A DNA stretch of 58,214 nt. Origin: Armatimonadota bacterium (GTDB lineage: Bacteria > Sysuimicrobiota > Sysuimicrobiia > Sysuimicrobiales > Humicultoraceae). Each line of letters begins with the position of its first letter. Position 1 is the stretch's first letter. This document shows positions 1 to 58,214 of the stretch, one piece after another. The notes below the pieces were generated by a model. That model did no database searches. It had not been told where the DNA came from and worked only from the letters and a program-made list of their open reading frames with translations. The position numbers and the translations under genes were made by a program. Location: contig JAVKIA010000016.1 in NCBI GenBank assembly GCA_031459715.1, forward strand, positions 1-58,214, read 5' to 3'.

Positions 1-884
1 GTGCCGGCGACCGGGTCGTCACCACTCCCTTCACCTTCGCCGCCACCAGCCACGCCGTCGTCCATGCCGGGGCCCAGCCTGTCTTCGCCGACGTAGACCC
101 GCGGACCTACAACCTGGATCCGGCCGCGGTGGAGGCGGCGGTGGGGGAAAGAGGCGCTCGTGCCTTGATCGTCGTCCACCTCTTCGGGCTGCCCTGCGAC
201 ATGGCAGCCATCGACCAGATCGTCCGCCGCCACCGCCTGCTGTTGATCGAGGACTGCGCTCAGGCGCACGGTGCCGCCTTCCAGGGGCGCAAGGTGGGGA
301 CTTTTGGCCACGCGGCGATCTTCAGCTTCTACCCCACGAAGAACATGACCACGGGTGAGGGCGGGATGGTCGTCACCCCAGACCCGGAGGTGGCCCGTCG
401 GGCGCGGCTGCTGGTGGACCCGCGCTTCGGCGGGGAGTACGTCTACGATGTCATCGGCTACAACTTTCGCATGACCGACGTGGCCGCGGCCATGGGACTG
501 CCGCAGCTGCGCCGCCTGGACGGACACAACGCCATACGGCGCAGACACGCCCGTCTCCTCACCGAGGCCCTGCAGGACCTGGAGTGGCTGCAGGTGCCCC
601 TGGAACCCCCGGGCGCGTACCACGTGTACACCCAGTACACGGTGCGGGTACGGCAGCGGGAGGCGTTCATGGCCCACCTGGAGGCGGAGGGGATCGGGCA
701 CAAGATTTTCTATCCTCTGCTCATCCCCCACACGCCGGCCTACCGGCGGCTGGGCTTCGACGGGACCTTCCCCGTCGCGGAGACCCTGACCAGGGAGGTG
801 CTCTCCCTCCCGGTCCACCCCGCGCTGTCGGCGGATGATCTGCAGCGGATCATCGACGCCGCCCGGCGCTTCCGCCCCCGATGA
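1..884 (+). CDS. DegT/DnrJ/EryC1/StrS family sugar aminotransferase (5' partial)
   Basis: PLP-dependent aminotransferase of the type that adds an amino group to nucleotide-linked keto-sugars for glycan synthesis. The frame is open from base 3, reading GDRVVTTPFTFAATSHAVV, the usual family segment after the cofactor-phosphate loop, so the true start lies upstream of the window. The motif FSFYPTKNMTTGEGGMV (bases 321-371) carries the PLP-binding lysine, and EDCAQAHGA holds the aspartate that contacts the pyridine nitrogen. The stop overlaps the next start as ATGA, so it is translationally coupled to the oxidoreductase, a common pairing in UDP-amino-sugar pathways. The exact sugar substrate cannot be read from sequence. 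Confidence 0.93.
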   Translation, partial: AGDRVVTTPFTFAATSHAVVHAGAQPVFADVDPRTYNLDPAAVEAAVGERGARALIVVHLFGLPCDMAAIDQIVRRHRLLLIEDCAQAHGAAFQGRKVGTFGHAAIFSFYPTKNMTTGEGGMVVTPDPEVARRARLLVDPRFGGEYVYDVIGYNFRMTDVAAAMGLPQLRRLDGHNAIRRRHARLLTEALQDLEWLQVPLEPPGAYHVYTQYTVRVRQREAFMAHLEAEGIGHKIFYPLLIPHTPAYRRLGFDGTFPVAETLTREVLSLPVHPALSADDLQRIIDAARRFRPR

Positions 885-1801
885 GCCGCGTGCGCCTGGC
901 CGTGGTGGGCCTGGGGCAGTGGGGGCGACACCACGTACGCATCCTGGCCCGACTCCCCGGCGTGGACCTGGTGGGTGTGGTGGACCGGGACCGCCGCGAG
1001 GCCCTGCACCTGGCCCAGCGGTTCGAGACGCGACCCTACGCGGACTACCGGGAGCTGCTGGGCAGGGTGCAGGCGGTCTCCATCGCCGTGCCCACGGCGC
1101 TGCACTATCAGATGGCGCGGGACTTCCTGGATGCGGGCGCGCACGTCCTGGTGGAGAAGCCGATGACGGTAACCGCGGAGGAGGCGGCGCACCTGGTGGA
1201 ACTGGCGGCCCGGCGGGAGCGCCTGCTGCTGGTGGGGCACATCGAGCGCTTTAAGCCGGCGGTGCAGCGCCTCTTCCGCCTGGTGCGCGAGCCGCTGGCC
1301 ATCGAGGCACGGCGGATGCGGCCCTACGACCCGGGGCGGACCATGGACGTGGGTGTGGTCATGGACCTGATGATCCACGACGTAGACATCGTCCAGTCCC
1401 TGGTGCCCGGCCGCTTCGAGGAACTGCAGGCCATCGGCGTCTGCGTGCGCAATTCCCACGAGGACCTGGCGGTGGCGCGGTTGCGCAGCAGCAGCGGCTG
1501 CCTGATCACCCTGACGGCCAGCCGGGTGGCGGCGCGGAAGACGGCGGAGCTGGAAGTCACCATGTCCGACGGCAGCGTGCACTTGGACTTGCTGCGGCAG
1601 ATAATCACCGTTCACCACTTCAGCGGCGAAGTGCAGCGGGTGACCGTGCAGGGGGAGGAGCCGCTGGAGCTGGAGCTGCGCCACTTCGTGGAATGCGTGC
1701 GCGGCCAGGCTCGCCCCCTGGTCGGCGGGGAGGACGGGCTGCGCTCGCTGCAGGTGGCCGAGGCGCGGATGGTGCAGATCCGGCCGCCGGTGCACGTCTA
1801 G
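881..1801 (+). CDS. Gfo/Idh/MocA family NAD(P)-dependent oxidoreductase
   Basis: 306-residue dehydrogenase acting on sugars or sugar nucleotides. The N-terminal Rossmann fold shows VGLGQWGRHHVRIL (residues 8-21) and an acidic residue at the end of strand 2 (GVVDRD), which favours NAD. The family EKP motif is present as VLVEKPMTV (about residues 89-97). The C-terminal half is the mixed alpha/beta substrate domain, with MDVGVVMDLMIHDVDIV matching the region holding the catalytic histidine. It starts inside the preceding aminotransferase stop and the two probably act in one nucleotide-sugar pathway, perhaps oxidising a sugar before transamination (WlbA-like). The substrate is inferred only. Confidence 0.92.
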   Translation: MSRVRLAVVGLGQWGRHHVRILARLPGVDLVGVVDRDRREALHLAQRFETRPYADYRELLGRVQAVSIAVPTALHYQMARDFLDAGAHVLVEKPMTVTAEEAAHLVELAARRERLLLVGHIERFKPAVQRLFRLVREPLAIEARRMRPYDPGRTMDVGVVMDLMIHDVDIVQSLVPGRFEELQAIGVCVRNSHEDLAVARLRSSSGCLITLTASRVAARKTAELEVTMSDGSVHLDLLRQIITVHHFSGEVQRVTVQGEEPLELELRHFVECVRGQARPLVGGEDGLRSLQVAEARMVQIRPPVHV

Positions 1802-1802
1802 G

Positions 1803-2204
1803 GTGCCTGCCTCCTGGGAGACGCTGCAGGTCCACAGCACCGCTCGCGTTGACCTGGTGGACATCACCGCGCGGGTGGTCGCGCTCCTGCCCGCCGGGGC
1901 GGAGGGCGCGCTTGTGCTCTTTACCCCCCACACTACCGCAGCACTTCTACTGAACGAGCACGAGCCGGGCCTCCTGCAGGACCTGCGGGCCTGGCTGGAG
2001 CGCCTGGCACCGACGGCGGAGCCCTACGCCCACAACCGGGTGGACGACAACGCCGACGCCCACCTGCGCGCCGTGGCGCTGGGGCCTTCCCTGGTCCTGC
2101 CGGTGGCGCAGGGGCGGCTGGCGCTGGGCCGGTGGCAGCGCATCTTCCTGGTGGAGCTGGACGGGCCCCGGACGCGGCAGGTGCGGCTGCGACTGATCAC
2201 TTGA
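1803..2204 (+). CDS. YjbQ family protein (secondary thiamine-phosphate synthase-like)
   Basis: 133-residue UPF0047/YjbQ protein. Family signatures are FTPHTTAALLLNEHEPGLL (about residues 39-57), the histidine/asparagine patch AHNRVDDNADAHLRA, and the C-terminal WQRIFLVELDGPRTRQV. The length equals the family norm. It starts with GTG one base after the preceding stop, so it is probably co-transcribed with the sugar genes. Members can replace ThiE weakly in vivo, hence the name, but their natural reaction is unsettled. Here it lies 1.5 kb upstream of a thiamine transporter and kinase, which may be meaningful. Confidence 0.9.
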   Translation: MPASWETLQVHSTARVDLVDITARVVALLPAGAEGALVLFTPHTTAALLLNEHEPGLLQDLRAWLERLAPTAEPYAHNRVDDNADAHLRAVALGPSLVLPVAQGRLALGRWQRIFLVELDGPRTRQVRLRLIT

Positions 2205-2223
2205 GAGCGCCTCTGGGAAATCT

Positions 2224-2240
2224 CGGGTGGCACCACCCCG
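2224..2240. terminator. hairpin between convergent genes, possible terminator without U-tract
   Basis: GGGTG-GCAC-CACCC forms a 5-bp GC stem with a 4-base loop between yjbQ and the convergent RAM-domain gene. No run of T follows on either strand, so intrinsic termination is doubtful. The position is the main argument. Confidence 0.3.
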
Positions 2241-2246
2241 GGCGGG

Positions 2247-2480
2247 CTAGGGGCGGACGACGACGCAGGCGGTGACGCTGGCCACTCCGTCAATCTTCTT
2301 CAACGCTTCGGTGAGCGCGGGGAAGCCCCGGGTACCCTCCATCTGGGCGATGGCGATGATGTCCACCTCGCCCATGGTCACCACCGCCTCCGTGATCCCC
2401 GGCACCCGGCGCACCGCCCGGGCGACTTCCGCGGGGGTCCTGTGCCCCAGCGTGATCAGGAAGTAGGCGGTTTCCAGCAC
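2247..2480 (-). CDS. Lrp/AsnC ligand-binding (RAM) domain protein
   Basis: 77-residue stand-alone RAM (regulation of amino-acid metabolism) domain, the effector-binding and oligomerising half of Lrp/AsnC regulators, with no helix-turn-helix. Visible features are the first strand TAYFLITLG, the PGITEAVVTMGEVDIIAIAQ strand-helix-strand region, and KKIDGVASVTACVVV at the end, typical of the single-domain family. It starts with GTG at 2480 within GATGTG; ATG codons nearby are out of frame. It is divergent from the PurM-like gene with only 22 bp between the two start codons. It may modulate full-length Lrp proteins or act as an amino-acid sensor; the partner is unknown. Confidence 0.85.
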   Translation of the reverse strand: MLETAYFLITLGHRTPAEVARAVRRVPGITEAVVTMGEVDIIAIAQMEGTRGFPALTEALKKIDGVASVTACVVVRP

Positions 2481-2490
2481 ATCCTCATGC

Positions 2491-2497
2491 TATAGTA
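2491..2497. promoter_or_regulatory. overlapping divergent -10 elements (bidirectional promoter)
   Basis: On the plus strand TATAGT (2491-2496) ends 6 nt before the GTG start of the PurM-like gene. On the minus strand TACTAT (2497-2492) ends 11 nt before the GTG start of the RAM gene. Both fit a -10 hexamer of the TANNNT type, and both transcripts would be leaderless or nearly so. No convincing -35 was seen on either side. Confidence 0.6.
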
Positions 2498-2502
2498 AAG
2501 CA

Positions 2503-3495
2503 GTGATTCCGGGGAAGGTTCCCCCCGCGCTGCTCCGCCGTCTCGTCTATCCGCACCTGACCCACCGGCCGGATGTCCTGGTCGCCGCCGGCATCGGGCA
2601 GGACAGCGCCGTCCTGGACTTCGGGGCCCACGTCTGCGTCGCCACCTGCGACCCCATCACCGGCGCGGTGCGGCACCTGGGGCGTCTGGCGGTCCACGTG
2701 GCCTGCAACGACGTGGCCGCCACCGGCGCCGAGCCTGTGGCCCTGCTGCTCACCCTCCTCTTGCCGCCGGGGGTCCGGGAGGAGGATCTGGAGACGATCA
2801 TGCGCGAGGCCGGGCACGCCGCCGCGGCCATGGGCGTGGCCATCGCAGGCGGGCACACCGAGGTTACGCCCCGGGTGACCGAGACCGTCGCCGTCGTTAC
2901 CGCCATCGGTCGTGCGCCGCGCGGCGCTTACGTGCACGCCGGGGGGGCGCGACCAGGCGACGCCCTCCTGCTGACCAAGGCGGCTGGCATCGAGGGGACG
3001 GCCATTCTGGCCACGGACCTGGCAGAGCGGCTGGACGGGCCGGTCCCCCGTCAGGTCCTGGAGCGGGCGCGGCGTTTCATCGACGAGGTGAGCGTGCTCC
3101 CCGAGGGGCGGGTGGCGGTGCGTGCAGGGGCCACCGCCATGCACGACGTCACCGAGGGCGGGGTGCTCACCGCGGCCTGGGAGCTGGCCGAGGCGTCCGG
3201 CCTGGGGGTGACGGTGCGGGCAGACGCCGTGCCCGTGCGCCCTGAGACCGCCGCCATCTGCGCGGCGCTGGGGGCGGATCCCCTGCTGCTCATCGGCAGC
3301 GGGGCGCTGCTGGTGACCACGAGTGATCCGGAAGCGACACTGGCAGCGCTGCGCGGTGCCGGCATCCCCGCGGCGCACATCGGCACCATGCTGGCGGGGG
3401 AGCGGGTGGTGCAGCAGGGGGGTCGGCTGCAGGCGCTGGCGCCGGCTCCCCGAGACGAGTTGTGGCGCATCCTGGAGGAGTACGCCGCGCGCTGA
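2503..3495 (+). CDS. AIR synthase-related protein (PurM/HypE/ThiL superfamily)
   Basis: 330-residue ATP-dependent enzyme-fold protein. The N-terminal PurM domain shows GIGQDSAVLDFG (metal and ATP-binding aspartate, about residue 32), TCDPITGA and NDVAATGAEPVALLLTLLLP, the superfamily core. AGGHTEVTP and the C-terminal ATP-grip-like half follow. It resembles the HypE-like hydrogenase-maturation family more than true ThiL, because ThiL's usual His-Phe after the metal site is missing. No hydrogenase genes are near, and the next operon is thiamine salvage. The start is GTG, 6 nt after a TATAGT -10 box, so the mRNA is probably leaderless. Function unassigned. Confidence 0.8.
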   Translation: MIPGKVPPALLRRLVYPHLTHRPDVLVAAGIGQDSAVLDFGAHVCVATCDPITGAVRHLGRLAVHVACNDVAATGAEPVALLLTLLLPPGVREEDLETIMREAGHAAAAMGVAIAGGHTEVTPRVTETVAVVTAIGRAPRGAYVHAGGARPGDALLLTKAAGIEGTAILATDLAERLDGPVPRQVLERARRFIDEVSVLPEGRVAVRAGATAMHDVTEGGVLTAAWELAEASGLGVTVRADAVPVRPETAAICAALGADPLLLIGSGALLVTTSDPEATLAALRGAGIPAAHIGTMLAGERVVQQGGRLQALAPAPRDELWRILEEYAAR

Positions 3496-3520
3496 GGTGG
3501 TGCGCCTGCGCCCCGCCTGC

Positions 3521-3526
3521 TATTAT
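3521..3526 (+). promoter_or_regulatory. -10 element for the TPP-riboswitch transcript
   Basis: TATTAT lies about 23 nt upstream of the first conserved riboswitch bases, so transcription would begin near 3533 and include the whole aptamer. No clear -35 hexamer was found. Confidence 0.5.
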
Positions 3527-3548
3527 CAGGGCTGAAACTGCACAGGCA

Positions 3549-3656
3549 CGGCTGGGGGAGCTCGGTTGAGCCGGGCTGAGAGTGCAGTCGGTACCGGCGG
3601 GTACGCTGCTGCAGACCCCTTGAACCCGATCCAGGTAATTCTGGCGTGGGGAAGCG
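3549..3656 (+). ncRNA. TPP riboswitch (thi-box)
   Basis: The conserved aptamer is readable in order: GGGGGAGC near 3554, CTGAGA at 3576-3581 (the pyrimidine-binding junction), ACCCCTTGAACCCGATCC at 3615-3632, and GGTAATTCTGGCGTGGGGA ending near 3652. An extra stem-loop (3582-3613) is inserted after CTGAGA. It sits in the leader of thiT-thiN and should switch these salvage genes off when thiamine pyrophosphate is high. The output element is probably the region at 3666-3710. Confidence 0.95.
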
Positions 3657-3665
3657 GAAGAGGAA

Positions 3666-3710
3666 GCCGCCAGGCCCGGTCGGGTCGGCGGCTCGACCAT
3701 TTTTGCCGCC
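3666..3710 (+). promoter_or_regulatory. possible riboswitch expression platform with mutually exclusive stems
   Basis: GCCGCC (3666-3671) can pair with GGCGGC (3687-3692), with CCCG/CGGG inside, and is followed by a T5 run at 3700-3704: a terminator-like shape, though the T run begins 7 nt after the stem. The same GGCGGC can instead pair with GCCGCC at 3705-3710. The two folds exclude each other, as expected for a switching platform. The assignment is inferred from base pairing only. Confidence 0.4.
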
Positions 3711-3743
3711 TCCGCCAGCACGTGGGGAAGGAGGGAAGATGTG

Positions 3744-4262
3744 ATGTCCCGGGAGCGGTTGCGACGGCTCACGGAGACGGCGATCGCGGTGGCCCTCGTG
3801 GCCGTGCTCAGCAACATCCGTGTCTACAAGCTGCCCCAGGGTGGCTCGGTGACAGCGGCCAGCCTGGTCCCCATCTTCTACATCGCCCTGCGCTGGGGCG
3901 CCCCCTGGGGTATGCTGGCCGGCGCACTGGCCGGTGTGGTCAACTACATCCTTGAGCCGTTCTTCGTCCACCCCGTCCAGGTGCTGCTCGACTACCCTGC
4001 GGCCTTCGGCGCCCTGGGCCTGGCCGGGTTCCTGGCGCGCTGGCCGGCAGCTGGCATCGTCGCTGGCGGGGCGGGCCGCTGGCTGGCCCACTTCGTCTCG
4101 GGCGTGGTCTTCTTCGCCTCCTACGCGCCGCCGGGGCAGAGCCCGTGGGTCTACTCGGCGATCTACAACGGCAGCTACATGCTGCCGGAGGTGGTCATCA
4201 GCATCGTGGTCACCCTGGTGCTTTTGCGCAGTCTGCAGCGGGTGCAGCCGGCGACGCGGTGA
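3744..4262 (+). CDS. thiT: thiamine ECF transporter S component (ThiT)
   Basis: 172-residue integral membrane protein with about six hydrophobic segments, the substrate-binding subunit of an energy-coupling-factor thiamine importer. Family features include the early LPQGGSVTAASLVPI, a DYPAAFGALGLAGF segment, and GRWLAHFVSGVVFF, which match the thiamine-binding loops of ThiT. The EcfA/EcfT partners are not in this window and are presumably shared from elsewhere. ATG at 3744 lies 8 nt after AGGAGGG; an in-frame GTG at 3741 is the alternative. The out-of-frame ATG at 3739 is followed at once by a stop. Controlled by the upstream TPP riboswitch, coupled to thiN. Confidence 0.93.
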   Translation: MSRERLRRLTETAIAVALVAVLSNIRVYKLPQGGSVTAASLVPIFYIALRWGAPWGMLAGALAGVVNYILEPFFVHPVQVLLDYPAAFGALGLAGFLARWPAAGIVAGGAGRWLAHFVSGVVFFASYAPPGQSPWVYSAIYNGSYMLPEVVISIVVTLVLLRSLQRVQPATR

Positions 4263-4894
4263 GGGCGCTTATCATCACCCAGTGCCCGGCCCGCGGGCAC
4301 CGGGCCCTGCGGCGGCTGGCGGCGGCGGCGGATCTGGTGCTGGCCGCAGACGGTGGTGCGCGGGTCGCCCGCCTGGCCGGGGTCGTGCCTCATGAGATCG
4401 TCGGCGATCTGGACTCGCTGGATGCGGCTACCAGGCGGTGGGCGAGACAGCGCCGCATCCGGCGTCGCGTCTTCCCCCGGGCCAAGGAGGCCACGGACGC
4501 CGAGCTGGCCTTGCGGCAGGCGCGGCGGCGGGGGGCGCGTCTGGTGTGGCTCTTCGGCGCGGTGTCCGGACGGCTGGACCAGACCCTGGCCAACGTACTC
4601 CTGCTTTTCGCCGCCCGGCGGCTGCAGGTGGTCGCCCGGCTGACTGACGGCCGGGCGGTGGCCTGTCTGGTGGATGGCGTGGTGGAAGTGCAGGGACGGC
4701 AGGGGGACGCCGTCTCCCTGCTGCCCCTCTCGCCGGTGGTGCGGGGGATCACCACGGTGGGGTTGCGCTATCGCCTGCGGCGCGGCGTGCTGCACCGCGG
4801 CTCCACCCGAGGCCTGAGCAATGAGATGACCGCCTCCGCCGCTGCGGTGCGCCTCACCGCAGGGGACCTGCTGCTGGTGCACACGCCGCGGTAG
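4259..4894 (+). CDS. thiN: thiamine pyrophosphokinase
   Basis: 211-residue enzyme that converts imported thiamine directly to TPP with ATP. The catalytic N-terminal domain shows LAADGGARVA, GDLDSLD (metal-binding aspartates), KEATDAELAL and GAVSGRLDQTLANVLLL. The C-terminal thiamine-binding domain ends in GLRYRLRRGVL and STRGLSNEM, both typical. GTG at 4259 overlaps the thiT stop as GTGA. Transporter plus pyrophosphokinase behind one TPP riboswitch makes a complete thiamine salvage operon. Confidence 0.95.
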   Translation: MRALIITQCPARGHRALRRLAAAADLVLAADGGARVARLAGVVPHEIVGDLDSLDAATRRWARQRRIRRRVFPRAKEATDAELALRQARRRGARLVWLFGAVSGRLDQTLANVLLLFAARRLQVVARLTDGRAVACLVDGVVEVQGRQGDAVSLLPLSPVVRGITTVGLRYRLRRGVLHRGSTRGLSNEMTASAAAVRLTAGDLLLVHTPR

Positions 4895-4964
4895 CCGTTG
4901 GGTCCGGCAGGATTTTCGCATCAACCGCTAATGCGGCGGCTCCGGCCGTCGCCTCGGCTGGTGG

Positions 4965-4970
4965 TAGAAT
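4965..4970 (+). promoter_or_regulatory. -10 element of hslO (leaderless)
   Basis: TAGAAT ends only 6 nt before the hslO ATG at 4977, so transcription would start at or next to the start codon. No ribosome binding site is present between them. Confidence 0.6.
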
Positions 4971-4976
4971 ACGAGC

Positions 4977-5852
4977 ATGCCCGACCACCTCGTCCGCGCC
5001 ATCGCCGCCGGAGGCAACGTGCTGGGATTTGCCGCGGTGACCACCCACACCGTGGAGGAGGCCCGCCGCCGACACCAGACCGCTCCCACCGCCACCGCGG
5101 CGTTGGGACGGACCCTCGCCGCCACCGTGATGCTGGGGGCGGGGCTGAAGGCCGAGCAGCGCCTTACCGTGCGCGTGCTGGGCGATGGGCCGCTGGGCGG
5201 CATCATCTCCGAGGGCAACGGCCGCGGAGAGGTGCGCGGCTACGTGCAGAACCCCCGGGTGGACCTGCCCCTGACCCCGCGGCGGAAGCTCAACGTGGGC
5301 GCGGCGGTGGGACGGGGGACCCTGCATGTGACCAAAGACGTAGGGTTGCGCTATCCCTATCACGGCAGCGTCCCCCTCGTCTCCGGAGAGATCGGCGAGG
5401 ATGTGGCCCACTACCTGGTGGTCTCAGAGCAGGTTCCCGCGGTGGTGGCTCTGGGCGTGCTAGTGGCACCAGACCAGCGCGTGGAGGCCGCCGGCGGCTT
5501 CATCATCCAGGTTCTGCCCGGTGCCCCCGCCCAGATCCCCCGCTACCTGGAGGAGCGAATGAGCCACCTGCCCGGTGTGACCCAGCTGGTGCGCCGCAGT
5601 GGCAGCGCGGCGGAGCTACTCTCTGAGGCGCTGGGCGATCTGGACTCCCGGGTGCTGGAGGAGGTCCCGGTGGCCTTCCGCTGCGGGTGCTCGCGGCAGC
5701 GGGTGGAAGGGGTGCTGGTGGCCCTGGGGCGCGATGAGGTGAGCCGGCTGGTCGAAGAGGAGGGCCAGGCCGAAGTGATCTGCCGCTTCTGCGGCGATCG
5801 TTACGTGCTGGGCGCTGCGGACGTGGAGCGGTTGTTCACCCCGCGCGCCTGA
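4977..5852 (+). CDS. hslO: Hsp33 redox-regulated chaperone
   Basis: 291-residue holdase chaperone activated by oxidation. The N-terminal domain has HLVRAIAAGGNVLGFAAVTT, the family GPLGGIISEGNG and GYVQNPRVDLPL segments, and VLPGAPAQIPRYLEE. The C-terminal zinc redox switch is intact: C236 and C238 in CGCS, C269 and C272 in CRFCG. Under oxidative stress the zinc is lost and disulfides form, exposing the substrate site. It is transcribed alone and its end overlaps the convergent rpmB by 17 bp. It appears to have a leaderless promoter. Confidence 0.97.
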   Translation: MPDHLVRAIAAGGNVLGFAAVTTHTVEEARRRHQTAPTATAALGRTLAATVMLGAGLKAEQRLTVRVLGDGPLGGIISEGNGRGEVRGYVQNPRVDLPLTPRRKLNVGAAVGRGTLHVTKDVGLRYPYHGSVPLVSGEIGEDVAHYLVVSEQVPAVVALGVLVAPDQRVEAAGGFIIQVLPGAPAQIPRYLEERMSHLPGVTQLVRRSGSAAELLSEALGDLDSRVLEEVPVAFRCGCSRQRVEGVLVALGRDEVSRLVEEEGQAEVICRFCGDRYVLGAADVERLFTPRA

Positions 5853-6027
5853 CCCGACCGGACTTGAGGCAGGAGGTGCAGACAACCACTCGCCGCAGCC
5901 GTCCGCCGACCACTCCTCGGACGCGCTGCAGGTTCGCCCGGTAGACCCGCTTGGTCCGCCGGTGGGAAAAGCTTACGGAGAAACCCGTTGTCGTGCCCTT
6001 GCCGCAGATCTCGCACTGCCGCCCCAT
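5836..6027 (-). CDS. rpmB: 50S ribosomal protein L28
   Basis: 63-residue L28 of the zinc-binding type, with CEIC near the N-terminus (residues 5-8) and CTSC near residues 51-54, plus SHRRTKRVYRANLQRV, which binds 23S rRNA. Length is normal. The 3' end overlaps hslO by 17 bp on the opposite strand. A promoter is visible upstream at 6074-6103 on the minus strand, and the gene is divergent from recG. Confidence 0.97.
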   Translation of the reverse strand: MGRQCEICGKGTTTGFSVSFSHRRTKRVYRANLQRVRGVVGGRLRRVVVCTSCLKSGRVRRAG

Positions 6028-6073
6028 GGTATGCCTCTGTGTCGCAGTTGGTCCCCGGCCCCAAAACGCTCAC

Positions 6074-6103
6074 ATCCTACCACGCGCCCCGTTGGGGACG
6101 CAA
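6074..6103 (-). promoter_or_regulatory. rpmB promoter
   Basis: On the minus strand TTGCGT (6103-6098) and TAGGAT (6079-6074) are separated by 18 nt, a reasonable sigma-70-type promoter giving a 5' leader of about 40 nt before the rpmB ATG at 6027. Confidence 0.5.
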
Positions 6104-6178
6104 CGGCATAACCCGCACAGCCCGCCGCTGCGCACCGCTTCCCCCGCTGCCCTTCGGATCGTTTCTTAGAGAGGAAAG

Positions 6179-8326
6179 GTGCAGCCAGCGGAGAAGACCA
6201 TGGCCGGCTTGAGCGGTCACGCATCCACCTCTATTTCGCCAGTATCGCCACCTACCGTCGCGTCTCCCCTGCGCGCGCCGGTGCAGTACCTCAAAGGAGT
6301 CGGTCCGGCCAGGGCCGCAGCGCTGGCCCGCCTGGGCATCAACACCGTGGGCGACCTGCTGTTGCACCTGCCGCGACGGCACGAGGATCGCAGCCGGCTC
6401 ACCCCCCTGCGGGACCTGGTGCATGGTAGCGAGACCACGGTGCAGGCCACCGTGGCCGCAGTGAGCCAGTTCCGGCCGCGCCACGGGCTGGTGGTAGTGA
6501 AGGCCGCACTGGTGGACGACAGCGGTATCGCCTACGCTGTCTGGTTCAACCAGCCCTACCTGAAGCAGCAGCTGCGCCGGGGCATGCGCGGCCTGTTCTT
6601 CGGTCGGGTGGAGCGGCGCGCGGGGGAGATCACCTTGCAGTCCCCGGAGTTCGAGCCCCTGGACGGGGATATGGAGGAGACCTGGCACACCGGCCGCTTG
6701 GTCCCCATCTACCCGGCCACGGAGGGACTCTCCCAGCGCGTGCTGCGTACTCTGGTGCGTACCGCCCTCACCCTGCACGCCGCAGAGGCGGAAGAGATCC
6801 TCCCCCAGGAGCTGCGGGCGGCCCGTGGGTTTCCGCCGCTGCCGCAGGCCCTGTGGGCTCTGCACTTCCCCGAGACGGTAGAGGCGCAGCAGGCAGCGCG
6901 GCGGCGGCTGGCCTTCGAGGAGCTGCTGGTGCTGCAGCTGGGGCTGGCTTTGCGCCGCCGGCAGACGGCGCGGCTGGCCCGGCCGTTTCAGTACGCGCCG
7001 GGGACCCTGGTGGACCGTTTCATCGCCGGACTGCCTTTCCCCCTGACGGCGGCCCAGCAGCGGGCCATTGCCCAAATCAGCGCCGAGATGCGAGGACCGC
7101 ACCCCCTCAACCGCCTCCTCCAGGGGGATGTGGGGTCGGGGAAGACCGTCGTCGCGGTGGCGGCCATGCTCCTGTGCGTACAGGGGGGGTGCCAGGCTGC
7201 GCTGATGGCCCCCACGGAGATCCTGGCGGAGCAGCACTACCTGACCGTGCGGCGGCTGGTGGGAGACCTGGGCGTCCGCGTGGTGCTGCTCACCGGCGGC
7301 CGCGGCGCCGCGGAGCGGGAGCGGGTGCGCCAGGCGGTGCGCGGCGGCACCGCGGACCTGGTGGTGGGCACGCACGCCCTGATCGAGGACGAGGTGACCT
7401 TTGCCCGGCTGGGGCTGGTGGTGGTGGACGAGCAGCACAAGTTCGGGGTGCTGCAGCGGGCGAGGTTGCGGCGCAAGGGATTCGCCCCCGACGTGCTGGT
7501 GATGACGGCAACGCCCATACCCCGTACCCTGGCGCTGACCCTGTACGGCGACCTGGACGTGACCGTCCTGGACGAGCTGCCGCCAGGCCGGCGGCCCGTG
7601 GCCACCTACTGGCGCCAGGCGGCGGCGCGACCCAAGGTCTACGCCTTCGTGCGCCAGCAGGTCGCGGAGGGCCGCCAGGCCTATGTGGTCTGTCCCCTGA
7701 TCGAGGACTCAGAGAAGCTGCAGGCCAGGGCCGCGGCGCAGCTGGCGGAGGAGCTGCAGCGGGAGTTCTTCCCGGGGTTGACCGTGGGGCTGCTCCACGG
7801 CCGTATGCCCGCGGAGGAGAAGGACCGGGTGATGGACGCCATGCGCCGGGGGAGGATCCAGGTGCTGGTGGCCACCGCGGTGATCGAGGTGGGCATCGAC
7901 ATCCCCAATGCTTCCGTTATGGTCGTCGAGGACGCGGACCGCTTCGGTCTGGCGCAGTTGCACCAGCTGCGGGGGCGGGTGGGGCGAGGGGCGCACCGCT
8001 CTTACTGCATCCTCATCGCCTCGCCCTCGACAGAGGAGGGGCGGCGGCGCATGGAGGTGATGGTGGCCACGACCGACGGCTTCCGCATCGCCGAGGAGGA
8101 CCTGCGGCTACGCGGACCCGGTGAGCTGCTGGGTACCCGGCAGCACGGGCTGCCGGACCTGCGGGTGGCCGACCTGCAGGCGGACCTCCCCCTCATGGAG
8201 GAAGCGCGGGAGGTGGCGGCGGAGATTGTGCGGCGGGATCCAGGGTTGCGGGCTTCCGAGCACACCGGCCTGCGGGCGGCGGTGCGGGAGCGCTTTGCCG
8301 ACGCCAGCCTCCTCCTGGTGAGCTGA
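6179..8326 (+). CDS. recG: ATP-dependent DNA helicase RecG
   Basis: 715-residue monomeric helicase that rewinds and regresses stalled replication forks and branched DNA. The wedge/OB region begins LKGVGPARAAALARLGI (about residues 39-55). Helicase motifs are intact: GDVGSGKT with Walker A lysine K322, DEQH in VVVDEQHKFG, TATPIPRT, and motif VI QLRGRVGRG. The family C-terminal TDGFRIAEEDLRLRGPGE is present. GTG at 6179 is close behind GAGAGGAAAG; ATG at 6200 is an alternative start and would drop seven residues. It leads a tight run into rsmD and coaD, the order seen in Bacillota. Confidence 0.96.
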   Translation: MQPAEKTMAGLSGHASTSISPVSPPTVASPLRAPVQYLKGVGPARAAALARLGINTVGDLLLHLPRRHEDRSRLTPLRDLVHGSETTVQATVAAVSQFRPRHGLVVVKAALVDDSGIAYAVWFNQPYLKQQLRRGMRGLFFGRVERRAGEITLQSPEFEPLDGDMEETWHTGRLVPIYPATEGLSQRVLRTLVRTALTLHAAEAEEILPQELRAARGFPPLPQALWALHFPETVEAQQAARRRLAFEELLVLQLGLALRRRQTARLARPFQYAPGTLVDRFIAGLPFPLTAAQQRAIAQISAEMRGPHPLNRLLQGDVGSGKTVVAVAAMLLCVQGGCQAALMAPTEILAEQHYLTVRRLVGDLGVRVVLLTGGRGAAERERVRQAVRGGTADLVVGTHALIEDEVTFARLGLVVVDEQHKFGVLQRARLRRKGFAPDVLVMTATPIPRTLALTLYGDLDVTVLDELPPGRRPVATYWRQAAARPKVYAFVRQQVAEGRQAYVVCPLIEDSEKLQARAAAQLAEELQREFFPGLTVGLLHGRMPAEEKDRVMDAMRRGRIQVLVATAVIEVGIDIPNASVMVVEDADRFGLAQLHQLRGRVGRGAHRSYCILIASPSTEEGRRRMEVMVATTDGFRIAEEDLRLRGPGELLGTRQHGLPDLRVADLQADLPLMEEAREVAAEIVRRDPGLRASEHTGLRAAVRERFADASLLLVS

Positions 8327-8327
8327 G

Positions 8328-8873
8328 GTGGGCCGGGTCGGTCGCCGGGAGAGCGTGCGCCCGACGGCGCAGCGCGTGCGGGAGGCCCTCTTCCAGAGCC
8401 TGGGGGCGCTGCTGCCCGAGGCGGCGGTGCTGGACCTGTACGCGGGTACCGGGGCTCTGGGACTTGAGGCGCTGGCCCGCGGCGCGCGGCGCGTCGTCTT
8501 TGTGGAACGCGACCCCCGCCTGGCCGCCCGGATCCGCGAGCACGTGCGGCGGGAGGGATGGACGGCGCGGGCTCAGGTGTGGCGGGCGGCGGTGCGGACG
8601 GCTCTGCGTGCCCTGGAGGCGGCCGGGGAGCGGTTCGACCTGGTCCTGCTGGACCCCCCCTACGGTCGGGGGTTGCTGCAGGAGACCCTGGATGCGCTGG
8701 CCGGCGGAGCTCTGCTCACTCCGGGGGCGCGGGTCGTCGCTGAGGGGCACTGGCGTGACGAGCCGCATCCTCCCCCCGGCCTGACCTGCGTACGCACCGC
8801 CCGCTACGGGGAGACCCGGGTCTGGGAGTACGCCGCGCGGGGCCCGCGCGGCGAGGAGGAGGCCCAGCGGTGA
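8328..8873 (+). CDS. rsmD: 16S rRNA (guanine(966)-N2)-methyltransferase RsmD
   Basis: 181-residue SAM-dependent methyltransferase acting on the assembled 30S subunit. RPTAQRVREALF matches the family N-terminal motif, VLDLYAGTGALGLEALARGA is the SAM-binding motif I, and LLDPPYG is the catalytic (D/N)PPY motif. The usual first 15-20 residues with an IIGG segment are missing with this GTG start, which begins one base after the recG stop. The N-terminus is therefore short or the real start lies within recG. It overlaps coaD by GTGA. Confidence 0.92.
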   Translation: MGRVGRRESVRPTAQRVREALFQSLGALLPEAAVLDLYAGTGALGLEALARGARRVVFVERDPRLAARIREHVRREGWTARAQVWRAAVRTALRALEAAGERFDLVLLDPPYGRGLLQETLDALAGGALLTPGARVVAEGHWRDEPHPPPGLTCVRTARYGETRVWEYAARGPRGEEEAQR

Positions 8874-9385
8874 CGACAGCGCTGTATCCGGGCAGCTTCG
8901 ACCCCGCGCACAACGGGCATCTGGACGTGATCCAGCGGGCGGCTGCCATTTTTGACCGTGTGGTGGTGGGCGTGGCCAGAAAGACACAAAAGAACGGGCT
9001 CTTCGCGGTTGCCGAGCGTGTAGCCATCCTGCGGGAGGCGACCGCCGGCTTGCGGGGGGTGGAGGTGCGCCCCTACGGGGGGCTGACCGTCGCCTTCGCC
9101 CGCCGGGTGGGCGCGGATCTCATCGTCAAGGGGCTGAGGGGGGTTGAGGACTTCGAGCACGAGCTGCGCCAGGCGGTGATGAACCGGCGCCTGGGGGGTC
9201 TGGACACCACCTTCTTCATGCCCTCGCCTCCTTACGCGCAGATCAGCTCCACGCTGATCCGCCAGGTGGTCCGCCTGGGCGGGGATGTCTCCGCCTTCGT
9301 GCCTGCGGCCGTGGCCCGGCGCCTCCCGCCGCATCGTGGCGTCCGTGGACGGGCGCGCGCCGCGTCGCGCCCCGGGAGGAGCTAG
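8870..9385 (+). CDS. coaD: phosphopantetheine adenylyltransferase
   Basis: 171-residue enzyme of coenzyme A synthesis (step 4), making dephospho-CoA from 4'-phosphopantetheine and ATP. ALYPGSFDPAHNGHLDVIQR carries the T/HxGH nucleotidyltransferase signature, here HNGH. KGLRGVEDFEHELRQAVMN and the C-terminal ISSTLIRQVVRLGGDVS are diagnostic. It follows rsmD with a 4-bp overlap. The C-terminal tail after VPAAVARRL is about ten residues longer than usual and arginine-rich. Confidence 0.97.
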   Translation: MTTALYPGSFDPAHNGHLDVIQRAAAIFDRVVVGVARKTQKNGLFAVAERVAILREATAGLRGVEVRPYGGLTVAFARRVGADLIVKGLRGVEDFEHELRQAVMNRRLGGLDTTFFMPSPPYAQISSTLIRQVVRLGGDVSAFVPAAVARRLPPHRGVRGRARAASRPGRS

Positions 9386-9837
9386 TGGAGTCGGTGCTAT
9401 CGCTGCTGGACCGCATCGAGACCGTGATCACCCGGGGAGCGCCGGTGCCCCTCTCCGACCGGCGCGTGGTAGACGCGCAGGAAGTGCTGGGGCTGCTGCG
9501 CATGATCCGGGCCCAGCTCCCCGCAGAGCTGCACCGGGCGCAGCGCCTGAACGAGGAGGCCGAGGCGCTGCACCGGCGAGCCACAGACGAGGCCCGCCGC
9601 ATCCTGGTGGAAGCGGAGGCGCACGCCCGCCGTCTGGTGGAGGAGGGGCCGGTGATGGCGGAGGCGCAGCGGCGCCGGGCCCAGATACTGGCTGAGGCGG
9701 AGGCGGAAGCGGGGCGCATCCGGCGGGGGGCGGAGGAGTACGCGGCGCGCGTCCTGGCCGACCTGGAGGCGCAGGTGACACGCATCCTAGGTGCCATCCA
9801 GCGTGGCCGGAGTCTCCTGGAGCCACCCGAGTGCTAG
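9385..9837 (+). CDS. coiled-coil protein, ATP synthase B subunit-like, unknown role
   Basis: 150-residue soluble protein. After an N-terminal region with DAQEVLGLLRMIRAQLPAEL (residues 31-50), the rest is one long alanine/glutamate/arginine-rich coiled coil from about 50 to 135. Similar short coiled-coil proteins often sit after coaD in Bacillota and are annotated as ATPase or DivIVA-like; the function is not known to me. GTG at 9385 shares one base with the coaD stop, so it is the last gene of the recG-rsmD-coaD run. No membrane segment. Confidence 0.75.
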   Translation: MESVLSLLDRIETVITRGAPVPLSDRRVVDAQEVLGLLRMIRAQLPAELHRAQRLNEEAEALHRRATDEARRILVEAEAHARRLVEEGPVMAEAQRRRAQILAEAEAEAGRIRRGAEEYAARVLADLEAQVTRILGAIQRGRSLLEPPEC

Positions 9838-9875
9838 AGCGGCGCCGTTCCTTGTGGCGGCAGCGGCGGGGTGGC

Positions 9876-9881
9876 TATAAT
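9876..9881 (+). promoter_or_regulatory. -10 element upstream of the DUF177-rpmF-plsX-fab cluster
   Basis: Consensus TATAAT, followed 26 nt later by the GTG start of the DUF177 gene with GGGAG between. It probably drives the ribosomal protein and fatty-acid cluster that follows. No good -35 was seen. Confidence 0.65.
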
Positions 9882-9907
9882 CTAGGGAGTTTGCCGGGAG
9901 CAGGGCC

Positions 9908-10414
9908 GTGATTGTGCAACTGGACACCATCTGCCGGGAAGAGCCGAGCACGATGCTGGCCTTCACCGAGATGGTCGAAAGCGGGGCGGAGGTGGCCTTC
10001 CCCGGGCCGGTGCAGGGGGAGATTCGCTTCACCCGGGAGGGGGAGACCGTCTGGGTGGATGGGGCCGTGGAGACCGAGGTGACGCTTGTCTGCAGCCGCT
10101 GCCTGCGTCCCTTCCCCTACCGCCTGAGGGGGACCTTCCGCGAGGGGTTCCGCCAGGGGGCAGGGGATTCAGGACGTCTGCGGGAGGGTGCGGAGCTGAT
10201 TCTGGATCTGGCCGGGCCGGAGCTGGATATTACCGAGGTGGTGCGGCAGCACCTTTTGATGGCACTGCCGATGGCGCCGCTGTGCCAGCCGGAGTGCCGG
10301 GGTCTTTGTCCCGTCTGCGGTGCGGACCGTAACGAGGTGGCCTGCGCCTGCGCCCCGGGGGAGGGCGACCCGCGGCTGGCCGGGCTGCGCGACTTCCGGC
10401 CAGCCTCCGGCTGA
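9908..10414 (+). CDS. YceD/DUF177 family protein
   Basis: 168-residue protein of the family encoded directly before rpmF in most bacteria and linked to 23S rRNA maturation. TLVCSRCLRPFPYRL (about residues 59-73) is the family signature, and CQPECRGLCPVCGADRN near the C-terminus adds further cysteines that probably bind zinc. Length is standard. It stands 39 bp upstream of rpmF and is co-transcribed with it. Confidence 0.92.
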   Translation: MIVQLDTICREEPSTMLAFTEMVESGAEVAFPGPVQGEIRFTREGETVWVDGAVETEVTLVCSRCLRPFPYRLRGTFREGFRQGAGDSGRLREGAELILDLAGPELDITEVVRQHLLMALPMAPLCQPECRGLCPVCGADRNEVACACAPGEGDPRLAGLRDFRPASG

Positions 10415-10453
10415 AGCCGATCTCGCAGCGGCAAGAACTAAGGAGGGAAGGAT

Positions 10454-10642
10454 GTGGGGATTCAGAAGCGACGCCATTCCCGAGCACGGGTCACACGCAG
10501 CCGCCGCCAGTGGCGGATCCCTGCGATCTCGCTCGTGGCCTGTCCGCAGTGTCACCAGCTCACGCTGCCCCACCGGGTCTGCCCCGCGTGCGGGTACTAC
10601 GCCGGCCGGTCGGTGCTGCAGCGGGAGGCAGAGAAGAAGTAG
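10454..10642 (+). CDS. rpmF: 50S ribosomal protein L32
   Basis: 62-residue zinc-ribbon ribosomal protein. GIQKRRHSRARVTRSRRQW is the basic rRNA-binding start, and CPQC (residues 30-33) with CPACGYY (43-49) form the C4 zinc site. GTG at 10454 after AGGAGGGAAGG is used; the ATG at 10452 is out of frame. Its position between DUF177 and plsX is conserved across bacteria. Confidence 0.97.
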   Translation: MGIQKRRHSRARVTRSRRQWRIPAISLVACPQCHQLTLPHRVCPACGYYAGRSVLQREAEKK

Positions 10643-10681
10643 TCCGGTGCCCAGAACAGGCGGGCGGAGGGCCGCAAGGGC

Positions 10682-11761
10682 GTGACCGTGCGCATAGCCG
10701 TCGACGGCATGGGCGGCGACTACGCCCCCGAGGAGGTGGTGGCGGGGGCGGTACAGGCGGCGTCCTCGCTGGGGGTGGAGATCGTGCTGGCGGGGCCCGT
10801 CTCCCGGCTTGCACCCTTGCTGCGCAGGGGAGGCGCGCGCCGTCTTCCCATCGAGGTCGTCGATGCCCCCGAGGTCATCGAGATGCACGAGCCGCCGGCT
10901 GCGGCCGTGCGGCGCAAGCGCCGCTCCTCCATCCACCTGGCCCTGCAACAGGTGCGGGAGGGACGGGCGGCGGCGGCGGTGAGCGCCGGCAATACGGGGG
11001 CGGTCATGGGGGCCGCGCTGCTGGTGCTGGGACGTATCCCCGCTGTGGAGCGGCCGGCCATCGGCGCCATCCTGCCCACCCTGCACAAGACCCCGGCCAT
11101 CCTGCTGGACGTGGGGGCGAATGTGGATTGCAAGCCCAGGCACCTGCTGCAGTTCGGGGTGATGGGGCACGTCTACGCGCACCGGGTACTGGGGATTCCC
11201 GCGCCCCGGGTGGCTCTACTCAGCAACGGCGAGGAGGCCAACAAGGGCAACGAGGTGACCATCCGCGCCGCCGACCTGCTGCGGGCCTCCGGCCTGAACT
11301 TCATCGGCAACGTCGAGGGGCGCGACTTCTTCACCGGGCTGGCCGACGTGGTGGTCTGCGACGGGTTTGTCGGCAACATCGTCCTGAAGTTCGGCGAGGG
11401 GCTGGCCCTGGCGCTGCGCCAGGTCCTCCGCGACGAGCTGGGACGTGCAGCCGGCAAGCTGCTGCTGCCGCTCTACCTGGCCCCGCTGAAGTGGCGGGGG
11501 ATGACCCTGTGGCGGCGCCTGGACTACCGGGAGTACGGCGGGGCGCCGCTGCTGGGGGTGGGCGGCATCGTCATCGTGGCCCACGGGCGCTCCAACGCCT
11601 GGGCGATCCGCAACGCCATCCGGGTGGCGGCGGAGGCGGCCGCCCGACAGCTCGTAGAGCCTATCGCTGAGAAGATGGCGGAGGTGGAGGGACGGATGGG
11701 GCCGGTCCCAGCCACGCTGGGGCCGCGGCCGGTGCCGCCCCCCGGCGGGGCGGAGAGATGA
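10682..11761 (+). CDS. plsX: phosphate acyltransferase PlsX
   Basis: 359-residue enzyme that converts acyl-ACP to acyl-phosphate, the first step of phospholipid synthesis in the PlsX/PlsY route. Diagnostic segments are RIAVDGMGGDYAPEEVV at the start, VSAGNTGAVMGAALL, LDVGANVDCKPRHLLQFG, LLSNGEEANKGNE and VCDGFVGNIVLKFGEGL. GTG start; it overlaps fabH by ATGA. It heads the fatty-acid block. No fapR is present next to it, so FapR-type control of this cluster is not evident here. Confidence 0.96.
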   Translation: MTVRIAVDGMGGDYAPEEVVAGAVQAASSLGVEIVLAGPVSRLAPLLRRGGARRLPIEVVDAPEVIEMHEPPAAAVRRKRRSSIHLALQQVREGRAAAAVSAGNTGAVMGAALLVLGRIPAVERPAIGAILPTLHKTPAILLDVGANVDCKPRHLLQFGVMGHVYAHRVLGIPAPRVALLSNGEEANKGNEVTIRAADLLRASGLNFIGNVEGRDFFTGLADVVVCDGFVGNIVLKFGEGLALALRQVLRDELGRAAGKLLLPLYLAPLKWRGMTLWRRLDYREYGGAPLLGVGGIVIVAHGRSNAWAIRNAIRVAAEAAARQLVEPIAEKMAEVEGRMGPVPATLGPRPVPPPGGAER

Positions 11762-12819
11762 AGGCCGTGCGCGGGTCCACCATCGTGGGCCTGGGACGGG
11801 CCATTCCGGACAGGGTGCTGAGCAATGCCGACCTGGAGCGGATGGTGGACACCACCGATGAGTGGATCATCACCCGTACGGGCATCCGGGAGCGGCGCAT
11901 CGCCTCCGACGAGGTAGCCACCTCCGACCTGGCCTACGAGGCCGCGGTAGAGGCCCTGGAGGACGCCAGGGTAGAGGCGGCGGACCTGGACCTGATCATC
12001 GTGGGCACTGCCACCCCGGACATGCTCTTCCCGGCCACGGCCTGCCTGCTGCAGGACCGCCTGGGCGCCAGGCACGCTGGCGCCTTTGACGCCTCCGCGG
12101 CCTGCACCTCCTGGGTCTACGGCTGCGCCATGGCGCACGGCTACATTGCCGCGGGGATGGCGGAGACAGTCCTGGTGGTGGGTGCGGAGACCCTCTCCCG
12201 AATCACCAACTGGAAGGACCGCTCCACCTGCGTCCTCTTCGGGGACTCCGCGGCGGCGGTGGTGCTGCGGCCGGCCGAGCCGGGACAGGGCTTCCTCTCG
12301 TTCATGCTGGGGGCGGACGGCTCCGGGGGGCCGCTGCTGAACATGCCGGCGGGAGGCTCGCGCCTGCCCGCCAGCTTCGAGACGGTGGAGCGGGGGCAGC
12401 ACTACATCCACATGAACGGGCGCGAGGTGTACAAGTTCGCCGTGCGCTGCATTCCTCGCGCCATCCAGGCGGCGGCGGAGCGGGCCGGCCTCGCCCTGGA
12501 CGACGTCACCTGCTTCATCCCGCACCAGGCCAATATCCGCATCATCGACGCGGCGGCGGAGCGCCTGGGGCAGCCGCGGGAGAAGTTCTTCGTCAACGTG
12601 GAGCGGTACGGCAACACCTCCTCGGCGTCGGTGCCGGTGGCCCTCTACGAGGCCTTCATGGCAGGGCGGATCAGCCCCGGGGACCTGCTGGTCCTGGTGG
12701 CCTTCGGCGGCGGCCTGACGTGGGGTGCCGCCGCCCTGCGCTGGACGAAGCCTCTGCGCGCGGCAGGCGGGAGGAGCGGAACGGCCGCCTCCGGGGCGGG
12801 GGGAGGGAGTGTGCCATGA
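11758..12819 (+). CDS. fabH: 3-oxoacyl-ACP synthase III (FabH)
   Basis: 353-residue condensing enzyme that starts fatty-acid synthesis from acyl-CoA and malonyl-ACP. The catalytic triad is intact: C116 in SAACTSW, H256 in FIPHQANIRI, and N286 in ERYGNTSSAS. The N-terminal TTDEWIITRTGIRERRIA is typical. After the normal end (about residue 328) there is a glycine/serine-rich tail of about 25 residues not usual in the family. ATG at 11758 overlaps the plsX stop, and its own stop overlaps fabD. Confidence 0.96.
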   Translation: MKAVRGSTIVGLGRAIPDRVLSNADLERMVDTTDEWIITRTGIRERRIASDEVATSDLAYEAAVEALEDARVEAADLDLIIVGTATPDMLFPATACLLQDRLGARHAGAFDASAACTSWVYGCAMAHGYIAAGMAETVLVVGAETLSRITNWKDRSTCVLFGDSAAAVVLRPAEPGQGFLSFMLGADGSGGPLLNMPAGGSRLPASFETVERGQHYIHMNGREVYKFAVRCIPRAIQAAAERAGLALDDVTCFIPHQANIRIIDAAAERLGQPREKFFVNVERYGNTSSASVPVALYEAFMAGRISPGDLLVLVAFGGGLTWGAAALRWTKPLRAAGGRSGTAASGAGGGSVP

Positions 12820-13754
12820 TCGCCTTCGTCTACCCCGGCCAGGGCGCGCAGTACGTGGGCATGGGAGAATCCATCGCCGCGCGCTACCCCGCGGCGGCGG
12901 CCCTCTTCGCCCGGGCCAGTGCCGTCCTGGGGTTCGACCTGCTGGCACTGTGCACCCGGGGCCCGGAGGCGCGGCTGCGGGCCACCGAGAATACCCAGCC
13001 GGCCGTCCTGGTGACCGCTCTGGCCTGCGCCGCAGCCCTGGAGATCCACGGCGTACGCCCTGGCGCCGTGGCCGGCCTGAGTCTGGGGGAGTACGCGGCG
13101 CTGGTCAGCGCCGGGGTGCTGGAGTTCGAGGACGCGGTGTGGCTGGTGCGGCAGCGCGGCCTTTTCATGCAGGAGGCGGCTGCCGGACGGGAGACGGCCA
13201 TGGCCGCGCTGATCGGCGTGGAGGCGGAGCAGGTGGAGCGGCTCTGCGCCGCGCATCGCCACCTGGGGGTGGTGGAGCCGGCCAACTACAACGGTGCCGG
13301 GCAAATCGTCATCGGCGGGGACGCGGCCGCGGTGCGGGCCGCGGCGGAGGCGGCGCGAGCGGCAGGGGCCCGCCGTGCGGTGCTGCTGGCTGTCTCCGCG
13401 CCGTTTCACACCAGCCTGATGGCTCCTGCGGCGGAGCGGCTGGCGGAGGCGCTGGAGCGTGTGCGGCTGGCGGACGCCGCCCTGCCTGTGGTCTCCAACG
13501 TGACGGCGGAACCGGTGCGCCGGGCCGAAGAGATCCGCCGCCTGCTGGTGCGCCAGGTGGTCTCCCCGGTGCGCTGGGAGGAGTCGGTGCGGCGTCTGGC
13601 CGCCATGGGCGCCTCCGCCTTCGTCGAGGCGGGTCCGGGGACCACCCTCTCCGGCCTGATCAGGAAGACAGTGCCCGCAGCGGTGCTGCACATCGAGGAC
13701 GTGCCCAGCCTGGAACGGAGCCTGCAGGGCCTGGGGGCAGGGGTGAACCCGTAA
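12816..13754 (+). CDS. fabD: malonyl-CoA:ACP transacylase
   Basis: 312-residue transferase loading malonyl units onto ACP. FVYPGQGAQYVGMG opens the protein, the nucleophile is S89 in GLSLGEYAAL, and the partner histidine H198 lies in SAPFHTSLM. VEPANYNGAGQIVIGG is another family block. ATG at 12816 sits in ATGATC overlapping the fabH stop and starts exactly at the family N-terminus; an upstream in-frame extension exists but is unlikely. Confidence 0.96.
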   Translation: MIAFVYPGQGAQYVGMGESIAARYPAAAALFARASAVLGFDLLALCTRGPEARLRATENTQPAVLVTALACAAALEIHGVRPGAVAGLSLGEYAALVSAGVLEFEDAVWLVRQRGLFMQEAAAGRETAMAALIGVEAEQVERLCAAHRHLGVVEPANYNGAGQIVIGGDAAAVRAAAEAARAAGARRAVLLAVSAPFHTSLMAPAAERLAEALERVRLADAALPVVSNVTAEPVRRAEEIRRLLVRQVVSPVRWEESVRRLAAMGASAFVEAGPGTTLSGLIRKTVPAAVLHIEDVPSLERSLQGLGAGVNP

Positions 13755-14503
13755 TGCCGCGGCTGGAGGGACGGGTGGCGCTGGTGACGGGCGCCTCGGG
13801 GGGACTGGGCCGGGCGATGGCCCTGGCCCTGGCGGCGGAGGGCGCGGCGGTGGCCGTGCACTACTGGTCCAACCGGGCGGCGGCGGAGGGAGTGGTAGAG
13901 GAGATCACCGGACGCGGGGGGCGGGCGGTGGCGCTGCAGGGAGACCTCACCGATCCGGCGGTCCCCGCCCGCCTGGTGGAAGAGACCCTGGCCCACCTGG
14001 GCGGGCTACACATTCTGGTGAACAACGCGGGGGTGGTGCGGGATTCGCTGATCGTGCGCATGCGGGACGAGGAGTGGGAGGAGGTGCTCGGCACTAACCT
14101 CACCGCCGCCTTCCGCTGCACTCGCGCCGCCCTGCGGCCCATGATCCGGCAGCGCTTCGGGCGGATCATCAACGTGGCCAGCATCGCCGCCCAGGTGGGA
14201 AACGCCGGGCAGGCTAACTACGCGGCGGCCAAGGCGGGGCTGGTCGGCCTGACCAAAGCCACCGCCCGCGAGGTCGCTTCCCGGGGTATCACCGTAAACG
14301 TCGTCGCCCCGGGGCTCATCGACGTAGGCATGACCGCGCACCTGGGAGCCGAGCAGGTCCAGCGGTTCAAGGAGCAGATTCCGCTGGGACGGCTGGGGAC
14401 GGCCCAGGAGGTGGCGCACGCCGTGGTGTACCTGGCATCCGACGACGCTGCCTACATCACCGGGCAGGTCCTGAATGTGGACGGAGGCATGGTGATGCGG
14501 TAA
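13754..14503 (+). CDS. fabG: 3-oxoacyl-ACP reductase FabG
   Basis: 249-residue short-chain dehydrogenase that reduces 3-oxoacyl-ACP with NADPH. The cofactor loop is [16 protein letters not shown] is present in [10 protein letters not shown], and the catalytic residues are S143 (NVASIA), Y156 and K160 (ANYAAAKAG). It ends with [14 protein letters not shown], typical of FabG. The start shares one base with the fabD stop. A 101-bp gap to acpP follows. Confidence 0.96.
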
Positions 14504-14604
14504 GCGTAAATGAAGAAGGCGATGGCGCATATGCCCCGGGGCTCCCGCGACCCGGTCGCGGCAGGCAGCCGGGCGGCGGGGTGGGGATTGAGGAGGGAAG
14601 GCGG

Positions 14605-14853
14605 ATGGCGACGGTATTCGACCGCGTGAAGAGCATCATCGTCGAACAGCTGGGCGTGGACGAGTCGGAGGTGACCCCGGAGGCATCCTTCGTGGAGGAC
14701 CTGGGGGCCGACTCCCTGGACGTGGTGGAACTGGTCATGGCCCTGGAGGAGGAGTTCGAGATCGAGATTCCCGACGAAGACGCAGAGAAGATCGTCAAGG
14801 TCGGCGAGGCCGTGAAGTACATCGAGCAGCACCTGGCGGAGTCCGGGGGCTAG
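14605..14853 (+). CDS. acpP: acyl carrier protein
   Basis: 82-residue acidic carrier protein. The 4'-phosphopantetheine attachment serine is S37 in [16 protein letters not shown] at 14605 was chosen for the AGGAGGG at 14591-14597 and because it gives the family N-terminus ([19 protein letters not shown]). The separate strong ribosome binding site suits its higher expression relative to neighbours. It lies between fabG and fabF. Confidence 0.97.
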
Positions 14854-14869
14854 CGCGGGCGGAGAGGTT

Positions 14870-16120
14870 GTGAGGGAGCGGGAACAGCGGCGGGTAGTGG
14901 TCACCGGGCTGGGGGTGGTCAGCCCGCTGGGTATCGGTGCGGATCGGTTCTGGGATGCCATGATGGAGGGGCGCTCCGGGGTGGGGCGCATCACCTCCTG
15001 GGATCCCACCGGGCTGGAGACGCAGATCGCTGCCGAGGTGCGGGACTTCGATCCCACCGAATTCATGGACCGCAAGGAGGCCCGGCGCAATGACCGCTTC
15101 GTCCTCTTCGCCTATGCGGCGGCGCGGATGGCCCTGGAGGACTCGGGGCTGGCCATCACCCCGAGCAATGCCCCCCGCGTGGGTGTGCTCATCGGCTCCG
15201 GCATCGGCGGCGCCATCACCTGGGAGGAACAGACGCAGATCCTGATGACGAAGGGCCCGCGCCGGGTCAGCCCCTTCTTCATCCCCAACGTGATCATGAA
15301 CATGGCCTCGGGGGTGGTCTCCATCCTCACCGGGGCCAAGGGCCCCAACTCCAGTGTGGTCACCGCCTGTGCCAGCGGGGGCAACGCCATCGGCGACGCC
15401 ATGCGCATCATCCAGCGGGGCGACGCGGATGCCATGATCGCCGGGGGGACGGAGGCGGCCATCACCAGGCTAAGCGTGGCTGGCTTCTGCGCCATGAAGG
15501 CCATGTCCACGCGCAACGATGACCCGGCGCGGGCCGTCCGTCCCTTCGACGCCACGCGGGATGGGTTCGTCATGGGAGAGGGGGCGGGGGTGGTGGTCCT
15601 GGAGGCCCTGGAGCACGCCGAGCGCCGCGGCGGCCGGATCTACGCCGAGCTGGTAGGCTACGGTATGAGCGGCGACGCCTACCACATCACCCAGCCCGAC
15701 CCGGAGGCCGACGGCGCCGCCCGCAGCATGCGCAATGCCCTGGCGGACGCGGGCCTGGCGCCGGAGGAGATCGACTACATCAACGCCCACGGCACCGGTA
15801 CCCCCTACAATGACCGGCTGGAGACGCTGGCCATCAAGAAGGTCTTCGGTGCCCACGCCCGGCGTCTTGCCGTCAGCTCCACCAAGTCCATGATGGGGCA
15901 CCTCCTGGGCGCAGCGGGGGGCGTGGAGTTCATCGCTTGCGTGCTGGCCATCACCCGCGGGGCCATCCCCCCGACCATCAACTACGAGCACCCCGATCCG
16001 GAATGCGATCTCGACTACGTGCCGAACCGGCCGCGCGAGGCGCGCATCACCACGGCCATGTCCAACGCGTTTGGCTTCGGCGGGCACAACGCCATCCTCA
16101 TCGTCCGCCGCATGCCTTAA
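14870..16120 (+). CDS. fabF: 3-oxoacyl-ACP synthase II (FabF)
   Basis: 416-residue elongating condensing enzyme. [15 protein letters not shown] opens the domain, and the active site is complete: C167 in [16 protein letters not shown]307 in [11 protein letters not shown] and H344 in [21 protein letters not shown] closes the protein. GTG start with GGAGAGG 3-9 nt upstream, 16 bp after acpP. fabZ and fabI are not in the cluster and must be elsewhere. Confidence 0.96.
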
Positions 16121-16124
16121 GCCC

Positions 16125-16877
16125 ATGCCCCGCAGCCGCCCCAGGGATATCCCGGCTCCTCCGCAGGAGCGCGCGGCGCAGCTGGACGCCCTGCAGCAGG
16201 CCCTGGGCGTGCGCTTCCGCGACCGCGGCCTGCTGGAGCTCGCCCTGCGCCACGACTCCTTTGCCCACGAGCGGGGCGCGGGTAGGGAGCACTACGAGCG
16301 GCTGGAGTTCCTGGGGGACGCGGTCCTCAACCTGGTGGTCAGCGATTACCTCTTCCGACAGTACCCTGAGCACAGCGAAGGGGAGCTGGCCAAGGAGCGC
16401 GCCCGCCTGGTCAGCGAGGCGGCGCTGGCGCACCTGGGGCGGCGGCTGGGCCTGGGCGGCTACCTCCTGCTGGGCCGGGGTGAGGAGAAGGGCGGAGGGC
16501 GGGAGCGGCCCGGCCTGCTGGCCGACGCCGTGGAAGCTGTGCTGGGGGCGGTGTACGCAGACGCCGGATACGGGGTGGCCCACGCCCTGGCCACTCGCTG
16601 GCTGGGGGAGCTACTGCAGAGCCTCCCCGGCCGCGCCGAAGACTTCAAGAGCCGGCTGCAGGAGCGTCTCCAGGGGAGTGGCCGGCTGCCGCGCTACCGG
16701 ATCGTGGAGGCCGCAGGGCCCGACCACGCCCGCTTCTTTCGGGTGCGGGTGGAGGTCGAGGGGACGGTGGTGGGGGAGGGGCACGGTCGCAGTAAGAAGG
16801 AGGCGGAGCAGGCAGCGGCAGAAGAGGCGCTGCGCTGGCTGGACGCGGTGGAGCGGCGGAGGGCGCGCCGGCCGTGA
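16125..16877 (+). CDS. rnc: ribonuclease III
   Basis: 250-residue dsRNA endonuclease for rRNA processing. The signature ERLEFLGDAVLNLVVSDYLF has the metal-binding glutamate and aspartate, and LLADAVEAVLGAVYADAG holds the second acidic pair. The C-terminal double-stranded RNA-binding domain (about residues 165-240) ends in GRSKKEAEQAAAEEAL. ATG at 16125 is chosen; an upstream in-frame start would lie inside fabF. rnc after acpP-fabF is a conserved order. Overlaps the HIT gene by GTGA. Confidence 0.95.
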   Translation: MPRSRPRDIPAPPQERAAQLDALQQALGVRFRDRGLLELALRHDSFAHERGAGREHYERLEFLGDAVLNLVVSDYLFRQYPEHSEGELAKERARLVSEAALAHLGRRLGLGGYLLLGRGEEKGGGRERPGLLADAVEAVLGAVYADAGYGVAHALATRWLGELLQSLPGRAEDFKSRLQERLQGSGRLPRYRIVEAAGPDHARFFRVRVEVEGTVVGEGHGRSKKEAEQAAAEEALRWLDAVERRRARRP

Positions 16878-17413
16878 AGGCGCTCTGGGCGCCGTGGCGG
16901 AGCGGGTACGTGATGGGGCCGCGGGAGGAAGGTTGCTTCCTCTGTGCCGCTCCGGCCGCCGGCGATGACCCCGGCCGCCGCATCGTGCACCGCAGCCGGC
17001 GCGTCTACGTCATCCTCAACTCCTTCCCCTACAACAGCGGGCACGTCATGGTGGCCCCGCTGCGCCACGTGGCCCGTCCGCAGGACCTGGATGAAGAGGA
17101 GCGTCTGGACCTGATGGACACCCTGGTCCTGGTCATGCAGGCGCTCCAGGCGGCACTACAGCCGGAGGGGTTCAACGTGGGGCTGAACCTGGGCCGGGCG
17201 GCGGGGGCAGGGGTGGAGCAGCACCTCCACCTGCACGTCGTCCCCCGCTGGGTGGGGGACACCAACTTCATGCCGGTTCTTGCCGATACGAAGGTGCTTC
17301 CCGAGCACCTGGATGTCACCTACGAGAAGCTGCGACAGGCCCTGCACGCTGTGCAGGCCGACGCCTCCGGCGGAGCACCTACACCTCACCCGCGCCCCGA
17401 AGATTCCCTCTGA
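16874..17413 (+). CDS. HIT family nucleotide hydrolase/phosphorylase
   Basis: 179-residue histidine-triad protein. It begins with LWAPWRSGYV and a CFLC motif, and has the HIT block EQHLHLHVVPRWVGDTNFM with the His-x-His-x-His triad. This architecture matches the Ap4A phosphorylase-like branch found in Actinobacteria and thermophiles, acting on dinucleoside polyphosphates or nucleotidyl amides. The exact substrate is not visible. GTG overlaps the rnc stop. Confidence 0.92.
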   Translation: MKALWAPWRSGYVMGPREEGCFLCAAPAAGDDPGRRIVHRSRRVYVILNSFPYNSGHVMVAPLRHVARPQDLDEEERLDLMDTLVLVMQALQAALQPEGFNVGLNLGRAAGAGVEQHLHLHVVPRWVGDTNFMPVLADTKVLPEHLDVTYEKLRQALHAVQADASGGAPTPHPRPEDSL

Positions 17414-17442
17414 AGACAGATGGTCTCCCCGCCGCGCTCCCG

Positions 17443-17448
17443 TATGAT
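17443..17448 (+). promoter_or_regulatory. -10 element of the CBS-GGDEF gene
   Basis: TATGAT at 27 nt before the ATG at 17475, with GGAAGG and GGGGCAGG as possible ribosome sites between. The -35 is not convincing. Confidence 0.45.
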
Positions 17449-17474
17449 GGAGACGGAAGGGTGGGGCAGGCAAC

Positions 17475-18761
17475 ATGAAGACCGTCCGGCAGCTGATGCG
17501 CGTGGACCTGGTCACGCTGCCGCGGGACGCCAGCGTGGCGGCGGCGATGCGCACCATGCTGGAGCACCGGGTGGGCGCCCTGCCCGTGGTGGAGGGGCAG
17601 CGCATCCTGGGGATCATCACCGCCCGCGATCTGCTGGGGCAGGCTCTCTACAGGCTGGTGGGGGACGTCATGACCACCGACCTGGCGGTCATCGGCCCCG
17701 ACGAGCCCGTCACCGCCGCCTACCAGCTCCTGGAGGCGCGCCACGTCAACCAGCTTCCGGTGGTCGAGCACGGGCGGCTGATCGGCATGGTCACCCGCCT
17801 GGAGGTTCTGCATGAGCTGGGCAAGCTCACCGACCCCCTGACGGGGCTGCCCTGGCCGGGGACGCTGCGACAGCGCGCGGCCGAGCTGCTGGCCCAGCGG
17901 CGGGAAATCGTGGTCATCTTCATCGACCTGGACCGCTTCCGCCTGATCAACAAGCGTTTCGGCCACGTGGCGGGAGACCGGCTGATCAGCGCGGTGGCCT
18001 CGGCGCTCCTGCGGGCCACGGACACAACCCAGGACCTGCTCTGCCGCTACGGCGGCGACGAGTTCGCCTTGGTCACCACCCGGCCGGCGGCGGAGGCGGA
18101 GGCGCTGGCGGAGAGGCTCCTGGCCGCTATCCGGGAGCTCACCCTGCCCGAGCTGGAAGGGGTGTCGCTGACGGCCAGCGTGGGGCTGGCGGGGGGACGG
18201 CGCAGCGGAGAGCGGGAGGCGCACCCCGGGGCGACGGTGGACGACCTGATCACCATGGCCAGTCGCGCCTCCACCGCGGCCAAGTCCCTGGAGCGCCCGC
18301 TGCTGCACGCCCACGAGATGGAGGCGATGGCGGTGCTGCAGCAGGCCGTGGTGGAAGAGGGGACGCGCCTGCGCATCGGCCCGCTGGGCCTGACCGTGGA
18401 GGGGGGGCAGGCCAGCGCGCGCGTGGAACTGGAGCTGGAGGGACGGCGTTACTCCGGTGTCGCCAGCGGCCCGGCGGCCGGAGGTGGACCCTTGCGGGCG
18501 ATGGCGCAGGCGACCACCGCCGCCCTGGCTCAGCTGCTGCCCCCGGGGTGGACCGCGGAGGTGGAGGAGATCACCTATACGCCGTTTCCTGTAGGCGCTG
18601 CGGTCAGCGTGGCGCTGGTGCTGGCTACCCCGACCGGGGAGGAGCTGCTCGTGGGCACCGTCCCTTACGCCAGGAATGACACCCGCGTCGTGGTCCGGGC
18701 CGTACTCAAGGCGGTGAATCGCCGTCTCGTCCGGCTGCTGGCCCTGGCCGGCACGAGATGA
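17475..18761 (+). CDS. CBS-CBS-GGDEF diguanylate cyclase with C-terminal LeuA-regulatory-like domain
   Basis: 428-residue cytosolic protein predicted to make c-di-GMP. Two CBS repeats (residues 1-115) probably sense adenine nucleotides. The GGDEF domain (about 118-275) opens with DPLTGLPW and has an intact active loop CRYGGDEF with GGDEF at 193-197. The product-inhibition Arg-x-x-Asp site is TTQD, lacking the arginine. Residues about 305-425 resemble the allosteric dimer domain of 2-isopropylmalate synthase: a strand, a GPAAGGGPLRAMAQATTAAL helix, a further strand, then VVRAVLKAVNRRL. That domain binds leucine in LeuA. Its stop overlaps the peptidase start. Confidence 0.85.
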   Translation: MKTVRQLMRVDLVTLPRDASVAAAMRTMLEHRVGALPVVEGQRILGIITARDLLGQALYRLVGDVMTTDLAVIGPDEPVTAAYQLLEARHVNQLPVVEHGRLIGMVTRLEVLHELGKLTDPLTGLPWPGTLRQRAAELLAQRREIVVIFIDLDRFRLINKRFGHVAGDRLISAVASALLRATDTTQDLLCRYGGDEFALVTTRPAAEAEALAERLLAAIRELTLPELEGVSLTASVGLAGGRRSGEREAHPGATVDDLITMASRASTAAKSLERPLLHAHEMEAMAVLQQAVVEEGTRLRIGPLGLTVEGGQASARVELELEGRRYSGVASGPAAGGGPLRAMAQATTAALAQLLPPGWTAEVEEITYTPFPVGAAVSVALVLATPTGEELLVGTVPYARNDTRVVVRAVLKAVNRRLVRLLALAGTR

Positions 18762-20026
18762 GACCTTCCTCCGGCGCCCTGCGCCCGACCCACTGGGCAG
18801 TCCGGGCGCTGTTGCTTCTCCTGCTGGCGGCACCGGCGCTACTGGCGCCGGCACTGGTCGCGCCAGCGCTGCCGGCGGCCTCGGCCGAAGGTGCTATCCG
18901 GCACGCCGCGGTCCTCTCCCGGGAGGTCGGCCCACGGCCCTCCGGAACACCTGCCTTCCTGCGCGCGGCGGACTACGTGGACGGCAGTCTCCGCGCCTGG
19001 GGGTACACCGTGGAGCGGCAGCCCTTTCCCTTTCTCTACTTCGAGGTCCGCGGCTCCGTCCTGCGGCTGGTGGCCACCGGGGAGACAATCCCCACGGTGG
19101 TGCCCGAGTACTCAGCCGCCACTCCGCCGGCGGGAATCGAGGCGGCGCTGGCCGACGGGGGGTTCGGCCGCCCGGAGGAGCTGCAGCGGGTCGCCGGCCG
19201 GATCGCCCTGGTGCAGCGCGGGCCGGCGGGGTTCCTCTTCCGCGACAAGGTGGCCAACGCTGCCGCCGCGGGGGCGGTGGCCATCATCATCTACAATCAC
19301 ACGCCCGACCCCGTGCCCCAGGTCACCCTGCTGACGCCAGCCCGCATCCCCGCAGTGGTGGTGACCCAGGAAGCGGGGCAGCGGCTTCTGGGGCTGCTGC
19401 GCCAGGGCGAGGTGCGCGTCCACCTGCGCGTGGAGACGGTGCTGGAGGAGCGCACCACCTGGAACGTGGTGGGCCGCCGCCAGGGGCGCGGCGGCCGGGC
19501 CATCGTGGTGGGCGCCCACCTGGACAGCGTGGAGGTCAGCCCTGGCGCCAACGACAACGCTTCAGGGGTGGCCGCCGTCCTGGAGGCGGCGCGCCTGCTG
19601 GCGGGCGCACCGCTGGAGCTGCCGCTGGAGGTGGTCGCCTTCGGAGCGGAGGAGCGCGGCCTGCTGGGATCAGCGTACTACGTCCGCCAGCGGGGCGGGC
19701 AGGTGGCCGCCATGGTAAACCTGGACATGGTGGGCGTGGGGGTGTTGCGGGCCGGGAACGGTAGCGGCGACGGACCGCTGCTGGAGGCGGCAGAGCGGGT
19801 CGCATCCGGGCAGGGTGTGGCTCTGCCGCGCTTCCGTCTTCCCGGTGGGAGCGATCATGCCTCGTTCGAGCGGGCCGGCATCCCCACCGTTTTCCTGCAC
19901 ACGGGCGATGACCCGCAGATCCACACCCCCGGCGACGTCCTGGAGCGGCTGGACCCGCGCCTGCTGGCCCAGGCGGCGCAGCTGGCCGCCGCGGTGGTGC
20001 TGGAGGCCCCCAGGGTTATCCGCTAG
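18758..20026 (+). CDS. secreted M28 family zinc aminopeptidase with PA domain
   Basis: 422-residue exported metallopeptidase. The N-terminus has a long hydrophobic stretch (residues 15-41) ending in ALPAASAEG, a likely signal peptide cleaved after Ala. A protease-associated (PA) insert covers about residues 95-215. The M28 di-zinc ligands are all visible: H254 in GAHLDSV, D266 in GANDNASG, E298/E299 in FGAEERGLLGS, the aspartate in VNLDMVG, and histidine in QIHTPGD. It removes N-terminal amino acids from peptides outside the membrane. It is coupled by ATGA to the CBS-GGDEF gene. Confidence 0.94.
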   Translation: MRPSSGALRPTHWAVRALLLLLLAAPALLAPALVAPALPAASAEGAIRHAAVLSREVGPRPSGTPAFLRAADYVDGSLRAWGYTVERQPFPFLYFEVRGSVLRLVATGETIPTVVPEYSAATPPAGIEAALADGGFGRPEELQRVAGRIALVQRGPAGFLFRDKVANAAAAGAVAIIIYNHTPDPVPQVTLLTPARIPAVVVTQEAGQRLLGLLRQGEVRVHLRVETVLEERTTWNVVGRRQGRGGRAIVVGAHLDSVEVSPGANDNASGVAAVLEAARLLAGAPLELPLEVVAFGAEERGLLGSAYYVRQRGGQVAAMVNLDMVGVGVLRAGNGSGDGPLLEAAERVASGQGVALPRFRLPGGSDHASFERAGIPTVFLHTGDDPQIHTPGDVLERLDPRLLAQAAQLAAAVVLEAPRVIR

Positions 20027-20106
20027 TCCACCCCGGAATTTGGCCGGGTTAACTCTCTGGGTGCCCCCGGCCATACCGGGCGAGATTTCGCGGACAGGCT
20101 CCTGAG

Positions 20107-21420
20107 CTACGGTCTGACCCTGCGGATCTGCACCAGGCCGATTCGCGTGCGCGTCGCCGACTCGATGCGGAACTCCAGCCCCTGGTAGCGGAAGGTCGTC
20201 CCCGCCTCCGGAATCGCCTCCAGGTGGTGGAAGATGAAGCCGCCCAGGGTATTGGCGGCTGTGGTGGGCAGGGCGATGTGGAAGCGCTCGTTGAGCTCGT
20301 CTAGGGGGATGGCCGCGTCCACGACGATGCGGTCCGGCTGCTGGAGGACCACCAGGCGGCGCTCCGGGCGGAACTCGCCGGGAATCTCCCCCACCAGCTC
20401 CTCCAGGAGGTCCTCGATGGTGACGATGCCCGAGGTGCCGCCGAACTCGTCCAGCACCACGGCCAGCTGGATGCCCTGGCGGCGCATCTCCTCCAGCAGG
20501 TCCACCACCGGCTTCATCTCGGGGACGTAGAGCACAGGGCGCATCACCCGGTCCACCGGCTCTCCCTCCCGCCCCTCCGCCTGCGCCACCAGCAGGTCCT
20601 TGGCGTGCACCATGCCCACGATGTGGTCCAGGTCCTCGCTGAAGACCGGCAGGCGGGTGAAGCCGGCCTCGCGCACTGCGGCCACGGCCTCGACCACTGC
20701 GGCGCTGTTGGGCACGCCGCGCACAGACACCCGCGGCACCATTACCTCCTCCACCAGGCGGTCGGCGAACTTGAAGACGCGGTGCACCAGCAGCGCCTCC
20801 TCCTCTTCCACGACGCCCGCGCGGCGGCTCTCGCTGACCAGCAGGCGGATCTCCTCCGGCGAGTAGACGTGCCGTCCGCTGGGCGCCCGCAGGCCGAAAA
20901 GGGAGAGGGTGGCGTTGGCGGCGCCGTTGAGGACCCAGATGAACGGCCGGAAGAGGCGGGAGAACAGCTCGGTGGGAGGCGTCACCACCAGCGCCGTGGC
21001 CTCCGGCCGCCAGATGGCCAGGCTCTTGGCGGCCAGCTCTCCAAAGACGATGTGTAGCGTGGTGATCAGGGCAAAGGCCAGAACGATGGCCACCACCCGG
21101 GTGGTGGCCTCCTGGAGGCCGAGGGGGAGCGGGTGCAGCAGCGGCTCCAGCAGCGCCGCCACCGCCGGCTCGCCGATCCACCCCAGCCCCAGGCTGGCCA
21201 TGGTGATGCCCAGCTGCGTCGCCGCCAGGTACGGGTCCAGGTTGTCCGTGGCCCGCAGCACCATCCGCGCCCGCGGGGAGCCACTCTCCACCAGGGGGAG
21301 CAGTCGCGTCCGCCGCACGGCCACGATGGAAAACTCCGCGGCCACGAACATGCCGTTGGCCGCCACCAGCACCAGCACGGCGACCAGGCGCCACATGATG
21401 GACGTGACCGACAGCTCCAT
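20107..21420 (-). CDS. CNNM/CorC-type hemolysin-family membrane transporter
   Basis: 437-residue protein in the UPF0053/TlyC family, likely a magnesium/cobalt efflux protein. The N-terminal CNNM domain has about four hydrophobic segments, starting VAVLVLVAANGMFVAAEFS (residues 13-31). A CBS pair spans about 210-330 (VMVPRVSVRGV, RLPVFSEDLDHIVGMVHAKDL and FGGTSGIVTIEDLLEELVG). The CorC_HlyC C-terminal domain (about 350-430) ends IPEAGTTFRYQGLEFRIES. ATG at 21420 lies 11 nt from a GAGGAG; the GTG at 21429 touches that site and is less likely. Divergent from the DinB-fold gene. Confidence 0.93.
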   Translation of the reverse strand: MELSVTSIMWRLVAVLVLVAANGMFVAAEFSIVAVRRTRLLPLVESGSPRARMVLRATDNLDPYLAATQLGITMASLGLGWIGEPAVAALLEPLLHPLPLGLQEATTRVVAIVLAFALITTLHIVFGELAAKSLAIWRPEATALVVTPPTELFSRLFRPFIWVLNGAANATLSLFGLRAPSGRHVYSPEEIRLLVSESRRAGVVEEEEALLVHRVFKFADRLVEEVMVPRVSVRGVPNSAAVVEAVAAVREAGFTRLPVFSEDLDHIVGMVHAKDLLVAQAEGREGEPVDRVMRPVLYVPEMKPVVDLLEEMRRQGIQLAVVLDEFGGTSGIVTIEDLLEELVGEIPGEFRPERRLVVLQQPDRIVVDAAIPLDELNERFHIALPTTAANTLGGFIFHHLEAIPEAGTTFRYQGLEFRIESATRTRIGLVQIRRVRP

Positions 21421-21567
21421 GGGCCTCACTCCTCAGACGGCCTGCCCTACGCTTTTCCCCGGCACCGCCGTAGCGCCCTGCAGGAGGTTCTGGCAGACTA
21501 GGACGCACAAGACACGCGGCCGGCGCCCGGAGCAGACGAGACGCCGGCGCAACGGGAGGTCTGCAGC

Positions 21568-22101
21568 ATGAGCAACCCAGCCGGGCTGGACCCTGTGGAG
21601 ATCTACGAGTACCTGGTGCGAGCCCGAAGGCCCGTCCTGGAGCGCGTGGAGACGCTGTCCGACGCCGACTACACGCGGCAGTTTCCATTTGGTGAGCGGA
21701 CGATCCGCCACACACTGGCGCATATAGCTGGTGCGGAGTGGGCCTACAACCGGCGGCTGCGCGGCGAACCGGTCCCGCCGCTGGGGGAGCGTCCCTTCAC
21801 CCGCTTCTACCAGACGGGCTTTCCTCCGCTGCAGCAGGCCTGGGAGGAGCTGGCGGAGGAGACCCGCCGCACCCTGCGGGGTATCGGGGACTGGAGCCGG
21901 CCGGTGGAGTACGTAGCTGCAGCTGCGGGAGGGCCCGGGGTGCGCATCCGCACCACCACCGGCGGCGTTGCCACGCAGCTGGTGCTGCACGAGGTCCACC
22001 ACCGCGCGCAGGTGATGGCCATGCTGCGCCACCTGAATGTCCCCGTGGAGTCGCTGGACTATTCGATCCTGATGTTTGTGCGGGAGGAGGCGGGGACCTG
22101 A
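21568..22101 (+). CDS. DinB-fold (DfsB) family protein
   Basis: 177-residue four-helix-bundle protein of the DinB/YfiT metal-binding superfamily, whose members include thiol S-transferases. The three histidine ligands are visible: one in HTLAHIAGAEWAY (about residue 51) and two in LHEVHHRAQVMAMLRHL near 145-150. Despite the name it is not the DinB DNA polymerase. It has its own GGGAGG ribosome site. The 138-bp gap to the divergent membrane protein gene shows no clear promoter on either strand. Function unassigned. Confidence 0.88.
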   Translation: MSNPAGLDPVEIYEYLVRARRPVLERVETLSDADYTRQFPFGERTIRHTLAHIAGAEWAYNRRLRGEPVPPLGERPFTRFYQTGFPPLQQAWEELAEETRRTLRGIGDWSRPVEYVAAAAGGPGVRIRTTTGGVATQLVLHEVHHRAQVMAMLRHLNVPVESLDYSILMFVREEAGT

Positions 22102-22243
22102 GGCCCGCGCCCCGGGCCGGCAGTCGCGGGGGCACTCGGGCGGAAGGTGCGGGCCGGTCTATGGCCGGTTCAGGTGGGGAATAAATCCCTGGTCGGACTG
22201 GATGTCGCGGGGCGAGGGGGGCAGGCTCTCCGCGAGGACTGAC

Positions 22244-25033
22244 ATGGGGGGACTGCGCCGCCCACAAGGAGATCCGCTCTGGTGCCGGACCGTCCGGCGA
22301 CTCCCCCTCTCCCGCGTGCGGGCCAGCCTGCTGGCGCTGATGCTGCTGGCCGGCCTGCCCGGACTCGGCCTGGCCTTCTCCATGGGGCTGGAAAGCCGGC
22401 GGGCCACCGCAGCGGCCACGCACGCCGAGGCCGCGCAACTGGTCCGCCTGCTCTCCCTGCAGCAGCGGCAGCTCATCGACCAGACGCGCGTGCTCCTGGT
22501 GGACCTGGCCCGCCATCCGGAGATCGCCCGGCGGCAGGACGCCGCCTGCAGTGCCCTGCTCCTGGAGACCCTGCGCCGCTATCCCCGCTATGCCAACCTG
22601 GGCGCGGCCGACCCAGCCGGGAACGTCTTCTGCAGCGCCCTCCCGCTGACCCCACCGGTGAACATCGCCGACCGCGCCTACTTCCGCCTGGCTGTGGAGA
22701 GGCGGGACTTCGCCCTGGGCGAGTACCAGGTCGGCCGGATCACGGGCAAGGCGTCGGTGAACGCGGGCTATCCCGTGCTGGACCGGGCCGGGCAGGTAAC
22801 GGCCGTCGTCTTCGCCGCCCTGGGCCTGGACTGGCTCAACACCCTGGCCGCCGAATCCCGCCTGCCCCCGGGGGCCGTCCTGCACGTGGTCGACGCTCAG
22901 GGCACGATCCTGGCCCGGTACCCGGACCCCCAGCCGTGGGTGGGGAAGGCATTCCCTGATGCCCCCAGCATCAGGGCCGTACTGGCCGCAGGAGGCGAAG
23001 GCACGGCCGAGGTCTCGGGAGTGGACGGAGTGCGGCGCCTCTACGCCTTCGCCCCACTGACGCCGTCGCCGCAGCCGAGGGGGCCGTTCGTCAGCATCGG
23101 TATTCCCACCGCCGTCGCCTACGCGGGAGCCACCCGCCTCCTGGTCCGCAACCTGCTGGGGCTGCTCCTGGCCGGCGCTCTGATGCTGGCCGCGACCTGG
23201 TGGGTTGGAGACCTGCTGGTGGTGCGACGCGTTCGCGCGCTGGTACAGGCGGCGCAGCGGCTGGGCAGCGGCGACCTGGCCGCGCGTACCGAGCTGCCCC
23301 ACACCGCAGGAGAGCTGGGCCTTCTGGCCCGCGCCTTCGACGAGATGGCCGGTGCCCTGGAACAGCGCCAGGCTGAAACACGGGCGGCGGTGCAAGCGCT
23401 GCGCGCCAGTGAGGAACGGCTGCGCCTGCTGGTGGAGCAATTACCGGCTGTCGTCTGGACCACCGACCGGGAACTGCGATTCACCGCCTCGCAGGGCGCG
23501 GGCCTGGCCCGACTGGGCCTTCGGCCCAACCAGGTGGTGGGACAGAGCCTCCGGGAGTACTTCCGGACCGACGATCCGGACTACCTTCCCATTGCCGCGC
23601 ACCGTGCCGCGCTGGCGGGAGAGTCGGTGGCCTACGAGCTGGAGTGGGAAGGGCGGGCCTACGTGAGCCACGTGGAGCCGCTGCGTGATGGGACCGGCCA
23701 GACCATCGGAGTGCTGGGGATCGCCCTGGACGTCACCGAACGGCGGCACGCTGAGGAGGCCCTCCGCTCGTTGAACGTCCAGCTGGAGCGGCGGGTGCGG
23801 GAACGCACCGCCGAGCTGCGCGAAGCCAAGGCGTTTCTGGAGCACCTCATCGCCACCAGCCCCGGAATCCTCTTCCAGGCCGCCCGCGACTACACCCTCA
23901 CCTACATCAGCCCCAACCTGGAGCGGATACTGGGTTATCGTCCCGAGGAGGTCGTGGGTGTCCCGTACTCCTTCCTGGAGAAGATTCACCCGGAGGATCG
24001 GGATCAGGTGCAGGTGGCAGATGAGCAGAGGCCGCGCGGGGGGCGACCGTCTCCGGGGCGGGAGGTGGGGCTGGTGCGGGAGGTGCGCTTGCGGCACCGC
24101 GACGGGACCTACCGCTGGTTCTCCGTGGCCATGCGCATCAGCCACGATGCCGACGGTACCCCCGCCACCATCCTGGGACACGCCCTGGACGTCACGGAGC
24201 GCAAGCGGGCCGAGGAGGCCCTCCTGGAGGCCCGGGCGGAGGCGGAGCGGGCGAACCTGGCCAAGAGCGACTTCCTCTCCCGGATGAGCCACGAGTTGCG
24301 CACGCCTCTGCACGCCATCCTGGGGTTCGCCCAGCTCCTGGAGATGGAGCCCCTGCGGCCGGAGCAGGAGGAGAGCGTGCGGCAGATCCTCCGGGCCGGC
24401 CACCACCTGCTGGAGCTGATCAGCGAGGTCCTGGACATCGCCCGCATCGAGGCCGGGCGCGTTGCTATCTCCCTGGAGCCGGTCCAGGTAGGCGGGCTGA
24501 TCCGGGAGGTGCTCGACCTGATGGCCCCTGTGGCCGCAGACAGGCGCATCCGGGTCCGGGGAGAGGCGGCGGCTTCACCGGCCTACGTCCGCGCCGACAG
24601 GCAGCGGCTGAGGCAGGTGCTGCTGAACCTCCTCTCTAACGCTGTCAAGTACAACCGTCCGGCGGGGACGGTGGAGGTAACGCTGCACACCGCCTCCCCC
24701 CACCGGCTGCGCTTCCTGGTCAGCGACACCGGTCCAGGCATCCCCCCGGAGTGGCAGCAGCGGTTGTTCCAGCCCTTCGAGCGCCTGCACGCCGACCAGA
24801 CGGGCGTGGAAGGGGCGGGGCTGGGCCTCGCCCTCTCCAAGCGCCTGGTAGAGGCCATGGGCGGCCAGATCGGCGTGGAGAGCACCCCGGGTGCGGGCAG
24901 CACGTTCTGGGTAGAGCTGCCCGCTGTGCCGGATCCGCTGGAGGGCCACCGACTGGCCGCCTCGGCCTCGCCCGGTGGCTTCCCGGATGCCGTCTTCCTC
25001 TCCGCCCCGCCGGGCGGGGAGCTGGTGGACTGA
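22244..25033 (+). CDS. membrane sensor histidine kinase (Cache-HAMP-PAS-PAS-HisKA-HATPase)
   Basis: 929-residue sensor kinase. One transmembrane helix at about 28-48, an extracytoplasmic dCache-like sensor (about 50-295, with NIADRAYFRLAVERRDFALGE), a second helix at 302-321, HAMP to about 375, PAS 1 (390-500), PAS 2 (530-660), then HisKA with phospho-acceptor H683 in RMSHELRTPLHAILGF and an ATPase domain with NLLSNAVKYN, DTGPGIP and GLGLALSK. It has no receiver of its own; the next gene supplies one. ATG at 22244 was chosen for GAGG 7 nt upstream; in-frame starts at 22202 and further upstream exist. The ligand is unknown. Confidence 0.93.
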   Translation: MGGLRRPQGDPLWCRTVRRLPLSRVRASLLALMLLAGLPGLGLAFSMGLESRRATAAATHAEAAQLVRLLSLQQRQLIDQTRVLLVDLARHPEIARRQDAACSALLLETLRRYPRYANLGAADPAGNVFCSALPLTPPVNIADRAYFRLAVERRDFALGEYQVGRITGKASVNAGYPVLDRAGQVTAVVFAALGLDWLNTLAAESRLPPGAVLHVVDAQGTILARYPDPQPWVGKAFPDAPSIRAVLAAGGEGTAEVSGVDGVRRLYAFAPLTPSPQPRGPFVSIGIPTAVAYAGATRLLVRNLLGLLLAGALMLAATWWVGDLLVVRRVRALVQAAQRLGSGDLAARTELPHTAGELGLLARAFDEMAGALEQRQAETRAAVQALRASEERLRLLVEQLPAVVWTTDRELRFTASQGAGLARLGLRPNQVVGQSLREYFRTDDPDYLPIAAHRAALAGESVAYELEWEGRAYVSHVEPLRDGTGQTIGVLGIALDVTERRHAEEALRSLNVQLERRVRERTAELREAKAFLEHLIATSPGILFQAARDYTLTYISPNLERILGYRPEEVVGVPYSFLEKIHPEDRDQVQVADEQRPRGGRPSPGREVGLVREVRLRHRDGTYRWFSVAMRISHDADGTPATILGHALDVTERKRAEEALLEARAEAERANLAKSDFLSRMSHELRTPLHAILGFAQLLEMEPLRPEQEESVRQILRAGHHLLELISEVLDIARIEAGRVAISLEPVQVGGLIREVLDLMAPVAADRRIRVRGEAAASPAYVRADRQRLRQVLLNLLSNAVKYNRPAGTVEVTLHTASPHRLRFLVSDTGPGIPPEWQQRLFQPFERLHADQTGVEGAGLGLALSKRLVEAMGGQIGVESTPGAGSTFWVELPAVPDPLEGHRLAASASPGGFPDAVFLSAPPGGELVD

Positions 25034-25047
25034 GGAGGCAACCGGCC

Positions 25048-25455
25048 TTGGCCCCGGCATCCGCCCCCAGTCCCGACGGTGCACGAACCGTCCTCTACAT
25101 CGAGGACAACCTCTCCAACCTGGAGCTGGTCCAACGCATCCTGGCGCGCCAGCCGGACCTGCGCCTGCTCACTGCTACCCGGGGGCAGGAGGGCCTGCAC
25201 CTGGCCCAGCAGCACCATCCCCGGGTCATCCTGCTGGACGTCCACCTGCCGGACCTCTCCGGCGACGAGGTCCTCCGCCGGCTGAAGAGTGAGGGGCCGC
25301 TGGCCAGCATCCCCGTCGTGGTCATCAGCGCCGACGCTACCCCGGTACAGCGGGCGCGCCTGCTCTCCCTGGGGGCGCGGGACTACCTGACCAAGCCCCT
25401 GGACGTCCGGGCATTCATGGCCGTCCTGCGGCAGGCGCTGGAGGAAGGGGAATGA
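25048..25455 (+). CDS. single-domain response regulator (receiver)
   Basis: 135-residue stand-alone receiver with no output domain. The acidic pocket is in TVLYIEDN, the phospho-acceptor is D64 in VILLDVHLPDLSGDEVL, and the conserved lysine is K116 in YLTKPLD. TTG at 25048 follows GGAGG 9 nt upstream, and a short linker precedes the domain. It corresponds closely to the receiver fused to the C-terminus of the next kinase (same IEDN, LLDVHLPDLSG blocks), so this kinase/receiver pair is the split version of that hybrid kinase. Confidence 0.9.
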   Translation: MAPASAPSPDGARTVLYIEDNLSNLELVQRILARQPDLRLLTATRGQEGLHLAQQHHPRVILLDVHLPDLSGDEVLRRLKSEGPLASIPVVVISADATPVQRARLLSLGARDYLTKPLDVRAFMAVLRQALEEGE

Positions 25456-28040
25456 GGCCACAGCGCCTTACCGCAGCGATCCGGTGGGCCGGCGCCACCC
25501 TGCTGGGGCAGTTCACTCTGCTGGCCCTGCTGCTGACGGCGCTGGTGGCCGCGGGTTTCGCCTGGGTGGTCAGCAGGCAGATGGTGCAGGATGCCCTGGA
25601 CGACGCCGCCCGCCAGGCCGCCCGGGTGGTGCAGCTGCTCATCACCCCCCAGGTGAGGGCGGAGGACTTCGCGTTGCCGACTCCGATGCGGGTGGCTGCC
25701 TGGCGGGCACTTGTGGGCCGGGTGGTGGACGGGGCGGACATCGTGCGCATCAAGGTGTGGAATGCCCGCGGCCAGGTCGTCTACGCGGACGCGGCGGACC
25801 TGATCGGCCGGGTGTATCCTCTGCAGGAGAACAGCGGGCTGGCTGATGCCCTGCAGGGCCGCCTGGTCCACCAGGTCAGCGGGCTGGAGAAGGCGGAGAA
25901 CGCGCTGGAGCGCAACCACCGGCGGCTGCTGGAGGTTTACGTGCCGGTCACGCTACCCGACCGTGCCGGGGTGGCCGGGGTCTACGAGGTCTACCGCAGC
26001 TTCGCACCGCTGCAGGCCAGAATCGACAGGATCAGGCGGCTGGTCTGGGGAGGAGCGGCGGCCGCCTTCGCCCTACTCTACGCCTCCTGCTCCGCGCTGG
26101 TCAGCAGGGTCAGCCGTCGCTTCTCCGCTCTGGCCTCCTTTCCCGAGCAGAATCCCGATCCGGTGGTGGAGACCGACCTCTCCGGGAAGATCACCTACAT
26201 GAACCCCCAGGCCTCGGTGCAGCTTCCCGACCTGCGGGCCGCCGGCCGACAGCACCCCCTGCTGGCGGACCTGCCGGATCTGCTGGCGGAGCTGGGGGAT
26301 CGTGGCAAGGGGTCGCTCACCGGGGTGACCAAGGTGGGCGAGACGTTCTACCAGCGGTTCGTGTACCCGACGGGCCGTGATCGCCTGCGGCTGTACATCC
26401 ACGACGTCACAGAGGCCCTCCTGGCGGAGGAGCAGGTGCGCAAGCTCTCCCGGGCCTTGGAGCAGACGGCGGACCTGGTGATGATCACCAGTCGGGATGG
26501 TGCGATTGAGTACGTCAACGGTGCCTTTGAAGACGTGACCGGTTACGCCAGGGAAGAGGTTATCGGGCGGACTCCCCGGGTCCTCAAAGCCGAGGGAAAT
26601 GATCCGCGGGTTTACGAGCAGCTCTGGAAGACGATTCTCGCCGGTAAGGTCTTCCGCGGAGTATTGATGAACAGAAAGAAGAACGGTGAGGTGTTCTACG
26701 CGGACCAGACGATCACACCTGTCCTGGACGGGGACGGGAGCATCATGTACTTCGTCTCCACCGCCAGAGACGTCACCGCACGGCAGCAGGCGGAGGAGGA
26801 GATCCGCCGCCTGAACGCCCAGCTGGAGCAGCGGGTGGCCGAGCGCACCGCCGAGCTGCACCGGGCCAAGGAGGAGGCCGAGCGGGCCAGCGTGGCCAAA
26901 AGTGAGTTCCTCTCCCGGATGAGCCACGAGCTGCGCACGCCGCTGAACGCCATTCTGGGGTTCGCCCAGCTGCTGGAGATGGAACCGCTGCCGCCAGAGC
27001 AGCGGGAGAGCGTGGCCCACATCCTGCAGGGCGGCCGGCACCTGCTGCAGCTGATCAACGAGGTGCTGGACATCTCCCGCATCGAGGCCGGGCGGCTGAC
27101 CCTCTCCCCGGAGCCGGTGCACGCCGCGGGGGTCCTGCAGGAGGTAGTGGACCTCATCGCCCCCCTGGCGGCGCAGCGGGGCGTCCGCCTGGGCACCGAG
27201 GCCACAGACGGTGACGCCTTCGTCCTGGCCGACCTGCAGCGCCTGAAGCAGGTGCTGCTCAACCTCCTCTCCAACGCCGTGAAGTACAACGTCCCCGGCG
27301 GTAGCGTCACCGTCTCCTGCGAGCCCTCCCGCCACGGCTGGCTGCGTCTCAGCGTGCGGGACACCGGGCGGGGGATTCCCCCGGAGAAGCTGGACCAGGT
27401 CTTCGTCCCCTTCGCCCGCCTGGGGGCCGAGCAGACCGGGGTGGAGGGGACCGGCATCGGCCTGGCCCTTTCCAAGGGGCTGGTGGAGGTGATGGGCGGG
27501 GAGATGGGTGTGGAGAGCGTGGTGGCGAAGGGCAGCACCTTCTGGGTGGAGCTGCCCCTGGCCGAGAGCTCTCCGCAGCGCGGGGAGCGCATGTGGGAAG
27601 AGCCCTTCCCTCCCCCCGGGGAGGAGGCCCTCGGTGTCGCTGGCGGGACCATCCTGCACATCGAGGACAACCTGGCCAACGTGGAGCTGCTGCAGCGCAT
27701 TCTGGAGGACCGGCCGCGGATCCGGCTGCTGGCCGCCATGCAGGGCCGGATGGGGCTGGACCTGGCCCGGCAGCACCGCCCAGACCTGATCCTGCTGGAT
27801 GTGCACCTGCCCGACCTCTCCGGGGAGGAGGTCCTCCGCCGCCTGCAGGCCGACCCGCGAACCCGGTTTATCCCGGTCATCGTTATCACCGCCGACTCCA
27901 GCAGCGGACAGACAGAACGCCTCCTGGCCATAGGAGCCGCGGGCCTGTTGCGCAAGCCCGTGGAGATCCAGGAGCTGCTGCGCACCCTGGATGAGGCGTT
28001 GCGCCGGGTGAAGGGACGTCATGCCGGACCAGTCACGTAA
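25452..28040 (+). CDS. hybrid sensor histidine kinase with C-terminal receiver
   Basis: 862-residue membrane kinase. Transmembrane helices at about 17-40 and 197-218 flank an extracytoplasmic sensor. A degenerate PAS (about 225-320) is followed by a canonical PAS (333-450, with ITSRDGAIEYVNGAFEDVTG), HisKA with H492 in RMSHELRTPLNAILGF, an ATPase domain (DTGRGIPPEKL, GIGLALSKGL) and a receiver with D783 in LILLDVHLPDLSG. It should pass phosphate within itself or to the HD-GYP regulators downstream. The second PAS has noticeably lower GC than the rest. It starts inside the preceding stop (ATGA) and overlaps the next gene by 20 bp. Confidence 0.93.
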   Translation: MRPQRLTAAIRWAGATLLGQFTLLALLLTALVAAGFAWVVSRQMVQDALDDAARQAARVVQLLITPQVRAEDFALPTPMRVAAWRALVGRVVDGADIVRIKVWNARGQVVYADAADLIGRVYPLQENSGLADALQGRLVHQVSGLEKAENALERNHRRLLEVYVPVTLPDRAGVAGVYEVYRSFAPLQARIDRIRRLVWGGAAAAFALLYASCSALVSRVSRRFSALASFPEQNPDPVVETDLSGKITYMNPQASVQLPDLRAAGRQHPLLADLPDLLAELGDRGKGSLTGVTKVGETFYQRFVYPTGRDRLRLYIHDVTEALLAEEQVRKLSRALEQTADLVMITSRDGAIEYVNGAFEDVTGYAREEVIGRTPRVLKAEGNDPRVYEQLWKTILAGKVFRGVLMNRKKNGEVFYADQTITPVLDGDGSIMYFVSTARDVTARQQAEEEIRRLNAQLEQRVAERTAELHRAKEEAERASVAKSEFLSRMSHELRTPLNAILGFAQLLEMEPLPPEQRESVAHILQGGRHLLQLINEVLDISRIEAGRLTLSPEPVHAAGVLQEVVDLIAPLAAQRGVRLGTEATDGDAFVLADLQRLKQVLLNLLSNAVKYNVPGGSVTVSCEPSRHGWLRLSVRDTGRGIPPEKLDQVFVPFARLGAEQTGVEGTGIGLALSKGLVEVMGGEMGVESVVAKGSTFWVELPLAESSPQRGERMWEEPFPPPGEEALGVAGGTILHIEDNLANVELLQRILEDRPRIRLLAAMQGRMGLDLARQHRPDLILLDVHLPDLSGEEVLRRLQADPRTRFIPVIVITADSSSGQTERLLAIGAAGLLRKPVEIQELLRTLDEALRRVKGRHAGPVT

Positions 28041-29079
28041 GGACGCAGTCATCCTTGTGGTGGACGACGAGGAGACCAACGTCCTGCTGCTCAGGCGTCT
28101 GCTGGAGCAGGCCGGCTACAGCGGTGTGGTCAGCACCACGGATCCGCGTCAGGTCCTCCCGCTGCACCAGGCTCTTTCTCCCGACCTGATCCTGCTGGAC
28201 CTGCACATGCCCTACCTGGACGGCTTTGCAGTGCTGGAGCGCCTGAGGCCCCACATCCCTTCGGGGGACTACCTGCCGGTCGTTGTCCTTACCGCCGACA
28301 TCACCGCACAGGCCAAACGGCGGGCCCTGGCGGCGGGGGCCAAGGACTTCCTGACCAAACCCTTCGATGCCACGGAGGTCCTGCTGCGCGTCCACAACCT
28401 CCTGGAGACCCGGCGCCTGCACCGCCAGCTCCAGGAGCATAACCGCCTGCTGGAGGAGCGGGTGCGGGAGCGAACCCGCGAGCTGGAGGAGGCGCGCCTC
28501 GAGATCCTGGAGCGTCTGGCCCTGGCCGCCGAGTACCGCGACGACGCCACCGGGCAGCACACCCGGCGCGTCGGCCAGACCGCCGCCCTGCTGGCCCGGG
28601 CGCTGGGCCTTCCTCAGGACCAGGTGGAGCTGATCGGTCGGGCCGCCCCCCTGCACGACATCGGCAAGATCGGCGTTCCCGACGGGATCCTCCTCAAGCC
28701 AGGCCCGCTTACGGTGGAGGAGTTCGAGATGATGAAGGCCCACACCGTCATCGGCGCCAGGATCCTCTCCGGCAGCCGCTTCCCCCTCCTGCAGCTGGCC
28801 GAGGAGATCGCCCTCACCCACCACGAGCGGTGGGATGGCCTGGGCTACCCGCGCGGACTGCGCGGGGAGCAGATCCCGCTGGCCGGACGGATCGTGGCCG
28901 TGGCCGATGCCTTCGACGCCATGACCTCCGGCCGGCCGTACCGCTCGTCGCTCTCCCAGGAGGAGGTCTGGGCCCTGCTGTGGGCGGGCGCAGGGACCCA
29001 GTGGGAGGAACGGCTCGTCCGGGCGTTTGCCACCGTCATGTCCGCGCAGCGGCCAGTGGAGGGTGTCTATGCTGGATGA
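28021..29079 (+). CDS. response regulator with HD-GYP c-di-GMP phosphodiesterase domain
   Basis: 352-residue two-domain regulator. The receiver (residues 8-125) has VVDDEETN, phospho-acceptor D60 in LILLDLHMPYLDG and KPFD. A coiled-coil linker (about 130-165) leads to an HD-GYP domain (165-345) with H212-D213 in LHDIGKIGVP and HHERWDGLGYPRGL, so the GYP signature is intact. It should degrade c-di-GMP when phosphorylated by one of the kinases upstream. Overlaps both neighbours, indicating strict co-translation. Confidence 0.93.
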   Translation: MPDQSRKDAVILVVDDEETNVLLLRRLLEQAGYSGVVSTTDPRQVLPLHQALSPDLILLDLHMPYLDGFAVLERLRPHIPSGDYLPVVVLTADITAQAKRRALAAGAKDFLTKPFDATEVLLRVHNLLETRRLHRQLQEHNRLLEERVRERTRELEEARLEILERLALAAEYRDDATGQHTRRVGQTAALLARALGLPQDQVELIGRAAPLHDIGKIGVPDGILLKPGPLTVEEFEMMKAHTVIGARILSGSRFPLLQLAEEIALTHHERWDGLGYPRGLRGEQIPLAGRIVAVADAFDAMTSGRPYRSSLSQEEVWALLWAGAGTQWEERLVRAFATVMSAQRPVEGVYAG

Positions 29080-30175
29080 GAGCTTGCTGAAGGAGGCCCG
29101 CATCCTCATCGTCGACGACGAGAAGGCCAGCGTCCGCCTGCTGGAGCGCCTGCTGCGCGCCTGCGGGTGGACCAACCTGCGCAGCACCTACGATCCCCGG
29201 ACCGTCTGCACGCTGATCCGGACCTTCCGACCCGATCTGGTCCTGCTGGACCTGCACATGCCCCACGCCGGCGGCCTGGAGGTCCTGGCCCAGACCCGGG
29301 CGTTGCTCGCCGCCGAAGGGGTCCCCATCCTCATTGTCACAGCAGATGACGGGCCTGGGGTCAGGGAGACCGTGCTGGAGGCGGGGGCCAGCGACTTCAT
29401 GGCCAAACCCGTGGACGCTGCCGCTCTGCCGCTGCGGGTGCGCGCCCTCCTGGAGGCCCGCCTCCGCCGCCTGCAGGAACGCGGGCCCGGGCCATTCCTG
29501 GAAGAGTCCGCGGCATCCCGTGCGGAGGGGGTGGTGGCGCTGGACGTGGAAGCACTGGAGCGGCTGGCCCTGGTGGCGGAATACCGTGACGACCTCTCAC
29601 GCGGCGAGCACGTGAAGCGCGTGGGCCAGGCCTCCGCCCTCCTGGCGCGCGCCCTTGGCCTGGGGGAGGCCGAAGTGGAGATGGTGCGGCTGGCCGCCCC
29701 GCTGCACGATCTGGGGAAGATTGCCATTCCCGAGTCCATCCTGCTGAAGCCGGGCCGCCTGACGCCCGAGGAGCTGACGGTGATGCAGAGCCACACGTCC
29801 CTGGGCGCGGCCATGCTCGCGGGCAGCCGGCATCCCGTCCTGCAGATGGCCCAGCGGATCGCCCTCTCTCACCACGAACGATGGGACGGCGGGGGCTTTC
29901 CCCAGGGGCTGCGTGGTGAGGCCATTCCGCTGGAGGCGCGCATCGTGGCCGTAGCGGATGCCTTCGACGCCATGAGCGCCGACCGGCCGTACCGTCTCGC
30001 GCTCTCCTCGGAGGAGGTGTGGGAGATCCTGGTGGACGGAGCGGGGAAGCAGTGGGACCTGCAGGTGGTTGACGCTCTGGCCTCCCTGGTGGGCCCACAG
30101 GTGCAGGTGGACCGTCCCTTCGACCTGTCCGCCTTCCTCCAGCGGGAGCAGGCGATGCTGGACCCGCGGCGATAG
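29069..30175 (+). CDS. response regulator with HD-GYP-like domain (GFP variant)
   Basis: 368-residue paralogue of the preceding gene. The receiver has IVDDEKAS and D61 in LVLLDLHMPHAGG; the HD-GYP domain has H213-D214 in LHDLGKIAIP and the later signature HHERWDGGGFPQGL, in which the tyrosine of GYP is phenylalanine. Metal ligands look intact, so phosphodiesterase activity is plausible, perhaps with altered partner binding. ATG at 29069 overlaps the upstream stop by 11 bp. It is last in the coupled signalling run. Confidence 0.9.
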   Translation: MLDESLLKEARILIVDDEKASVRLLERLLRACGWTNLRSTYDPRTVCTLIRTFRPDLVLLDLHMPHAGGLEVLAQTRALLAAEGVPILIVTADDGPGVRETVLEAGASDFMAKPVDAAALPLRVRALLEARLRRLQERGPGPFLEESAASRAEGVVALDVEALERLALVAEYRDDLSRGEHVKRVGQASALLARALGLGEAEVEMVRLAAPLHDLGKIAIPESILLKPGRLTPEELTVMQSHTSLGAAMLAGSRHPVLQMAQRIALSHHERWDGGGFPQGLRGEAIPLEARIVAVADAFDAMSADRPYRLALSSEEVWEILVDGAGKQWDLQVVDALASLVGPQVQVDRPFDLSAFLQREQAMLDPRR

Positions 30176-30210
30176 GACAGCCCGGCTTGGGCTCACGCGC
30201 CTGTCACAAA

Positions 30211-30246
30211 CTCCCGCAGGTCTACAAGGAGCTCCCGCAGGTCTAA
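30211..30246. repeat. two direct repeats of 14 bases, 21 bases apart
   Basis: CTCCCGCAGGTCTA occurs at 30211-30224 and 30232-30245, each followed by C or A and then AA or AAA. The 21-bp spacing is two helical turns. They lie in the gap between the signalling run and the membrane PAS gene and could be tandem regulator sites. Confidence 0.7.
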
Positions 30247-30424
30247 AAGACCGCGGCAGTGGCATATACCGGAGTAGCCAGGGGACATCCGCCGGCGGGG
30301 CCGAACGCGCCGCCGGTGTCGCGGGGGAGGGGTCACCACGGGGGCTTTCGACCAGCGGAAGGCGCGAGGCGCCGAACGCAGCGCGATCTGGGTCCGGCTG
30401 GCCGTCGTCGCCCTGGGGACCTCC

Positions 30425-31696
30425 GTGTACATCACCGCCCTGGAGCGGGAGGGGAGAGTGGCTCCCCTGGCCTACCTGCTCCTGGGGCTGGCCTGGCTCT
30501 ACGGCCTCTCCGTGCCCATCGTCCAGCCCTACCTGCGCCTGCCGCAATTGGTCTCCAGCTACTTCATCTCGATTACCGACGCCCTGTTCACCATGCTCTG
30601 GCTCCTGGCCACCGGCGGGTTCCACTCCCCGTTCTACGTGGCCATCTACGCCGCGGTAGTCTCGGTGGCGCTGCGCTTCAACCTGCGGGAGACGGCCGTG
30701 GCCGCGGTGGTCTACGCGGCCAGCTACATGGTCCTGCTCTGGTCGCTGGGGCAGCTGGGGGACAACCTGCCGGAGGTGCTGGTCCGTGTAGGCTTTATCT
30801 TCGTCATCGCGGCCACCTCGGCACTGCTGGCGCGGGAGACCTTTCGCCAGGCACGGGCCAAGGCGCGGATGCGTACCCGCCTGATGCGGGAGCTGCGCCT
30901 GCGGGAAGAGCGCTACCGCGCTCTCTTTGAGCGGGTGCCCGTGCCCCTCTACCGCGCCGCCCCCGACGGGCGGATCCTGGATGCCAACGAGGCTCTGGTG
31001 GAGATGCTGGGCTACCCCGACCGGGACTCCCTGCTGGCCGCGACTGCCACAACACTGCACGTCGACCCCGATGCCCGGGCACTGTGGATGGCAACCATGG
31101 CCCAGCGCGGCATGGTGCGGGACTTCATCGCCCGGCTGCGGCGTTTCGATGGCTCGGTGATCTGGGTGCGGGATAACGCCCGGGAGGTGCGGGACGACCA
31201 CGGGCACGTGGTGGCCTACGAGGGCATGCTGGAGGACGTTACCGAGCGGCGGAAGGCGGAGGAAGTCCTGCGGCAAAACGAGGCCCGCCTCCGCCTGCTG
31301 GTCGACCAGATCCCCGCCCTGGTCTGGACCACCGACAGACAGATGCGGTTCACCTCCTTCCTGGGGGCGGGACTGGCGGTGCTGGGCCTTCGTCCCAACC
31401 AGTTGGTCGGCAGGACCCTGTACGAGGTCTTCGGCACCGGCGACCCGCGCCTCCCCGCCGTGGCCGCGCACCGCGAGGCGCTAGAAGGCAAGTCCGCGGC
31501 GTACGAGATGAAGTGGGGTGGGCGGGCCTACCAGGCGCACGTGGAGCCCCTGCGCGCTGCCGACGGCTCCATCGGCGGGACCACGGGGGTGGCTCTGGAC
31601 GTGACGGAGCGGGTGCGGACCGAGGAGCTGCGCCTGGCCCTGGAGGCGGCGCGCCGCCCCGCGGGCGGCTCTCTTTCCGGGCAGATCTCCTGGTAA
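30425..31696 (+). CDS. membrane PAS-PAS sensor protein without output domain
   Basis: 423 residues from the first usable start (GTG). About five membrane helices (residues 15-145) resemble 5-7TM sensor domains, then PAS 1 (about 165-285, ALFERVPVPLYRAAPDGRIL) and PAS 2 (295-405, LVDQIPALVWTTDRQMRF), then an abrupt end about 20 residues after DVTER where a kinase or GGDEF domain would follow. The GTG lies inside the first hydrophobic helix; the same frame is open back to 30278 with protein-like sequence but no ATG/GTG/TTG. Either the start is unusual, the 5' end is frameshifted near the G-runs at 30323-30332, or the gene is decaying. PAS 2 resembles PAS 1 of the kinase at 22244. Confidence 0.75.
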   Translation: MYITALEREGRVAPLAYLLLGLAWLYGLSVPIVQPYLRLPQLVSSYFISITDALFTMLWLLATGGFHSPFYVAIYAAVVSVALRFNLRETAVAAVVYAASYMVLLWSLGQLGDNLPEVLVRVGFIFVIAATSALLARETFRQARAKARMRTRLMRELRLREERYRALFERVPVPLYRAAPDGRILDANEALVEMLGYPDRDSLLAATATTLHVDPDARALWMATMAQRGMVRDFIARLRRFDGSVIWVRDNAREVRDDHGHVVAYEGMLEDVTERRKAEEVLRQNEARLRLLVDQIPALVWTTDRQMRFTSFLGAGLAVLGLRPNQLVGRTLYEVFGTGDPRLPAVAAHREALEGKSAAYEMKWGGRAYQAHVEPLRAADGSIGGTTGVALDVTERVRTEELRLALEAARRPAGGSLSGQISW

Positions 31697-31736
31697 GATC
31701 CCCAAGACAGATCCGGGCCAGGGGGAGTGTCCTCCC

Positions 31737-31765
31737 TTGACATGCGAACACATGTTCGACATAAT
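31737..31765 (+). promoter_or_regulatory. sigma-70 promoter with LexA (SOS) box in the spacer
   Basis: TTGACA (31737-31742), 17-nt spacer, CATAAT (31760-31765). The spacer contains CGAACACATGTTCG (31745-31758), perfect inverted arms CGAAC/GTTCG around ACAT, matching the Gram-positive-type LexA consensus CGAACRNRYGTTYC at all but the last base. A repressor bound here would block RNA polymerase directly. It lies 27 nt upstream of the RecA-fold gene and is the only promoter seen for the three-gene cassette. Confidence 0.88.
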
Positions 31766-31791
31766 GGAAATGCCGACGGGAGCCGGAAAGC

Positions 31792-32427
31792 ATGCGGGAC
31801 CTGCTGTCGCTGTGGCCATCGGCTCGGGGACTGTGGCCGTCGCCTCTAGGACAGTCGCCATCGTCCCCAGGGCTGGTCGTGCTCACCGGCCAGGATGCCT
31901 GCCTCACCGTGGGGCTGCTGCTGGCGCTTCGGGGGACGGCCACCGGACGCCCGCTGCTCGTCGTTGACGGAGCCAATGCCTTTGACCCCTACCTGATCGC
32001 TGACCTAGCCCGCCGGCAGGACCTGGAGCCGCAGTGCCTGCTCGAGCGGATCTGCATCTCCCGGATCTTCACCTGCTATCAGCTGGAGGCGCTGCTGGAG
32101 GAGCGACTCCCGCACCTGCGGGACCGGCTCGCCCCCTCCGGCCTCTTCCTGTCGGGGCCGCTGGAGCCGCTGCTCGATGAAGAGCTCCCAAGGGAGGAGG
32201 CGGAGCGCGTCTTCCGCCGGATCCTGAGCGCGCTTGACCGCGTGCTGCAGTGGCCCTGGACCGTGGTCGCCGCCTGCCCCGACAGCTCCCGTCCTCCGCC
32301 GGGCCGCGAGCACTTCCTGCCTCAGGTGAAGCGGCGGGCGCGGCTCCTCCTCCGGGTCACGGTGGAGGGGGAGGGGTGGCGGATCGACGCAGGGGCGGGG
32401 GGCCCACCCGGGTGTGGCAGCCCGTAG
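31792..32427 (+). CDS. RecA/RadA-fold protein lacking a P-loop (ImuA-like role inferred)
   Basis: 211-residue protein with the pattern of the RecA/Rad51 core: LVVLTGQDACLTVGLLLAL where the Walker A strand-loop-helix should be, then LLVVDGANAFDPYLIADLA and RICISRIFTCYQLEALLEE, which match the RadA block after Walker A. The P-loop (residues 33-39, GQDACLT) has no lysine and the later Walker B strand GLFLSGPLEPLL has no aspartate, so ATP hydrolysis is unlikely. First gene behind the SOS box and followed by a small protein and a DNA polymerase. By analogy with ImuA it may bridge RecA filaments or the clamp to the polymerase; this is inference. Confidence 0.75.
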   Translation: MRDLLSLWPSARGLWPSPLGQSPSSPGLVVLTGQDACLTVGLLLALRGTATGRPLLVVDGANAFDPYLIADLARRQDLEPQCLLERICISRIFTCYQLEALLEERLPHLRDRLAPSGLFLSGPLEPLLDEELPREEAERVFRRILSALDRVLQWPWTVVAACPDSSRPPPGREHFLPQVKRRARLLLRVTVEGEGWRIDAGAGGPPGCGSP

Positions 32428-32469
32428 GCGTCCTTATGGCCCGGCGGTGGCGATGAAGGGAGGTTGAGG

Positions 32470-32796
32470 ATGGGACGAACCGTGGCCACAATGACGCAGG
32501 TGGTCGATCAGGAGGCGGCCAGCTTCAGCCGGTTCCGCCGCGCCCTGCGCAGGGAGGACCAGGAGGTCTTTGACCTCCTTTTTGCCGCGGCCCGGCACCA
32601 CGCCGCGCCCGCCGCCTACCAGTCGCATGCCTCCCCCTTCGAGGTGATCCTGCTGGCGATGCTGCTGGAGCTGGGGAAGGCGGTGGTGGGGCTGCAGCGC
32701 CGTCTGGCGGAGCTGGAGCAGGTGCCTATCCTCCCCGCTCCCTATGCCTCCGGGGCCGTGCCTGCTCCCCACCCCCCACGTGCTCGGGGGCCGTGA
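32470..32796 (+). CDS. small helical protein of the SOS polymerase cassette, unknown function
   Basis: 108-residue protein, mostly alpha-helical by composition, with FRRALRREDQEVFDLLFAAA and PFEVILLAMLLELGKAVVG (hydrophobic but amphipathic, probably not membrane) and a proline-rich C-terminus. No motif recognised. ATG at 32470 has GGGAGG 6 nt upstream; TTG at 32464 is an alternative. The gene is 42 bp after the RecA-fold gene and ends 10 bp before the chosen polymerase start, so all three look co-transcribed. It may be an accessory subunit of the polymerase. Confidence 0.75.
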   Translation: MGRTVATMTQVVDQEAASFSRFRRALRREDQEVFDLLFAAARHHAAPAAYQSHASPFEVILLAMLLELGKAVVGLQRRLAELEQVPILPAPYASGAVPAPHPPRARGP

Positions 32797-32806
32797 GGCG
32801 GGACCG

Positions 32807-35146
32807 GTGCGGGGCTGGCTCTTCGACCTCTACCCTGCCGCCGAGGGGATGGTCCTGTGGTTCCTCGACGCGGAGGGCCATCCCCACCGGCTGCTGGCGG
32901 AATACCATCCGGCCTTCTACGCCGCGGGTCCCCGGAGGGCACTGGACCGCCTGGGCCCTCTCCTGGAGGCGCGGGGTATCCCTGCGGACCTGACCCCGGT
33001 GGTCCGCCGGGAGCTTTTCAGCGGCGCCGAGCTCCCGGTGCTCCGTGTGGCGGTGCGTCGCCCGCTGCACTTCTCGGCGGCCGTGCGGCAGGCGGCCGCG
33101 CTGCGCCCCCTCACCCTCTACACCTGCGACCTCAGTCCCGCGCAGCTGTTTCTCTATGAGCGCGACTTCTTTCCCCTCGGCGAGTACGACCTGGTGGCGG
33201 AGGACGGCGTGCTGCGCGAGGCAATTCCGCGGTCCCGTCCGGAGGACCTGGAGTACACGCTTCCCCCGCTGGTGGTGATGCGGCTGCGCCTCGACGGCGA
33301 CCCGGTTAACCCCAATCACGGATGGCGCGGGGAGCTGGTGGTGGCGGTGGAGGGGGAGGAGGTGGTGCTGAGCGGAGAACGTCCGGAGGACGCCGTCCGC
33401 AGCCTCAACCGGATGCTCTCCCGCTATGACCCCGACGTCCTGCTCTCGGAGTGGGGCGACACCTTCCTGCTGCCGCGGCTGCTGCGGCTCAGCCGGCAGA
33501 CGGGGCAACCGCTGCTGCTCAACCGGGACCCGCACGCCAGGGTCGCCCGCCGCCGCGGACGGTCGTACCTCACCTACGGCAGGACCGTGTACGCCGCCGG
33601 CGCCCACCTCCTTCACGGGCGGTGGCACCTGGACCTGCGCAACTCCTTCATCTATAGCGAGTCGGAGATGGCCGGCCTGCTGGAGATCGCCCGTCTGGCC
33701 CGCCTGCCGGTACAGCGTCTGGCCCGCACCTCCACGGGCACAGCCATCTCCTCCATGCAGCTGGCCCGCGCCGTGCAGCAGCACATCCTGGTGCCCTGGC
33801 ACAAGAGCGAACCGGAGGCCTTCAAGACCGCAGCCGAGCTGCTGCTGGCGGACAAGGGGGGCCTCACCTACCAGCCGCTGGTCGGCGTCTACGAGGGTGT
33901 GGGGGAGCTGGACTTCTCCTCCATGTATCCCACGATCATGGCGCGGTTCAACATCTCGCCGGAGACCGTCAACTGCTCCTGCTGCCGGACGGGAGAGGTC
34001 GTCCCCGAGATCGGGCACACGGTCTGCCGGCGGCGCCGCGGTCTGGTGCCGCAGGTGCTGGACCACCTTCTGGAGCGGCGGGCGTACTACAAGCGGCGAA
34101 AGCGGGAGGCCAGTGGCGGCGAGCGGGCGATCTACGACCAGCGGCAGACGGCGCTGAAGTGGTGCCTGGTCACGTCATTCGGCTACCTGGGGTATCGCAA
34201 CGCCCGTTACGGGCGCATCGAAGCGCACGAGGCCACCACCGCCTACGCCCGCGAGATGCTGCTGCAGGCCAAGGAGGTGGCGGAGGCCCGGGGATTCCGC
34301 ATGCTGCACGCCATCGTGGATTCCATGTGGCTGCAGCGGCCGGGGGCGGGGCCGGCTGCGTACGAGACCCTGGCCCGGGAGATCCAGGCGGCCACGAAGC
34401 TACCGATCTTCGTGGAGGGGGTCTACCGCTGGATCGCCTTCCTTCCCTCCAAAACGCATCCCGGTGTGGGCGTCCCCAATCGCTATATGGGCGTCTTCAC
34501 CGACGGAAGCACGAAGGTGCGCGGCATTGAGGTGCGTCGCTCCGACGTCCCGCCGCTGGTGGAGGAGATGCAGGCGCGGATGCTGCAGGAGATGTTTGCC
34601 GCACCCACGGTGGCGGCCCTGCAGGAGAGGCTGCCGGAGATCCTGGCGGTGCTGGAGGGGGCGCTGCTGCGGGTGCGGGAGGGCCATATCCGTCCCTGGG
34701 ACCTGGCCCTCACCGCCACCATCTCCCGGAGGCCGGAGGCGTATCGCAGCAACCACCCGATCGCCCTGGCCGCGCGGATGCTGGCCCGAAGCGGGATTCA
34801 CCTCCATCCCGGCGAGGCGGTGCAGTACGTGGTCACAGACACAGACGCCAGGAACCCGGAAGACCGCGTCCGCCCCCTGACCCTGCTGGGGCCGGCGTGG
34901 TCCTACGATAGGGACTACTACGCCGAGCTTCTACTCCGCGCCGCCGGGACCGTCCTGGAGCCCTTCGGCTACTCGTGGCGCCGTCTGCGGGAATCCGTCA
35001 CTCCCGCGCCGTCAGGTCCGATTCGGCGTGGGGGGCCTCCGGCCCCACCAGGTGCGCCGCGGGGCCGTGCAGGCGCAGGCGCTGCGCCAGCATCATCTGC
35101 AGCTCCCGCGCGTTGCGGGCAGAGTTCCCGCGGAAGTGGTTGTTGA
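32807..35146 (+). CDS. family B DNA polymerase, PolB2-like, with altered motif C and degenerate exonuclease
   Basis: 779-residue family B polymerase. Motif A is GELDFSSMYPTIM (D369), motif B is ALKWCLVTSFGYLGYRNARYG with K451, and motif C is AIVDSMWL (D505), where the usual Asp-Thr-Asp has Ile-Val-Asp. The 3'-5' exonuclease looks decayed: no Asp-x-Glu at Exo I (MRLRLDGDP), a changed Exo II (DPDVLLSEWGDTF), and Glu instead of Asp in Exo III (YSESE). A Cys cluster (CSCC, later HTVC) lies after motif A. This resembles the PolB2/Dpo2 group rather than E. coli Pol II. GTG at 32807 has GAGG 8 nt upstream; ATG 32744 and GTG 32780 are alternatives. The last 50 residues overlap DUF72 antisense. Confidence 0.88.
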   Translation: MRGWLFDLYPAAEGMVLWFLDAEGHPHRLLAEYHPAFYAAGPRRALDRLGPLLEARGIPADLTPVVRRELFSGAELPVLRVAVRRPLHFSAAVRQAAALRPLTLYTCDLSPAQLFLYERDFFPLGEYDLVAEDGVLREAIPRSRPEDLEYTLPPLVVMRLRLDGDPVNPNHGWRGELVVAVEGEEVVLSGERPEDAVRSLNRMLSRYDPDVLLSEWGDTFLLPRLLRLSRQTGQPLLLNRDPHARVARRRGRSYLTYGRTVYAAGAHLLHGRWHLDLRNSFIYSESEMAGLLEIARLARLPVQRLARTSTGTAISSMQLARAVQQHILVPWHKSEPEAFKTAAELLLADKGGLTYQPLVGVYEGVGELDFSSMYPTIMARFNISPETVNCSCCRTGEVVPEIGHTVCRRRRGLVPQVLDHLLERRAYYKRRKREASGGERAIYDQRQTALKWCLVTSFGYLGYRNARYGRIEAHEATTAYAREMLLQAKEVAEARGFRMLHAIVDSMWLQRPGAGPAAYETLAREIQAATKLPIFVEGVYRWIAFLPSKTHPGVGVPNRYMGVFTDGSTKVRGIEVRRSDVPPLVEEMQARMLQEMFAAPTVAALQERLPEILAVLEGALLRVREGHIRPWDLALTATISRRPEAYRSNHPIALAARMLARSGIHLHPGEAVQYVVTDTDARNPEDRVRPLTLLGPAWSYDRDYYAELLLRAAGTVLEPFGYSWRRLRESVTPAPSGPIRRGGPPAPPGAPRGRAGAGAAPASSAAPARCGQSSRGSGC

Positions 35147-36020
35147 ACATCAGATAGAGCCGGCGCACGTCGCCGGCCAGCCGCTCTGCGGTCTCTACCC
35201 AGGGGCGCAGCTCATCGGAGGAGTACAGGTAGTCGTAGGCCCGGGCCGTGGAGACGCCATGCTCCGCCAGCGCCGGGTTGCGTCCGTGGAACCGGACCAG
35301 GCTCCAGTCAGTGGTCGTCTCCACCAGGGGGGCAGGGAGGTAGCGCACCGGCGCCAGGTCGGCGATGACGTGGGCGAAGCCATGCTCCCGCAGGTAGCCC
35401 AGCAGAGTGCGCCGGGCTTTGCCCTCCAGCCACTCCCGGTGCCGCACCTCGATGGCCACGGGCCAGTTCTCCAGATAAAGGGCCCAGGCATCCAGGTAGT
35501 GGAAGAGCTCCTGGGTGAAGCCCTGCCCCTTGGGGAACTGGAAGAGGACGTACCCCAGCCGCTCCCGCAGGCGCAGCGCGTCCACGAAGGCGGCGAAGTA
35601 GTCCCACACCGCTGTGAGGATCTCCTCGGGCAGGCGCATAGGGGAGAGGCTCTTCAGCACCTGCAGCGGTTTGGGCAGCAGCGGGAAGATCCCCCGGGGC
35701 AGGCGCGCCGGGTCGCTGTCGTGCCAGGTGAGCCAGGCGAAGGCTTTGACGTTGAAGACGAACGGGGGCGGGACGGTCTCCGCCCACTGCACCGCCCGCT
35801 CCGCCGGCTGCAGCGCGTGGTAAGAGGCGTCCACCTCTACGGTGGGGAAGACGCTGGCGTAGTAGCGCAGCCGGGCGCGGGGCCGGGTGCGCACCCCTTC
35901 GGGGTAGAACTCGCCCGCGAAGCCGGGGTCAGCCCAGGAGCAGGTCCCTGTATAGATTTCGCAACCGTGATAGACCAGGGGCGCCGCGGGAGCACCGGCG
36001 GCATCGGGAACTGGGCCCAT
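34998..36020 (-). CDS. DUF72 (YecE) family protein
   Basis: 340-residue TIM-barrel-like protein of unknown biochemical role. Family segments include IYTGTCSWADPGFAGEFYPEG, YYASVFPTVEVDASYHAL, FNVKAFAWLTWH, YVLFQFPKGQ, VAIEVRHREW, and the C-terminal LYLMFNNHFRGNSARNA. Length is above the 240-290 norm because of insertions around residues 105-125. It runs convergent to the polymerase gene and overlaps it by 149 bp. The ATG at 36020 lies 10 nt after a TACCAT -10-like hexamer on the minus strand. Confidence 0.92.
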   Translation of the reverse strand: MGPVPDAAGAPAAPLVYHGCEIYTGTCSWADPGFAGEFYPEGVRTRPRARLRYYASVFPTVEVDASYHALQPAERAVQWAETVPPPFVFNVKAFAWLTWHDSDPARLPRGIFPLLPKPLQVLKSLSPMRLPEEILTAVWDYFAAFVDALRLRERLGYVLFQFPKGQGFTQELFHYLDAWALYLENWPVAIEVRHREWLEGKARRTLLGYLREHGFAHVIADLAPVRYLPAPLVETTTDWSLVRFHGRNPALAEHGVSTARAYDYLYSSDELRPWVETAERLAGDVRRLYLMFNNHFRGNSARNARELQMMLAQRLRLHGPAAHLVGPEAPHAESDLTARE

Positions 36021-36030
36021 ATCGGCTCTA

Positions 36031-36036
36031 ATGGTA
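36031..36036 (-). promoter_or_regulatory. -10-like element of DUF72 gene
   Basis: TACCAT on the minus strand, 10 nt before the ATG at 36020, which would give a 5' leader of only a few bases. Confidence 0.4.
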
Positions 36037-36092
36037 TTACGGCGGGCGAGATTTTCAATGGGGAAGGGTTCCTCCCCGCGGGGGACGGCGGG

Positions 36093-36098
36093 TATAAT
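36093..36098 (+). promoter_or_regulatory. -10 element of the secD-secF operon
   Basis: Consensus TATAAT; a weak TTCCTC lies 18 nt upstream. Transcription from about 36105 would include the short leader ORF and then secD. Confidence 0.6.
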
Positions 36099-36125
36099 GA
36101 ACCGGCCGGCAGGCTCGGAGGAAGG

Positions 36126-36170
36126 ATGCCGGAGTGGCTAGCGTCTTTTTTTGTGTTCTGCGGAGGATAG
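36126..36170 (+). CDS. possible 14-residue leader peptide upstream of secD
   Basis: ATG at 36126 directly follows GGAGGAAGG and reads MPEWLASFFVFCGG to a TAG at 36168-36170. The stop lies one base before the secD GTG, and the ORF contains the secD ribosome site, so the two would be translationally coupled. A run of seven T encodes part of the Phe pair. Too short to be a classical exit-tunnel arrest peptide; it could simply couple translation or be chance. Confidence 0.4.
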   Translation: MPEWLASFFVFCGG

Positions 36171-36171
36171 C

Positions 36172-37506
36172 GTGCTGCGTCTCTTCGGGCGGATCACAGT
36201 AGTGCTGCTGGTTCTGGTGGCGGTGCAGCTGGCGGCCGCGCCTGTTGGCCTGCGGGGCTGGCGGCCCTACCTGCAGCCGCCCCGCCTCCAGGTCAACCTC
36301 GGGCTGGACCTGCAGGGCGGCAGCCACATCGTGCTGGAGGCGCGCCAGACCCCGGAGGTGCCGGTGACTCGCGAGGCGGTCGACGCTGCCCTGGAAGTGA
36401 TCCGCCGCCGGATCGACCAGCTGGGCGTGGTAGAGCCCACGATCCAGCGCGAAGGGGAGCGGCGCATCATCGTGGAGCTGCCCGGCATCGAAGACCCCCA
36501 GCGGGCGCTGCGCGTCATCGGGCAAACGGCGCTGTTGGAGTTTGTGAATACGGGGGCCCGGTCACTGCCCGAGGGGGCCACCTGGAACGAGGCGGGGACT
36601 GAGGTAACCCTTCCCGGGCCGGAGAAGCGGACTATCCCTCTGAAGAAAGAGGTGGTGGTCACCGGGGCGGATCTAGCTGACGCCCGTGCCGCCTTCGAGC
36701 AGGGCCAGGTGAGAACCGGCGCACCCATCGTCACCTTTCAGTTCAAAGGGCCCGGGGCGAAGAAGTTCGAGGAGTTCACCGGCAGCCACATCGGGCAGTA
36801 CCTGACCATCGTCCTGGACAACCGGGTGATCTCCTCACCGGTGATCCAGAGCCGGATCACCGGCGGCTCGGGCCAGATCAGCGGCCGCTTCACCCTGGAG
36901 GAAGCCCGCGAGCTGGCGGTGCTGCTGCGCGCCGGCGCCCTGCCGGTTCCCGTGGAGGTCGTGGAGCGACGCACCATCGGGCCCTCCCTGGGGCGAGACT
37001 CGCTGGATCTGAGCCTGCGCGCCGGCGCCATCGCCGTGGTGCTGATCATCGCCTTCATGATCGCCCTCTACCGGCTTCCCGGCGTGCTGGCCAACGCGGC
37101 GCTAGTGCTGTACGCTCTCTTCCTCTTCGCCGCGCTGGCCACCCTGCGCGCAACCATGACCCTGCCCGGCATCGCCGCCTTCATCATCTCCGTGGGCATG
37201 GCCATCGACGCCAACGTGCTCATCTTCGAGCGGATCAAGGAGGAGCTGCGCGCCGGCAAAACCCTGCGCGCCGGCATCCAGACCGGGTGGGAGCGGGCCT
37301 GGAGCGCCATCCTCGACTCCAACGTGACCACCCTGGTGGGCGCGGCGGTCCTCTTCGTGCTGGGTACCGGGCCCATCAAGGGCTTCGCCACCACCCTGTT
37401 CATCGGGGTGCTGATCAGCATGTTCACCGCCATCGTCATCACCCGCATGCTGGTGGACGCAGCTGCCCGGCCCCCCCTGGACCGCTACCTCCGCTTCGGC
37501 CTGTGA
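36172..37506 (+). CDS. secD: protein translocase subunit SecD
   Basis: 444-residue inner-membrane protein that, with SecF, uses the proton gradient to pull exported proteins through SecYEG. It has one N-terminal helix (LFGRITVVLLVLVAVQLA), the P1 periplasmic domain (NLGLDLQGGSHIVLEA, RIDQLGVVEPTIQREGERRIIVELPGI within it) and five C-terminal helices with AFIISVGMAIDANVLIFERIKEE, the RND-family signature. GTG at 36172 with AGGA upstream was preferred over the in-frame TTG at 36151. yajC is not adjacent. Confidence 0.96.
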   Translation: MLRLFGRITVVLLVLVAVQLAAAPVGLRGWRPYLQPPRLQVNLGLDLQGGSHIVLEARQTPEVPVTREAVDAALEVIRRRIDQLGVVEPTIQREGERRIIVELPGIEDPQRALRVIGQTALLEFVNTGARSLPEGATWNEAGTEVTLPGPEKRTIPLKKEVVVTGADLADARAAFEQGQVRTGAPIVTFQFKGPGAKKFEEFTGSHIGQYLTIVLDNRVISSPVIQSRITGGSGQISGRFTLEEARELAVLLRAGALPVPVEVVERRTIGPSLGRDSLDLSLRAGAIAVVLIIAFMIALYRLPGVLANAALVLYALFLFAALATLRATMTLPGIAAFIISVGMAIDANVLIFERIKEELRAGKTLRAGIQTGWERAWSAILDSNVTTLVGAAVLFVLGTGPIKGFATTLFIGVLISMFTAIVITRMLVDAAARPPLDRYLRFGL

Positions 37507-37517
37507 GGAGGGACAGA

Positions 37518-38492
37518 GTGCGCGCCTGGGACATCATCGGCAACCGGCGCTGGGGCTACCTCCTCTCCCTGCTGGTCGTTCTCCCCGGGGCGCTGGCCCT
37601 GGCCACCTGGGGCATCAACTTCGGCATCGACTTCACCGGCGGCACCCTGCTCAACCTGCGCCTGGGAACAGACGCCTCCCTGGACCAGGTGCGGGCCACC
37701 CTGCGGCCGTTTGGCCATGAGGACGCCGTCATCCAGAAGTCCGCCGACCGGCCGCGGGAGGTGCTGGTGCGCACCAGGCCGCTGGACGAGGAGCAGACGG
37801 CCCGGCTGGAAGCCGCCTTCGCCCGGGAGTACGGCGGCGCAGAGGTGCTGCGCGCGGAGCGCGTGGGCCCCACCATCGGCCGGGAGCTGCGGCAGCGGGC
37901 CATCCAGGCGGTGGTCATCGGCCTCCTCCTGCAGGTGGTCTACATCACCATGCGCTTCCGTTCCCTGCGCTTCGCCCTGGCCGCGGACGTGGCCCTGGTG
38001 CACGACCTGCTGGTGGTGGTGGGCGTCTTCGCCCTCACCCGGCGGGAGGTCGATTCCTCATTCGTCGCCGTCCTCCTCACCGTGGTGGGCTATTCCATCA
38101 ACGACACGGTGGTGATCCTGGACCGCATCCGGGAGAACGTCAACCTGCGGCTGCGGGAGCCATTCGAGCGCCTGGTCAACCGCTCCATCCTGGAGGTCCT
38201 GGTGCGGTCGCTGACTACCGGGTTTGGGGCCATCGTGGCGCTGGTCCTCCTGTACTTCTTCGGCGGCCCGACACTGCGGGACTTCGTCTTCGGCCTGGGC
38301 CTGGGGGTGGTTACCGGCACCTACTCCTCCCTCTTCGTGGCCAGCCCGATCCTGGTGGAGTGGCAGCGGATAAGTGAGCGCCGGCAGCGCCGGCCTGCAG
38401 AGGTGGCGGAGAGTGCCGCCGTCCCCGAGCTGGCGGCGGTGGGCGAGAGCCCTCTTCCGGCGCGGCGGCGCCGCAGCCGGCGGCGGAGGTAG
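37518..38492 (+). CDS. secF: protein translocase subunit SecF
   Basis: 324-residue partner of SecD with six membrane helices. GINFGIDFTGGTLLNLRLG is the periplasmic loop signature; TVVGYSINDTVVILDRIRENV and the last helices with VVTGTYSSLFVASPILVEW are typical. GTG at 37518 has GAGGAGG 7 nt upstream, 11 bp after secD. The C-terminal tail is arginine-rich (RRRRSRRRR), probably a cytoplasmic ribosome- or lipid-contacting extension. Confidence 0.96.
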   Translation: MRAWDIIGNRRWGYLLSLLVVLPGALALATWGINFGIDFTGGTLLNLRLGTDASLDQVRATLRPFGHEDAVIQKSADRPREVLVRTRPLDEEQTARLEAAFAREYGGAEVLRAERVGPTIGRELRQRAIQAVVIGLLLQVVYITMRFRSLRFALAADVALVHDLLVVVGVFALTRREVDSSFVAVLLTVVGYSINDTVVILDRIRENVNLRLREPFERLVNRSILEVLVRSLTTGFGAIVALVLLYFFGGPTLRDFVFGLGLGVVTGTYSSLFVASPILVEWQRISERRQRRPAEVAESAAVPELAAVGESPLPARRRRSRRRR

Positions 38493-38496
38493 CAGC

Positions 38497-38787
38497 GTGC
38501 GCGGGCTGATTTCGCTGGGGGTGCTGTTGCTGGCGGCGGCGACCATCTTCGCCCTGCAGAACCCTTCGACCGTCACCCTGCGCTTTGTGGCCTGGTCGCT
38601 CTCTACGACCCTGGCACTGGCGGTGATCGGTGCCGCGGTGCTGGGGGGGCTGATCGTCTACGTGGCCAGCGTTGTCTCTCACGGCGCCCTGCGGGGGCGC
38701 CTGCGGGCGGCGGAGGCGCGCCTGCGGGAGTGGGAAAGGGAAAGGGCCACCTCCGGCCAGGCACCCGGTTCCGCGCCGCGCTCCTAG
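38497..38787 (+). CDS. LapA/DUF1049 family small membrane protein
   Basis: 96-residue protein with two helices (about residues 5-22 and 35-58) and the motif FALQNPSTVTLRFVAWSLS of the LapA family, linked elsewhere to lipopolysaccharide assembly but also common in organisms without it. A short coiled coil follows. GTG at 38497 after GGAGG, 4 bp past secF, so it belongs to the secDF operon. Confidence 0.85.
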   Translation: MRGLISLGVLLLAAATIFALQNPSTVTLRFVAWSLSTTLALAVIGAAVLGGLIVYVASVVSHGALRGRLRAAEARLREWERERATSGQAPGSAPRS

Positions 38788-38801
38788 CCGCCACGGCCTG
38801 C

Positions 38802-38807
38802 TATACT
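38802..38807 (+). promoter_or_regulatory. -10 element of recJ
   Basis: TATACT, 25 nt before the TTG start of recJ, with AAAGGGAG between as a ribosome site. Confidence 0.55.
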
Positions 38808-38832
38808 GGCGGGCAAAGGGAGCGCCGCCTCC

Positions 38833-41800
38833 TTGGTCCCTAGCGCGCTTTCCGCGACCCGCTGGATCCTGCGTCCGCCGGATCCGGAGCAGGCGGCCTC
38901 TCTCGCCCGCGCTCTCCACCTCAGCCTGCCAGCCGCCCAGCTCCTGCTGCACCGCCGCCTGACCGATCCGGCGGCGGCAGAACGGTTCCTCCGGGCCGAC
39001 CTGGCGGACCTGAGCGATCCGGCGGTACTGCTCGACCTGCCCCGGGCCGCCGGCCGTATTCTGCAGGCCGTCCGCCACGGCGAGCTCCTGACCGTCTACG
39101 GCGACTACGACGCGGACGGGGTGACCGCCACGGCGATCCTGGTACGCGGCCTGCGGACGCTGGGAGCGGAGGTGGCGTTCTTCATCCCCAGGCGGGAGGT
39201 CGAGGGCTACGGCCTCAGCGCGCAGGCGGTCGGCTGTCTGGAAGCCCCGGGGCTGCTGGTCACCGTAGACTGCGGTATCACCGCGGTGGAGGAGGTGAGG
39301 TACGCCGCCTCGCGGGGGTTCGAGGTGATTGTGCTCGACCACCACGAACCGGGAGAGCTGCTACCCCCGGCCTGGGCTGTGGTCGCACCCACCCGCCCCG
39401 GCCAGCCGCCGGTCACTCCCCTCGCCGCCTGCGGCCTGGCCTACCAGGTAGTGCGGGCTGTGTGGGAACAGGCGGGGATGCACCGGCTTCCGGAGGAGCT
39501 GGTGGACCTGGCAGCGGTGGGCACGCTGGCCGACGTGGTTCCGCTGGTGGGTGACAACCGCATTCTGGCCCGTCGGGGGCTGGAGCGCCTCTCCACCGCC
39601 CCCTCGGTGGGGCTGGGCGCGCTGCTTCGGGAGGCCGGCCTGTGTGGCCGGGTCAGGCCGCGGGACGTTACGTTCGCCCTGGCACCGCGGCTGAACGCCG
39701 CGGGGCGGATGGGCGACGCCCGCGCGGCAGTTACCCTGCTGTTAACCGACGATCCCGTGGAGGCCGCGGACCTGGCGCGGATGCTGGACCAGGAGAACCG
39801 CCGCCGCCAGGACCTGACCGACCAGGTCCTGGCTGAAGCCGCGGCCCAGGTGGAGGGGGAGGGGTGGGCCGACGCGCCTGCCCTGGTGGTGGCGGGGGAG
39901 GGGTGGCATCCTGGCGTCATCGGAATCGTAGCCTCGTACCTGGTGGAACGGTACAGCCGGCCGGCCGTGGTGATCGCGGTGCAGGGGGAGGTGGGCAGGG
40001 GATCGGCCCGGAGCATCGAGGCGCTGCCGCTGGTGAATGTCCTGGACGCGTGTGCCGGCCTGCTGCAGCGCTACGGGGGGCACGCCATGGCCGCGGGACT
40101 GACCATCGCCCCCGGTCAGATCGAGGCCTTCCGCGGTCGATTTCTCCAGGAGGCGGGCCGTCGGCTGCGGCCGGAGGACCTCGTCCCCGCCATCCAAATC
40201 GACGCCGAGCTGGCGCTGGGCGATCTGACGCTGGACCTGGCCAGGGAGCTGGAACGTCTGGCGCCATTTGGCCCGGGCAACCCGGAGCCGGTTTTTGCCG
40301 TGCGCGGGGTGCGGGCGGCGGCCACCCGGGTGGTGGGGGAGGGGCACCTGCGGCTGGGGCTCACCGACGGGCACAGCTTCATCGACGCCATCGGCTTTGC
40401 CCGGGGGGATGTGGCGGAGGTCCTGGCCTTCACCGGGGCCCGCCTCGACGTCGCCGGGAGCCTGCAGCTGGAGCGCTGGGACGACCAGGAGAAGGTCTCC
40501 CTGGTTCTGCGGGACCTGAGTGCTCCCGGGCTCGACCTGGATGCGGTGCTTGCCGACGGCCGGCTGCTGGTGGAGCGCCTCTTCGCCCGCGCCCCGGACT
40601 ACCTCGGTGGGGAGCTACGCGGCGTCGAGGAGGCAGTGTCCTTCCACACCAAGGTCGCCGGCGTGACCTTCGAGGGACGGCAGAGCGTCATCCCGCACGT
40701 GCGTCCGGGTCAGCGGCTGCGCCTGGTCCGTGAGCCGGCCAACCCGCACGACCCGCACGCCGTCGCCGTATGTACCGAGGATGGCCAGCACCTGGGTTAC
40801 CTGAGCGCCCGTCTGGCCGGGCGGCTCGCCCCCTCCATGGACGCGGGGACCCGCTACCAGGCTACCGCCTCGCAGGTCACCGGAGGCGGCGAGCGCTCGT
40901 ACGGCCTGAACATCTTCGTGCAGCGGGACGACGGGGAAGCGACGGTGGATCGGCTCCTGTGGATGGCCTGGCGGCAGCTTCCCCCCGCGGAACTTATCGA
41001 CCGCCTGCGCCTCTACCTCCACCCCGGACAATCTCTGCGCGAGGTGCAGATGCGGCTGCTCCTGGCAGCCCTGGAGGAAGCGGAGGTGACCACGACGCTG
41101 GGCCCCGGGCGGCGCGGCGCGGCCACCGCGGTGCTCGCCGCCGCAGCGCTGGCCGTGCGACGCGGGCGGCCGGCGGTCCTCGCCCTCCCCCTGGCCACCC
41201 TGGTGGACCGCTGGTACGAGGTCTATGCGCCGCTGCTGCGCGAGGCAGGATTTCGTCCCTACCGGGCCCACGGCGCCCTGCCCCTGCGGAGGCGGCAGAG
41301 CACTTTGCGGGCGCTGGAGGAGGGCAGGGCGGACATCCTCCTGGCCAGCGAGGAATGGCTGTGCCGGGGCGGCCTGCCGGAGCCGCCTCCGGCAGTAGTG
41401 GTCGTTAGCGGTGCCGGCTTGCCTTCCCGGGTTGGGTCATCGTGGGCAGGCACGCAGGTGCTGGTCCGCTTCGCCTGGGAGGGGTCGGGCCCAGGGGTAC
41501 CCGCCGCGGTGGACGAGAGGCACGTGCGGGCCAACCTGCGCTTGGTCGACCGGCGGGGGGCGGATCTGGAAGCGGTGATCGGGCGGCCGCCCGAGGGGGA
41601 GAAGACACTGGTCTTCCTGCCCGAAGCCGCTGAGGCGGTGGCGCTGGCCGACCGGCTACGCCAGAGGATGGGTCCTGCCGTGGCCTACTACCACGGCCGC
41701 CTCCCCGTCCGCGTGCGCCGCGTCCTGGAACAGCTTTTCCTGGACGGCGGGATCTCCCTCCTGGTGACCACAGCGGCGTTTCCGGAGCTCTTTGCCCCCG

Positions 41801-42324
41801 GCGACATCACCCGGGTGATCCTGGCCGGCCTCCCACGCAGCCGCGGAGAGCTGGTGGAGGTAGCCGCGCTGGCCGGACTGTCGGGGAGGGCCGCCTCGAC
41901 GGTCCTGGCCTACAGTCAGGAAGATGTCGTCCGCGCCCGCGCCCGCCTGGACGAGCAGTTTCCCCCGCGCGCCCGGCTGGCGGACCTCTACCGTCTGCTC
42001 CGGGACGCGCCCCAGGAGGCGCTGGTCTGGCCTGGGGAGGCCTTGGACCGCCTCCTCCAGCCATCTGGCTGGTCCCCCGTGGCCACGGAGGCGGCGCTGG
42101 AGATCCTGGCGGAGGTCGGGGTGATTCAGCGGGAGGAGGCCGATGGCCGATGGCGCCTGGAGCCGGTGGTGGCCGCCCGCCGGGAGCTGTCGGCCTCCGT
42201 CTGGTTCGCCGAGGGGATGCGCGAGCGGGCCGCCCTGGAGGCCATGCTGCCGTGGGCGTTCGGGCCCGCCTCCGCCATCCTGCAGACGCTGGCCGCGCCC
42301 GTCGCACGCGGCGCCCCGCCGTGA
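38833..42324 (+). CDS. recJ: RecJ single-strand exonuclease fused to HIRAN and degenerate helicase-like regions
   Basis: 1163 residues against about 550-800 for usual RecJ. Residues 1-590 are RecJ: YGDYDADGVTATAILVRGL, LDHHEPG (DHH at 169-171), GGHAMAAGLTI and the OB fold after LERLAPFGPGNPEPVF. Residues about 600-700 look like a HIRAN domain (TKVAGVTFEGRQ, REPANPHDPHAVAV, LGYLSARLA), known from HLTF-type fork remodellers. Residues 720-1010 have the layout of a superfamily 2 helicase, but the P-loop position reads GPGRRGAAT and no DExH box is seen, so it is probably inactive; a winged-helix-like end follows. TTG start. Confidence 0.9.
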   Translation: MVPSALSATRWILRPPDPEQAASLARALHLSLPAAQLLLHRRLTDPAAAERFLRADLADLSDPAVLLDLPRAAGRILQAVRHGELLTVYGDYDADGVTATAILVRGLRTLGAEVAFFIPRREVEGYGLSAQAVGCLEAPGLLVTVDCGITAVEEVRYAASRGFEVIVLDHHEPGELLPPAWAVVAPTRPGQPPVTPLAACGLAYQVVRAVWEQAGMHRLPEELVDLAAVGTLADVVPLVGDNRILARRGLERLSTAPSVGLGALLREAGLCGRVRPRDVTFALAPRLNAAGRMGDARAAVTLLLTDDPVEAADLARMLDQENRRRQDLTDQVLAEAAAQVEGEGWADAPALVVAGEGWHPGVIGIVASYLVERYSRPAVVIAVQGEVGRGSARSIEALPLVNVLDACAGLLQRYGGHAMAAGLTIAPGQIEAFRGRFLQEAGRRLRPEDLVPAIQIDAELALGDLTLDLARELERLAPFGPGNPEPVFAVRGVRAAATRVVGEGHLRLGLTDGHSFIDAIGFARGDVAEVLAFTGARLDVAGSLQLERWDDQEKVSLVLRDLSAPGLDLDAVLADGRLLVERLFARAPDYLGGELRGVEEAVSFHTKVAGVTFEGRQSVIPHVRPGQRLRLVREPANPHDPHAVAVCTEDGQHLGYLSARLAGRLAPSMDAGTRYQATASQVTGGGERSYGLNIFVQRDDGEATVDRLLWMAWRQLPPAELIDRLRLYLHPGQSLREVQMRLLLAALEEAEVTTTLGPGRRGAATAVLAAAALAVRRGRPAVLALPLATLVDRWYEVYAPLLREAGFRPYRAHGALPLRRRQSTLRALEEGRADILLASEEWLCRGGLPEPPPAVVVVSGAGLPSRVGSSWAGTQVLVRFAWEGSGPGVPAAVDERHVRANLRLVDRRGADLEAVIGRPPEGEKTLVFLPEAAEAVALADRLRQRMGPAVAYYHGRLPVRVRRVLEQLFLDGGISLLVTTAAFPELFAPGDITRVILAGLPRSRGELVEVAALAGLSGRAASTVLAYSQEDVVRARARLDEQFPPRARLADLYRLLRDAPQEALVWPGEALDRLLQPSGWSPVATEAALEILAEVGVIQREEADGRWRLEPVVAARRELSASVWFAEGMRERAALEAMLPWAFGPASAILQTLAAPVARGAPP

Positions 42325-42330
42325 TACCCT
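42325..42330 (+). promoter_or_regulatory. -10-like element of rel
   Basis: TACCCT just after the recJ stop, 13 nt before the rel ATG at 42344, implying a leader of about 7 nt. Weak by sequence alone. Confidence 0.35.
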
Positions 42331-42343
42331 AAAGTGCAAAGAG

Positions 42344-44548
42344 ATGAAGTGGCTGGAGCAGCGCCGCCAGCACGTCTTCCAGGACCTGCCGAAGGAGGCG
42401 CAGGACCTGATAGCCAGGGTGCGCGCGCACTTCACCCGGGCAGATCTGGACATCCTGCGCGAGGCCTACCTCTTCGCCGAAGCGGCCCACAGCGGGCAGG
42501 TCCGCGCCTCCGGCGAGCCATACGTCCACCACTCCCTGGCCGTCGCCACCATCCTGGCCGAACTGCGCCTTGACCCCGTGACCATCGCCGCCGCCCTGCT
42601 GCACGACGTCGCCGAGGACACGGGCGTGACCCTGGCGCAGGTGGAGGAGCGTTTCGGCGGCGAGATCGCCGCCCTGGTGGACGGCGTGACCAAGCTGGGC
42701 CGCATCGAGTGGCAGAGTCGGGAGGAGCGGCAGGCGGAGAGCCTGCGCAAGATGTTCCTGGCTATGGCCAACGACATCCGTATCGTCCTCATAAAACTGG
42801 CCGACCGGCTGCACAACATGCGCACCCTGCAGTACCTCCCGGAGTGGAAGCGCAAGCGCACCGCCCAGGAGACCCTGGACATTTACGCGCCGCTGGCGGA
42901 GCGGCTGGGCATCGGCCAGATCACGGCGCAGCTGCAGGACCTGGCCTTCCGCGAACTGCACCCTCAGGCCTATGACGAGATCGCTACCCAGCTGGCCCAG
43001 GCGGCGGCCACCAGCCACCTGGACCGGGTCATCGACGTGCTGCACCGGGAGCTGAACCGGGCCGGGATCAAGGTGGAGCGCTACAACATCAGCGCCCGGC
43101 CCAAGCACATCTACAGCATCTGGCAGAAGATGCAACGGCCCAAGTACGCCGGGGCGTCGGTGGCTCGCATCTACGATCGGCTAGGGGTGCGCATCGTCGT
43201 GGACACCGTGCAGGAGTGCTACGCCGCCCTGGGAGTGGTGCACGCCCTGTGGCGGCCCATCCCCGGGGAGTTCGACGACTACATCGCCAATCCCAAGACT
43301 ACCGGCTACCAATCCCTGCACACCGCCGTCATCTATGAGGGGGAGCCGCTGGAGATCCAGATCCGCACCCACCAGATGCACCACGAGGCGGAGTACGGCA
43401 TCGCCGCCCACTGGCGGTACAAGGAGGGCCGGCCGGAGGAGCGGGAGTTCGCCCGCAAGCTCTCCTGGCTGCGCCAGCTCCTGGAATGGCACCAGGAGGT
43501 GCAGGACGCGCGGGCCTTTGTCCAGTCCGTCAGGCTGGACCTCTTCCAGAACGAGGTCTTCGTCTTCACGCCCAAGGGCGACGTCGTCGACCTGCCCGCC
43601 GGAGCCACCCCCATCGACTTCGCCTACCGCATCCACACCGAGGTGGGGCACCGCGCCAGCGGCGCCCGGGTGAACGGCCGGCTGGTCCCGCTTTCGCACC
43701 GCCTGCACACGGGAGACATCGTCGAAATCATCACCAGCAGGACCAGCGCCGGCCCCAGCCGCGATTGGCTCACCTTCGTTGTTACCAGCAACGCCAAGGC
43801 CAAGATCAAGCAGTGGTTCAAGCGCGAGCGCCGTGAGGAGAACATCGAGCGCGGCCGGGAGCTGCTGGAGCGGGAGCTGCGCCGCAGCGGCGGCGCGGCT
43901 GCGGCGGCACTGGCCAAGGGGGAACGGCTGCGGGAGGTGGTGCGCCGGTTCGGACTGCCCGGCGAGGAGGAGCTGCTGGCTGCCGTGGGCAACGGCGACC
44001 TGTCGTTGCTGCAGGTGGTGCAGGCGCTGCGGGGCGAGGAGGCGGCGGGCGAAGGGGCGGCTCCAGCGGAGGCGGCGGTCCCCGCGGCACTGCGGCCGCG
44101 GAGGGGCGTGCGTGTCCGCGGCGTGGACAATGCCCTGCTGCGCTTCTCCCGCTGCTGCACCCCCCTGCCCGGCGACCGCATCGTCGGCTACGTAACGCGG
44201 GGCCGGGGGGTGGCCGTGCACCGGGAAGATTGTCCCAACATGGCCTTCCTGCGGCAACACCCGGAGCGGCTGCTGGACGTGGAGTGGGAGGCGCTGCAGG
44301 ACGGTTGCTACCCCGTGGAGGTGGAAGTGGAAGCCTTCGACCGGGTGGGGCTGCTCAAGGACATCCTGGCGGCCATCGCCGAATCCCGCACCAACGTGGT
44401 CTCGGTGAACGCCCGCGTGCGCAAGGACAGGGTGGCGGTGGTGAACCTGGTGCTGGACGTGGGCAACGTGGAGCAGCTGCGCGGCGTGCTGCAGCGGGTG
44501 GGGCAGGTCGCCGATGTCTTCAACGTCGAGCGGGTCCTCCCGGGCTAG
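42344..44548 (+). CDS. rel: bifunctional (p)ppGpp synthetase/hydrolase Rel
   Basis: 734-residue stringent-response enzyme. The hydrolase HD domain is intact (H62-H63 in VHHSLAVA, H87-D88 in LLHDVAEDTG). The synthetase domain shows RPKHIYSIWQKMQR, YDRLGVRIVV, NPKTTGYQSLHTAV and EIQIRTHQMHHEAEYGIAAHW. TGS (FTPKGDVVDLPAGATPIDFAY), a CCTPLPGD zinc-finger-like segment and a C-terminal ACT domain follow. ATG at 42344 gives the family start; the frame is open further upstream inside recJ. Tandem recJ-rel is common in Bacillota. Confidence 0.96.
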   Translation: MKWLEQRRQHVFQDLPKEAQDLIARVRAHFTRADLDILREAYLFAEAAHSGQVRASGEPYVHHSLAVATILAELRLDPVTIAAALLHDVAEDTGVTLAQVEERFGGEIAALVDGVTKLGRIEWQSREERQAESLRKMFLAMANDIRIVLIKLADRLHNMRTLQYLPEWKRKRTAQETLDIYAPLAERLGIGQITAQLQDLAFRELHPQAYDEIATQLAQAAATSHLDRVIDVLHRELNRAGIKVERYNISARPKHIYSIWQKMQRPKYAGASVARIYDRLGVRIVVDTVQECYAALGVVHALWRPIPGEFDDYIANPKTTGYQSLHTAVIYEGEPLEIQIRTHQMHHEAEYGIAAHWRYKEGRPEEREFARKLSWLRQLLEWHQEVQDARAFVQSVRLDLFQNEVFVFTPKGDVVDLPAGATPIDFAYRIHTEVGHRASGARVNGRLVPLSHRLHTGDIVEIITSRTSAGPSRDWLTFVVTSNAKAKIKQWFKRERREENIERGRELLERELRRSGGAAAAALAKGERLREVVRRFGLPGEEELLAAVGNGDLSLLQVVQALRGEEAAGEGAAPAEAAVPAALRPRRGVRVRGVDNALLRFSRCCTPLPGDRIVGYVTRGRGVAVHREDCPNMAFLRQHPERLLDVEWEALQDGCYPVEVEVEAFDRVGLLKDILAAIAESRTNVVSVNARVRKDRVAVVNLVLDVGNVEQLRGVLQRVGQVADVFNVERVLPG

Positions 44549-44564
44549 CCCCGGGGCGTGCCGT

Positions 44565-44576
44565 GGGAGATCTCCC
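44565..44576. repeat. 12-base perfect palindrome
   Basis: GGGAGATCTCCC lies 17 bases after the rel stop, in the gap before the SnoaL-like gene. It could be an operator half-pair or the stem of a small hairpin; no T run follows. Confidence 0.4.
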
Positions 44577-44633
44577 GGACGTGCTCCTGGGGGGCGGGCG
44601 GAGGTGGGAGGGCGGGGCGCAAGGCGGGATCCG

Positions 44634-45034
44634 GTGCAGGTCGCCCAGCGCCAGGTGGCGGCCCTCAACCATCGCGACCTGGACGCGCTGATGGCCCTGT
44701 ACGCGGAGGACGCCGTCCTGGAGTTCCCGGCCAGTCCCCTGATCCAGGGACAGCGGGCCATCCGCGAGGCGTTTTCCCGATTCTTTCAGGACTGGGAGGA
44801 GGAGATCACCCTGCGTCGCGTGGTCGCTGCGGGGGAGGTTGTGGCGGCGGAGGGGATCGCCCAGGGCCGGCACCGCACCCTGCACCTGCGCATTCCCGGG
44901 CGGATCCCCGGACCGCGGCGGACCTACCGCCAGGGTTCGCTGTCTTCCTGGAGGTGGCGGAGGGCAAGATTCGCCGACACCGGGTCTACTACGATTCCCG
45001 CGACCTGGTGCGGCAGCTCCTGGGAGGAGGGTGA
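44634..45034 (+). pseudogene. SnoaL/NTF2-like protein gene with a single-base frameshift
   Basis: From GTG 44634 the first frame encodes VAQRQVAALNHRDLDALMAL and AIREAFSRFF, the start of a SnoaL-like cone-shaped domain, up to about 44933 (PGPRRTYRQ). The family's C-terminal part then continues in another frame as GFAVFLEVAEGKIRRHRVYY to a TGA at 45032-45034. Insertion of one G in CAGGGTTCG (44931-44939) would restore a normal protein of about 133 residues. It is either a recent frameshift, a homopolymer base-calling error, or -1 frameshifting. Function unknown. Confidence 0.75.
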
Positions 45035-46210
45035 ATGGGCACTGCGGCGCGTGTGGGCCTCTTTACCGAGTCGGTCATCCGGGAGATGACCCGGTTGAGT
45101 GCGCTCCACCAGGGGATCAACCTGGCCCAGGGCTTTCCCGACTTCGACCCTCCGCCGGAGCTGGTGGACGCCGCCATCCGTGCCCTGCGCGAGGGCGTCC
45201 ACCAGTATGCCATCACCTGGGGGGCGCCGCCGTTGCGGGCGGCCATCTCCGAGAAGTTCGCCCGGGACAGCGGTGTAGAAGTCGACGCGGACCGGCATGT
45301 CACCGTCACCTGCGGGGCCACCGAGGCGATGATGGCCACCCTGCTGGCGCTGCTCGACCCGGGAGACGAGGTGATCATCTTCGAACCCTTCTACGAGAAC
45401 TACGTCCCCGACGCCCTGCTGGCGGGGGCGGTGCCCCGGTTTGTGCGGCTCCACCTCGACCACTCCGGATTCGCCTTCGACCCGGGGGAACTGCGCGCCG
45501 CCTTCGGCGGGCGCACCCGAGCTGTCATCGTCAACACCCCGCACAACCCCACGGGCAAGGTGTTCAGCCGCCAGGAGCTGGAGCTGGTGGCCGACCTCTG
45601 CCGCACCTTCGGGACGGTGGCCGTCACCGACGAGGTCTACGAGCACATCCTCTATGATGGGGCCCGGCACCTCAGCCTGGCCGGCCTGCCAGGTATGGCC
45701 GAGCGCACGGTTACCGTCAACAGCGTATCCAAGACATACAGCGTCACCGGCTGGCGGGTGGGCTGGGCAATTGCCCGCGACCCCCGAATCAGCGACGGCA
45801 TCCGGCGAGCACACGACTTCCTCACGGTGGGGGCGGCGGCCCCGCTCCAGCAGGCAGCGGTCACCGGGCTGCGCTTCCCGCCAAGCTACTACCGCGACCT
45901 GGCGGCGGCCTACCAGGCCAGGCGGGACCTGATGATGGAGATCCTGGCTGCGGCGGGATTCCGCCCCTTCAGGCCGCAGGGGGCCTACTACGTGATGGCC
46001 GACTTCAGCGGGTTGAGCAGCCAGGACGACGTCACCTTCGCCCGTCGTCTGGTGATGGATGTAGGAGTGGCCGCGGTCCCCGGCAGTTCCTTCTACCATA
46101 CCCAGGCTTTGGGGCGGTCCTGCCTCCGCTTCGCCTTCCCCAAGCGGAAGGAGACCCTGGCCCGGGCAGGAGAGCGGCTGCAGCGGGCGCGCGTGGAGAT
46201 GGCGCGGTGA
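45035..46210 (+). CDS. class I/II PLP-dependent aminotransferase
   Basis: 391-residue fold-type I aminotransferase. INLAQGFPDFDPPPELVDAA, VTCGATEAMMATLLALLDPGD, NTPHNPTGKVFSRQEL, DEVYEHILYDG and the PLP-lysine motif NSVSKTYSVTGWRVGW are present. The GFPDF and FEPFYENY blocks match the YbdL/kynurenine aminotransferase branch that acts on methionine, aromatic or kynurenine substrates with 2-oxoacids. ATG at 45035 follows GGGAGGAGGG. It directly follows the frameshifted SnoaL-like gene. Confidence 0.93.
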   Translation: MGTAARVGLFTESVIREMTRLSALHQGINLAQGFPDFDPPPELVDAAIRALREGVHQYAITWGAPPLRAAISEKFARDSGVEVDADRHVTVTCGATEAMMATLLALLDPGDEVIIFEPFYENYVPDALLAGAVPRFVRLHLDHSGFAFDPGELRAAFGGRTRAVIVNTPHNPTGKVFSRQELELVADLCRTFGTVAVTDEVYEHILYDGARHLSLAGLPGMAERTVTVNSVSKTYSVTGWRVGWAIARDPRISDGIRRAHDFLTVGAAAPLQQAAVTGLRFPPSYYRDLAAAYQARRDLMMEILAAAGFRPFRPQGAYYVMADFSGLSSQDDVTFARRLVMDVGVAAVPGSSFYHTQALGRSCLRFAFPKRKETLARAGERLQRARVEMAR

Positions 46211-46257
46211 GGCGGGCCGCGGGCAGACCAAAGTCTCGGGCCGGCGGGGGGTAAAGC

Positions 46258-47361
46258 ATGCGCCGCACCGGCACCGCCACCCTTCCCCTTCACGGCGGGC
46301 GGGCTCCGCGCTGGCTGTTTGCCCGCATGGTGCGGCTGGCGCGGGCCGTGGTGGAGGCGCTGGTGGAGGACGCCGGCCCCGCGGGTGTCCTGCGCCGCCT
46401 GGCAGACCCCTTCTGGTTCCAGGCCTTCGGCTGCCTGCTGGGATTCGACTGGCACAGCAGTGGGGTGACCACCACGGTCTGCGGCGCCCTCAAAGAAGGG
46501 CTGAAGGGCACCGAAGGGACGCTGGGCCTCCTGGTGGCCGGAGGGAAGGGGGCTGCCTCCCGGCACACGCCTTGGGAGCTGTCCGCCTACGGAGAGCGGT
46601 TCGGGCTGGACCCAGCTCCCCTGGTCTACGCCAGCCGCCTGGCAGCCAAAGTGGATAACAACGCCCTGCAGGACGGTTACCAGCTCTACCACCACACCTT
46701 CTTCCTCACCCGGGAGGGCGCCTGGGGGGTGGTCCAGCAGGGAATGCGGCCGGCCGATCGGACGGCCAGGCGGTACCACTGGCTGGGTGAGGCGGTGCAG
46801 AGCTTCGTCTGCGAGCCTCACGCCGCCATTTGCTGCGACCACACCGGTCCGGTGCTGAACCTGGTGGCGGCTGAAAGCGCAGCCGCCCGCAGTGCTATCA
46901 CCACCCTGGCCAGCGAGCCGCCACAGCGCCTGCTGGCCGAGCTGGCCCGCATCCGTTCGCCGGCCGCAGAGCTCCCAACGCCCGACCTGCGGCTGCCCGT
47001 ACATCACGCCGTGGAGTGGACGGACATCCACCCGGAACGCCTGGCCGGTGCTCTGCTGCGTACCTACCAGGCTCAGGCCTCAACATTTGAAGCCCTGCTG
47101 GGCCTGCCCGGGGTGGGTGCCCGCACGCTTCGGGCGCTGGCCCTCCTCTCGGAGGTGCTGGCCGGCGCTCCACCCTCCTGGCGCGATCCGGCCCGGTTCG
47201 CTTTCGCCCACGGGGGCAAAGACGGCCATCCCTTCCCCGTAGACCGGACCACCTACGATCGGACCATCGCCCTTCTGGAAGATGCCGTCCGCCGGGCCCG
47301 CCTGGGGGAGCCGGAACGGCTGGGGGCCATCCGCCGCCTGCACACGCTGGGCGCGGCCTAG
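46258..47361 (+). CDS. DUF763 domain protein with C-terminal helix-hairpin-helix
   Basis: 367-residue protein found mainly in archaea and thermophilic bacteria. It opens with RRTGTATLPLHGGRAPRWLF and contains LADPFWFQAFGCLLGFDWHS, SGVTTTVCGALKEGLKG and KVDNNALQDGYQLYHHTF, all DUF763 hallmarks. Near residues 278-295 LLGLPGVGARTLRALALLSE is a helix-hairpin-helix DNA-binding motif, so a DNA-repair or nucleic-acid role is plausible but not shown. No clear promoter in the 47-bp upstream gap. Confidence 0.9.
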   Translation: MRRTGTATLPLHGGRAPRWLFARMVRLARAVVEALVEDAGPAGVLRRLADPFWFQAFGCLLGFDWHSSGVTTTVCGALKEGLKGTEGTLGLLVAGGKGAASRHTPWELSAYGERFGLDPAPLVYASRLAAKVDNNALQDGYQLYHHTFFLTREGAWGVVQQGMRPADRTARRYHWLGEAVQSFVCEPHAAICCDHTGPVLNLVAAESAAARSAITTLASEPPQRLLAELARIRSPAAELPTPDLRLPVHHAVEWTDIHPERLAGALLRTYQAQASTFEALLGLPGVGARTLRALALLSEVLAGAPPSWRDPARFAFAHGGKDGHPFPVDRTTYDRTIALLEDAVRRARLGEPERLGAIRRLHTLGAA

Positions 47362-47415
47362 AACGTGTCCGGAAACTCTCAAGCGGTGTGGCCTCCAGCA
47401 GCCTAGCCGAGTCAG

Positions 47416-47877
47416 ATGCGCCTGGTCGTGCAGCGGGTGCGGCAGGCGGCGGTGCGCCTGGAGGGAGAGGTGGCCGCCAGCATCGGTCCAGGGCTGGTGG
47501 TCCTGGTAGGGGTGCGGGCTACCGACACGCCGGCAGAGGCCCGCTGGCTGGCGGAGAAAGTGGCCAACCTGCGCATCTTCGGTGACGAGACCGGCAGGCT
47601 GAACCGGTCGGTGCTGGAGGTGGGGGGCGCGGTGCTCAGCGTCTCCCAGTTCACCCTCTACGGTGACATCTCCAGGGGCCGTCGGCCGTCCTTCGTGGAG
47701 GCCGCCGCCAGCCCCCAGGCGGAGGCGGTCTACGAGGCCTTCAACCAGGCGCTGCGCGCGCTGGGGGTGCCGGTGGCCACAGGCCGATTTGGCGCTGTCA
47801 TGCTGGTGGAAATCCACAATGACGGTCCGGTGACCATCCTCCTGGAGCGCGAGCGCATGCAGGGGATCGGCCGCTGA
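47416..47877 (+). CDS. dtd: D-aminoacyl-tRNA deacylase
   Basis: 153-residue proofreading enzyme that removes D-amino acids and glycine from mischarged tRNA. The two cross-subunit motifs are intact: [10 protein letters not shown] (SQ motif) and [11 protein letters not shown] (NxxP, ending at the C-terminus). [17 protein letters not shown] is also typical. It ends 3 bp from the convergent nucleotidyltransferase gene with no terminator between. Confidence 0.96.
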
Positions 47878-47880
47878 CGG

Positions 47881-48582
47881 TCAGGGGCGGAGAAAGGGGT
47901 TCTCCTGCAGGGCCCTGGCCACCTCGGCCAGGTCCTTCACCGTGTCTACCCCGCGCCAGAACGCCCGTGAGCGGTAGGCCCCAAGACGTCCCTCGGCGGC
48001 CAGGCGGGGGAAAGTGGTGTCCTCATGGTCGCCGCGTTCCGGCAGCAGGGGTACTACCTCGGGGGAGAAGAGGTAGATCCCGGCGTTGATCCAGTAGGGG
48101 AGCTCGGGTTTCTCCCGAAACCCCACCACCCGGTTGCGGGCGTCCACGTCCACGATCCCGTACGGGCTGCGGAATGGCGTGACCACCACTGTGGCGGGGA
48201 CACCGTGGCTGCGGTGCTGGTCCAGCGCCGGGGCCAGAGGCAGGTCGGTGATGACATCCCCGTTGGTGGCCAGCCACGGAGCGGTAGCCGCCGGCAAGGT
48301 GCGCATGGCCTGCTTCAGGGCTCCCCCGCGCCCCAGAGGCTCTTCTTCCACGGAGTAGGCGATGCGCAGGTCCCAGGCGGCGCCGTCGCCGAAGAAGTTG
48401 ACGATCACCTCGTGGCGGTACCCGCAGGCGATGACCACGTCGGTCACGCCCTGGCCGCGCAACCAGCGGAGCTGGTATGCCAGCAGCGGAGCGCCGTGCA
48501 CCTCCACCATGGCTTTGGGTCGGTCGGCGGTGAAGGGGCGCAGCCGCTCGCCGCGTCCACCTGCCAGGATAACGGCCTGCAT
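47881..48582 (-). CDS. nucleotidyltransferase family protein (sugar-1-phosphate NTP transferase)
   Basis: 233-residue single-domain NDP-sugar synthase-like enzyme. QAVILAGGRGERLRPFTADRP is the nucleotide-binding signature, KAMVEVHGAPLL follows, and TNGDVITDLPL holds the metal aspartate. REKPELPYWINAGIYLFSPE is the sugar-site block. It lacks the left-handed helix domain of longer members, so it is like RmlA/Hddc short forms. ATG at 48582 is at the family N-terminus. It could serve the same surface-glycan pathway as the genes at the window start, by inference. Confidence 0.9.
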   Translation of the reverse strand: MQAVILAGGRGERLRPFTADRPKAMVEVHGAPLLAYQLRWLRGQGVTDVVIACGYRHEVIVNFFGDGAAWDLRIAYSVEEEPLGRGGALKQAMRTLPAATAPWLATNGDVITDLPLAPALDQHRSHGVPATVVVTPFRSPYGIVDVDARNRVVGFREKPELPYWINAGIYLFSPEVVPLLPERGDHEDTTFPRLAAEGRLGAYRSRAFWRGVDTVKDLAEVARALQENPFLRP

Positions 48583-48701
48583 CCCGAAGAGGTGTATTCC
48601 CGCCGGGGGCGGACCTCTCCTGGCTCCCCGTCCCGCGGGCTGGGCCACCCCCGCCCTTCCGCCTCCTCGGGGCTCCCGGCCTTGCCAGCCTGCACCCTGC
48701 C

Positions 48702-48731
48702 TTGACCCCCGGTCGCGCGGACACCTAGAAT
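48702..48731 (+). promoter_or_regulatory. hisS-aspS promoter
   Basis: TTGACC (48702-48707), 18-nt spacer, TAGAAT (48726-48731). Transcription would start near 48738, immediately before the T-box Stem I. Confidence 0.75.
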
Positions 48732-48739
48732 GAGAGCAC

Positions 48740-48985
48740 GCGCGATGACGGGCAGGAGTAGGAGGCGACCCTTCTAGAGAGGAGGCGCCCGGCCGCAGGG
48801 CCGCGGTGGAGAGCGTCTCCAGGTTCTCGCCTCCGAAGACAGCCCGGAGCTGTGGCCGCACCACGCGGCCACCGCAGGTCCGCTCCGTTACGGCGGTACG
48901 AGGGCCGCCGCGCCGGGGGCGCGGCGGAAGCAGGGTGGCACCACGGGTTCACGCTCCCGTCCCTGAGCGGACGGGAGCGTGTTCG
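48740..48985 (+). ncRNA. T-box leader with Asp (GAC) specifier, controlling hisS-aspS
   Basis: Stem I pairs CGGGC (48749-48753) with GCCCG (48842-48846) and GGAGGCGA (48761-48768) with TCGCCTCC (48827-48834). The internal loop between them has AGGAGTA on the 5' side and GAA-GAC-A on the 3' side, which places the specifier at GAC (48838-48840), an aspartate codon. AGAGAGG at 48776-48782 fits the distal AG bulge. The T-box AGGGTGGCACCACGGG is at 48932-48947. A perfect 12-bp terminator stem ACGCTCCCGTCC/GGACGGGAGCGT (48951-48980) follows. Uncharged tRNA-Asp should prevent termination. The terminator is followed by GTTCGCTTGT, a poor U-tract. Confidence 0.93.
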
Positions 48986-49018
48986 CTTGTCGGGCGGCGC
49001 GGAGCGCTGGAGGAGGAG

Positions 49019-50293
49019 ATGCGGTACCAGGTCCCCCGAGGCATGCGGGACATCCTGCCCGAGGAGGTCGGGCGCTGGCAGGCGCTGGAGCAGCGCGTGC
49101 GGCAGACGGCGGAGCGCTTCGGCTTCCGGGAGATCCGCACGCCCGCGGTGGAGCACACCGAGGTCTTTGCCCGCACCGTGGGCGAGGAGTCCGACATGGT
49201 GCAGAAAGAGATGTATACCTTCACCGACCGCGGGGGCCGCAGCCTGACGCTGCGCCCGGAGGGAACGGCGGCCGTGGTGCGCGCCTACCTGGGACACGGT
49301 GGGCCCTCCTGGCCGCAGCCAGTGAAGCTCTACTACGTCGCCCCCATGTTCCGGTACGACCGCCCCCAGCTGGGGCGCTACCGGCAGCACGTCCAGTTCG
49401 GCGCAGAGATCATCGGCGTCCCCGGGCCGGAGGCAGACGCGGAGGTAATCAGCCTGCCGGTGCGGTTGCTGCAGAGCCTGGGCCTGACGCAGGTGGAGGT
49501 GCGCCTGAACAGCGTCGGTGACCCCGTCTGCCGTCCCCGGTACCTGGAGGCCCTTCGCCAGTACTTTGGTCGGTACGCCCGGGCCCTGTGCGCCGACTGC
49601 CAGCGGAGGCTGCAGACCAACCCCCTGCGCATCCTGGACTGCAAGGAGGCAGGCTGCCGTCGGATCACCGCGGAGGCCCCGCCCATTTACGGATATCTGG
49701 ATGCCGCCTGCCGCGAGCACTTTGAAGGGGTGCAGGCGCACTTTCAGGCCCTGGAGATCCCCTACGTCCTGGATCCGTTCATCGTCCGCGGACTGGACTA
49801 CTACACGCGCACCGCGGTGGAGGTCTTCTCCGGCAGGCTGGGCGCTCAGAACGCCATGTTCGGCGGGGGGCGCTATGACGGCCTGGCCCAGCAGCTCGGC
49901 GGCCCGCCCACCCCGGGGGTGGGCTTCGGCCTGGGGCTGGAGCGGTTGCTCCTGGTGCTGGAGCAGGAGGGGCTGCCCATCCCCACGGCGGAGACCCCTC
50001 CTGCGGTATTCGTGGTGGCGGTGGGGGAGGCCGCGCGGCGGGAGGCCATCCGCGTGGTGGATCGGCTGCGGCGGGCGGGGATCGCCGCCGACAGGGACCT
50101 GCTCAACCGCGCGGTGCGGGCGCAGATGCGCCACGCCGACCGGCTGGGCGCCCGCGTGGCCCTGATTCTGGGAGACTCTGAGCTGGCCAGCGGGGAAGTG
50201 ACGCTGCGCGTGCTGGCTGCGGGCAGCGAGCGGCGGGTACCGCTGGGCGAGGTCGTCTCTGCCGTCTCGGCCACCATGGGCGAGGGGAGGTGA
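49019..50293 (+). CDS. hisS: histidyl-tRNA synthetase
   Basis: 424-residue class II synthetase. Motif 1 lies in FGFREIRTPAVEHTEVF, motif 2 in RYDRPQLGRYRQHVQFGAEI, LDPFIVRGLDYYTRTAVEVF is the HisA histidine-binding motif, and GVGFGLGLERLLLVLE is motif 3. A C-terminal anticodon-binding domain starts near residue 330. ATG at 49019 with GGAGGAGG upstream. Regulated by the preceding T-box together with aspS. Confidence 0.96.
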   Translation: MRYQVPRGMRDILPEEVGRWQALEQRVRQTAERFGFREIRTPAVEHTEVFARTVGEESDMVQKEMYTFTDRGGRSLTLRPEGTAAVVRAYLGHGGPSWPQPVKLYYVAPMFRYDRPQLGRYRQHVQFGAEIIGVPGPEADAEVISLPVRLLQSLGLTQVEVRLNSVGDPVCRPRYLEALRQYFGRYARALCADCQRRLQTNPLRILDCKEAGCRRITAEAPPIYGYLDAACREHFEGVQAHFQALEIPYVLDPFIVRGLDYYTRTAVEVFSGRLGAQNAMFGGGRYDGLAQQLGGPPTPGVGFGLGLERLLLVLEQEGLPIPTAETPPAVFVVAVGEAARREAIRVVDRLRRAGIAADRDLLNRAVRAQMRHADRLGARVALILGDSELASGEVTLRVLAAGSERRVPLGEVVSAVSATMGEGR

Positions 50294-50300
50294 CGGGAGA

Positions 50301-52109
50301 GTGGACGGCCTGATGCGCACTGATCACTGCGGCAGCCTGCGCCCGGCCGATGCCGGCCGTCGCGTCCGGTTGGCCGGCTGGGTGCACCGCCGGCGCGACC
50401 TGGGCGGGGTGATCTTCCTGGACCTGCGGGACCGGGAGGGACTGGTCCAGGTGGTGGTCCAGCCGCAGGCAGCCGAGGCCTACCGGGAGGCCGGAGAGGT
50501 GCGCCTGGAGTACGTGGTCCTGGTCGAGGGGGAGGTGCGGGCCCGGCCGCCGGGTACGGAAAACCCGCGCCTGGCCACGGGGGCGGTGGAGGTGCGGGCC
50601 GACAGGGTGATCACCCTGGCCCGAGCGGAGACGCCGCCATTTCCCCTGAACGAGGAGCATCCGGTGGACGAGAGCGTCCGCCTGCGCTACCGCTACCTGG
50701 ACCTGCGCCGGCCCCGGATGACCCGTAACCTCGTCCTTCGACACCGGATGGCGCAGGCCATCCGCCGCGCGCTGGACGCCAGGGGATTCGTGGAGGTAGA
50801 GACGCCCATGCTGATCAGGTCCACACCTGAGGGGGCGCGCGACTTCCTGGTGCCCAGCCGCCTGCAGCCCGGCCGCTTCTACGTCCTGCCCCAGTCGCCG
50901 CAACTGTTCAAGCAGATTCTGATGGTGGCGGGACTGGACCGCTACTACCAGATCGTCCGCTGCTTCCGCGACGAGGACCTCCGCGCCGACCGCCAGCCGG
51001 AGTTCACCCAGGTGGACCTGGAGATGTCCTTCGCCGACGAGAGCGCCGTGCTGGAGGTGACCGAGGCCGTTCTGGCTGAGGCGATCGAGGAGGCCACGGG
51101 GATCTCCGTGCCGCGGCCATTTCCCCGCCTGACCTACGCCGAGGCCATGCTGCGTTATGGGACAGACAAACCCGACCTGCGCTTCGGCCTGGCCATCAGC
51201 GATCTCTCCGATCTGTTCACGGCCGCAGGGCCCGCCTTCCTGCGGGAGGCGGTCGCCGCCGGGGGGGTCGTCCGCGGCCTGGCGGTTCCCGGTGGAGCGA
51301 ACCTCCCCCGGCGACAGGAGGAAGCCCTGGCGGAGGCGGCCAGGGCTGCTGGAGGCACCGGGCTGGCCACCCTGACCCTGGAAGGTGAGACCACGGGCGG
51401 TAGCCTCGGCTCCCGGTTGCCGGCAGCCCTCGCCGCCCGCCTGGCCGAGCGGTTGGGGGCAGGCGGCGGCGACCTGATGCTCTTCACCTGGGGCCCGGCC
51501 CAGATGGTAGCGGCGGCCCTGGGGAGGGTGCGGCAGATGGCAGCGCAGGCCGCCGGGCTGGTGCCGGCTGGGACCTACCACTTCTGCTGGGTGACGGAAT
51601 TTCCCCTGCTGGAACCCAGCGAGGAGGAGGGCCGGCTGGTCGCTGTCCACCACCCGTTCACGGCACCGCTGGAGGCCGACCGGCCGTTGCTGGCCAGCAA
51701 CCCGCTGGCGGTGCGGGCGCGTGCCTACGACCTGATCCTGAATGGGGTGGAGCTGGGGGGTGGGAGCATCCGTATCGCAGACCACGCGCTGCAGCGAGAG
51801 GTGTTCGGCGTCATCGGGCTGAGCGAGGAAGAAGCTCAGGAGCGGTTCGGCTTCCTCCTGGAGGCCCTGCGCTATGGTGCTCCACCGCACGGGGGCATCG
51901 CCCTGGGCTTCGACCGCCTGGTGATGCTCCTGGCGGGGGAGGAGACCATCCGGGAGGTCATCGCCTTTCCCAAGACGACGGCCGGCACTGACCTGATGAC
52001 CGGAGCGCCATCCCGGATCGATCCCCGGCAGCTGCGGGAGGTCCACATCGCCATCCTTGAGGAAGAGGAGGCTGCAGGTGCCGCTCCGCCGCCGCATCGG
52101 GCAGGGTAA
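50301..52109 (+). CDS. aspS: aspartyl-tRNA synthetase (bacterial type)
   Basis: 602-residue class II synthetase with an N-terminal OB anticodon domain (LAGWVHRRRDLGGVIFLDLRD), motif 2 RCFRDEDLRADRQPEFTQVD, the bacterial GAD insertion (about residues 310-420) and motif 3 GIALGFDRLVMLL. The GTG start lies 7 bp after hisS. The T-box specifier upstream reads Asp, so this gene is probably the main reason for that control. Whether it also makes Asp-tRNA-Asn cannot be judged securely here. Confidence 0.96.
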   Translation: MDGLMRTDHCGSLRPADAGRRVRLAGWVHRRRDLGGVIFLDLRDREGLVQVVVQPQAAEAYREAGEVRLEYVVLVEGEVRARPPGTENPRLATGAVEVRADRVITLARAETPPFPLNEEHPVDESVRLRYRYLDLRRPRMTRNLVLRHRMAQAIRRALDARGFVEVETPMLIRSTPEGARDFLVPSRLQPGRFYVLPQSPQLFKQILMVAGLDRYYQIVRCFRDEDLRADRQPEFTQVDLEMSFADESAVLEVTEAVLAEAIEEATGISVPRPFPRLTYAEAMLRYGTDKPDLRFGLAISDLSDLFTAAGPAFLREAVAAGGVVRGLAVPGGANLPRRQEEALAEAARAAGGTGLATLTLEGETTGGSLGSRLPAALAARLAERLGAGGGDLMLFTWGPAQMVAAALGRVRQMAAQAAGLVPAGTYHFCWVTEFPLLEPSEEEGRLVAVHHPFTAPLEADRPLLASNPLAVRARAYDLILNGVELGGGSIRIADHALQREVFGVIGLSEEEAQERFGFLLEALRYGAPPHGGIALGFDRLVMLLAGEETIREVIAFPKTTAGTDLMTGAPSRIDPRQLREVHIAILEEEEAAGAAPPPHRAG

Positions 52110-52183
52110 ATCCCCTAAGGGCGGCAAGCGCAGGAGGGGGATGGGCAGGGGGCCTGCGGGTCAAGAAACGGCCTGGGGATTCG

Positions 52184-52212
52184 TTGTCAGCCCGGACGGG
52201 GGCGTGTATGAT
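52184..52212 (+). promoter_or_regulatory. 6S RNA promoter
   Basis: TTGTCA (52184-52189), 17-nt spacer, TATGAT (52207-52212), a near-consensus sigma-70 promoter with start expected near 52219-52220, exactly at the 5' end of the 6S RNA fold. Confidence 0.8.
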
Positions 52213-52219
52213 GGGTATG

Positions 52220-52432
52220 AGCAGGGATCCCTGCCGTACGCGAGCGCGCCAGTAGTTCCGAGCCAACACTGTGTACACGGGAGCCCGGACGCTGGACGCG
52301 GATGACAGCCCCGGGGACCGGACCGGCGGTCCGGTCTCTGCCGGGAGTGTCAGAAACGGCCGGGAGGGCACCCACCTGTCGAGGACAGGTTCGGGAACTC
52401 CGGCGCCTTCGGTACGGCGGGGATTTGTCTAC
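52220..52432 (+). ncRNA. ssrS: 6S RNA
   Basis: About 210 nt, ends approximate. The closing helix pairs ATCCCTGCCGTAC (52227-52239) with GTACGGCGGGGAT (52412-52424) with one G-U. The 5' strand then reads CGCGAGCGCGCCAGTAG and CCGAGCC, closely like the E. coli 6S segment around the central bubble, and the overall shape is one long imperfect hairpin. Position supports it: Bacillus bsrA also lies between aspS and the yrvM-rarA region. 6S RNA binds housekeeping RNA polymerase and dampens transcription in stationary phase. No protein reading frame of merit is present. Confidence 0.85.
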
Positions 52433-52478
52433 CTGTGCGTCCATGCAGTGAAGCCATCGTTCCCTGCCTGAGGCCACC

Positions 52479-53816
52479 GTGAGCCTCTTCCTCCCCGACC
52501 GTCTTCCCGCCGATGCACCACTGGCGGCGCGTCTGCGACCGCGGACCCTGGAGGAGTTCGTGGGGCAGGAGCACATCGTGGGTCCGGGAACCTTCCTCCG
52601 CCGCGCCATCGAGACCGACGAGCTGGTGAGCCTGATCCTCTATGGTCCTCCGGGGACGGGGAAGACCTCCCTGGCGCACATCATTGCCCGGCTCACTCGC
52701 GCTCACTTCGAGCAGGTCAACGCGGTCACCGCGGGCGTGGCTGACCTGAAGCGCATCATTACCGAGGCCCTGGACCGCCGCGCCTACTACCGGACGCGGA
52801 CGATCCTCTTCATTGACGAGATCCACCGCTTCAACAAGGCGCAGCAGGACGTCCTGCTGCCGGCGGTGGAGGACGGGACGATCATCCTTATCGGGGCGAC
52901 CACCCAGAACCCTTTCTTCGAGGTTAACGCCACACTGGTCTCCCGCGCCCGCGTGCTTCAGCTGGAGCCACTGCGCGAGGAGGACCTGCGGGCGATCATA
53001 CAGCGCGCGCTGGCCGATCCCCGGGGATTGGGCGGGCAGCAGGTGGTGCTGGAGGATGACGCCCTGGCCCACCTGGTGCGCATCGCCAATGGGGACGCCC
53101 GGGTGGCGCTAAACATGCTGGAGGCGGCCGTGGCCATGGCTCCGGCGGAGGCCGGTGGGCCGCGCCGGGTCAACCTGGCGGTGGCGCGTGAGGCCAGCCA
53201 GCGGCGCGCCCTTCTCTATGACCGGGAGGGGGATGTCCACTACGACACCATCTCCGCCTTCATCAAGAGCCTGCGCGGCAGCGACCCCGACGCCGCCGTC
53301 TACTGGCTGGCCCGCATGCTCGCCGCCGGCGAAGATCCCCGCTTTATCGCCCGGCGGATGGTGGTGCACGCCGCCGAGGACGTGGGCATGGCCGATCCCA
53401 TGGCCCTGGTGGTGGCCACCGCTGCCGCGCAGGCGGTGGAGTTTGTGGGTCTGCCCGAGGCCCGCATCCCCATGGCCGAGGCGGCCATCTACATCGCCAC
53501 CGCCCCCAAGAGCAACTCGGTGGTGGCGGCCATCGGCGCGGCCATGCGGGACGTGGAGGAGGAGCGCGCCGACCCCGTGCCGCGCCACCTGCGGGATGCC
53601 AGCCACAGCCTGGCTGCCGCCCGCCTCGGCCACGGTGAGGGATACAAGTACGCCCACGACTACCCGGGGCACTTCACCGAGCAGCAGTACCTGCCTGACA
53701 ACCTGCGCGATCGCATCTACTACCAGCCGTCGACCTCCGGCCTGGAGAAGGAGATCCGCCGCCGCCTCCTGGCCTGGTGGAAGGGGATCAAGCGGTACGC
53801 TTTTTCCAGGTTGTAG
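52479..53816 (+). CDS. rarA: replication-associated recombination protein A (RarA/MgsA) AAA+ ATPase
   Basis: 445-residue clamp-loader-like ATPase working at stalled forks. It opens with [20 protein letters not shown]; Walker A is [16 protein letters not shown], Walker B is [16 protein letters not shown], sensor 1 is [13 protein letters not shown]. The C-terminal MgsA domain has [20 protein letters not shown] and [17 protein letters not shown] start, 47 bp after the 6S RNA. The order aspS-6S-rarA is shared with Bacillus apart from yrvM. Confidence 0.96.
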
Positions 53817-53824
53817 GCCCTCCT

Positions 53825-53847
53825 GGCGCACTCCTGCGGGGTGCGCC
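53825..53847 (+). terminator. GC hairpin after rarA, possible terminator
   Basis: GGCGCAC (53825-53831) and GTGCGCC (53841-53847) form a 7-bp stem just after the rarA stop. No T run follows, so efficiency as an intrinsic terminator is uncertain. Confidence 0.4.
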
Positions 53848-53883
53848 CACTGCGGTGGCCCGGCCGCGGGACGGTAAGGAGGG

Positions 53884-53889
53884 TATAAT
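53884..53889 (+). promoter_or_regulatory. -10 element of mnmA (leaderless)
   Basis: Consensus TATAAT ending 8 nt before the mnmA ATG at 53898; no ribosome binding site fits between, so the transcript should start at or next to the ATG. Confidence 0.65.
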
Positions 53890-53897
53890 CAGACGGT

Positions 53898-55043
53898 ATG
53901 GCGCGTGTGGCCGTCGCCATGAGCGGCGGAGTGGACAGTGCGGTGGCAGCGGCCCTCCTGGTGGACCAGGGCCACGAGGTGGTGGGGCTTACCATGAACC
54001 TCTGGCCCCACTGGCTTCCCCCAACCGACGAGGGCTTTCGGACCTGTTGCGGCGCGGGGGCCATCGGGGACGCCCGGGCCGCGGCCCAGCGCCTGGGAAT
54101 CCGGCACTACGTCCTGAACCTGCGGGCGGAGTTTGAGCGGGCAGTGATCGAGACTTTCTGCGACGCCTACGCGCGGGGGCGAACCCCCAACCCCTGTATC
54201 GCCTGCAACCGGGCGGTGAAGTTCTCGCTGCTGCTGCGCAAGGTCCGGGCCATGGGGCTGGACTACCTGGCCACCGGTCACTACGCCCGGGTGCGCCGCG
54301 ACCCGCAAACCGGGCGCTACCTACTGCTGCGGGCCCGCGACGCCCAGAAAGACCAGTCTTACGTCCTCTACGCCCTGCAGCAGGGGCAGCTGCATCACCT
54401 GCTGTTCCCAGTGGGAGAGTTCGCCAAGCCCCAGGTCCGGGAGATGGCCCGCCGCCTGGGACTGCGCGTGGCAGACAAGCCGGACAGCCAGGAGATCTGC
54501 TTTGTCCCCCGCGGGCGCTACTGGGAGGTAGTGGCCCACCGCCGTCCCGAGGCGGCGCGCCCAGGCCCGATCCTGGACCGGCGAGGGCGGCAGCTGGGAA
54601 CCCACCCGGGCCTGGGGCGGTTCACCGTCGGGCAGCGCCGCGGCCTGGGGGTGGCCGCCGGCCGGCCGCTGTACGTGGTGGATATCGACCCGGTCCGCAA
54701 TGCCGTCGTCGTGGGGACGGAAGAGGAGCTGCTGGTGCGGGAGATCGTGGCGCGCGAGGTCAACTGGATCGGCGGGGAGGCGCCGCCCGGCCCCCTGCGG
54801 GTAACGGCGCGGGTGCGCCATGCGGGCCGGGAGGTGCCGGCGACGGCATGGGTGGACCGCACGGGCGTCCTGCGCGTCAGGTTCGACCAGCCTCAGCGGG
54901 CTGCCGCGCCGGGACAGGCGGTTACCCTCTACGCCGGAGAAGTGGTGCTGGGCGGGGGCGTCATCGAGTGCGTCCGGCCCGGCAATGGAGAGCCTGCCGC
55001 CTCTTCCGAGGCGGCACTGACGGAGGTGGCCGATGGTATCTGA
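53898..55043 (+). CDS. mnmA: tRNA-specific 2-thiouridylase
   Basis: 381-residue enzyme that thiolates U34 of Lys, Glu and Gln tRNAs using ATP and a sulfur carrier. The PP-loop is AMSGGVDSAVAAALL, catalytic cysteines are C100 in NPCIACNRAVKF and C201 in SQEICFV, and GRFTVGQRRGLG and VVDIDPVRNAVVVG are C-terminal hallmarks. The usual partner cysteine desulfurase is not adjacent. Overlaps the YtxH gene by 11 bp. Confidence 0.96.
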   Translation: MARVAVAMSGGVDSAVAAALLVDQGHEVVGLTMNLWPHWLPPTDEGFRTCCGAGAIGDARAAAQRLGIRHYVLNLRAEFERAVIETFCDAYARGRTPNPCIACNRAVKFSLLLRKVRAMGLDYLATGHYARVRRDPQTGRYLLLRARDAQKDQSYVLYALQQGQLHHLLFPVGEFAKPQVREMARRLGLRVADKPDSQEICFVPRGRYWEVVAHRRPEAARPGPILDRRGRQLGTHPGLGRFTVGQRRGLGVAAGRPLYVVDIDPVRNAVVVGTEEELLVREIVAREVNWIGGEAPPGPLRVTARVRHAGREVPATAWVDRTGVLRVRFDQPQRAAAPGQAVTLYAGEVVLGGGVIECVRPGNGEPAASSEAALTEVADGI

Positions 55044-55353
55044 AGGAAAGCGCAATACCGGGTTTACTGTGGGCCTGCTGCTGGGAGCCGCGCTGGGCGC
55101 GGGGCTGGCCCTCCTGCTGACCTCGCGGGTCGACCAGGAGGCGCGGCAGCGGCTGCGTGAGCGCGGCGTGCAGTGGCGCGATCGGGCGCGGGAACGCGCC
55201 GAGGAGGCCGTGGCCCGGGCGCGGGCCCGGGCAGAGGAGTTCCGCGGCCGGGCCCGGGAGACGGTGGAGGACCTCCGGGAGAAGGCGGAGGAGCTTCTGC
55301 GTCGAGGGCGGGAAGGGCTGGTCGCTGACGAGGGATCCTCCCTGGACGAGTGA
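55033..55353 (+). CDS. YtxH domain small membrane protein
   Basis: 106-residue protein with one N-terminal glycine-rich helix (TVGLLLGAALGAGLALLLTS, residues 11-30) and a long charged coiled coil rich in Arg, Glu and Ala. This is the YtxH pattern seen in general-stress proteins of Bacillota. Translationally coupled to mnmA. Confidence 0.85.
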   Translation: MVSEGKRNTGFTVGLLLGAALGAGLALLLTSRVDQEARQRLRERGVQWRDRARERAEEAVARARARAEEFRGRARETVEDLREKAEELLRRGREGLVADEGSSLDE

Positions 55354-55378
55354 GCGCGTCGGGGCGGCGGAGGCGGGC

Positions 55379-56749
55379 CTGACCGGTCTGGAGGGGGCGG
55401 CGCAGATCGTCCGGCGGCTGCGTGCCGCCGGCTGGGGTGCGTACCTAGTTGGCGGTGCGGTGCGCGACCTGCTCATGGGTCGGTCACCGCGTGACATCGA
55501 CATCGTGACCGAGGCCCGCCCGGAGCAGGTGCGTGCACTCTTTGCGCGCACCCTTGCCGTGGGCGCGGCTTTCGGCGTGGTGGAGGTGGTCACCGAGGGC
55601 GGGACTTACCACGTGGCTACCTTCCGCCGCGAAGGCCCCTACCTGGACGGCCGACGTCCATCCTTCGTGGAGTACGCCAGCCTGGAGGAGGACGTCTCCC
55701 GCCGGGACTTCACCATCAACGCCCTCCTCTACGACCCCCTGGATGGGGCGGTGATCGACCTGGTGGGCGGCCGCCAGGACCTGGAGGCGCGGCGTATCCG
55801 CGCCGTGGGGGACCCGGAGGCGCGCTTCGCCGAGGACCACCTGCGCATGCTCCGTGCCGTTCGCCTCGCCGCGGAGCTTGACTTCGCCATCGAGGAGGAG
55901 ACGTTCCGTGCCATCCAGCGGCGGTCGGGGGAGATCGCCCGGGTCAGCGGTGAGCGCATTCGTGACGAGCTTCTCCGTCTGCTGACCAGCGGGGGACGTG
56001 CCGTGGGGCTGGACCGGCTGCGGGAGAGCGGGTTGCTGGCGGTGATCCTCCCGGAGGTGGCGGCCCTGGAGGGCGTGGAGCAGCCCCCGGAGTTCCATCC
56101 GGAGGGGGACGTCTTAACCCACACCCGACTGGCCCTGGCCCACCTGCGCGATCCCTCCCCGGTGCTGGCCCTGGGGGTGCTCCTGCACGATGTGGGCAAG
56201 CCTCTTACGTTCCGCCGCGCCGAGCGCATCCGCTTCGACGGGCACGATGAGGTGGGCGCACGGATGGCCGAGGCGGTCTGCCGCCGGCTGCGCCTGAAGG
56301 GTGAGGAGGTCACGCGGGTTGTGGACCTGGTGCGGGAGCACCTGCGGGTGCGTACCCTGCCGTCGATGCGGCCGGCAAAGGCGAAGCGGTTCTTGGCACG
56401 TCCTGACATCGCCGACCACCTGGAGCTGCACCGCGCGGACTGCCTGGCCAGCCACGGCGACCTCAGCCTGTGGCGGTGGGCTCAGCAGGCGCTGGCCCGG
56501 CTCAGTGAGGAGGAGCGGCATCCGCCCCGCCTGGTCAGTGGGGACGATCTTATCGCCCGCGGCTATCCCCCGGGCCCGCGATTCCGCCAGATCCTGGAGG
56601 CGGTACGGGACGCTCAGCTGGAAGGTATGGTGCGGACACGGGAGGAGGCGCTGGCCCTGGTGGAGCGACGGTTCCCCCGGGGGGAGCGCCCGGATCCTGC
56701 GGGGGATGGCAAGGAAATCGAGCCGGCAGGCGGAAGAGGGGAACTATGA
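55379..56749 (+). CDS. cca: CCA-adding/poly(A) polymerase-type tRNA nucleotidyltransferase with HD domain
   Basis: About 456 residues. The nucleotidyltransferase head has YLVGGAVRDLLMG, DIDIV (metal aspartates D39 and D41), RRDFTINALLYD and RFAEDHLRMLRAVRLAAELD. An HD phosphohydrolase domain follows (HTRLALAHL, LLHDVGKPLTF). It adds or repairs the tRNA CCA end; a CC- or A-only variant is possible. No ATG, GTG or TTG lies in frame between 55157, deep within ytxH, and the conserved start. CTG at 55379, 5-6 nt after GGCGGAGG, fits the protein N-terminus best. A start at 55157 would add an unlikely arginine-rich extension. Confidence 0.85.
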   Translation: MTGLEGAAQIVRRLRAAGWGAYLVGGAVRDLLMGRSPRDIDIVTEARPEQVRALFARTLAVGAAFGVVEVVTEGGTYHVATFRREGPYLDGRRPSFVEYASLEEDVSRRDFTINALLYDPLDGAVIDLVGGRQDLEARRIRAVGDPEARFAEDHLRMLRAVRLAAELDFAIEEETFRAIQRRSGEIARVSGERIRDELLRLLTSGGRAVGLDRLRESGLLAVILPEVAALEGVEQPPEFHPEGDVLTHTRLALAHLRDPSPVLALGVLLHDVGKPLTFRRAERIRFDGHDEVGARMAEAVCRRLRLKGEEVTRVVDLVREHLRVRTLPSMRPAKAKRFLARPDIADHLELHRADCLASHGDLSLWRWAQQALARLSEEERHPPRLVSGDDLIARGYPPGPRFRQILEAVRDAQLEGMVRTREEALALVERRFPRGERPDPAGDGKEIEPAGGRGEL

Positions 56750-56895
56750 GCGAACAGAACGCGCTGCGCATCTTCTTCCTGGCCCTGGCGGTGATGGTCG
56801 TGGTCGGGGCCATTCTGCCCACTGTAGCCCCCTGGCTGGTTTCCCTGCTGGACCGCACCGTGCTGAAGGAGGAGGAGCCTTCCCACAGGCGTTAA
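56746..56895 (+). CDS. 49-residue single-pass membrane protein, unknown function
   Basis: ATG at 56746 overlaps the cca stop (ATGA) and the frame runs to TAA at 56893-56895. The protein is MSEQNALRIFFLAL at the start, one hydrophobic helix of about 20-25 residues (positions 9-33), then a charged end with LKEEEPSHRR. Composition and coupling argue for a real gene. No family recognised. Confidence 0.6.
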   Translation: MSEQNALRIFFLALAVMVVVGAILPTVAPWLVSLLDRTVLKEEEPSHRR

Positions 56896-56971
56896 GAGCG
56901 CGGCCGGGAAGTCGCTAGTGCGCCCAAGCGGAAGGCACCCCTGGGTCCGGGGGAGCTCGACGGGGGCTCGC

Positions 56972-58123
56972 TCAGTCCGGATCGTCCGCCTCGACCCCGG
57001 CCGGCGCGCCTTCCTCCCGGCCGTCCCGTACCATGAACTCCTGCTCCAGGCGGCGCAGCCGCACCACGATGCCGCCGTACTCCAGCTCGGAGTAGGGCAG
57101 GGTGGCAGGTTGGAAGAACCCCTGCCGGCGCATCTCCATGGCCTTCGCCGCCACCCGGTCGCGTACGTGAACCCAGAAGGGGTCGGCGAAGAGGTCGGCG
57201 GGGGTGCTGAGGATCCCGTTATGCACCGAGAAGCCCAGCGCTGAGACCATGGGCACGCAGAAAAAGGTGGAGGCGGAGGTGTTGATAGGCACCGGCATCA
57301 GGGGCAGGTTGTGGCTGCCCCGGGTGTCCCCGGCGACGAAGGCGCCCAGGGCAAAGGGAGGACCCAACTCCTCGGTGGCCGGGAAGACCTTCTGCACCCG
57401 GACAATGGCCACCGGGTCGTCCTTCCCCACGTAGCGGCCGGCGATGTTGCGCAGGCGGGAGGTGGCCACGGCCACGGCCTGCTCATGCGGGTACTTGCGT
57501 GACCAGATGGACTCGATGACATAACGGTGCGTATCCCGCAGCAGCGCCGCGATGTCGTAGAGGCGCTCCGGCGCTGGCAGGACGATGACCCGATCGCCCT
57601 CGGTATGGTCCACGTCCATGATGTGAAAGGTGAACCCGTCGTGCAGCGCCTCGGAGAGCAGGAGTCCCGACGAGTACATGGGGTCGGCAAAGGCCAGGTA
57701 GAGGGGGAGGTTGAAGGCCCCCGGCTCCGTTTTGTCCGCGGCGAAGATCACCACCGCCTCGTTGGGCCGCTCCTCGAACTCCATCTCTGCGGAGGCCGGG
57801 CCAAGCCCCCGCACGTTGCCGGAGAAGGCGTCCTTCAGCAGGTCCTGCCCCGCGCCGTAGAGCCCCTGGGCCTTGGCCTTCTCCGTTCCTTCGCGAAATG
57901 CCGTCCAGGCCAGCTCGTGCACCCGGGGGTTCCCCACCCCGTGGGTGTGGGTCATGATCAGGGCGATGTCGTCTCCGGTGTGGCAGACGAAGGCGTCGAT
58001 GAGCACTGACCCCTTGGCGCGTTCCACCCGCTCCCGGACGATGGCCAGGACCTCGGGGCTGGGGAGCGTATGGCCCCCGATGCTTCCGATATCCGCCTTG
58101 ATTACGCTGAGGGTAGTGCGCAT
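56972..58123 (-). CDS. class V fructose-1,6-bisphosphate aldolase/phosphatase
   Basis: 383-residue bifunctional gluconeogenic enzyme of the archaeal/thermophile type, which both condenses triose phosphates and dephosphorylates the product. It opens with TLSVIKADIGSIGGHTLPS; HTGDDIALIMTHTHG, SAEMEFEERPNE, FADPMYSSGLLL and DVDHTEGDRVIVLPAPERLYD are metal and phosphate segments. GAFVAGDTRGSHNLPLMPVP and VHNGILS complete the family core. Length is normal. ATG at 58123 follows a strong GAAAGGAGGGGGAGG. It ends 76 bp from the small membrane protein gene on the other strand. Confidence 0.96.
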   Translation of the reverse strand: MRTTLSVIKADIGSIGGHTLPSPEVLAIVRERVERAKGSVLIDAFVCHTGDDIALIMTHTHGVGNPRVHELAWTAFREGTEKAKAQGLYGAGQDLLKDAFSGNVRGLGPASAEMEFEERPNEAVVIFAADKTEPGAFNLPLYLAFADPMYSSGLLLSEALHDGFTFHIMDVDHTEGDRVIVLPAPERLYDIAALLRDTHRYVIESIWSRKYPHEQAVAVATSRLRNIAGRYVGKDDPVAIVRVQKVFPATEELGPPFALGAFVAGDTRGSHNLPLMPVPINTSASTFFCVPMVSALGFSVHNGILSTPADLFADPFWVHVRDRVAAKAMEMRRQGFFQPATLPYSELEYGGIVVRLRRLEQEFMVRDGREEGAPAGVEADDPD

Positions 58124-58174
58124 GGCCTCCCCCTCCTTTCGTCACCGTACCGGTAGGCAGAGAGGCTTACTTCG

Positions 58175-58180
58175 ATTGTA
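58175..58180 (-). promoter_or_regulatory. -10 element of the FBPase gene
   Basis: TACAAT on the minus strand, about 50 nt upstream of the ATG at 58123, leaving room for a normal leader with the GGAGG ribosome site. The -35 region runs to the window edge and is unclear. Confidence 0.55.
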
Positions 58181-58214
58181 CCCCACGGTCAGGGAGCGCG
58201 GCCACCGCGCCCGG

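Follow-up and report, generated by a model that had tools for sequence, protein, structure and literature searches.

The window that we analysed, a 58,214-nucleotide stretch of DNA from a bacterium of the phylum Sysuimicrobiota, holds a conserved and genuine gene encoding a protein with the RadA/Rad51 core fold and neither Walker motif. The gene is iRadA, which belongs to an already published family, and it is the first of an iRadA-PPB2-PolB2 operon (Table 1). With a probability that we put at roughly 0.85, this iRadA is a descendant of RadA/Rad51 that lacks an ATP site and serves as the docking subunit of the B-family polymerase PolB2, within a LexA-controlled translesion complex that also includes PPB2. 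The operon was described by Makarova et al. 2014 (PMC4104785), and Timinskas et al. 2025 (PMC11791011) modelled its products as a complex for translesion synthesis, the "PolB2 mutasome". While the protein family itself is thus published, the phylum, the arrangement of the operator, the resemblance of a PolB2 motif to FxxA and a radical-SAM lead are new here. So far, the PolB2 mutasome was known chiefly from archaea and its models were purely in silico; the analysis extends it to genomes of an uncultured phylum.

Table 1. Features of the iRadA operon and its surroundings, with positions in the window
Feature	Position	Strand	Basis or remark
Sigma-70-type promoter of the operon, TTGACA-17-CATAAT (11/12)	31737..31765	+	only promoter-like site in 31600-31900
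LexA-type operator CGAACACATGTTCG, within the promoter spacer	31745..31758	.	only GAACNNNNGTTC in the window
iRadA, RadA/Rad51-fold protein with inactive nucleotide site	31792..32427	+	211 aa
Degenerate Walker A, GQDACLTV, iRadA residues 33-40	31888..31911	+	alignment of homologues
Rad51-like segment, iRadA residues 55-105, most conserved stretch of the family	31954..32106	+	profile alignments to RadA, DMC1
Sequence matching the conserved C-terminal tail of iRadA, in the next frame (TRVWQPVGVLMARRWR*)	32406..32456	+	comparison with the RRWW tails of relatives
PPB2 (partner of PolB2, arCOG07300 type), N-terminus MGRT	32470..32796	+	beside iRadA in relatives
PolB2, B-family polymerase	32744..35146	+	PF00136, E=4.5e-33
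PolB2 FKTA, FxxA-like putative iRadA-docking motif, residues 360-363	33821..33832	+	homologue comparison
PolB2 D-K motif, residues 370-371	33851..33856	+	D[KRQ]GGL conserved in all homologues
PolB2 motif C, IVD, first Asp of DxD replaced	34313..34321	+	sequence comparison
DUF72 gene, convergent neighbour of PolB2	34998..36020	-	PF01904, E=2.3e-52

iRadA has the RadA/Rad51 core fold and no Walker motifs

Taken singly, the iRadA sequence matches Pfam Rad51 with an E-value of 0.013, under the curated cut-off, and the same weak match recurs in 16 of 19 homologues. A family profile built from 30 homologues matches chains of RadA, RAD51 and DMC1, with a best E-value of 1.6e-7. Consistent with this, an AlphaFold2 model of the protein (pLDDT 86, pTM 0.84) retrieves RAD51, RadA and DMC1 structures in Foldseek, with E-values down to 8e-10 and a TM-score of about 0.68. 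Conservation rules out a chance similarity to Rad51, and KaiC was discarded as an identity because the profile search returned one KaiC chain only, with an E-value of 0.72. An earlier note, made from the letters of this DNA, had recognised a protein of the RecA superfamily with a RadA/Rad51 core pattern; family profile and Foldseek agree, and the comparison with RecA, RadA, ImuA and KaiC that it had proposed places the protein within the RecA fold, on the side of RadA/Rad51/DMC1 and not of ImuA, bacterial RecA or KaiC. The N-terminal helical domain of RadA is absent from the 211-residue protein, the first structured element of the model being the core strand formed by residues 27-33.

The nucleotide site is lost. 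At the P-loop, where GxxxxGK[ST] is expected, iRadA reads GQDACLTV, and GK[ST] is absent from this position in all 30 homologues of the alignment, which come from several bacterial phyla. A single P-loop glycine (G33) is kept in all of them. At the end of the Walker B strand, the same alignment shows a small or aliphatic residue instead of the Asp, followed by an invariant glycine (G122). Since the 30 homologues have no GK[ST] and the Walker B Asp is replaced, the loss is ancestral to the iRadA family and not a local mutation. The earlier note's reading of both motifs as missing is thus borne out, no homologue having an intact Walker A. An active RadA/Rad51 recombinase was rejected as an identity because the protein has neither the Walker A nor the Walker B motif needed for ATP-dependent filaments.

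Homologues of iRadA are found in 20 of 43 genomes of the phylum. When the gene is compared with its closest relative (L023; 164 codons, 72% identity), differences fall 29, 22 and 75 times on first, second and third codon positions, a pattern that fits a protein under purifying selection. Ten residues are invariant in the alignment across phyla. These observations bear on whether iRadA might be a relic without function, a RadA paralogue in decay that is retained by its position in the polB2 operon alone, as its patchy distribution and the out-of-frame C-terminal tail of this copy could suggest. We give this very little credence, since the codon pattern, the invariant residues and the conservation of both operon and operator argue against decay.

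As for the tail, relatives terminate in ...WxPQxGxxxxRRWW. In the window it is shifted to the next frame after a G/C-rich run, and the annotated end of the protein is GGPPGCGSP. The apparent frameshift lies in the region 32380-32456 and may be either an assembly error or real, so that this copy of the gene may be damaged or mis-assembled. In the only genome of the same genus, the sequence stops short of iRadA.

The operon and its polymerase

In all sufficiently long loci of Sysuimicrobiota, Nitrospirae, Nitrospinae and Deltaproteobacteria, iRadA, PPB2 and PolB2 are adjacent and in the same order. Among the loci compared, all uncut ones have PPB2 together with iRadA, and most also have PolB2. 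Homologues of PolB2 are present in 22 of the 43 genomes of the phylum, and the operon is absent from about half of them. Two genomes (G004 and G018) have PolB2 with no match to iRadA, but a real loss is not supported, since their contigs end within ~350 bases upstream of PolB2. That PolB2 always directly follows PPB2 is contradicted by four Methylomirabilota loci (L059, L060, L061 and L071), in which other genes intervene after iRadA-PPB2. PolB2 lies further along the iRadA contig in Methylomirabilota genomes G044 and G048; it follows at a distance of ~17 kb in L060 and ~4.5 kb in L071. It was not found in the Methylomirabilota MAGs G043 and G045, which carry loci L059 and L061.

The earlier note had proposed a structural RecA-like partner rather than a recombinase, next to a PolB2-type polymerase, which is supported and corresponds to the published iRadA family. 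It had also compared the protein to ImuA and to inactive RadA paralogues; the second likeness stands, and the first holds for function only. The ImuA-ImuB-DnaE2 cassette likewise combines a RecA-fold accessory with SOS-controlled error-prone synthesis, and iRadA might be such an accessory of an ImuB/DnaE2 mutasome that sits beside a PolB gene by chance. The shared logic of a RecA-fold protein without ATP site, SOS control and an error-prone polymerase speaks for it, as does the presence in this genome of a divergent Y-family gene and a LexA-boxed DnaE2-like gene. Nevertheless, we consider it highly improbable: profiles and fold match RadA/Rad51/DMC1 and not ImuA or RecA, the constant companion of iRadA is PPB2, and the Y-family and DnaE2-like genes lie on another contig (C56). 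Moreover, no pairing of iRadA with ImuB/DnaE2 was seen in the loci compared and no significant ImuA match in the profile search, and the polymerases belong to other families.

An inactive RadA acting as partner of PolB2, the reading that we prefer, is also in line with the features of the two downstream proteins. All PPB2 copies with a complete N-terminus begin with MGRT (or VGRT as listed). The PPB2 monomer was modelled with low confidence as three helices (pTM 0.41), and a fold search from this model gave nothing useful (best E=5.7). PolB2 has an intact motif A (DFSSMYP) and a motif C of the [ILT]-x-D type; the first Asp of motif C is replaced in most PolB2 proteins (PMC11791011), in which the D(K/R) motif has also been described (PMC11791011). 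A GTG at 32807, corresponding to residue 22, better matches the starts of homologues. The DUF72 gene is close to PolB2 in many relatives, and DUF72 has been reported to be enriched near polB2 (PMC11791011). Taken together, the operon resembles the PolB2 mutasome in its bacterial gene order, its inactive RadA without N-terminal domain, the MGRT arm of PPB2, a PolB2 in which DxD lacks its first Asp, the D(K/R) motif, the DUF72 neighbour and a link to LexA. It differs in that lexA is not adjacent and the promoter spacer contains a LexA-type operator instead, in the out-of-frame tail of iRadA, and in the intein-like insertions in PolB2 of some relatives.

These insertions are in frame at motif B, at the equivalent of residue 477, in L028, L035, L039 and L036; they begin with CLDG, and their last residue is an Asn that precedes S/C/N. 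In L028 the insertion is ~470 aa long with LAGLIDADG-like motifs, and PolB2 in the window has no such insertion. At the 3' end of PolB2 (34990-35146), the window's reading frame continues for ~50 codons beyond the usual end, a position at which a TGA is present in many relatives, and it shares 149 bp with the convergent DUF72 gene. Only a fraction of PolB2 mutasome members has been described with a beta-clamp-binding motif near the C-terminus of iRadA or PolB2; judged by eye, the tails of our iRadA and PolB2 homologues show no clear QLxLF.

A putative docking motif in PolB2

The most conserved stretch of iRadA, residues 55-105, contains six of the ten invariant residues (D59, N62, P66, R91, T94 and Q97). 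In RAD51, the matching region is where the FxxA oligomerisation motif docks, and we take F64, P66 and L84 of iRadA to be the counterparts of F166, P168 and L186 in the FxxA pocket of RAD51. On the side of the polymerase, EAFKTAAE occurs just ahead of the D(K/R) motif, and FK[TS][AG] is present in every homologue that covers the site. Judged from sequence, this motif resembles FxxA and would fit the published docking model, in which the proteins form a heteropentamer with a PPB2 trimer and PolB2 contacts iRadA in the manner of one Rad51 subunit contacting the next (PMC11791011). That PolB2 has a motif resembling an oligomerisation motif was proposed in the same paper, in the main text of which the term FxxA is absent. 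The published model can be tested through FK[TS][AG] as an iRadA docking peptide.

The fold matches also raise the alternative that iRadA regulates filaments, capping or blocking those of a recombinase, PolB2 being merely co-expressed, since the best matches include complexes of RAD51 paralogues (9q29), which cap RAD51 filaments. We regard this as very unlikely. The host recombinase is a bacterial RecA, whose oligomerisation motif is unlike FxxA, whereas the FxxA-like motif is conserved in PolB2.

For docking, we propose the following arrangement. No longer having the residues that bind and hydrolyse ATP, nor its N-terminal domain, but still having the FxxA-receiving surface of Rad51, iRadA would serve the polymerase as a fixed subunit for docking rather than work as a recombinase. 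The FKTA motif, located just before palm motif A, would insert into this surface, the MGRT arm of PPB2 would lie close to the DNA, in the cleft that separates PolB2 from iRadA, and the resulting complex would extend mismatched or lesion-containing primer ends. LexA bound in the promoter spacer would block transcription of the operon until cleaved upon DNA damage. Two known systems are comparable. The Dpo2 operon of Sulfolobus is composed of the same three families, and Dpo2 is a DNA-damage-induced translesion extender polymerase (PMC11791011), but it is archaeal and has another regulator. In Pol V (UmuC-UmuD'2-RecA), the polymerase docks a RecA/Rad51 protein via an oligomerisation-like motif and an arm of the small subunit is near the active site (PMC11791011), but the polymerase is of the Y family, RecA is active and there is no PPB2.

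The LexA operator and other LexA-boxed genes

The sigma-70-like promoter of the operon ends 26 bp upstream of the iRadA ATG, and shuffles of 31600-31900 yield 0.0 expected promoters. Of 21 related loci, 18 have a LexA-type box at the iRadA start, where Markov-shuffled upstream regions give an expectation of 0.002 loci; the three related loci L036, L037 and L039 have no exact box. The genome contains 11 sites of the pattern CGAACNNNNGTTCG, compared with two for the reversed pattern. Four of the 11 lie in a promoter scoring at least 9/12, namely those of lexA (TIGR00498, E=8e-58), the iRadA operon, a DnaE2-like gene and a radical-SAM gene, while the other seven have no surrounding promoter and are probably chance matches. 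There are two LexA-like genes in this genome (G000:C5:31281 in L086 and G000:C11:31602 in L087), and a CGAACN4GTTCG box precedes only the one on C11.

Enrichment of lexA near bacterial polB2 has been reported (PMC11791011, PMC4104785); a search confined to main text found no description of LexA operators at polB2. Direct LexA control of a bacterial B-family translesion polymerase is a second testable point. Upstream of the operon (28021-31696), a large PAS histidine kinase is followed by two tandem response-regulator-like reading frames and then by a PAS protein (30425-31696), for which Pfam matches PAS domains only and no kinase domain.

The LexA-boxed radical-SAM protein is of the Rv2578c/PA0069 type (E 2e-89), with a faint likeness to spore photoproduct lyase. 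Exact LexA boxes are present in 19 of 25 radical-SAM loci of the phylum (L081, 1534-2517, G000:C11:59003; and L103-L127), also in genomes without PolB2. The family also occurs after iRadA-PPB2 in three Methylomirabilota loci (L059, 6244-7383; L060, 4383-5468; L061, 6081-7427). These two independent associations, with LexA boxes and with iRadA-PPB2, suggest a role of the radical-SAM family in DNA repair. The shared operator hints that genes of the PA0069/Rv2578c type are possibly unrecognised SOS repair genes; a literature search for Rv2578c with DNA damage found no paper. At slightly better than even odds, we favour a scheme in which the PolB2 mutasome of this phylum is wired directly to the SOS response by the LexA operator in its promoter spacer, together with the DnaE2-like polymerase and, as a repair partner, the radical-SAM family found beside iRadA-PPB2 in Methylomirabilota.

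The divergent Y-family (ImuB-like) gene and the DnaE2-like polymerase gene share one contig (G000:C56, L094; 3890-5068 and 8573-10561). The latter stands behind its LexA-boxed promoter, and a transposase-like reading frame separates the two.

Follow-up and report, generated by a model that had tools for sequence, protein, structure and literature searches.

The recJ gene of the window (the whole 58,214-nucleotide stretch analysed here) encodes a RecJ that continues into a HIRAN domain and a helicase-like module; by its sequence, the protein lacks a recognisable ATPase site and is RecJ with a pseudohelicase arm. Comparison of sequences establishes the fusion itself, the existence of an intact form elsewhere and, across all of the Sysuimicrobiota sequences that were examined, the loss of the ATPase motifs. 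The explanation that we favour as a whole, with moderate confidence, is that the fusion is ancestral, that its motor was lost and that the remnant is a passive dock. The window protein would thus be a pseudohelicase descended from a one-chain resection enzyme of the RecQ–RecJ type, and its gene simply the housekeeping recJ, present in single copy, of a bacterium in the Sysuimicrobiota. The gene lies in the order secD-secF-lapA-recJ-relA (Table 1).

Domain organization of the window protein

The RecJ core recognized in the initial annotation was confirmed by TIGR00644, which matches residues 33–561 (E 1.4e-146) with 488.9 bits against a curated cut-off of 396.9, placing the protein in the RecJ family. 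The catalytic motifs GDYDADG, VDCG, DHH, TLAD, GSARS and GGH are all found, and the active-site residues D91, D93, D146, D169-H170-H171, D234, S391/R393 and G415-G416-H417 are invariant across relatives, leaving the DHH and DHHA1 motifs intact. A fold comparison of the window model with RecJ structure 5f55 gave a Z of 54.4 over 527 residues (rmsd 2.5). From its sequence, the core is expected to be a 5′–3′ single-stranded DNA exonuclease.

A HIRAN domain had been proposed for residues 600–700, and PF08797 matches there at 604–681 (E 2.6e-15; 56.5 bits against a gathering score of 24.7), as it does in 19 of the 19 relatives scanned (E up to 10; best, 8.8e-18). The NxxD loop, which we take to be the loop bordering the DNA pocket in HLTF, keeps its Asn in 37 and its Asp in 39 of 39 Sysuimicrobiota sequences, and both residues in 18 of 18 intact relatives. 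The HIRAN domain of HLTF binds 3′ ends; we know of no bacterial RecJ HIRAN for which this is established. By analogy, the HIRAN domain of the window protein is expected to hold DNA 3′ ends. Roles of residues Y72 and Y93 in HLTF HIRAN are described in excerpts of PMC4666394.

The module after HIRAN is a two-lobed SF2 fold in RecQ order, closest to RecQ and WRN. Its second lobe carries a Helicase_C match above the Pfam cut-off (residues 920–1004, E 2.8e-7); the first lobe falls under Pfam thresholds in the window and was detected by a profile of 19 relatives, which matched RECQ4 (5lst, E 7.4e-21) and RecQ (4tmu, E 1.3e-20) in alignments spanning both lobes. The AlphaFold2 model (pLDDT 86.9) superposes on WRN and RecQ with Z up to 24.6. 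The initial annotation had read a broken P-loop and a winged-helix-like end in this region, and both readings held: the P-loop is GPGRR without Lys, VSGAGL stands in place of DExx and EVAALAGLSG in place of motif VI, and the C-terminal end has helices at 1046–1058, 1069–1078 and 1082–1095 and strands at 1098–1103 and 1106–1111. TIGR00614 gave only 23.7 bits against a RecQ cut-off of 219.8, which leaves the module outside that family, and a RecQ-type zinc Cys cluster after lobe 2 is absent from the window protein, residues 1026–1163 containing no Cys.

Table 1. Features of the recJ locus and of the protein that it encodes
Feature	Position	Strand	Basis
secD and secF, upstream	36151..38492	+	Pfam SecD/SecF matches; housekeeping context
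Ribosome-binding-site-like AAAGGGAG before TTG start	38815..38822	+	Read from sequence
recJ-HIRAN-pseudohelicase gene	38833..42324	+	ORF and translation: TTG start, 1163 aa plus stop; full-length relatives found
Predicted RecJ nuclease core, residues 33–561	38929..40515	+	TIGR00644 and Pfam; DHH 87–231, DHHA1 350–436, RecJ_OB 456–561
HIRAN domain, residues 604–681, REPANPHDPHAV aligned to HLTF RDPNNPYDKNAI	40642..40875	+	PF08797 match; HLTF alignment
Degenerate first RecA-like lobe, about residues 715–895	40975..41517	+	Profile match to RecQ/RECQ4; AlphaFold2 and VIA-align
Dead motif I (P-loop) GPGRRGA; intact relatives GTGRGKS	41101..41121	+	Alignment with relatives; no Lys
Dead motif II VSGAGL; intact relatives VVDE[AS]H	41404..41421	+	Alignment with relatives
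Degenerate second RecA-like lobe, about residues 896–1040	41518..41952	+	Helicase_C; profile match; AlphaFold2 fold
Dead motif VI EVAALAGLSG; intact relatives QQSGRAGRDG	41857..41886	+	Alignment with relatives
Winged-helix-like domain and conserved tail (RRELxxSxxxxEG), about residues 1041–1150	41953..42282	+	Part common to PF10141 of Bacilli RecJ
relA/spoT-type gene, immediately downstream	42338..44548	+	Pfam RelA_SpoT, HD_4, TGS, ACT

Intact relatives and the direction of change

The same RecJ–HIRAN–helicase chain with all motifs intact (GTGRGKS, DE[S/A/C]H, TAT and QxxGRxGR) was found in 27 of 398 Bacillota genomes (18 in the motif table, drawn from a 199-genome sample, plus 9 more) and in 5 of 149 Actinomycetota genomes sampled. 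Intact fusions score 141–210 bits with TIGR00614, below the RecQ cut-off. No intact fusion was found among 149 Acidobacteriota genomes, a sample without an internal positive control. The survey across Bacillota that the initial annotation had proposed thus recovered the architecture in part of the phylum, and many other Bacillota RecJs have shorter, degraded versions of the module. The self-contained fork- or end-processing machine envisaged there fits the intact Bacillota and Actinomycetota relatives, although action at forks or ends is something we infer; it does not fit the copy in the window, in which an ATPase site cannot be recognised.

Rooted on RecQ, the tree unites the fused modules in a single clade (100/100), within which the Sysuimicrobiota modules are themselves monophyletic (100/100) and set apart by a long stem. 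Motifs are intact in RecQ and in almost every other long fusion, so their loss is the derived state. The AU test did not reject a constrained tree that groups every intact module together (p 0.394), and we therefore do not place Sysuimicrobiota inside any one intact group. The RecJ-core tree places one intact fusion, L131, as sister to Sysuimicrobiota (SH-aLRT 92, quick method).

We considered whether the fused helicase substitutes for a stand-alone RecQ. This is unsupported: RecQ over the cut-off occurs in 72 of 199 genomes overall, including several of the 18 Bacillota genomes with intact fusions (for example, G089, G167, G206, G211 and G236). The HIRAN–helicase module without RecJ was seen in phages on one IMG/VR contig, which is the same element as in G200; matches to such a module in plasmids and phages were partial and mostly annotated as RecQ or unannotated, and none covered 80% of the query.

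RecQ and RecJ are familiar as two distinct proteins that initiate resection jointly, and we know of no 3′-end capture in their pathway. Our search of open-access papers turned up no description of a RecJ–HIRAN–helicase fusion, an architecture that InterPro and other domain databases, or subscription papers, may nonetheless show. Having nuclease and helicase in one natural polypeptide makes RecQ–RecJ coupling directly testable and would add a third activity, 3′-end capture. The ancestral chain would have combined the RecJ 5′–3′ single-strand nuclease, HIRAN and an SF2 helicase of the RecQ type. Where this motor is intact, it may unwind from the 3′ strand, freeing the 5′ strand for RecJ, while HIRAN would hold the 3′ end. 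In Escherichia coli, RecQ is required for RecJ to act on blunt or 3′-overhang ends, according to excerpts of PMC4846377.

Conservation and possible roles of the dead module

Near full length, the module is present in 41 of 43 Sysuimicrobiota genomes (the two without it are just 69% and 72% complete) and is therefore not there by chance; the phylum as a whole has kept a natural motor-dead mutant. Of 39 Sysuimicrobiota sequences, none has the motif I Lys, the DE pair of motif II, TAT or the first Arg of motif VI, and motif VI is intact in 0 of 39; every one of these features is present in 18 of 18 intact relatives tabulated. In our preferred explanation, the motor has been lost, and HIRAN and the dead two-lobed module would form a passive dock for DNA ends or junctions and so position RecJ, while other helicases do the unwinding. 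Canonical RecQ exceeds its cut-off in 1 of 43 phylum genomes and AddA, searched with the Gram-positive model, in 0 of 43; from these two profiles, Sysuimicrobiota seem to lack RecQ and canonical AddA.

Could the module still hydrolyse ATP through an unusual site? The glycine-rich GPGR is kept at the P-loop region in most members, and 37 of 39 have Asp or Glu at the position of the motif II Asp, but the uniform absence of the motif I Lys, the DE pair and the first motif VI Arg makes this very improbable. We also think it improbable, if less extremely so, that the helicase half is a functionless relic in slow decay. The degraded versions in Bacillota, the long stem branch and an evolution faster than that of the RecJ core would suit such decay. 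The near-complete retention in the phylum, the confident fold and dN/dS values far below 1 in all 11 close pairs (0.18–0.37 for lobe 1 and 0.09–0.34 for lobe 2, compared with 0.12–0.22 for the RecJ core) argue against it: the dead lobes are under purifying selection (0.09–0.37).

That selection would also suit a protein-binding platform, with SSB, RecO, the clamp or another helicase as its partner, in place of a DNA dock; we rate this reading as unlikely but well above decay. Few of the residues common to intact and dead forms fall in the lobes, most being in HIRAN, and the lobes could therefore serve protein contacts or stability. There is also a parallel in Deinococcus, in which an unrelated C-terminal domain of RecJ contacts HerA and is needed in vivo (excerpts of PMC4663267 and PMC4846377). 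Against the platform, no part of the extension is under tighter constraint than HIRAN (dN/dS 0.04–0.22 in the 11 pairs), and its HLTF-like Asn and Asp are kept, which points to nucleic acid.

PF10141 and known systems

Bacilli RecJ (S. aureus 8y30) ends in PF10141, a domain without an assigned function, and profile and fold comparisons indicate that this tail is the relic of the module's second lobe and winged helix. With hhalign, PF10141-type tails matched intact fusions over their second lobe and winged helix at 99.3% (E 1.8e-20; controls under 1%) and the Sysuimicrobiota profile at 97.9%; on the window model, 727 of 756 residues of 8y30 align, reaching window residue 1157. A direct Pfam PF10141 match was sought and found neither in the window nor in the 19 relatives scanned, and the link comes from profile–profile and fold comparison. 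Relative to the window protein, the RecJ of S. aureus and other Bacilli is without HIRAN and the first lobe, and its second lobe is strongly reduced. The short RecJ tail of Bacillus and Staphylococcus thus appears to be what remains of this helicase after it shrank, which would be a first explanation for a function-unknown domain in the RecJ of well-studied bacteria.

More tentatively, and with less than even confidence, we propose a lineage of single-chain resection enzymes that combine RecJ, a HIRAN 3′-end clamp and a RecQ-like motor. The intact form would resect blunt and 3′-overhang ends alone, and the motor would have been lost independently several times, leaving a passive DNA reader or dock like RecC or AddB in Sysuimicrobiota and a PF10141 tail in Bacilli, which would be a fossil helicase within the RecJ of B. 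subtilis and S. aureus.

Compared with the RecJs of known structure (T. thermophilus, D. radiodurans and S. aureus) and with TIGR00644, the window protein shares the whole core with its catalytic motifs but has approximately 600 extra residues, comprising HIRAN and the two-lobed SF2 pseudohelicase. Its HIRAN aligns with that of HLTF and Rad5, with an RDPNNPYD-type loop in common, yet its neighbours in the chain are RecJ and a RecQ-like module, whereas HLTF and Rad5 combine HIRAN with SNF2 and RING; no Pfam match to the SNF2 ATPase or RING occurs in the window protein, which sets it apart from that family. RecQ, WRN and BLM have the same two-lobed core and are the nearest solved folds and sequences to the module, which differs in its dead motifs, its score below the family cut-off and its lack of a RecQ-type zinc site. 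RecC and AddB are inactivated helicase folds kept for DNA handling in a resection enzyme. Docking by the dead module would, by analogy, mirror this functional precedent: both place a dead helicase fold beside a nuclease, although in RecC and AddB the fold is SF1, the nuclease is different and the parts are separate subunits.

The fused recJ gene and the kinship of its helicase half

The initial annotation placed a RecJ core, a HIRAN domain and a helicase-like module in a single gene. The open frame is real: it reads through on the plus strand, and a HIRAN match follows the RecJ core. This recJ is the sole RecJ match within its own genome and lies in the order secD-secF-lapA-recJ-relA (Pfam). 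A polymerase-like gene and an adjoining DUF72 gene were also identified in the window.

Features in the window and domains of the fusion protein
Feature	Position	Strand	Details
recJ fusion ORF	38833-42324	+	TTG start, 1163 aa
RecJ core	residues 33-561		TIGR00644, E 1.4e-146; DHH, DHHA1 and RecJ_OB domains
HIRAN	residues 604-681		E 2.6e-15
Helicase_C	residues 920-1004		E 2.8e-7
Polymerase-like gene	32744-35146	+	800 aa; family B DNA polymerase match (PF00136, E 4.5e-33)
DUF72 gene	34998-36020	-	adjoins the polymerase-like gene

Over both RecA lobes, a profile built from 19 relatives finds human RECQ4 (E 7.4e-21) and the bacterial RecQs 4tmu (1.3e-20) and 1oyw (1.7e-17), and its GPGRG aligns with the P-loop. 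The top VIA-align structure for an AlphaFold2 model of the C-terminal 598 residues (22 sequences; pLDDT 86.9, pTM 0.88) is WRN (Z 24.6, rmsd 4.9 over 341 residues); a number of RecQs follow at Z 20-23. Because DEAD-box proteins likewise score Z 20-23, fold alone indicates SF2, and sequence narrows the helicase half to a RecQ-like member of that superfamily. The NCBIfam model does not class it as a RecQ, the window protein scoring 23.7 bits against a threshold of 219.8. The RecQ zinc site is absent, with no cysteine in residues 1026-1163.

Loss of the motor and its direction

We searched 43 genomes of the class, the same 43 that represent the phylum Sysuimicrobiota. The HIRAN-helicase module is near full-length in 41 (E 2.1e-118 or better), and a RecJ match is likewise present in 41 of the 43. 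Genomes G006 and G039 (69% and 72% complete) have neither. Motifs were counted in an alignment of the C-terminal parts of 39 sequences from the 41 module-bearing genomes, leaving out G027, which a contig end truncates, and G036, in which core and module occupy separate open frames (L165, G036:C209; a frameshift or an assembly error). The motif I Lys, motif II DE, motif III TAT and first motif VI Arg occur in 0/39, which bears out the suspicion of a dead helicase-like module, and the second motif VI Arg in 3/39; the HIRAN Asn and Asp are present in 37/39 and 39/39. On these residues, the motor is predicted to be dead across the whole phylum.

By simple counting in 11 close pairs, the most diverged of which reaches a dS of 1.3, dN/dS is 0.12-0.22 in the RecJ core. 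Along the extension it is 0.04-0.22 (HIRAN), 0.18-0.37 (lobe 1), 0.09-0.34 (lobe 2) and 0.10-0.34 (tail). The dead lobes thus cannot count as free junk, and within the extension constraint is strongest on HIRAN. Positions conserved across intact and dead forms lie mostly in HIRAN, with a few in the lobes and tail.

Intact fusions occur in other phyla. Among the matches listed for 199 Bacillota genomes, the open frames with RecJ span about 570 to 1270 aa, and we compared 60 sequences chosen by length, 2 found through a RecQ match and 20 chosen for their tails. RecJ, HIRAN and every helicase motif are combined in 18, all with the motif I Lys, DE, TAT and both motif VI Arg; DEAD, Helicase_C and HIRAN exceed Pfam cut-offs in the 5/5 scanned. 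Against the RecQ family model, the intact helicases of these fusions reach 141-210 bits, under its cut-off. In a wider census with a full-length profile (E 1e-250 or better), 30 of 398 Bacillota genomes match: 29 RecJ fusions (27 with all motifs, 1 cut by a contig end, 1 degraded) and 1 stand-alone module. The same profile matches 5/149 Actinomycetota genomes, all five with motifs kept (one reads GTSRGKS), and finds the fusion in 0/149 Acidobacteriota genomes.

The stand-alone module, in Bacillota genome G200 (L232, 4816-6786; L242), is a 657-aa frame with all motifs intact, on a contig listed as viral in IMG/VR (100% identical). G200 additionally holds a decayed RecJ fusion (L116). Separate from these RecJ genes, RecQ-like matches under the cut-off in G200, G147, G135, G183 and G170 lie in frames of about 1060-1085 aa and are possibly another RecQ fusion.

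A module tree of 54 rows was built by a careful method with nine RecQs as outgroup, after removal of the motif columns and of four degraded Bacillota rows present in an earlier tree. Fused modules form one clade (100/100), as do those of Sysuimicrobiota (100/100), on a long stem of 1.16 changes per column. A single clade of all intact forms is not rejected (AU test, p 0.394). Under either topology, the outgroup and the intact forms mark the dead state as derived. In a quick RecJ-core tree (92 rows), Sysuimicrobiota form one clade (99) whose sister is an intact fusion, L131 (92).

Decay in Bacillota and the PF10141 tail

In other Bacillota RecJs the motor is gone, and HIRAN has usually disappeared with it. 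DEAD or Helicase_C traces persist without HIRAN in L113, L116 and L126, L121 has a HIRAN match without a helicase match, and L126, L143 and L147 weakly match both helicase and PF10141 models. The RecJs of B. subtilis and L. lactis, used as controls, bear PF10141. In a profile-profile comparison, the profile of 24 of 25 PF10141-type tails (one excluded for length) matches that of 17 intact modules at 99.3% (E 1.8e-20); its N-terminal half matches lobe 2 only (93.6%) and its C-terminal half the winged helix and tail only (99.2%), with reversed and column-shuffled controls below 1%. When the full-length window model (pLDDT 86.9, pTM 0.76) is compared with S. aureus RecJ (8y30), 727/756 residues align and the match extends as far as model residue 1157 (Z 52.5); the overall rmsd of 19.3 indicates that the C-terminal domain is placed differently. 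We read the PF10141 tail as a probable fossil of the module's lobe 2 and winged helix. Bacilli tails resembling such relics are L110, L111, L148, L186, L187 and L192-L211.

End resection and comparison with known systems

In E. coli, according to an excerpt of PMC4846377, RecJ alone copes with 5'-overhangs and RecQ is needed for blunt or 3'-overhang ends. An excerpt of PMC4666394 describes ssDNA held in a pocket of the HLTF HIRAN bordered by Y72 and Y93, and suggests that HIRAN recognises ssDNA 3' ends. From these precedents, the intact chain would unite the three activities required for starting resection. The window chain retains the nuclease and HIRAN, its motor having been lost. RecJ may be the main 5' nuclease of Sysuimicrobiota, because RecQ exceeds its family cut-off in 1/43 genomes and AddA that of the Gram-positive model in 0/43. 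The lone RecQ match (G033:C17:25725-26768, 325 bits) lies in an 1800-aa open frame. Five weaker AddA-like matches (G035, G036, G019, G015 and G014; 110-226 bits, under cut-off) lie in long frames, and part of the phylum may have a divergent AddA/RecB-type enzyme.

The best reading of the window-type module is that it passively docks DNA ends or junctions; its main rival is that the dead module serves as a protein-contact platform. Within the open-access literature searched, we found no paper joining HIRAN with RecJ or DHH and no phrase naming such a fusion (the search covered literature rather than domain databases). In the HIRAN domain of the window protein, the loop REPANPHDPHAV aligns with its HLTF counterpart.
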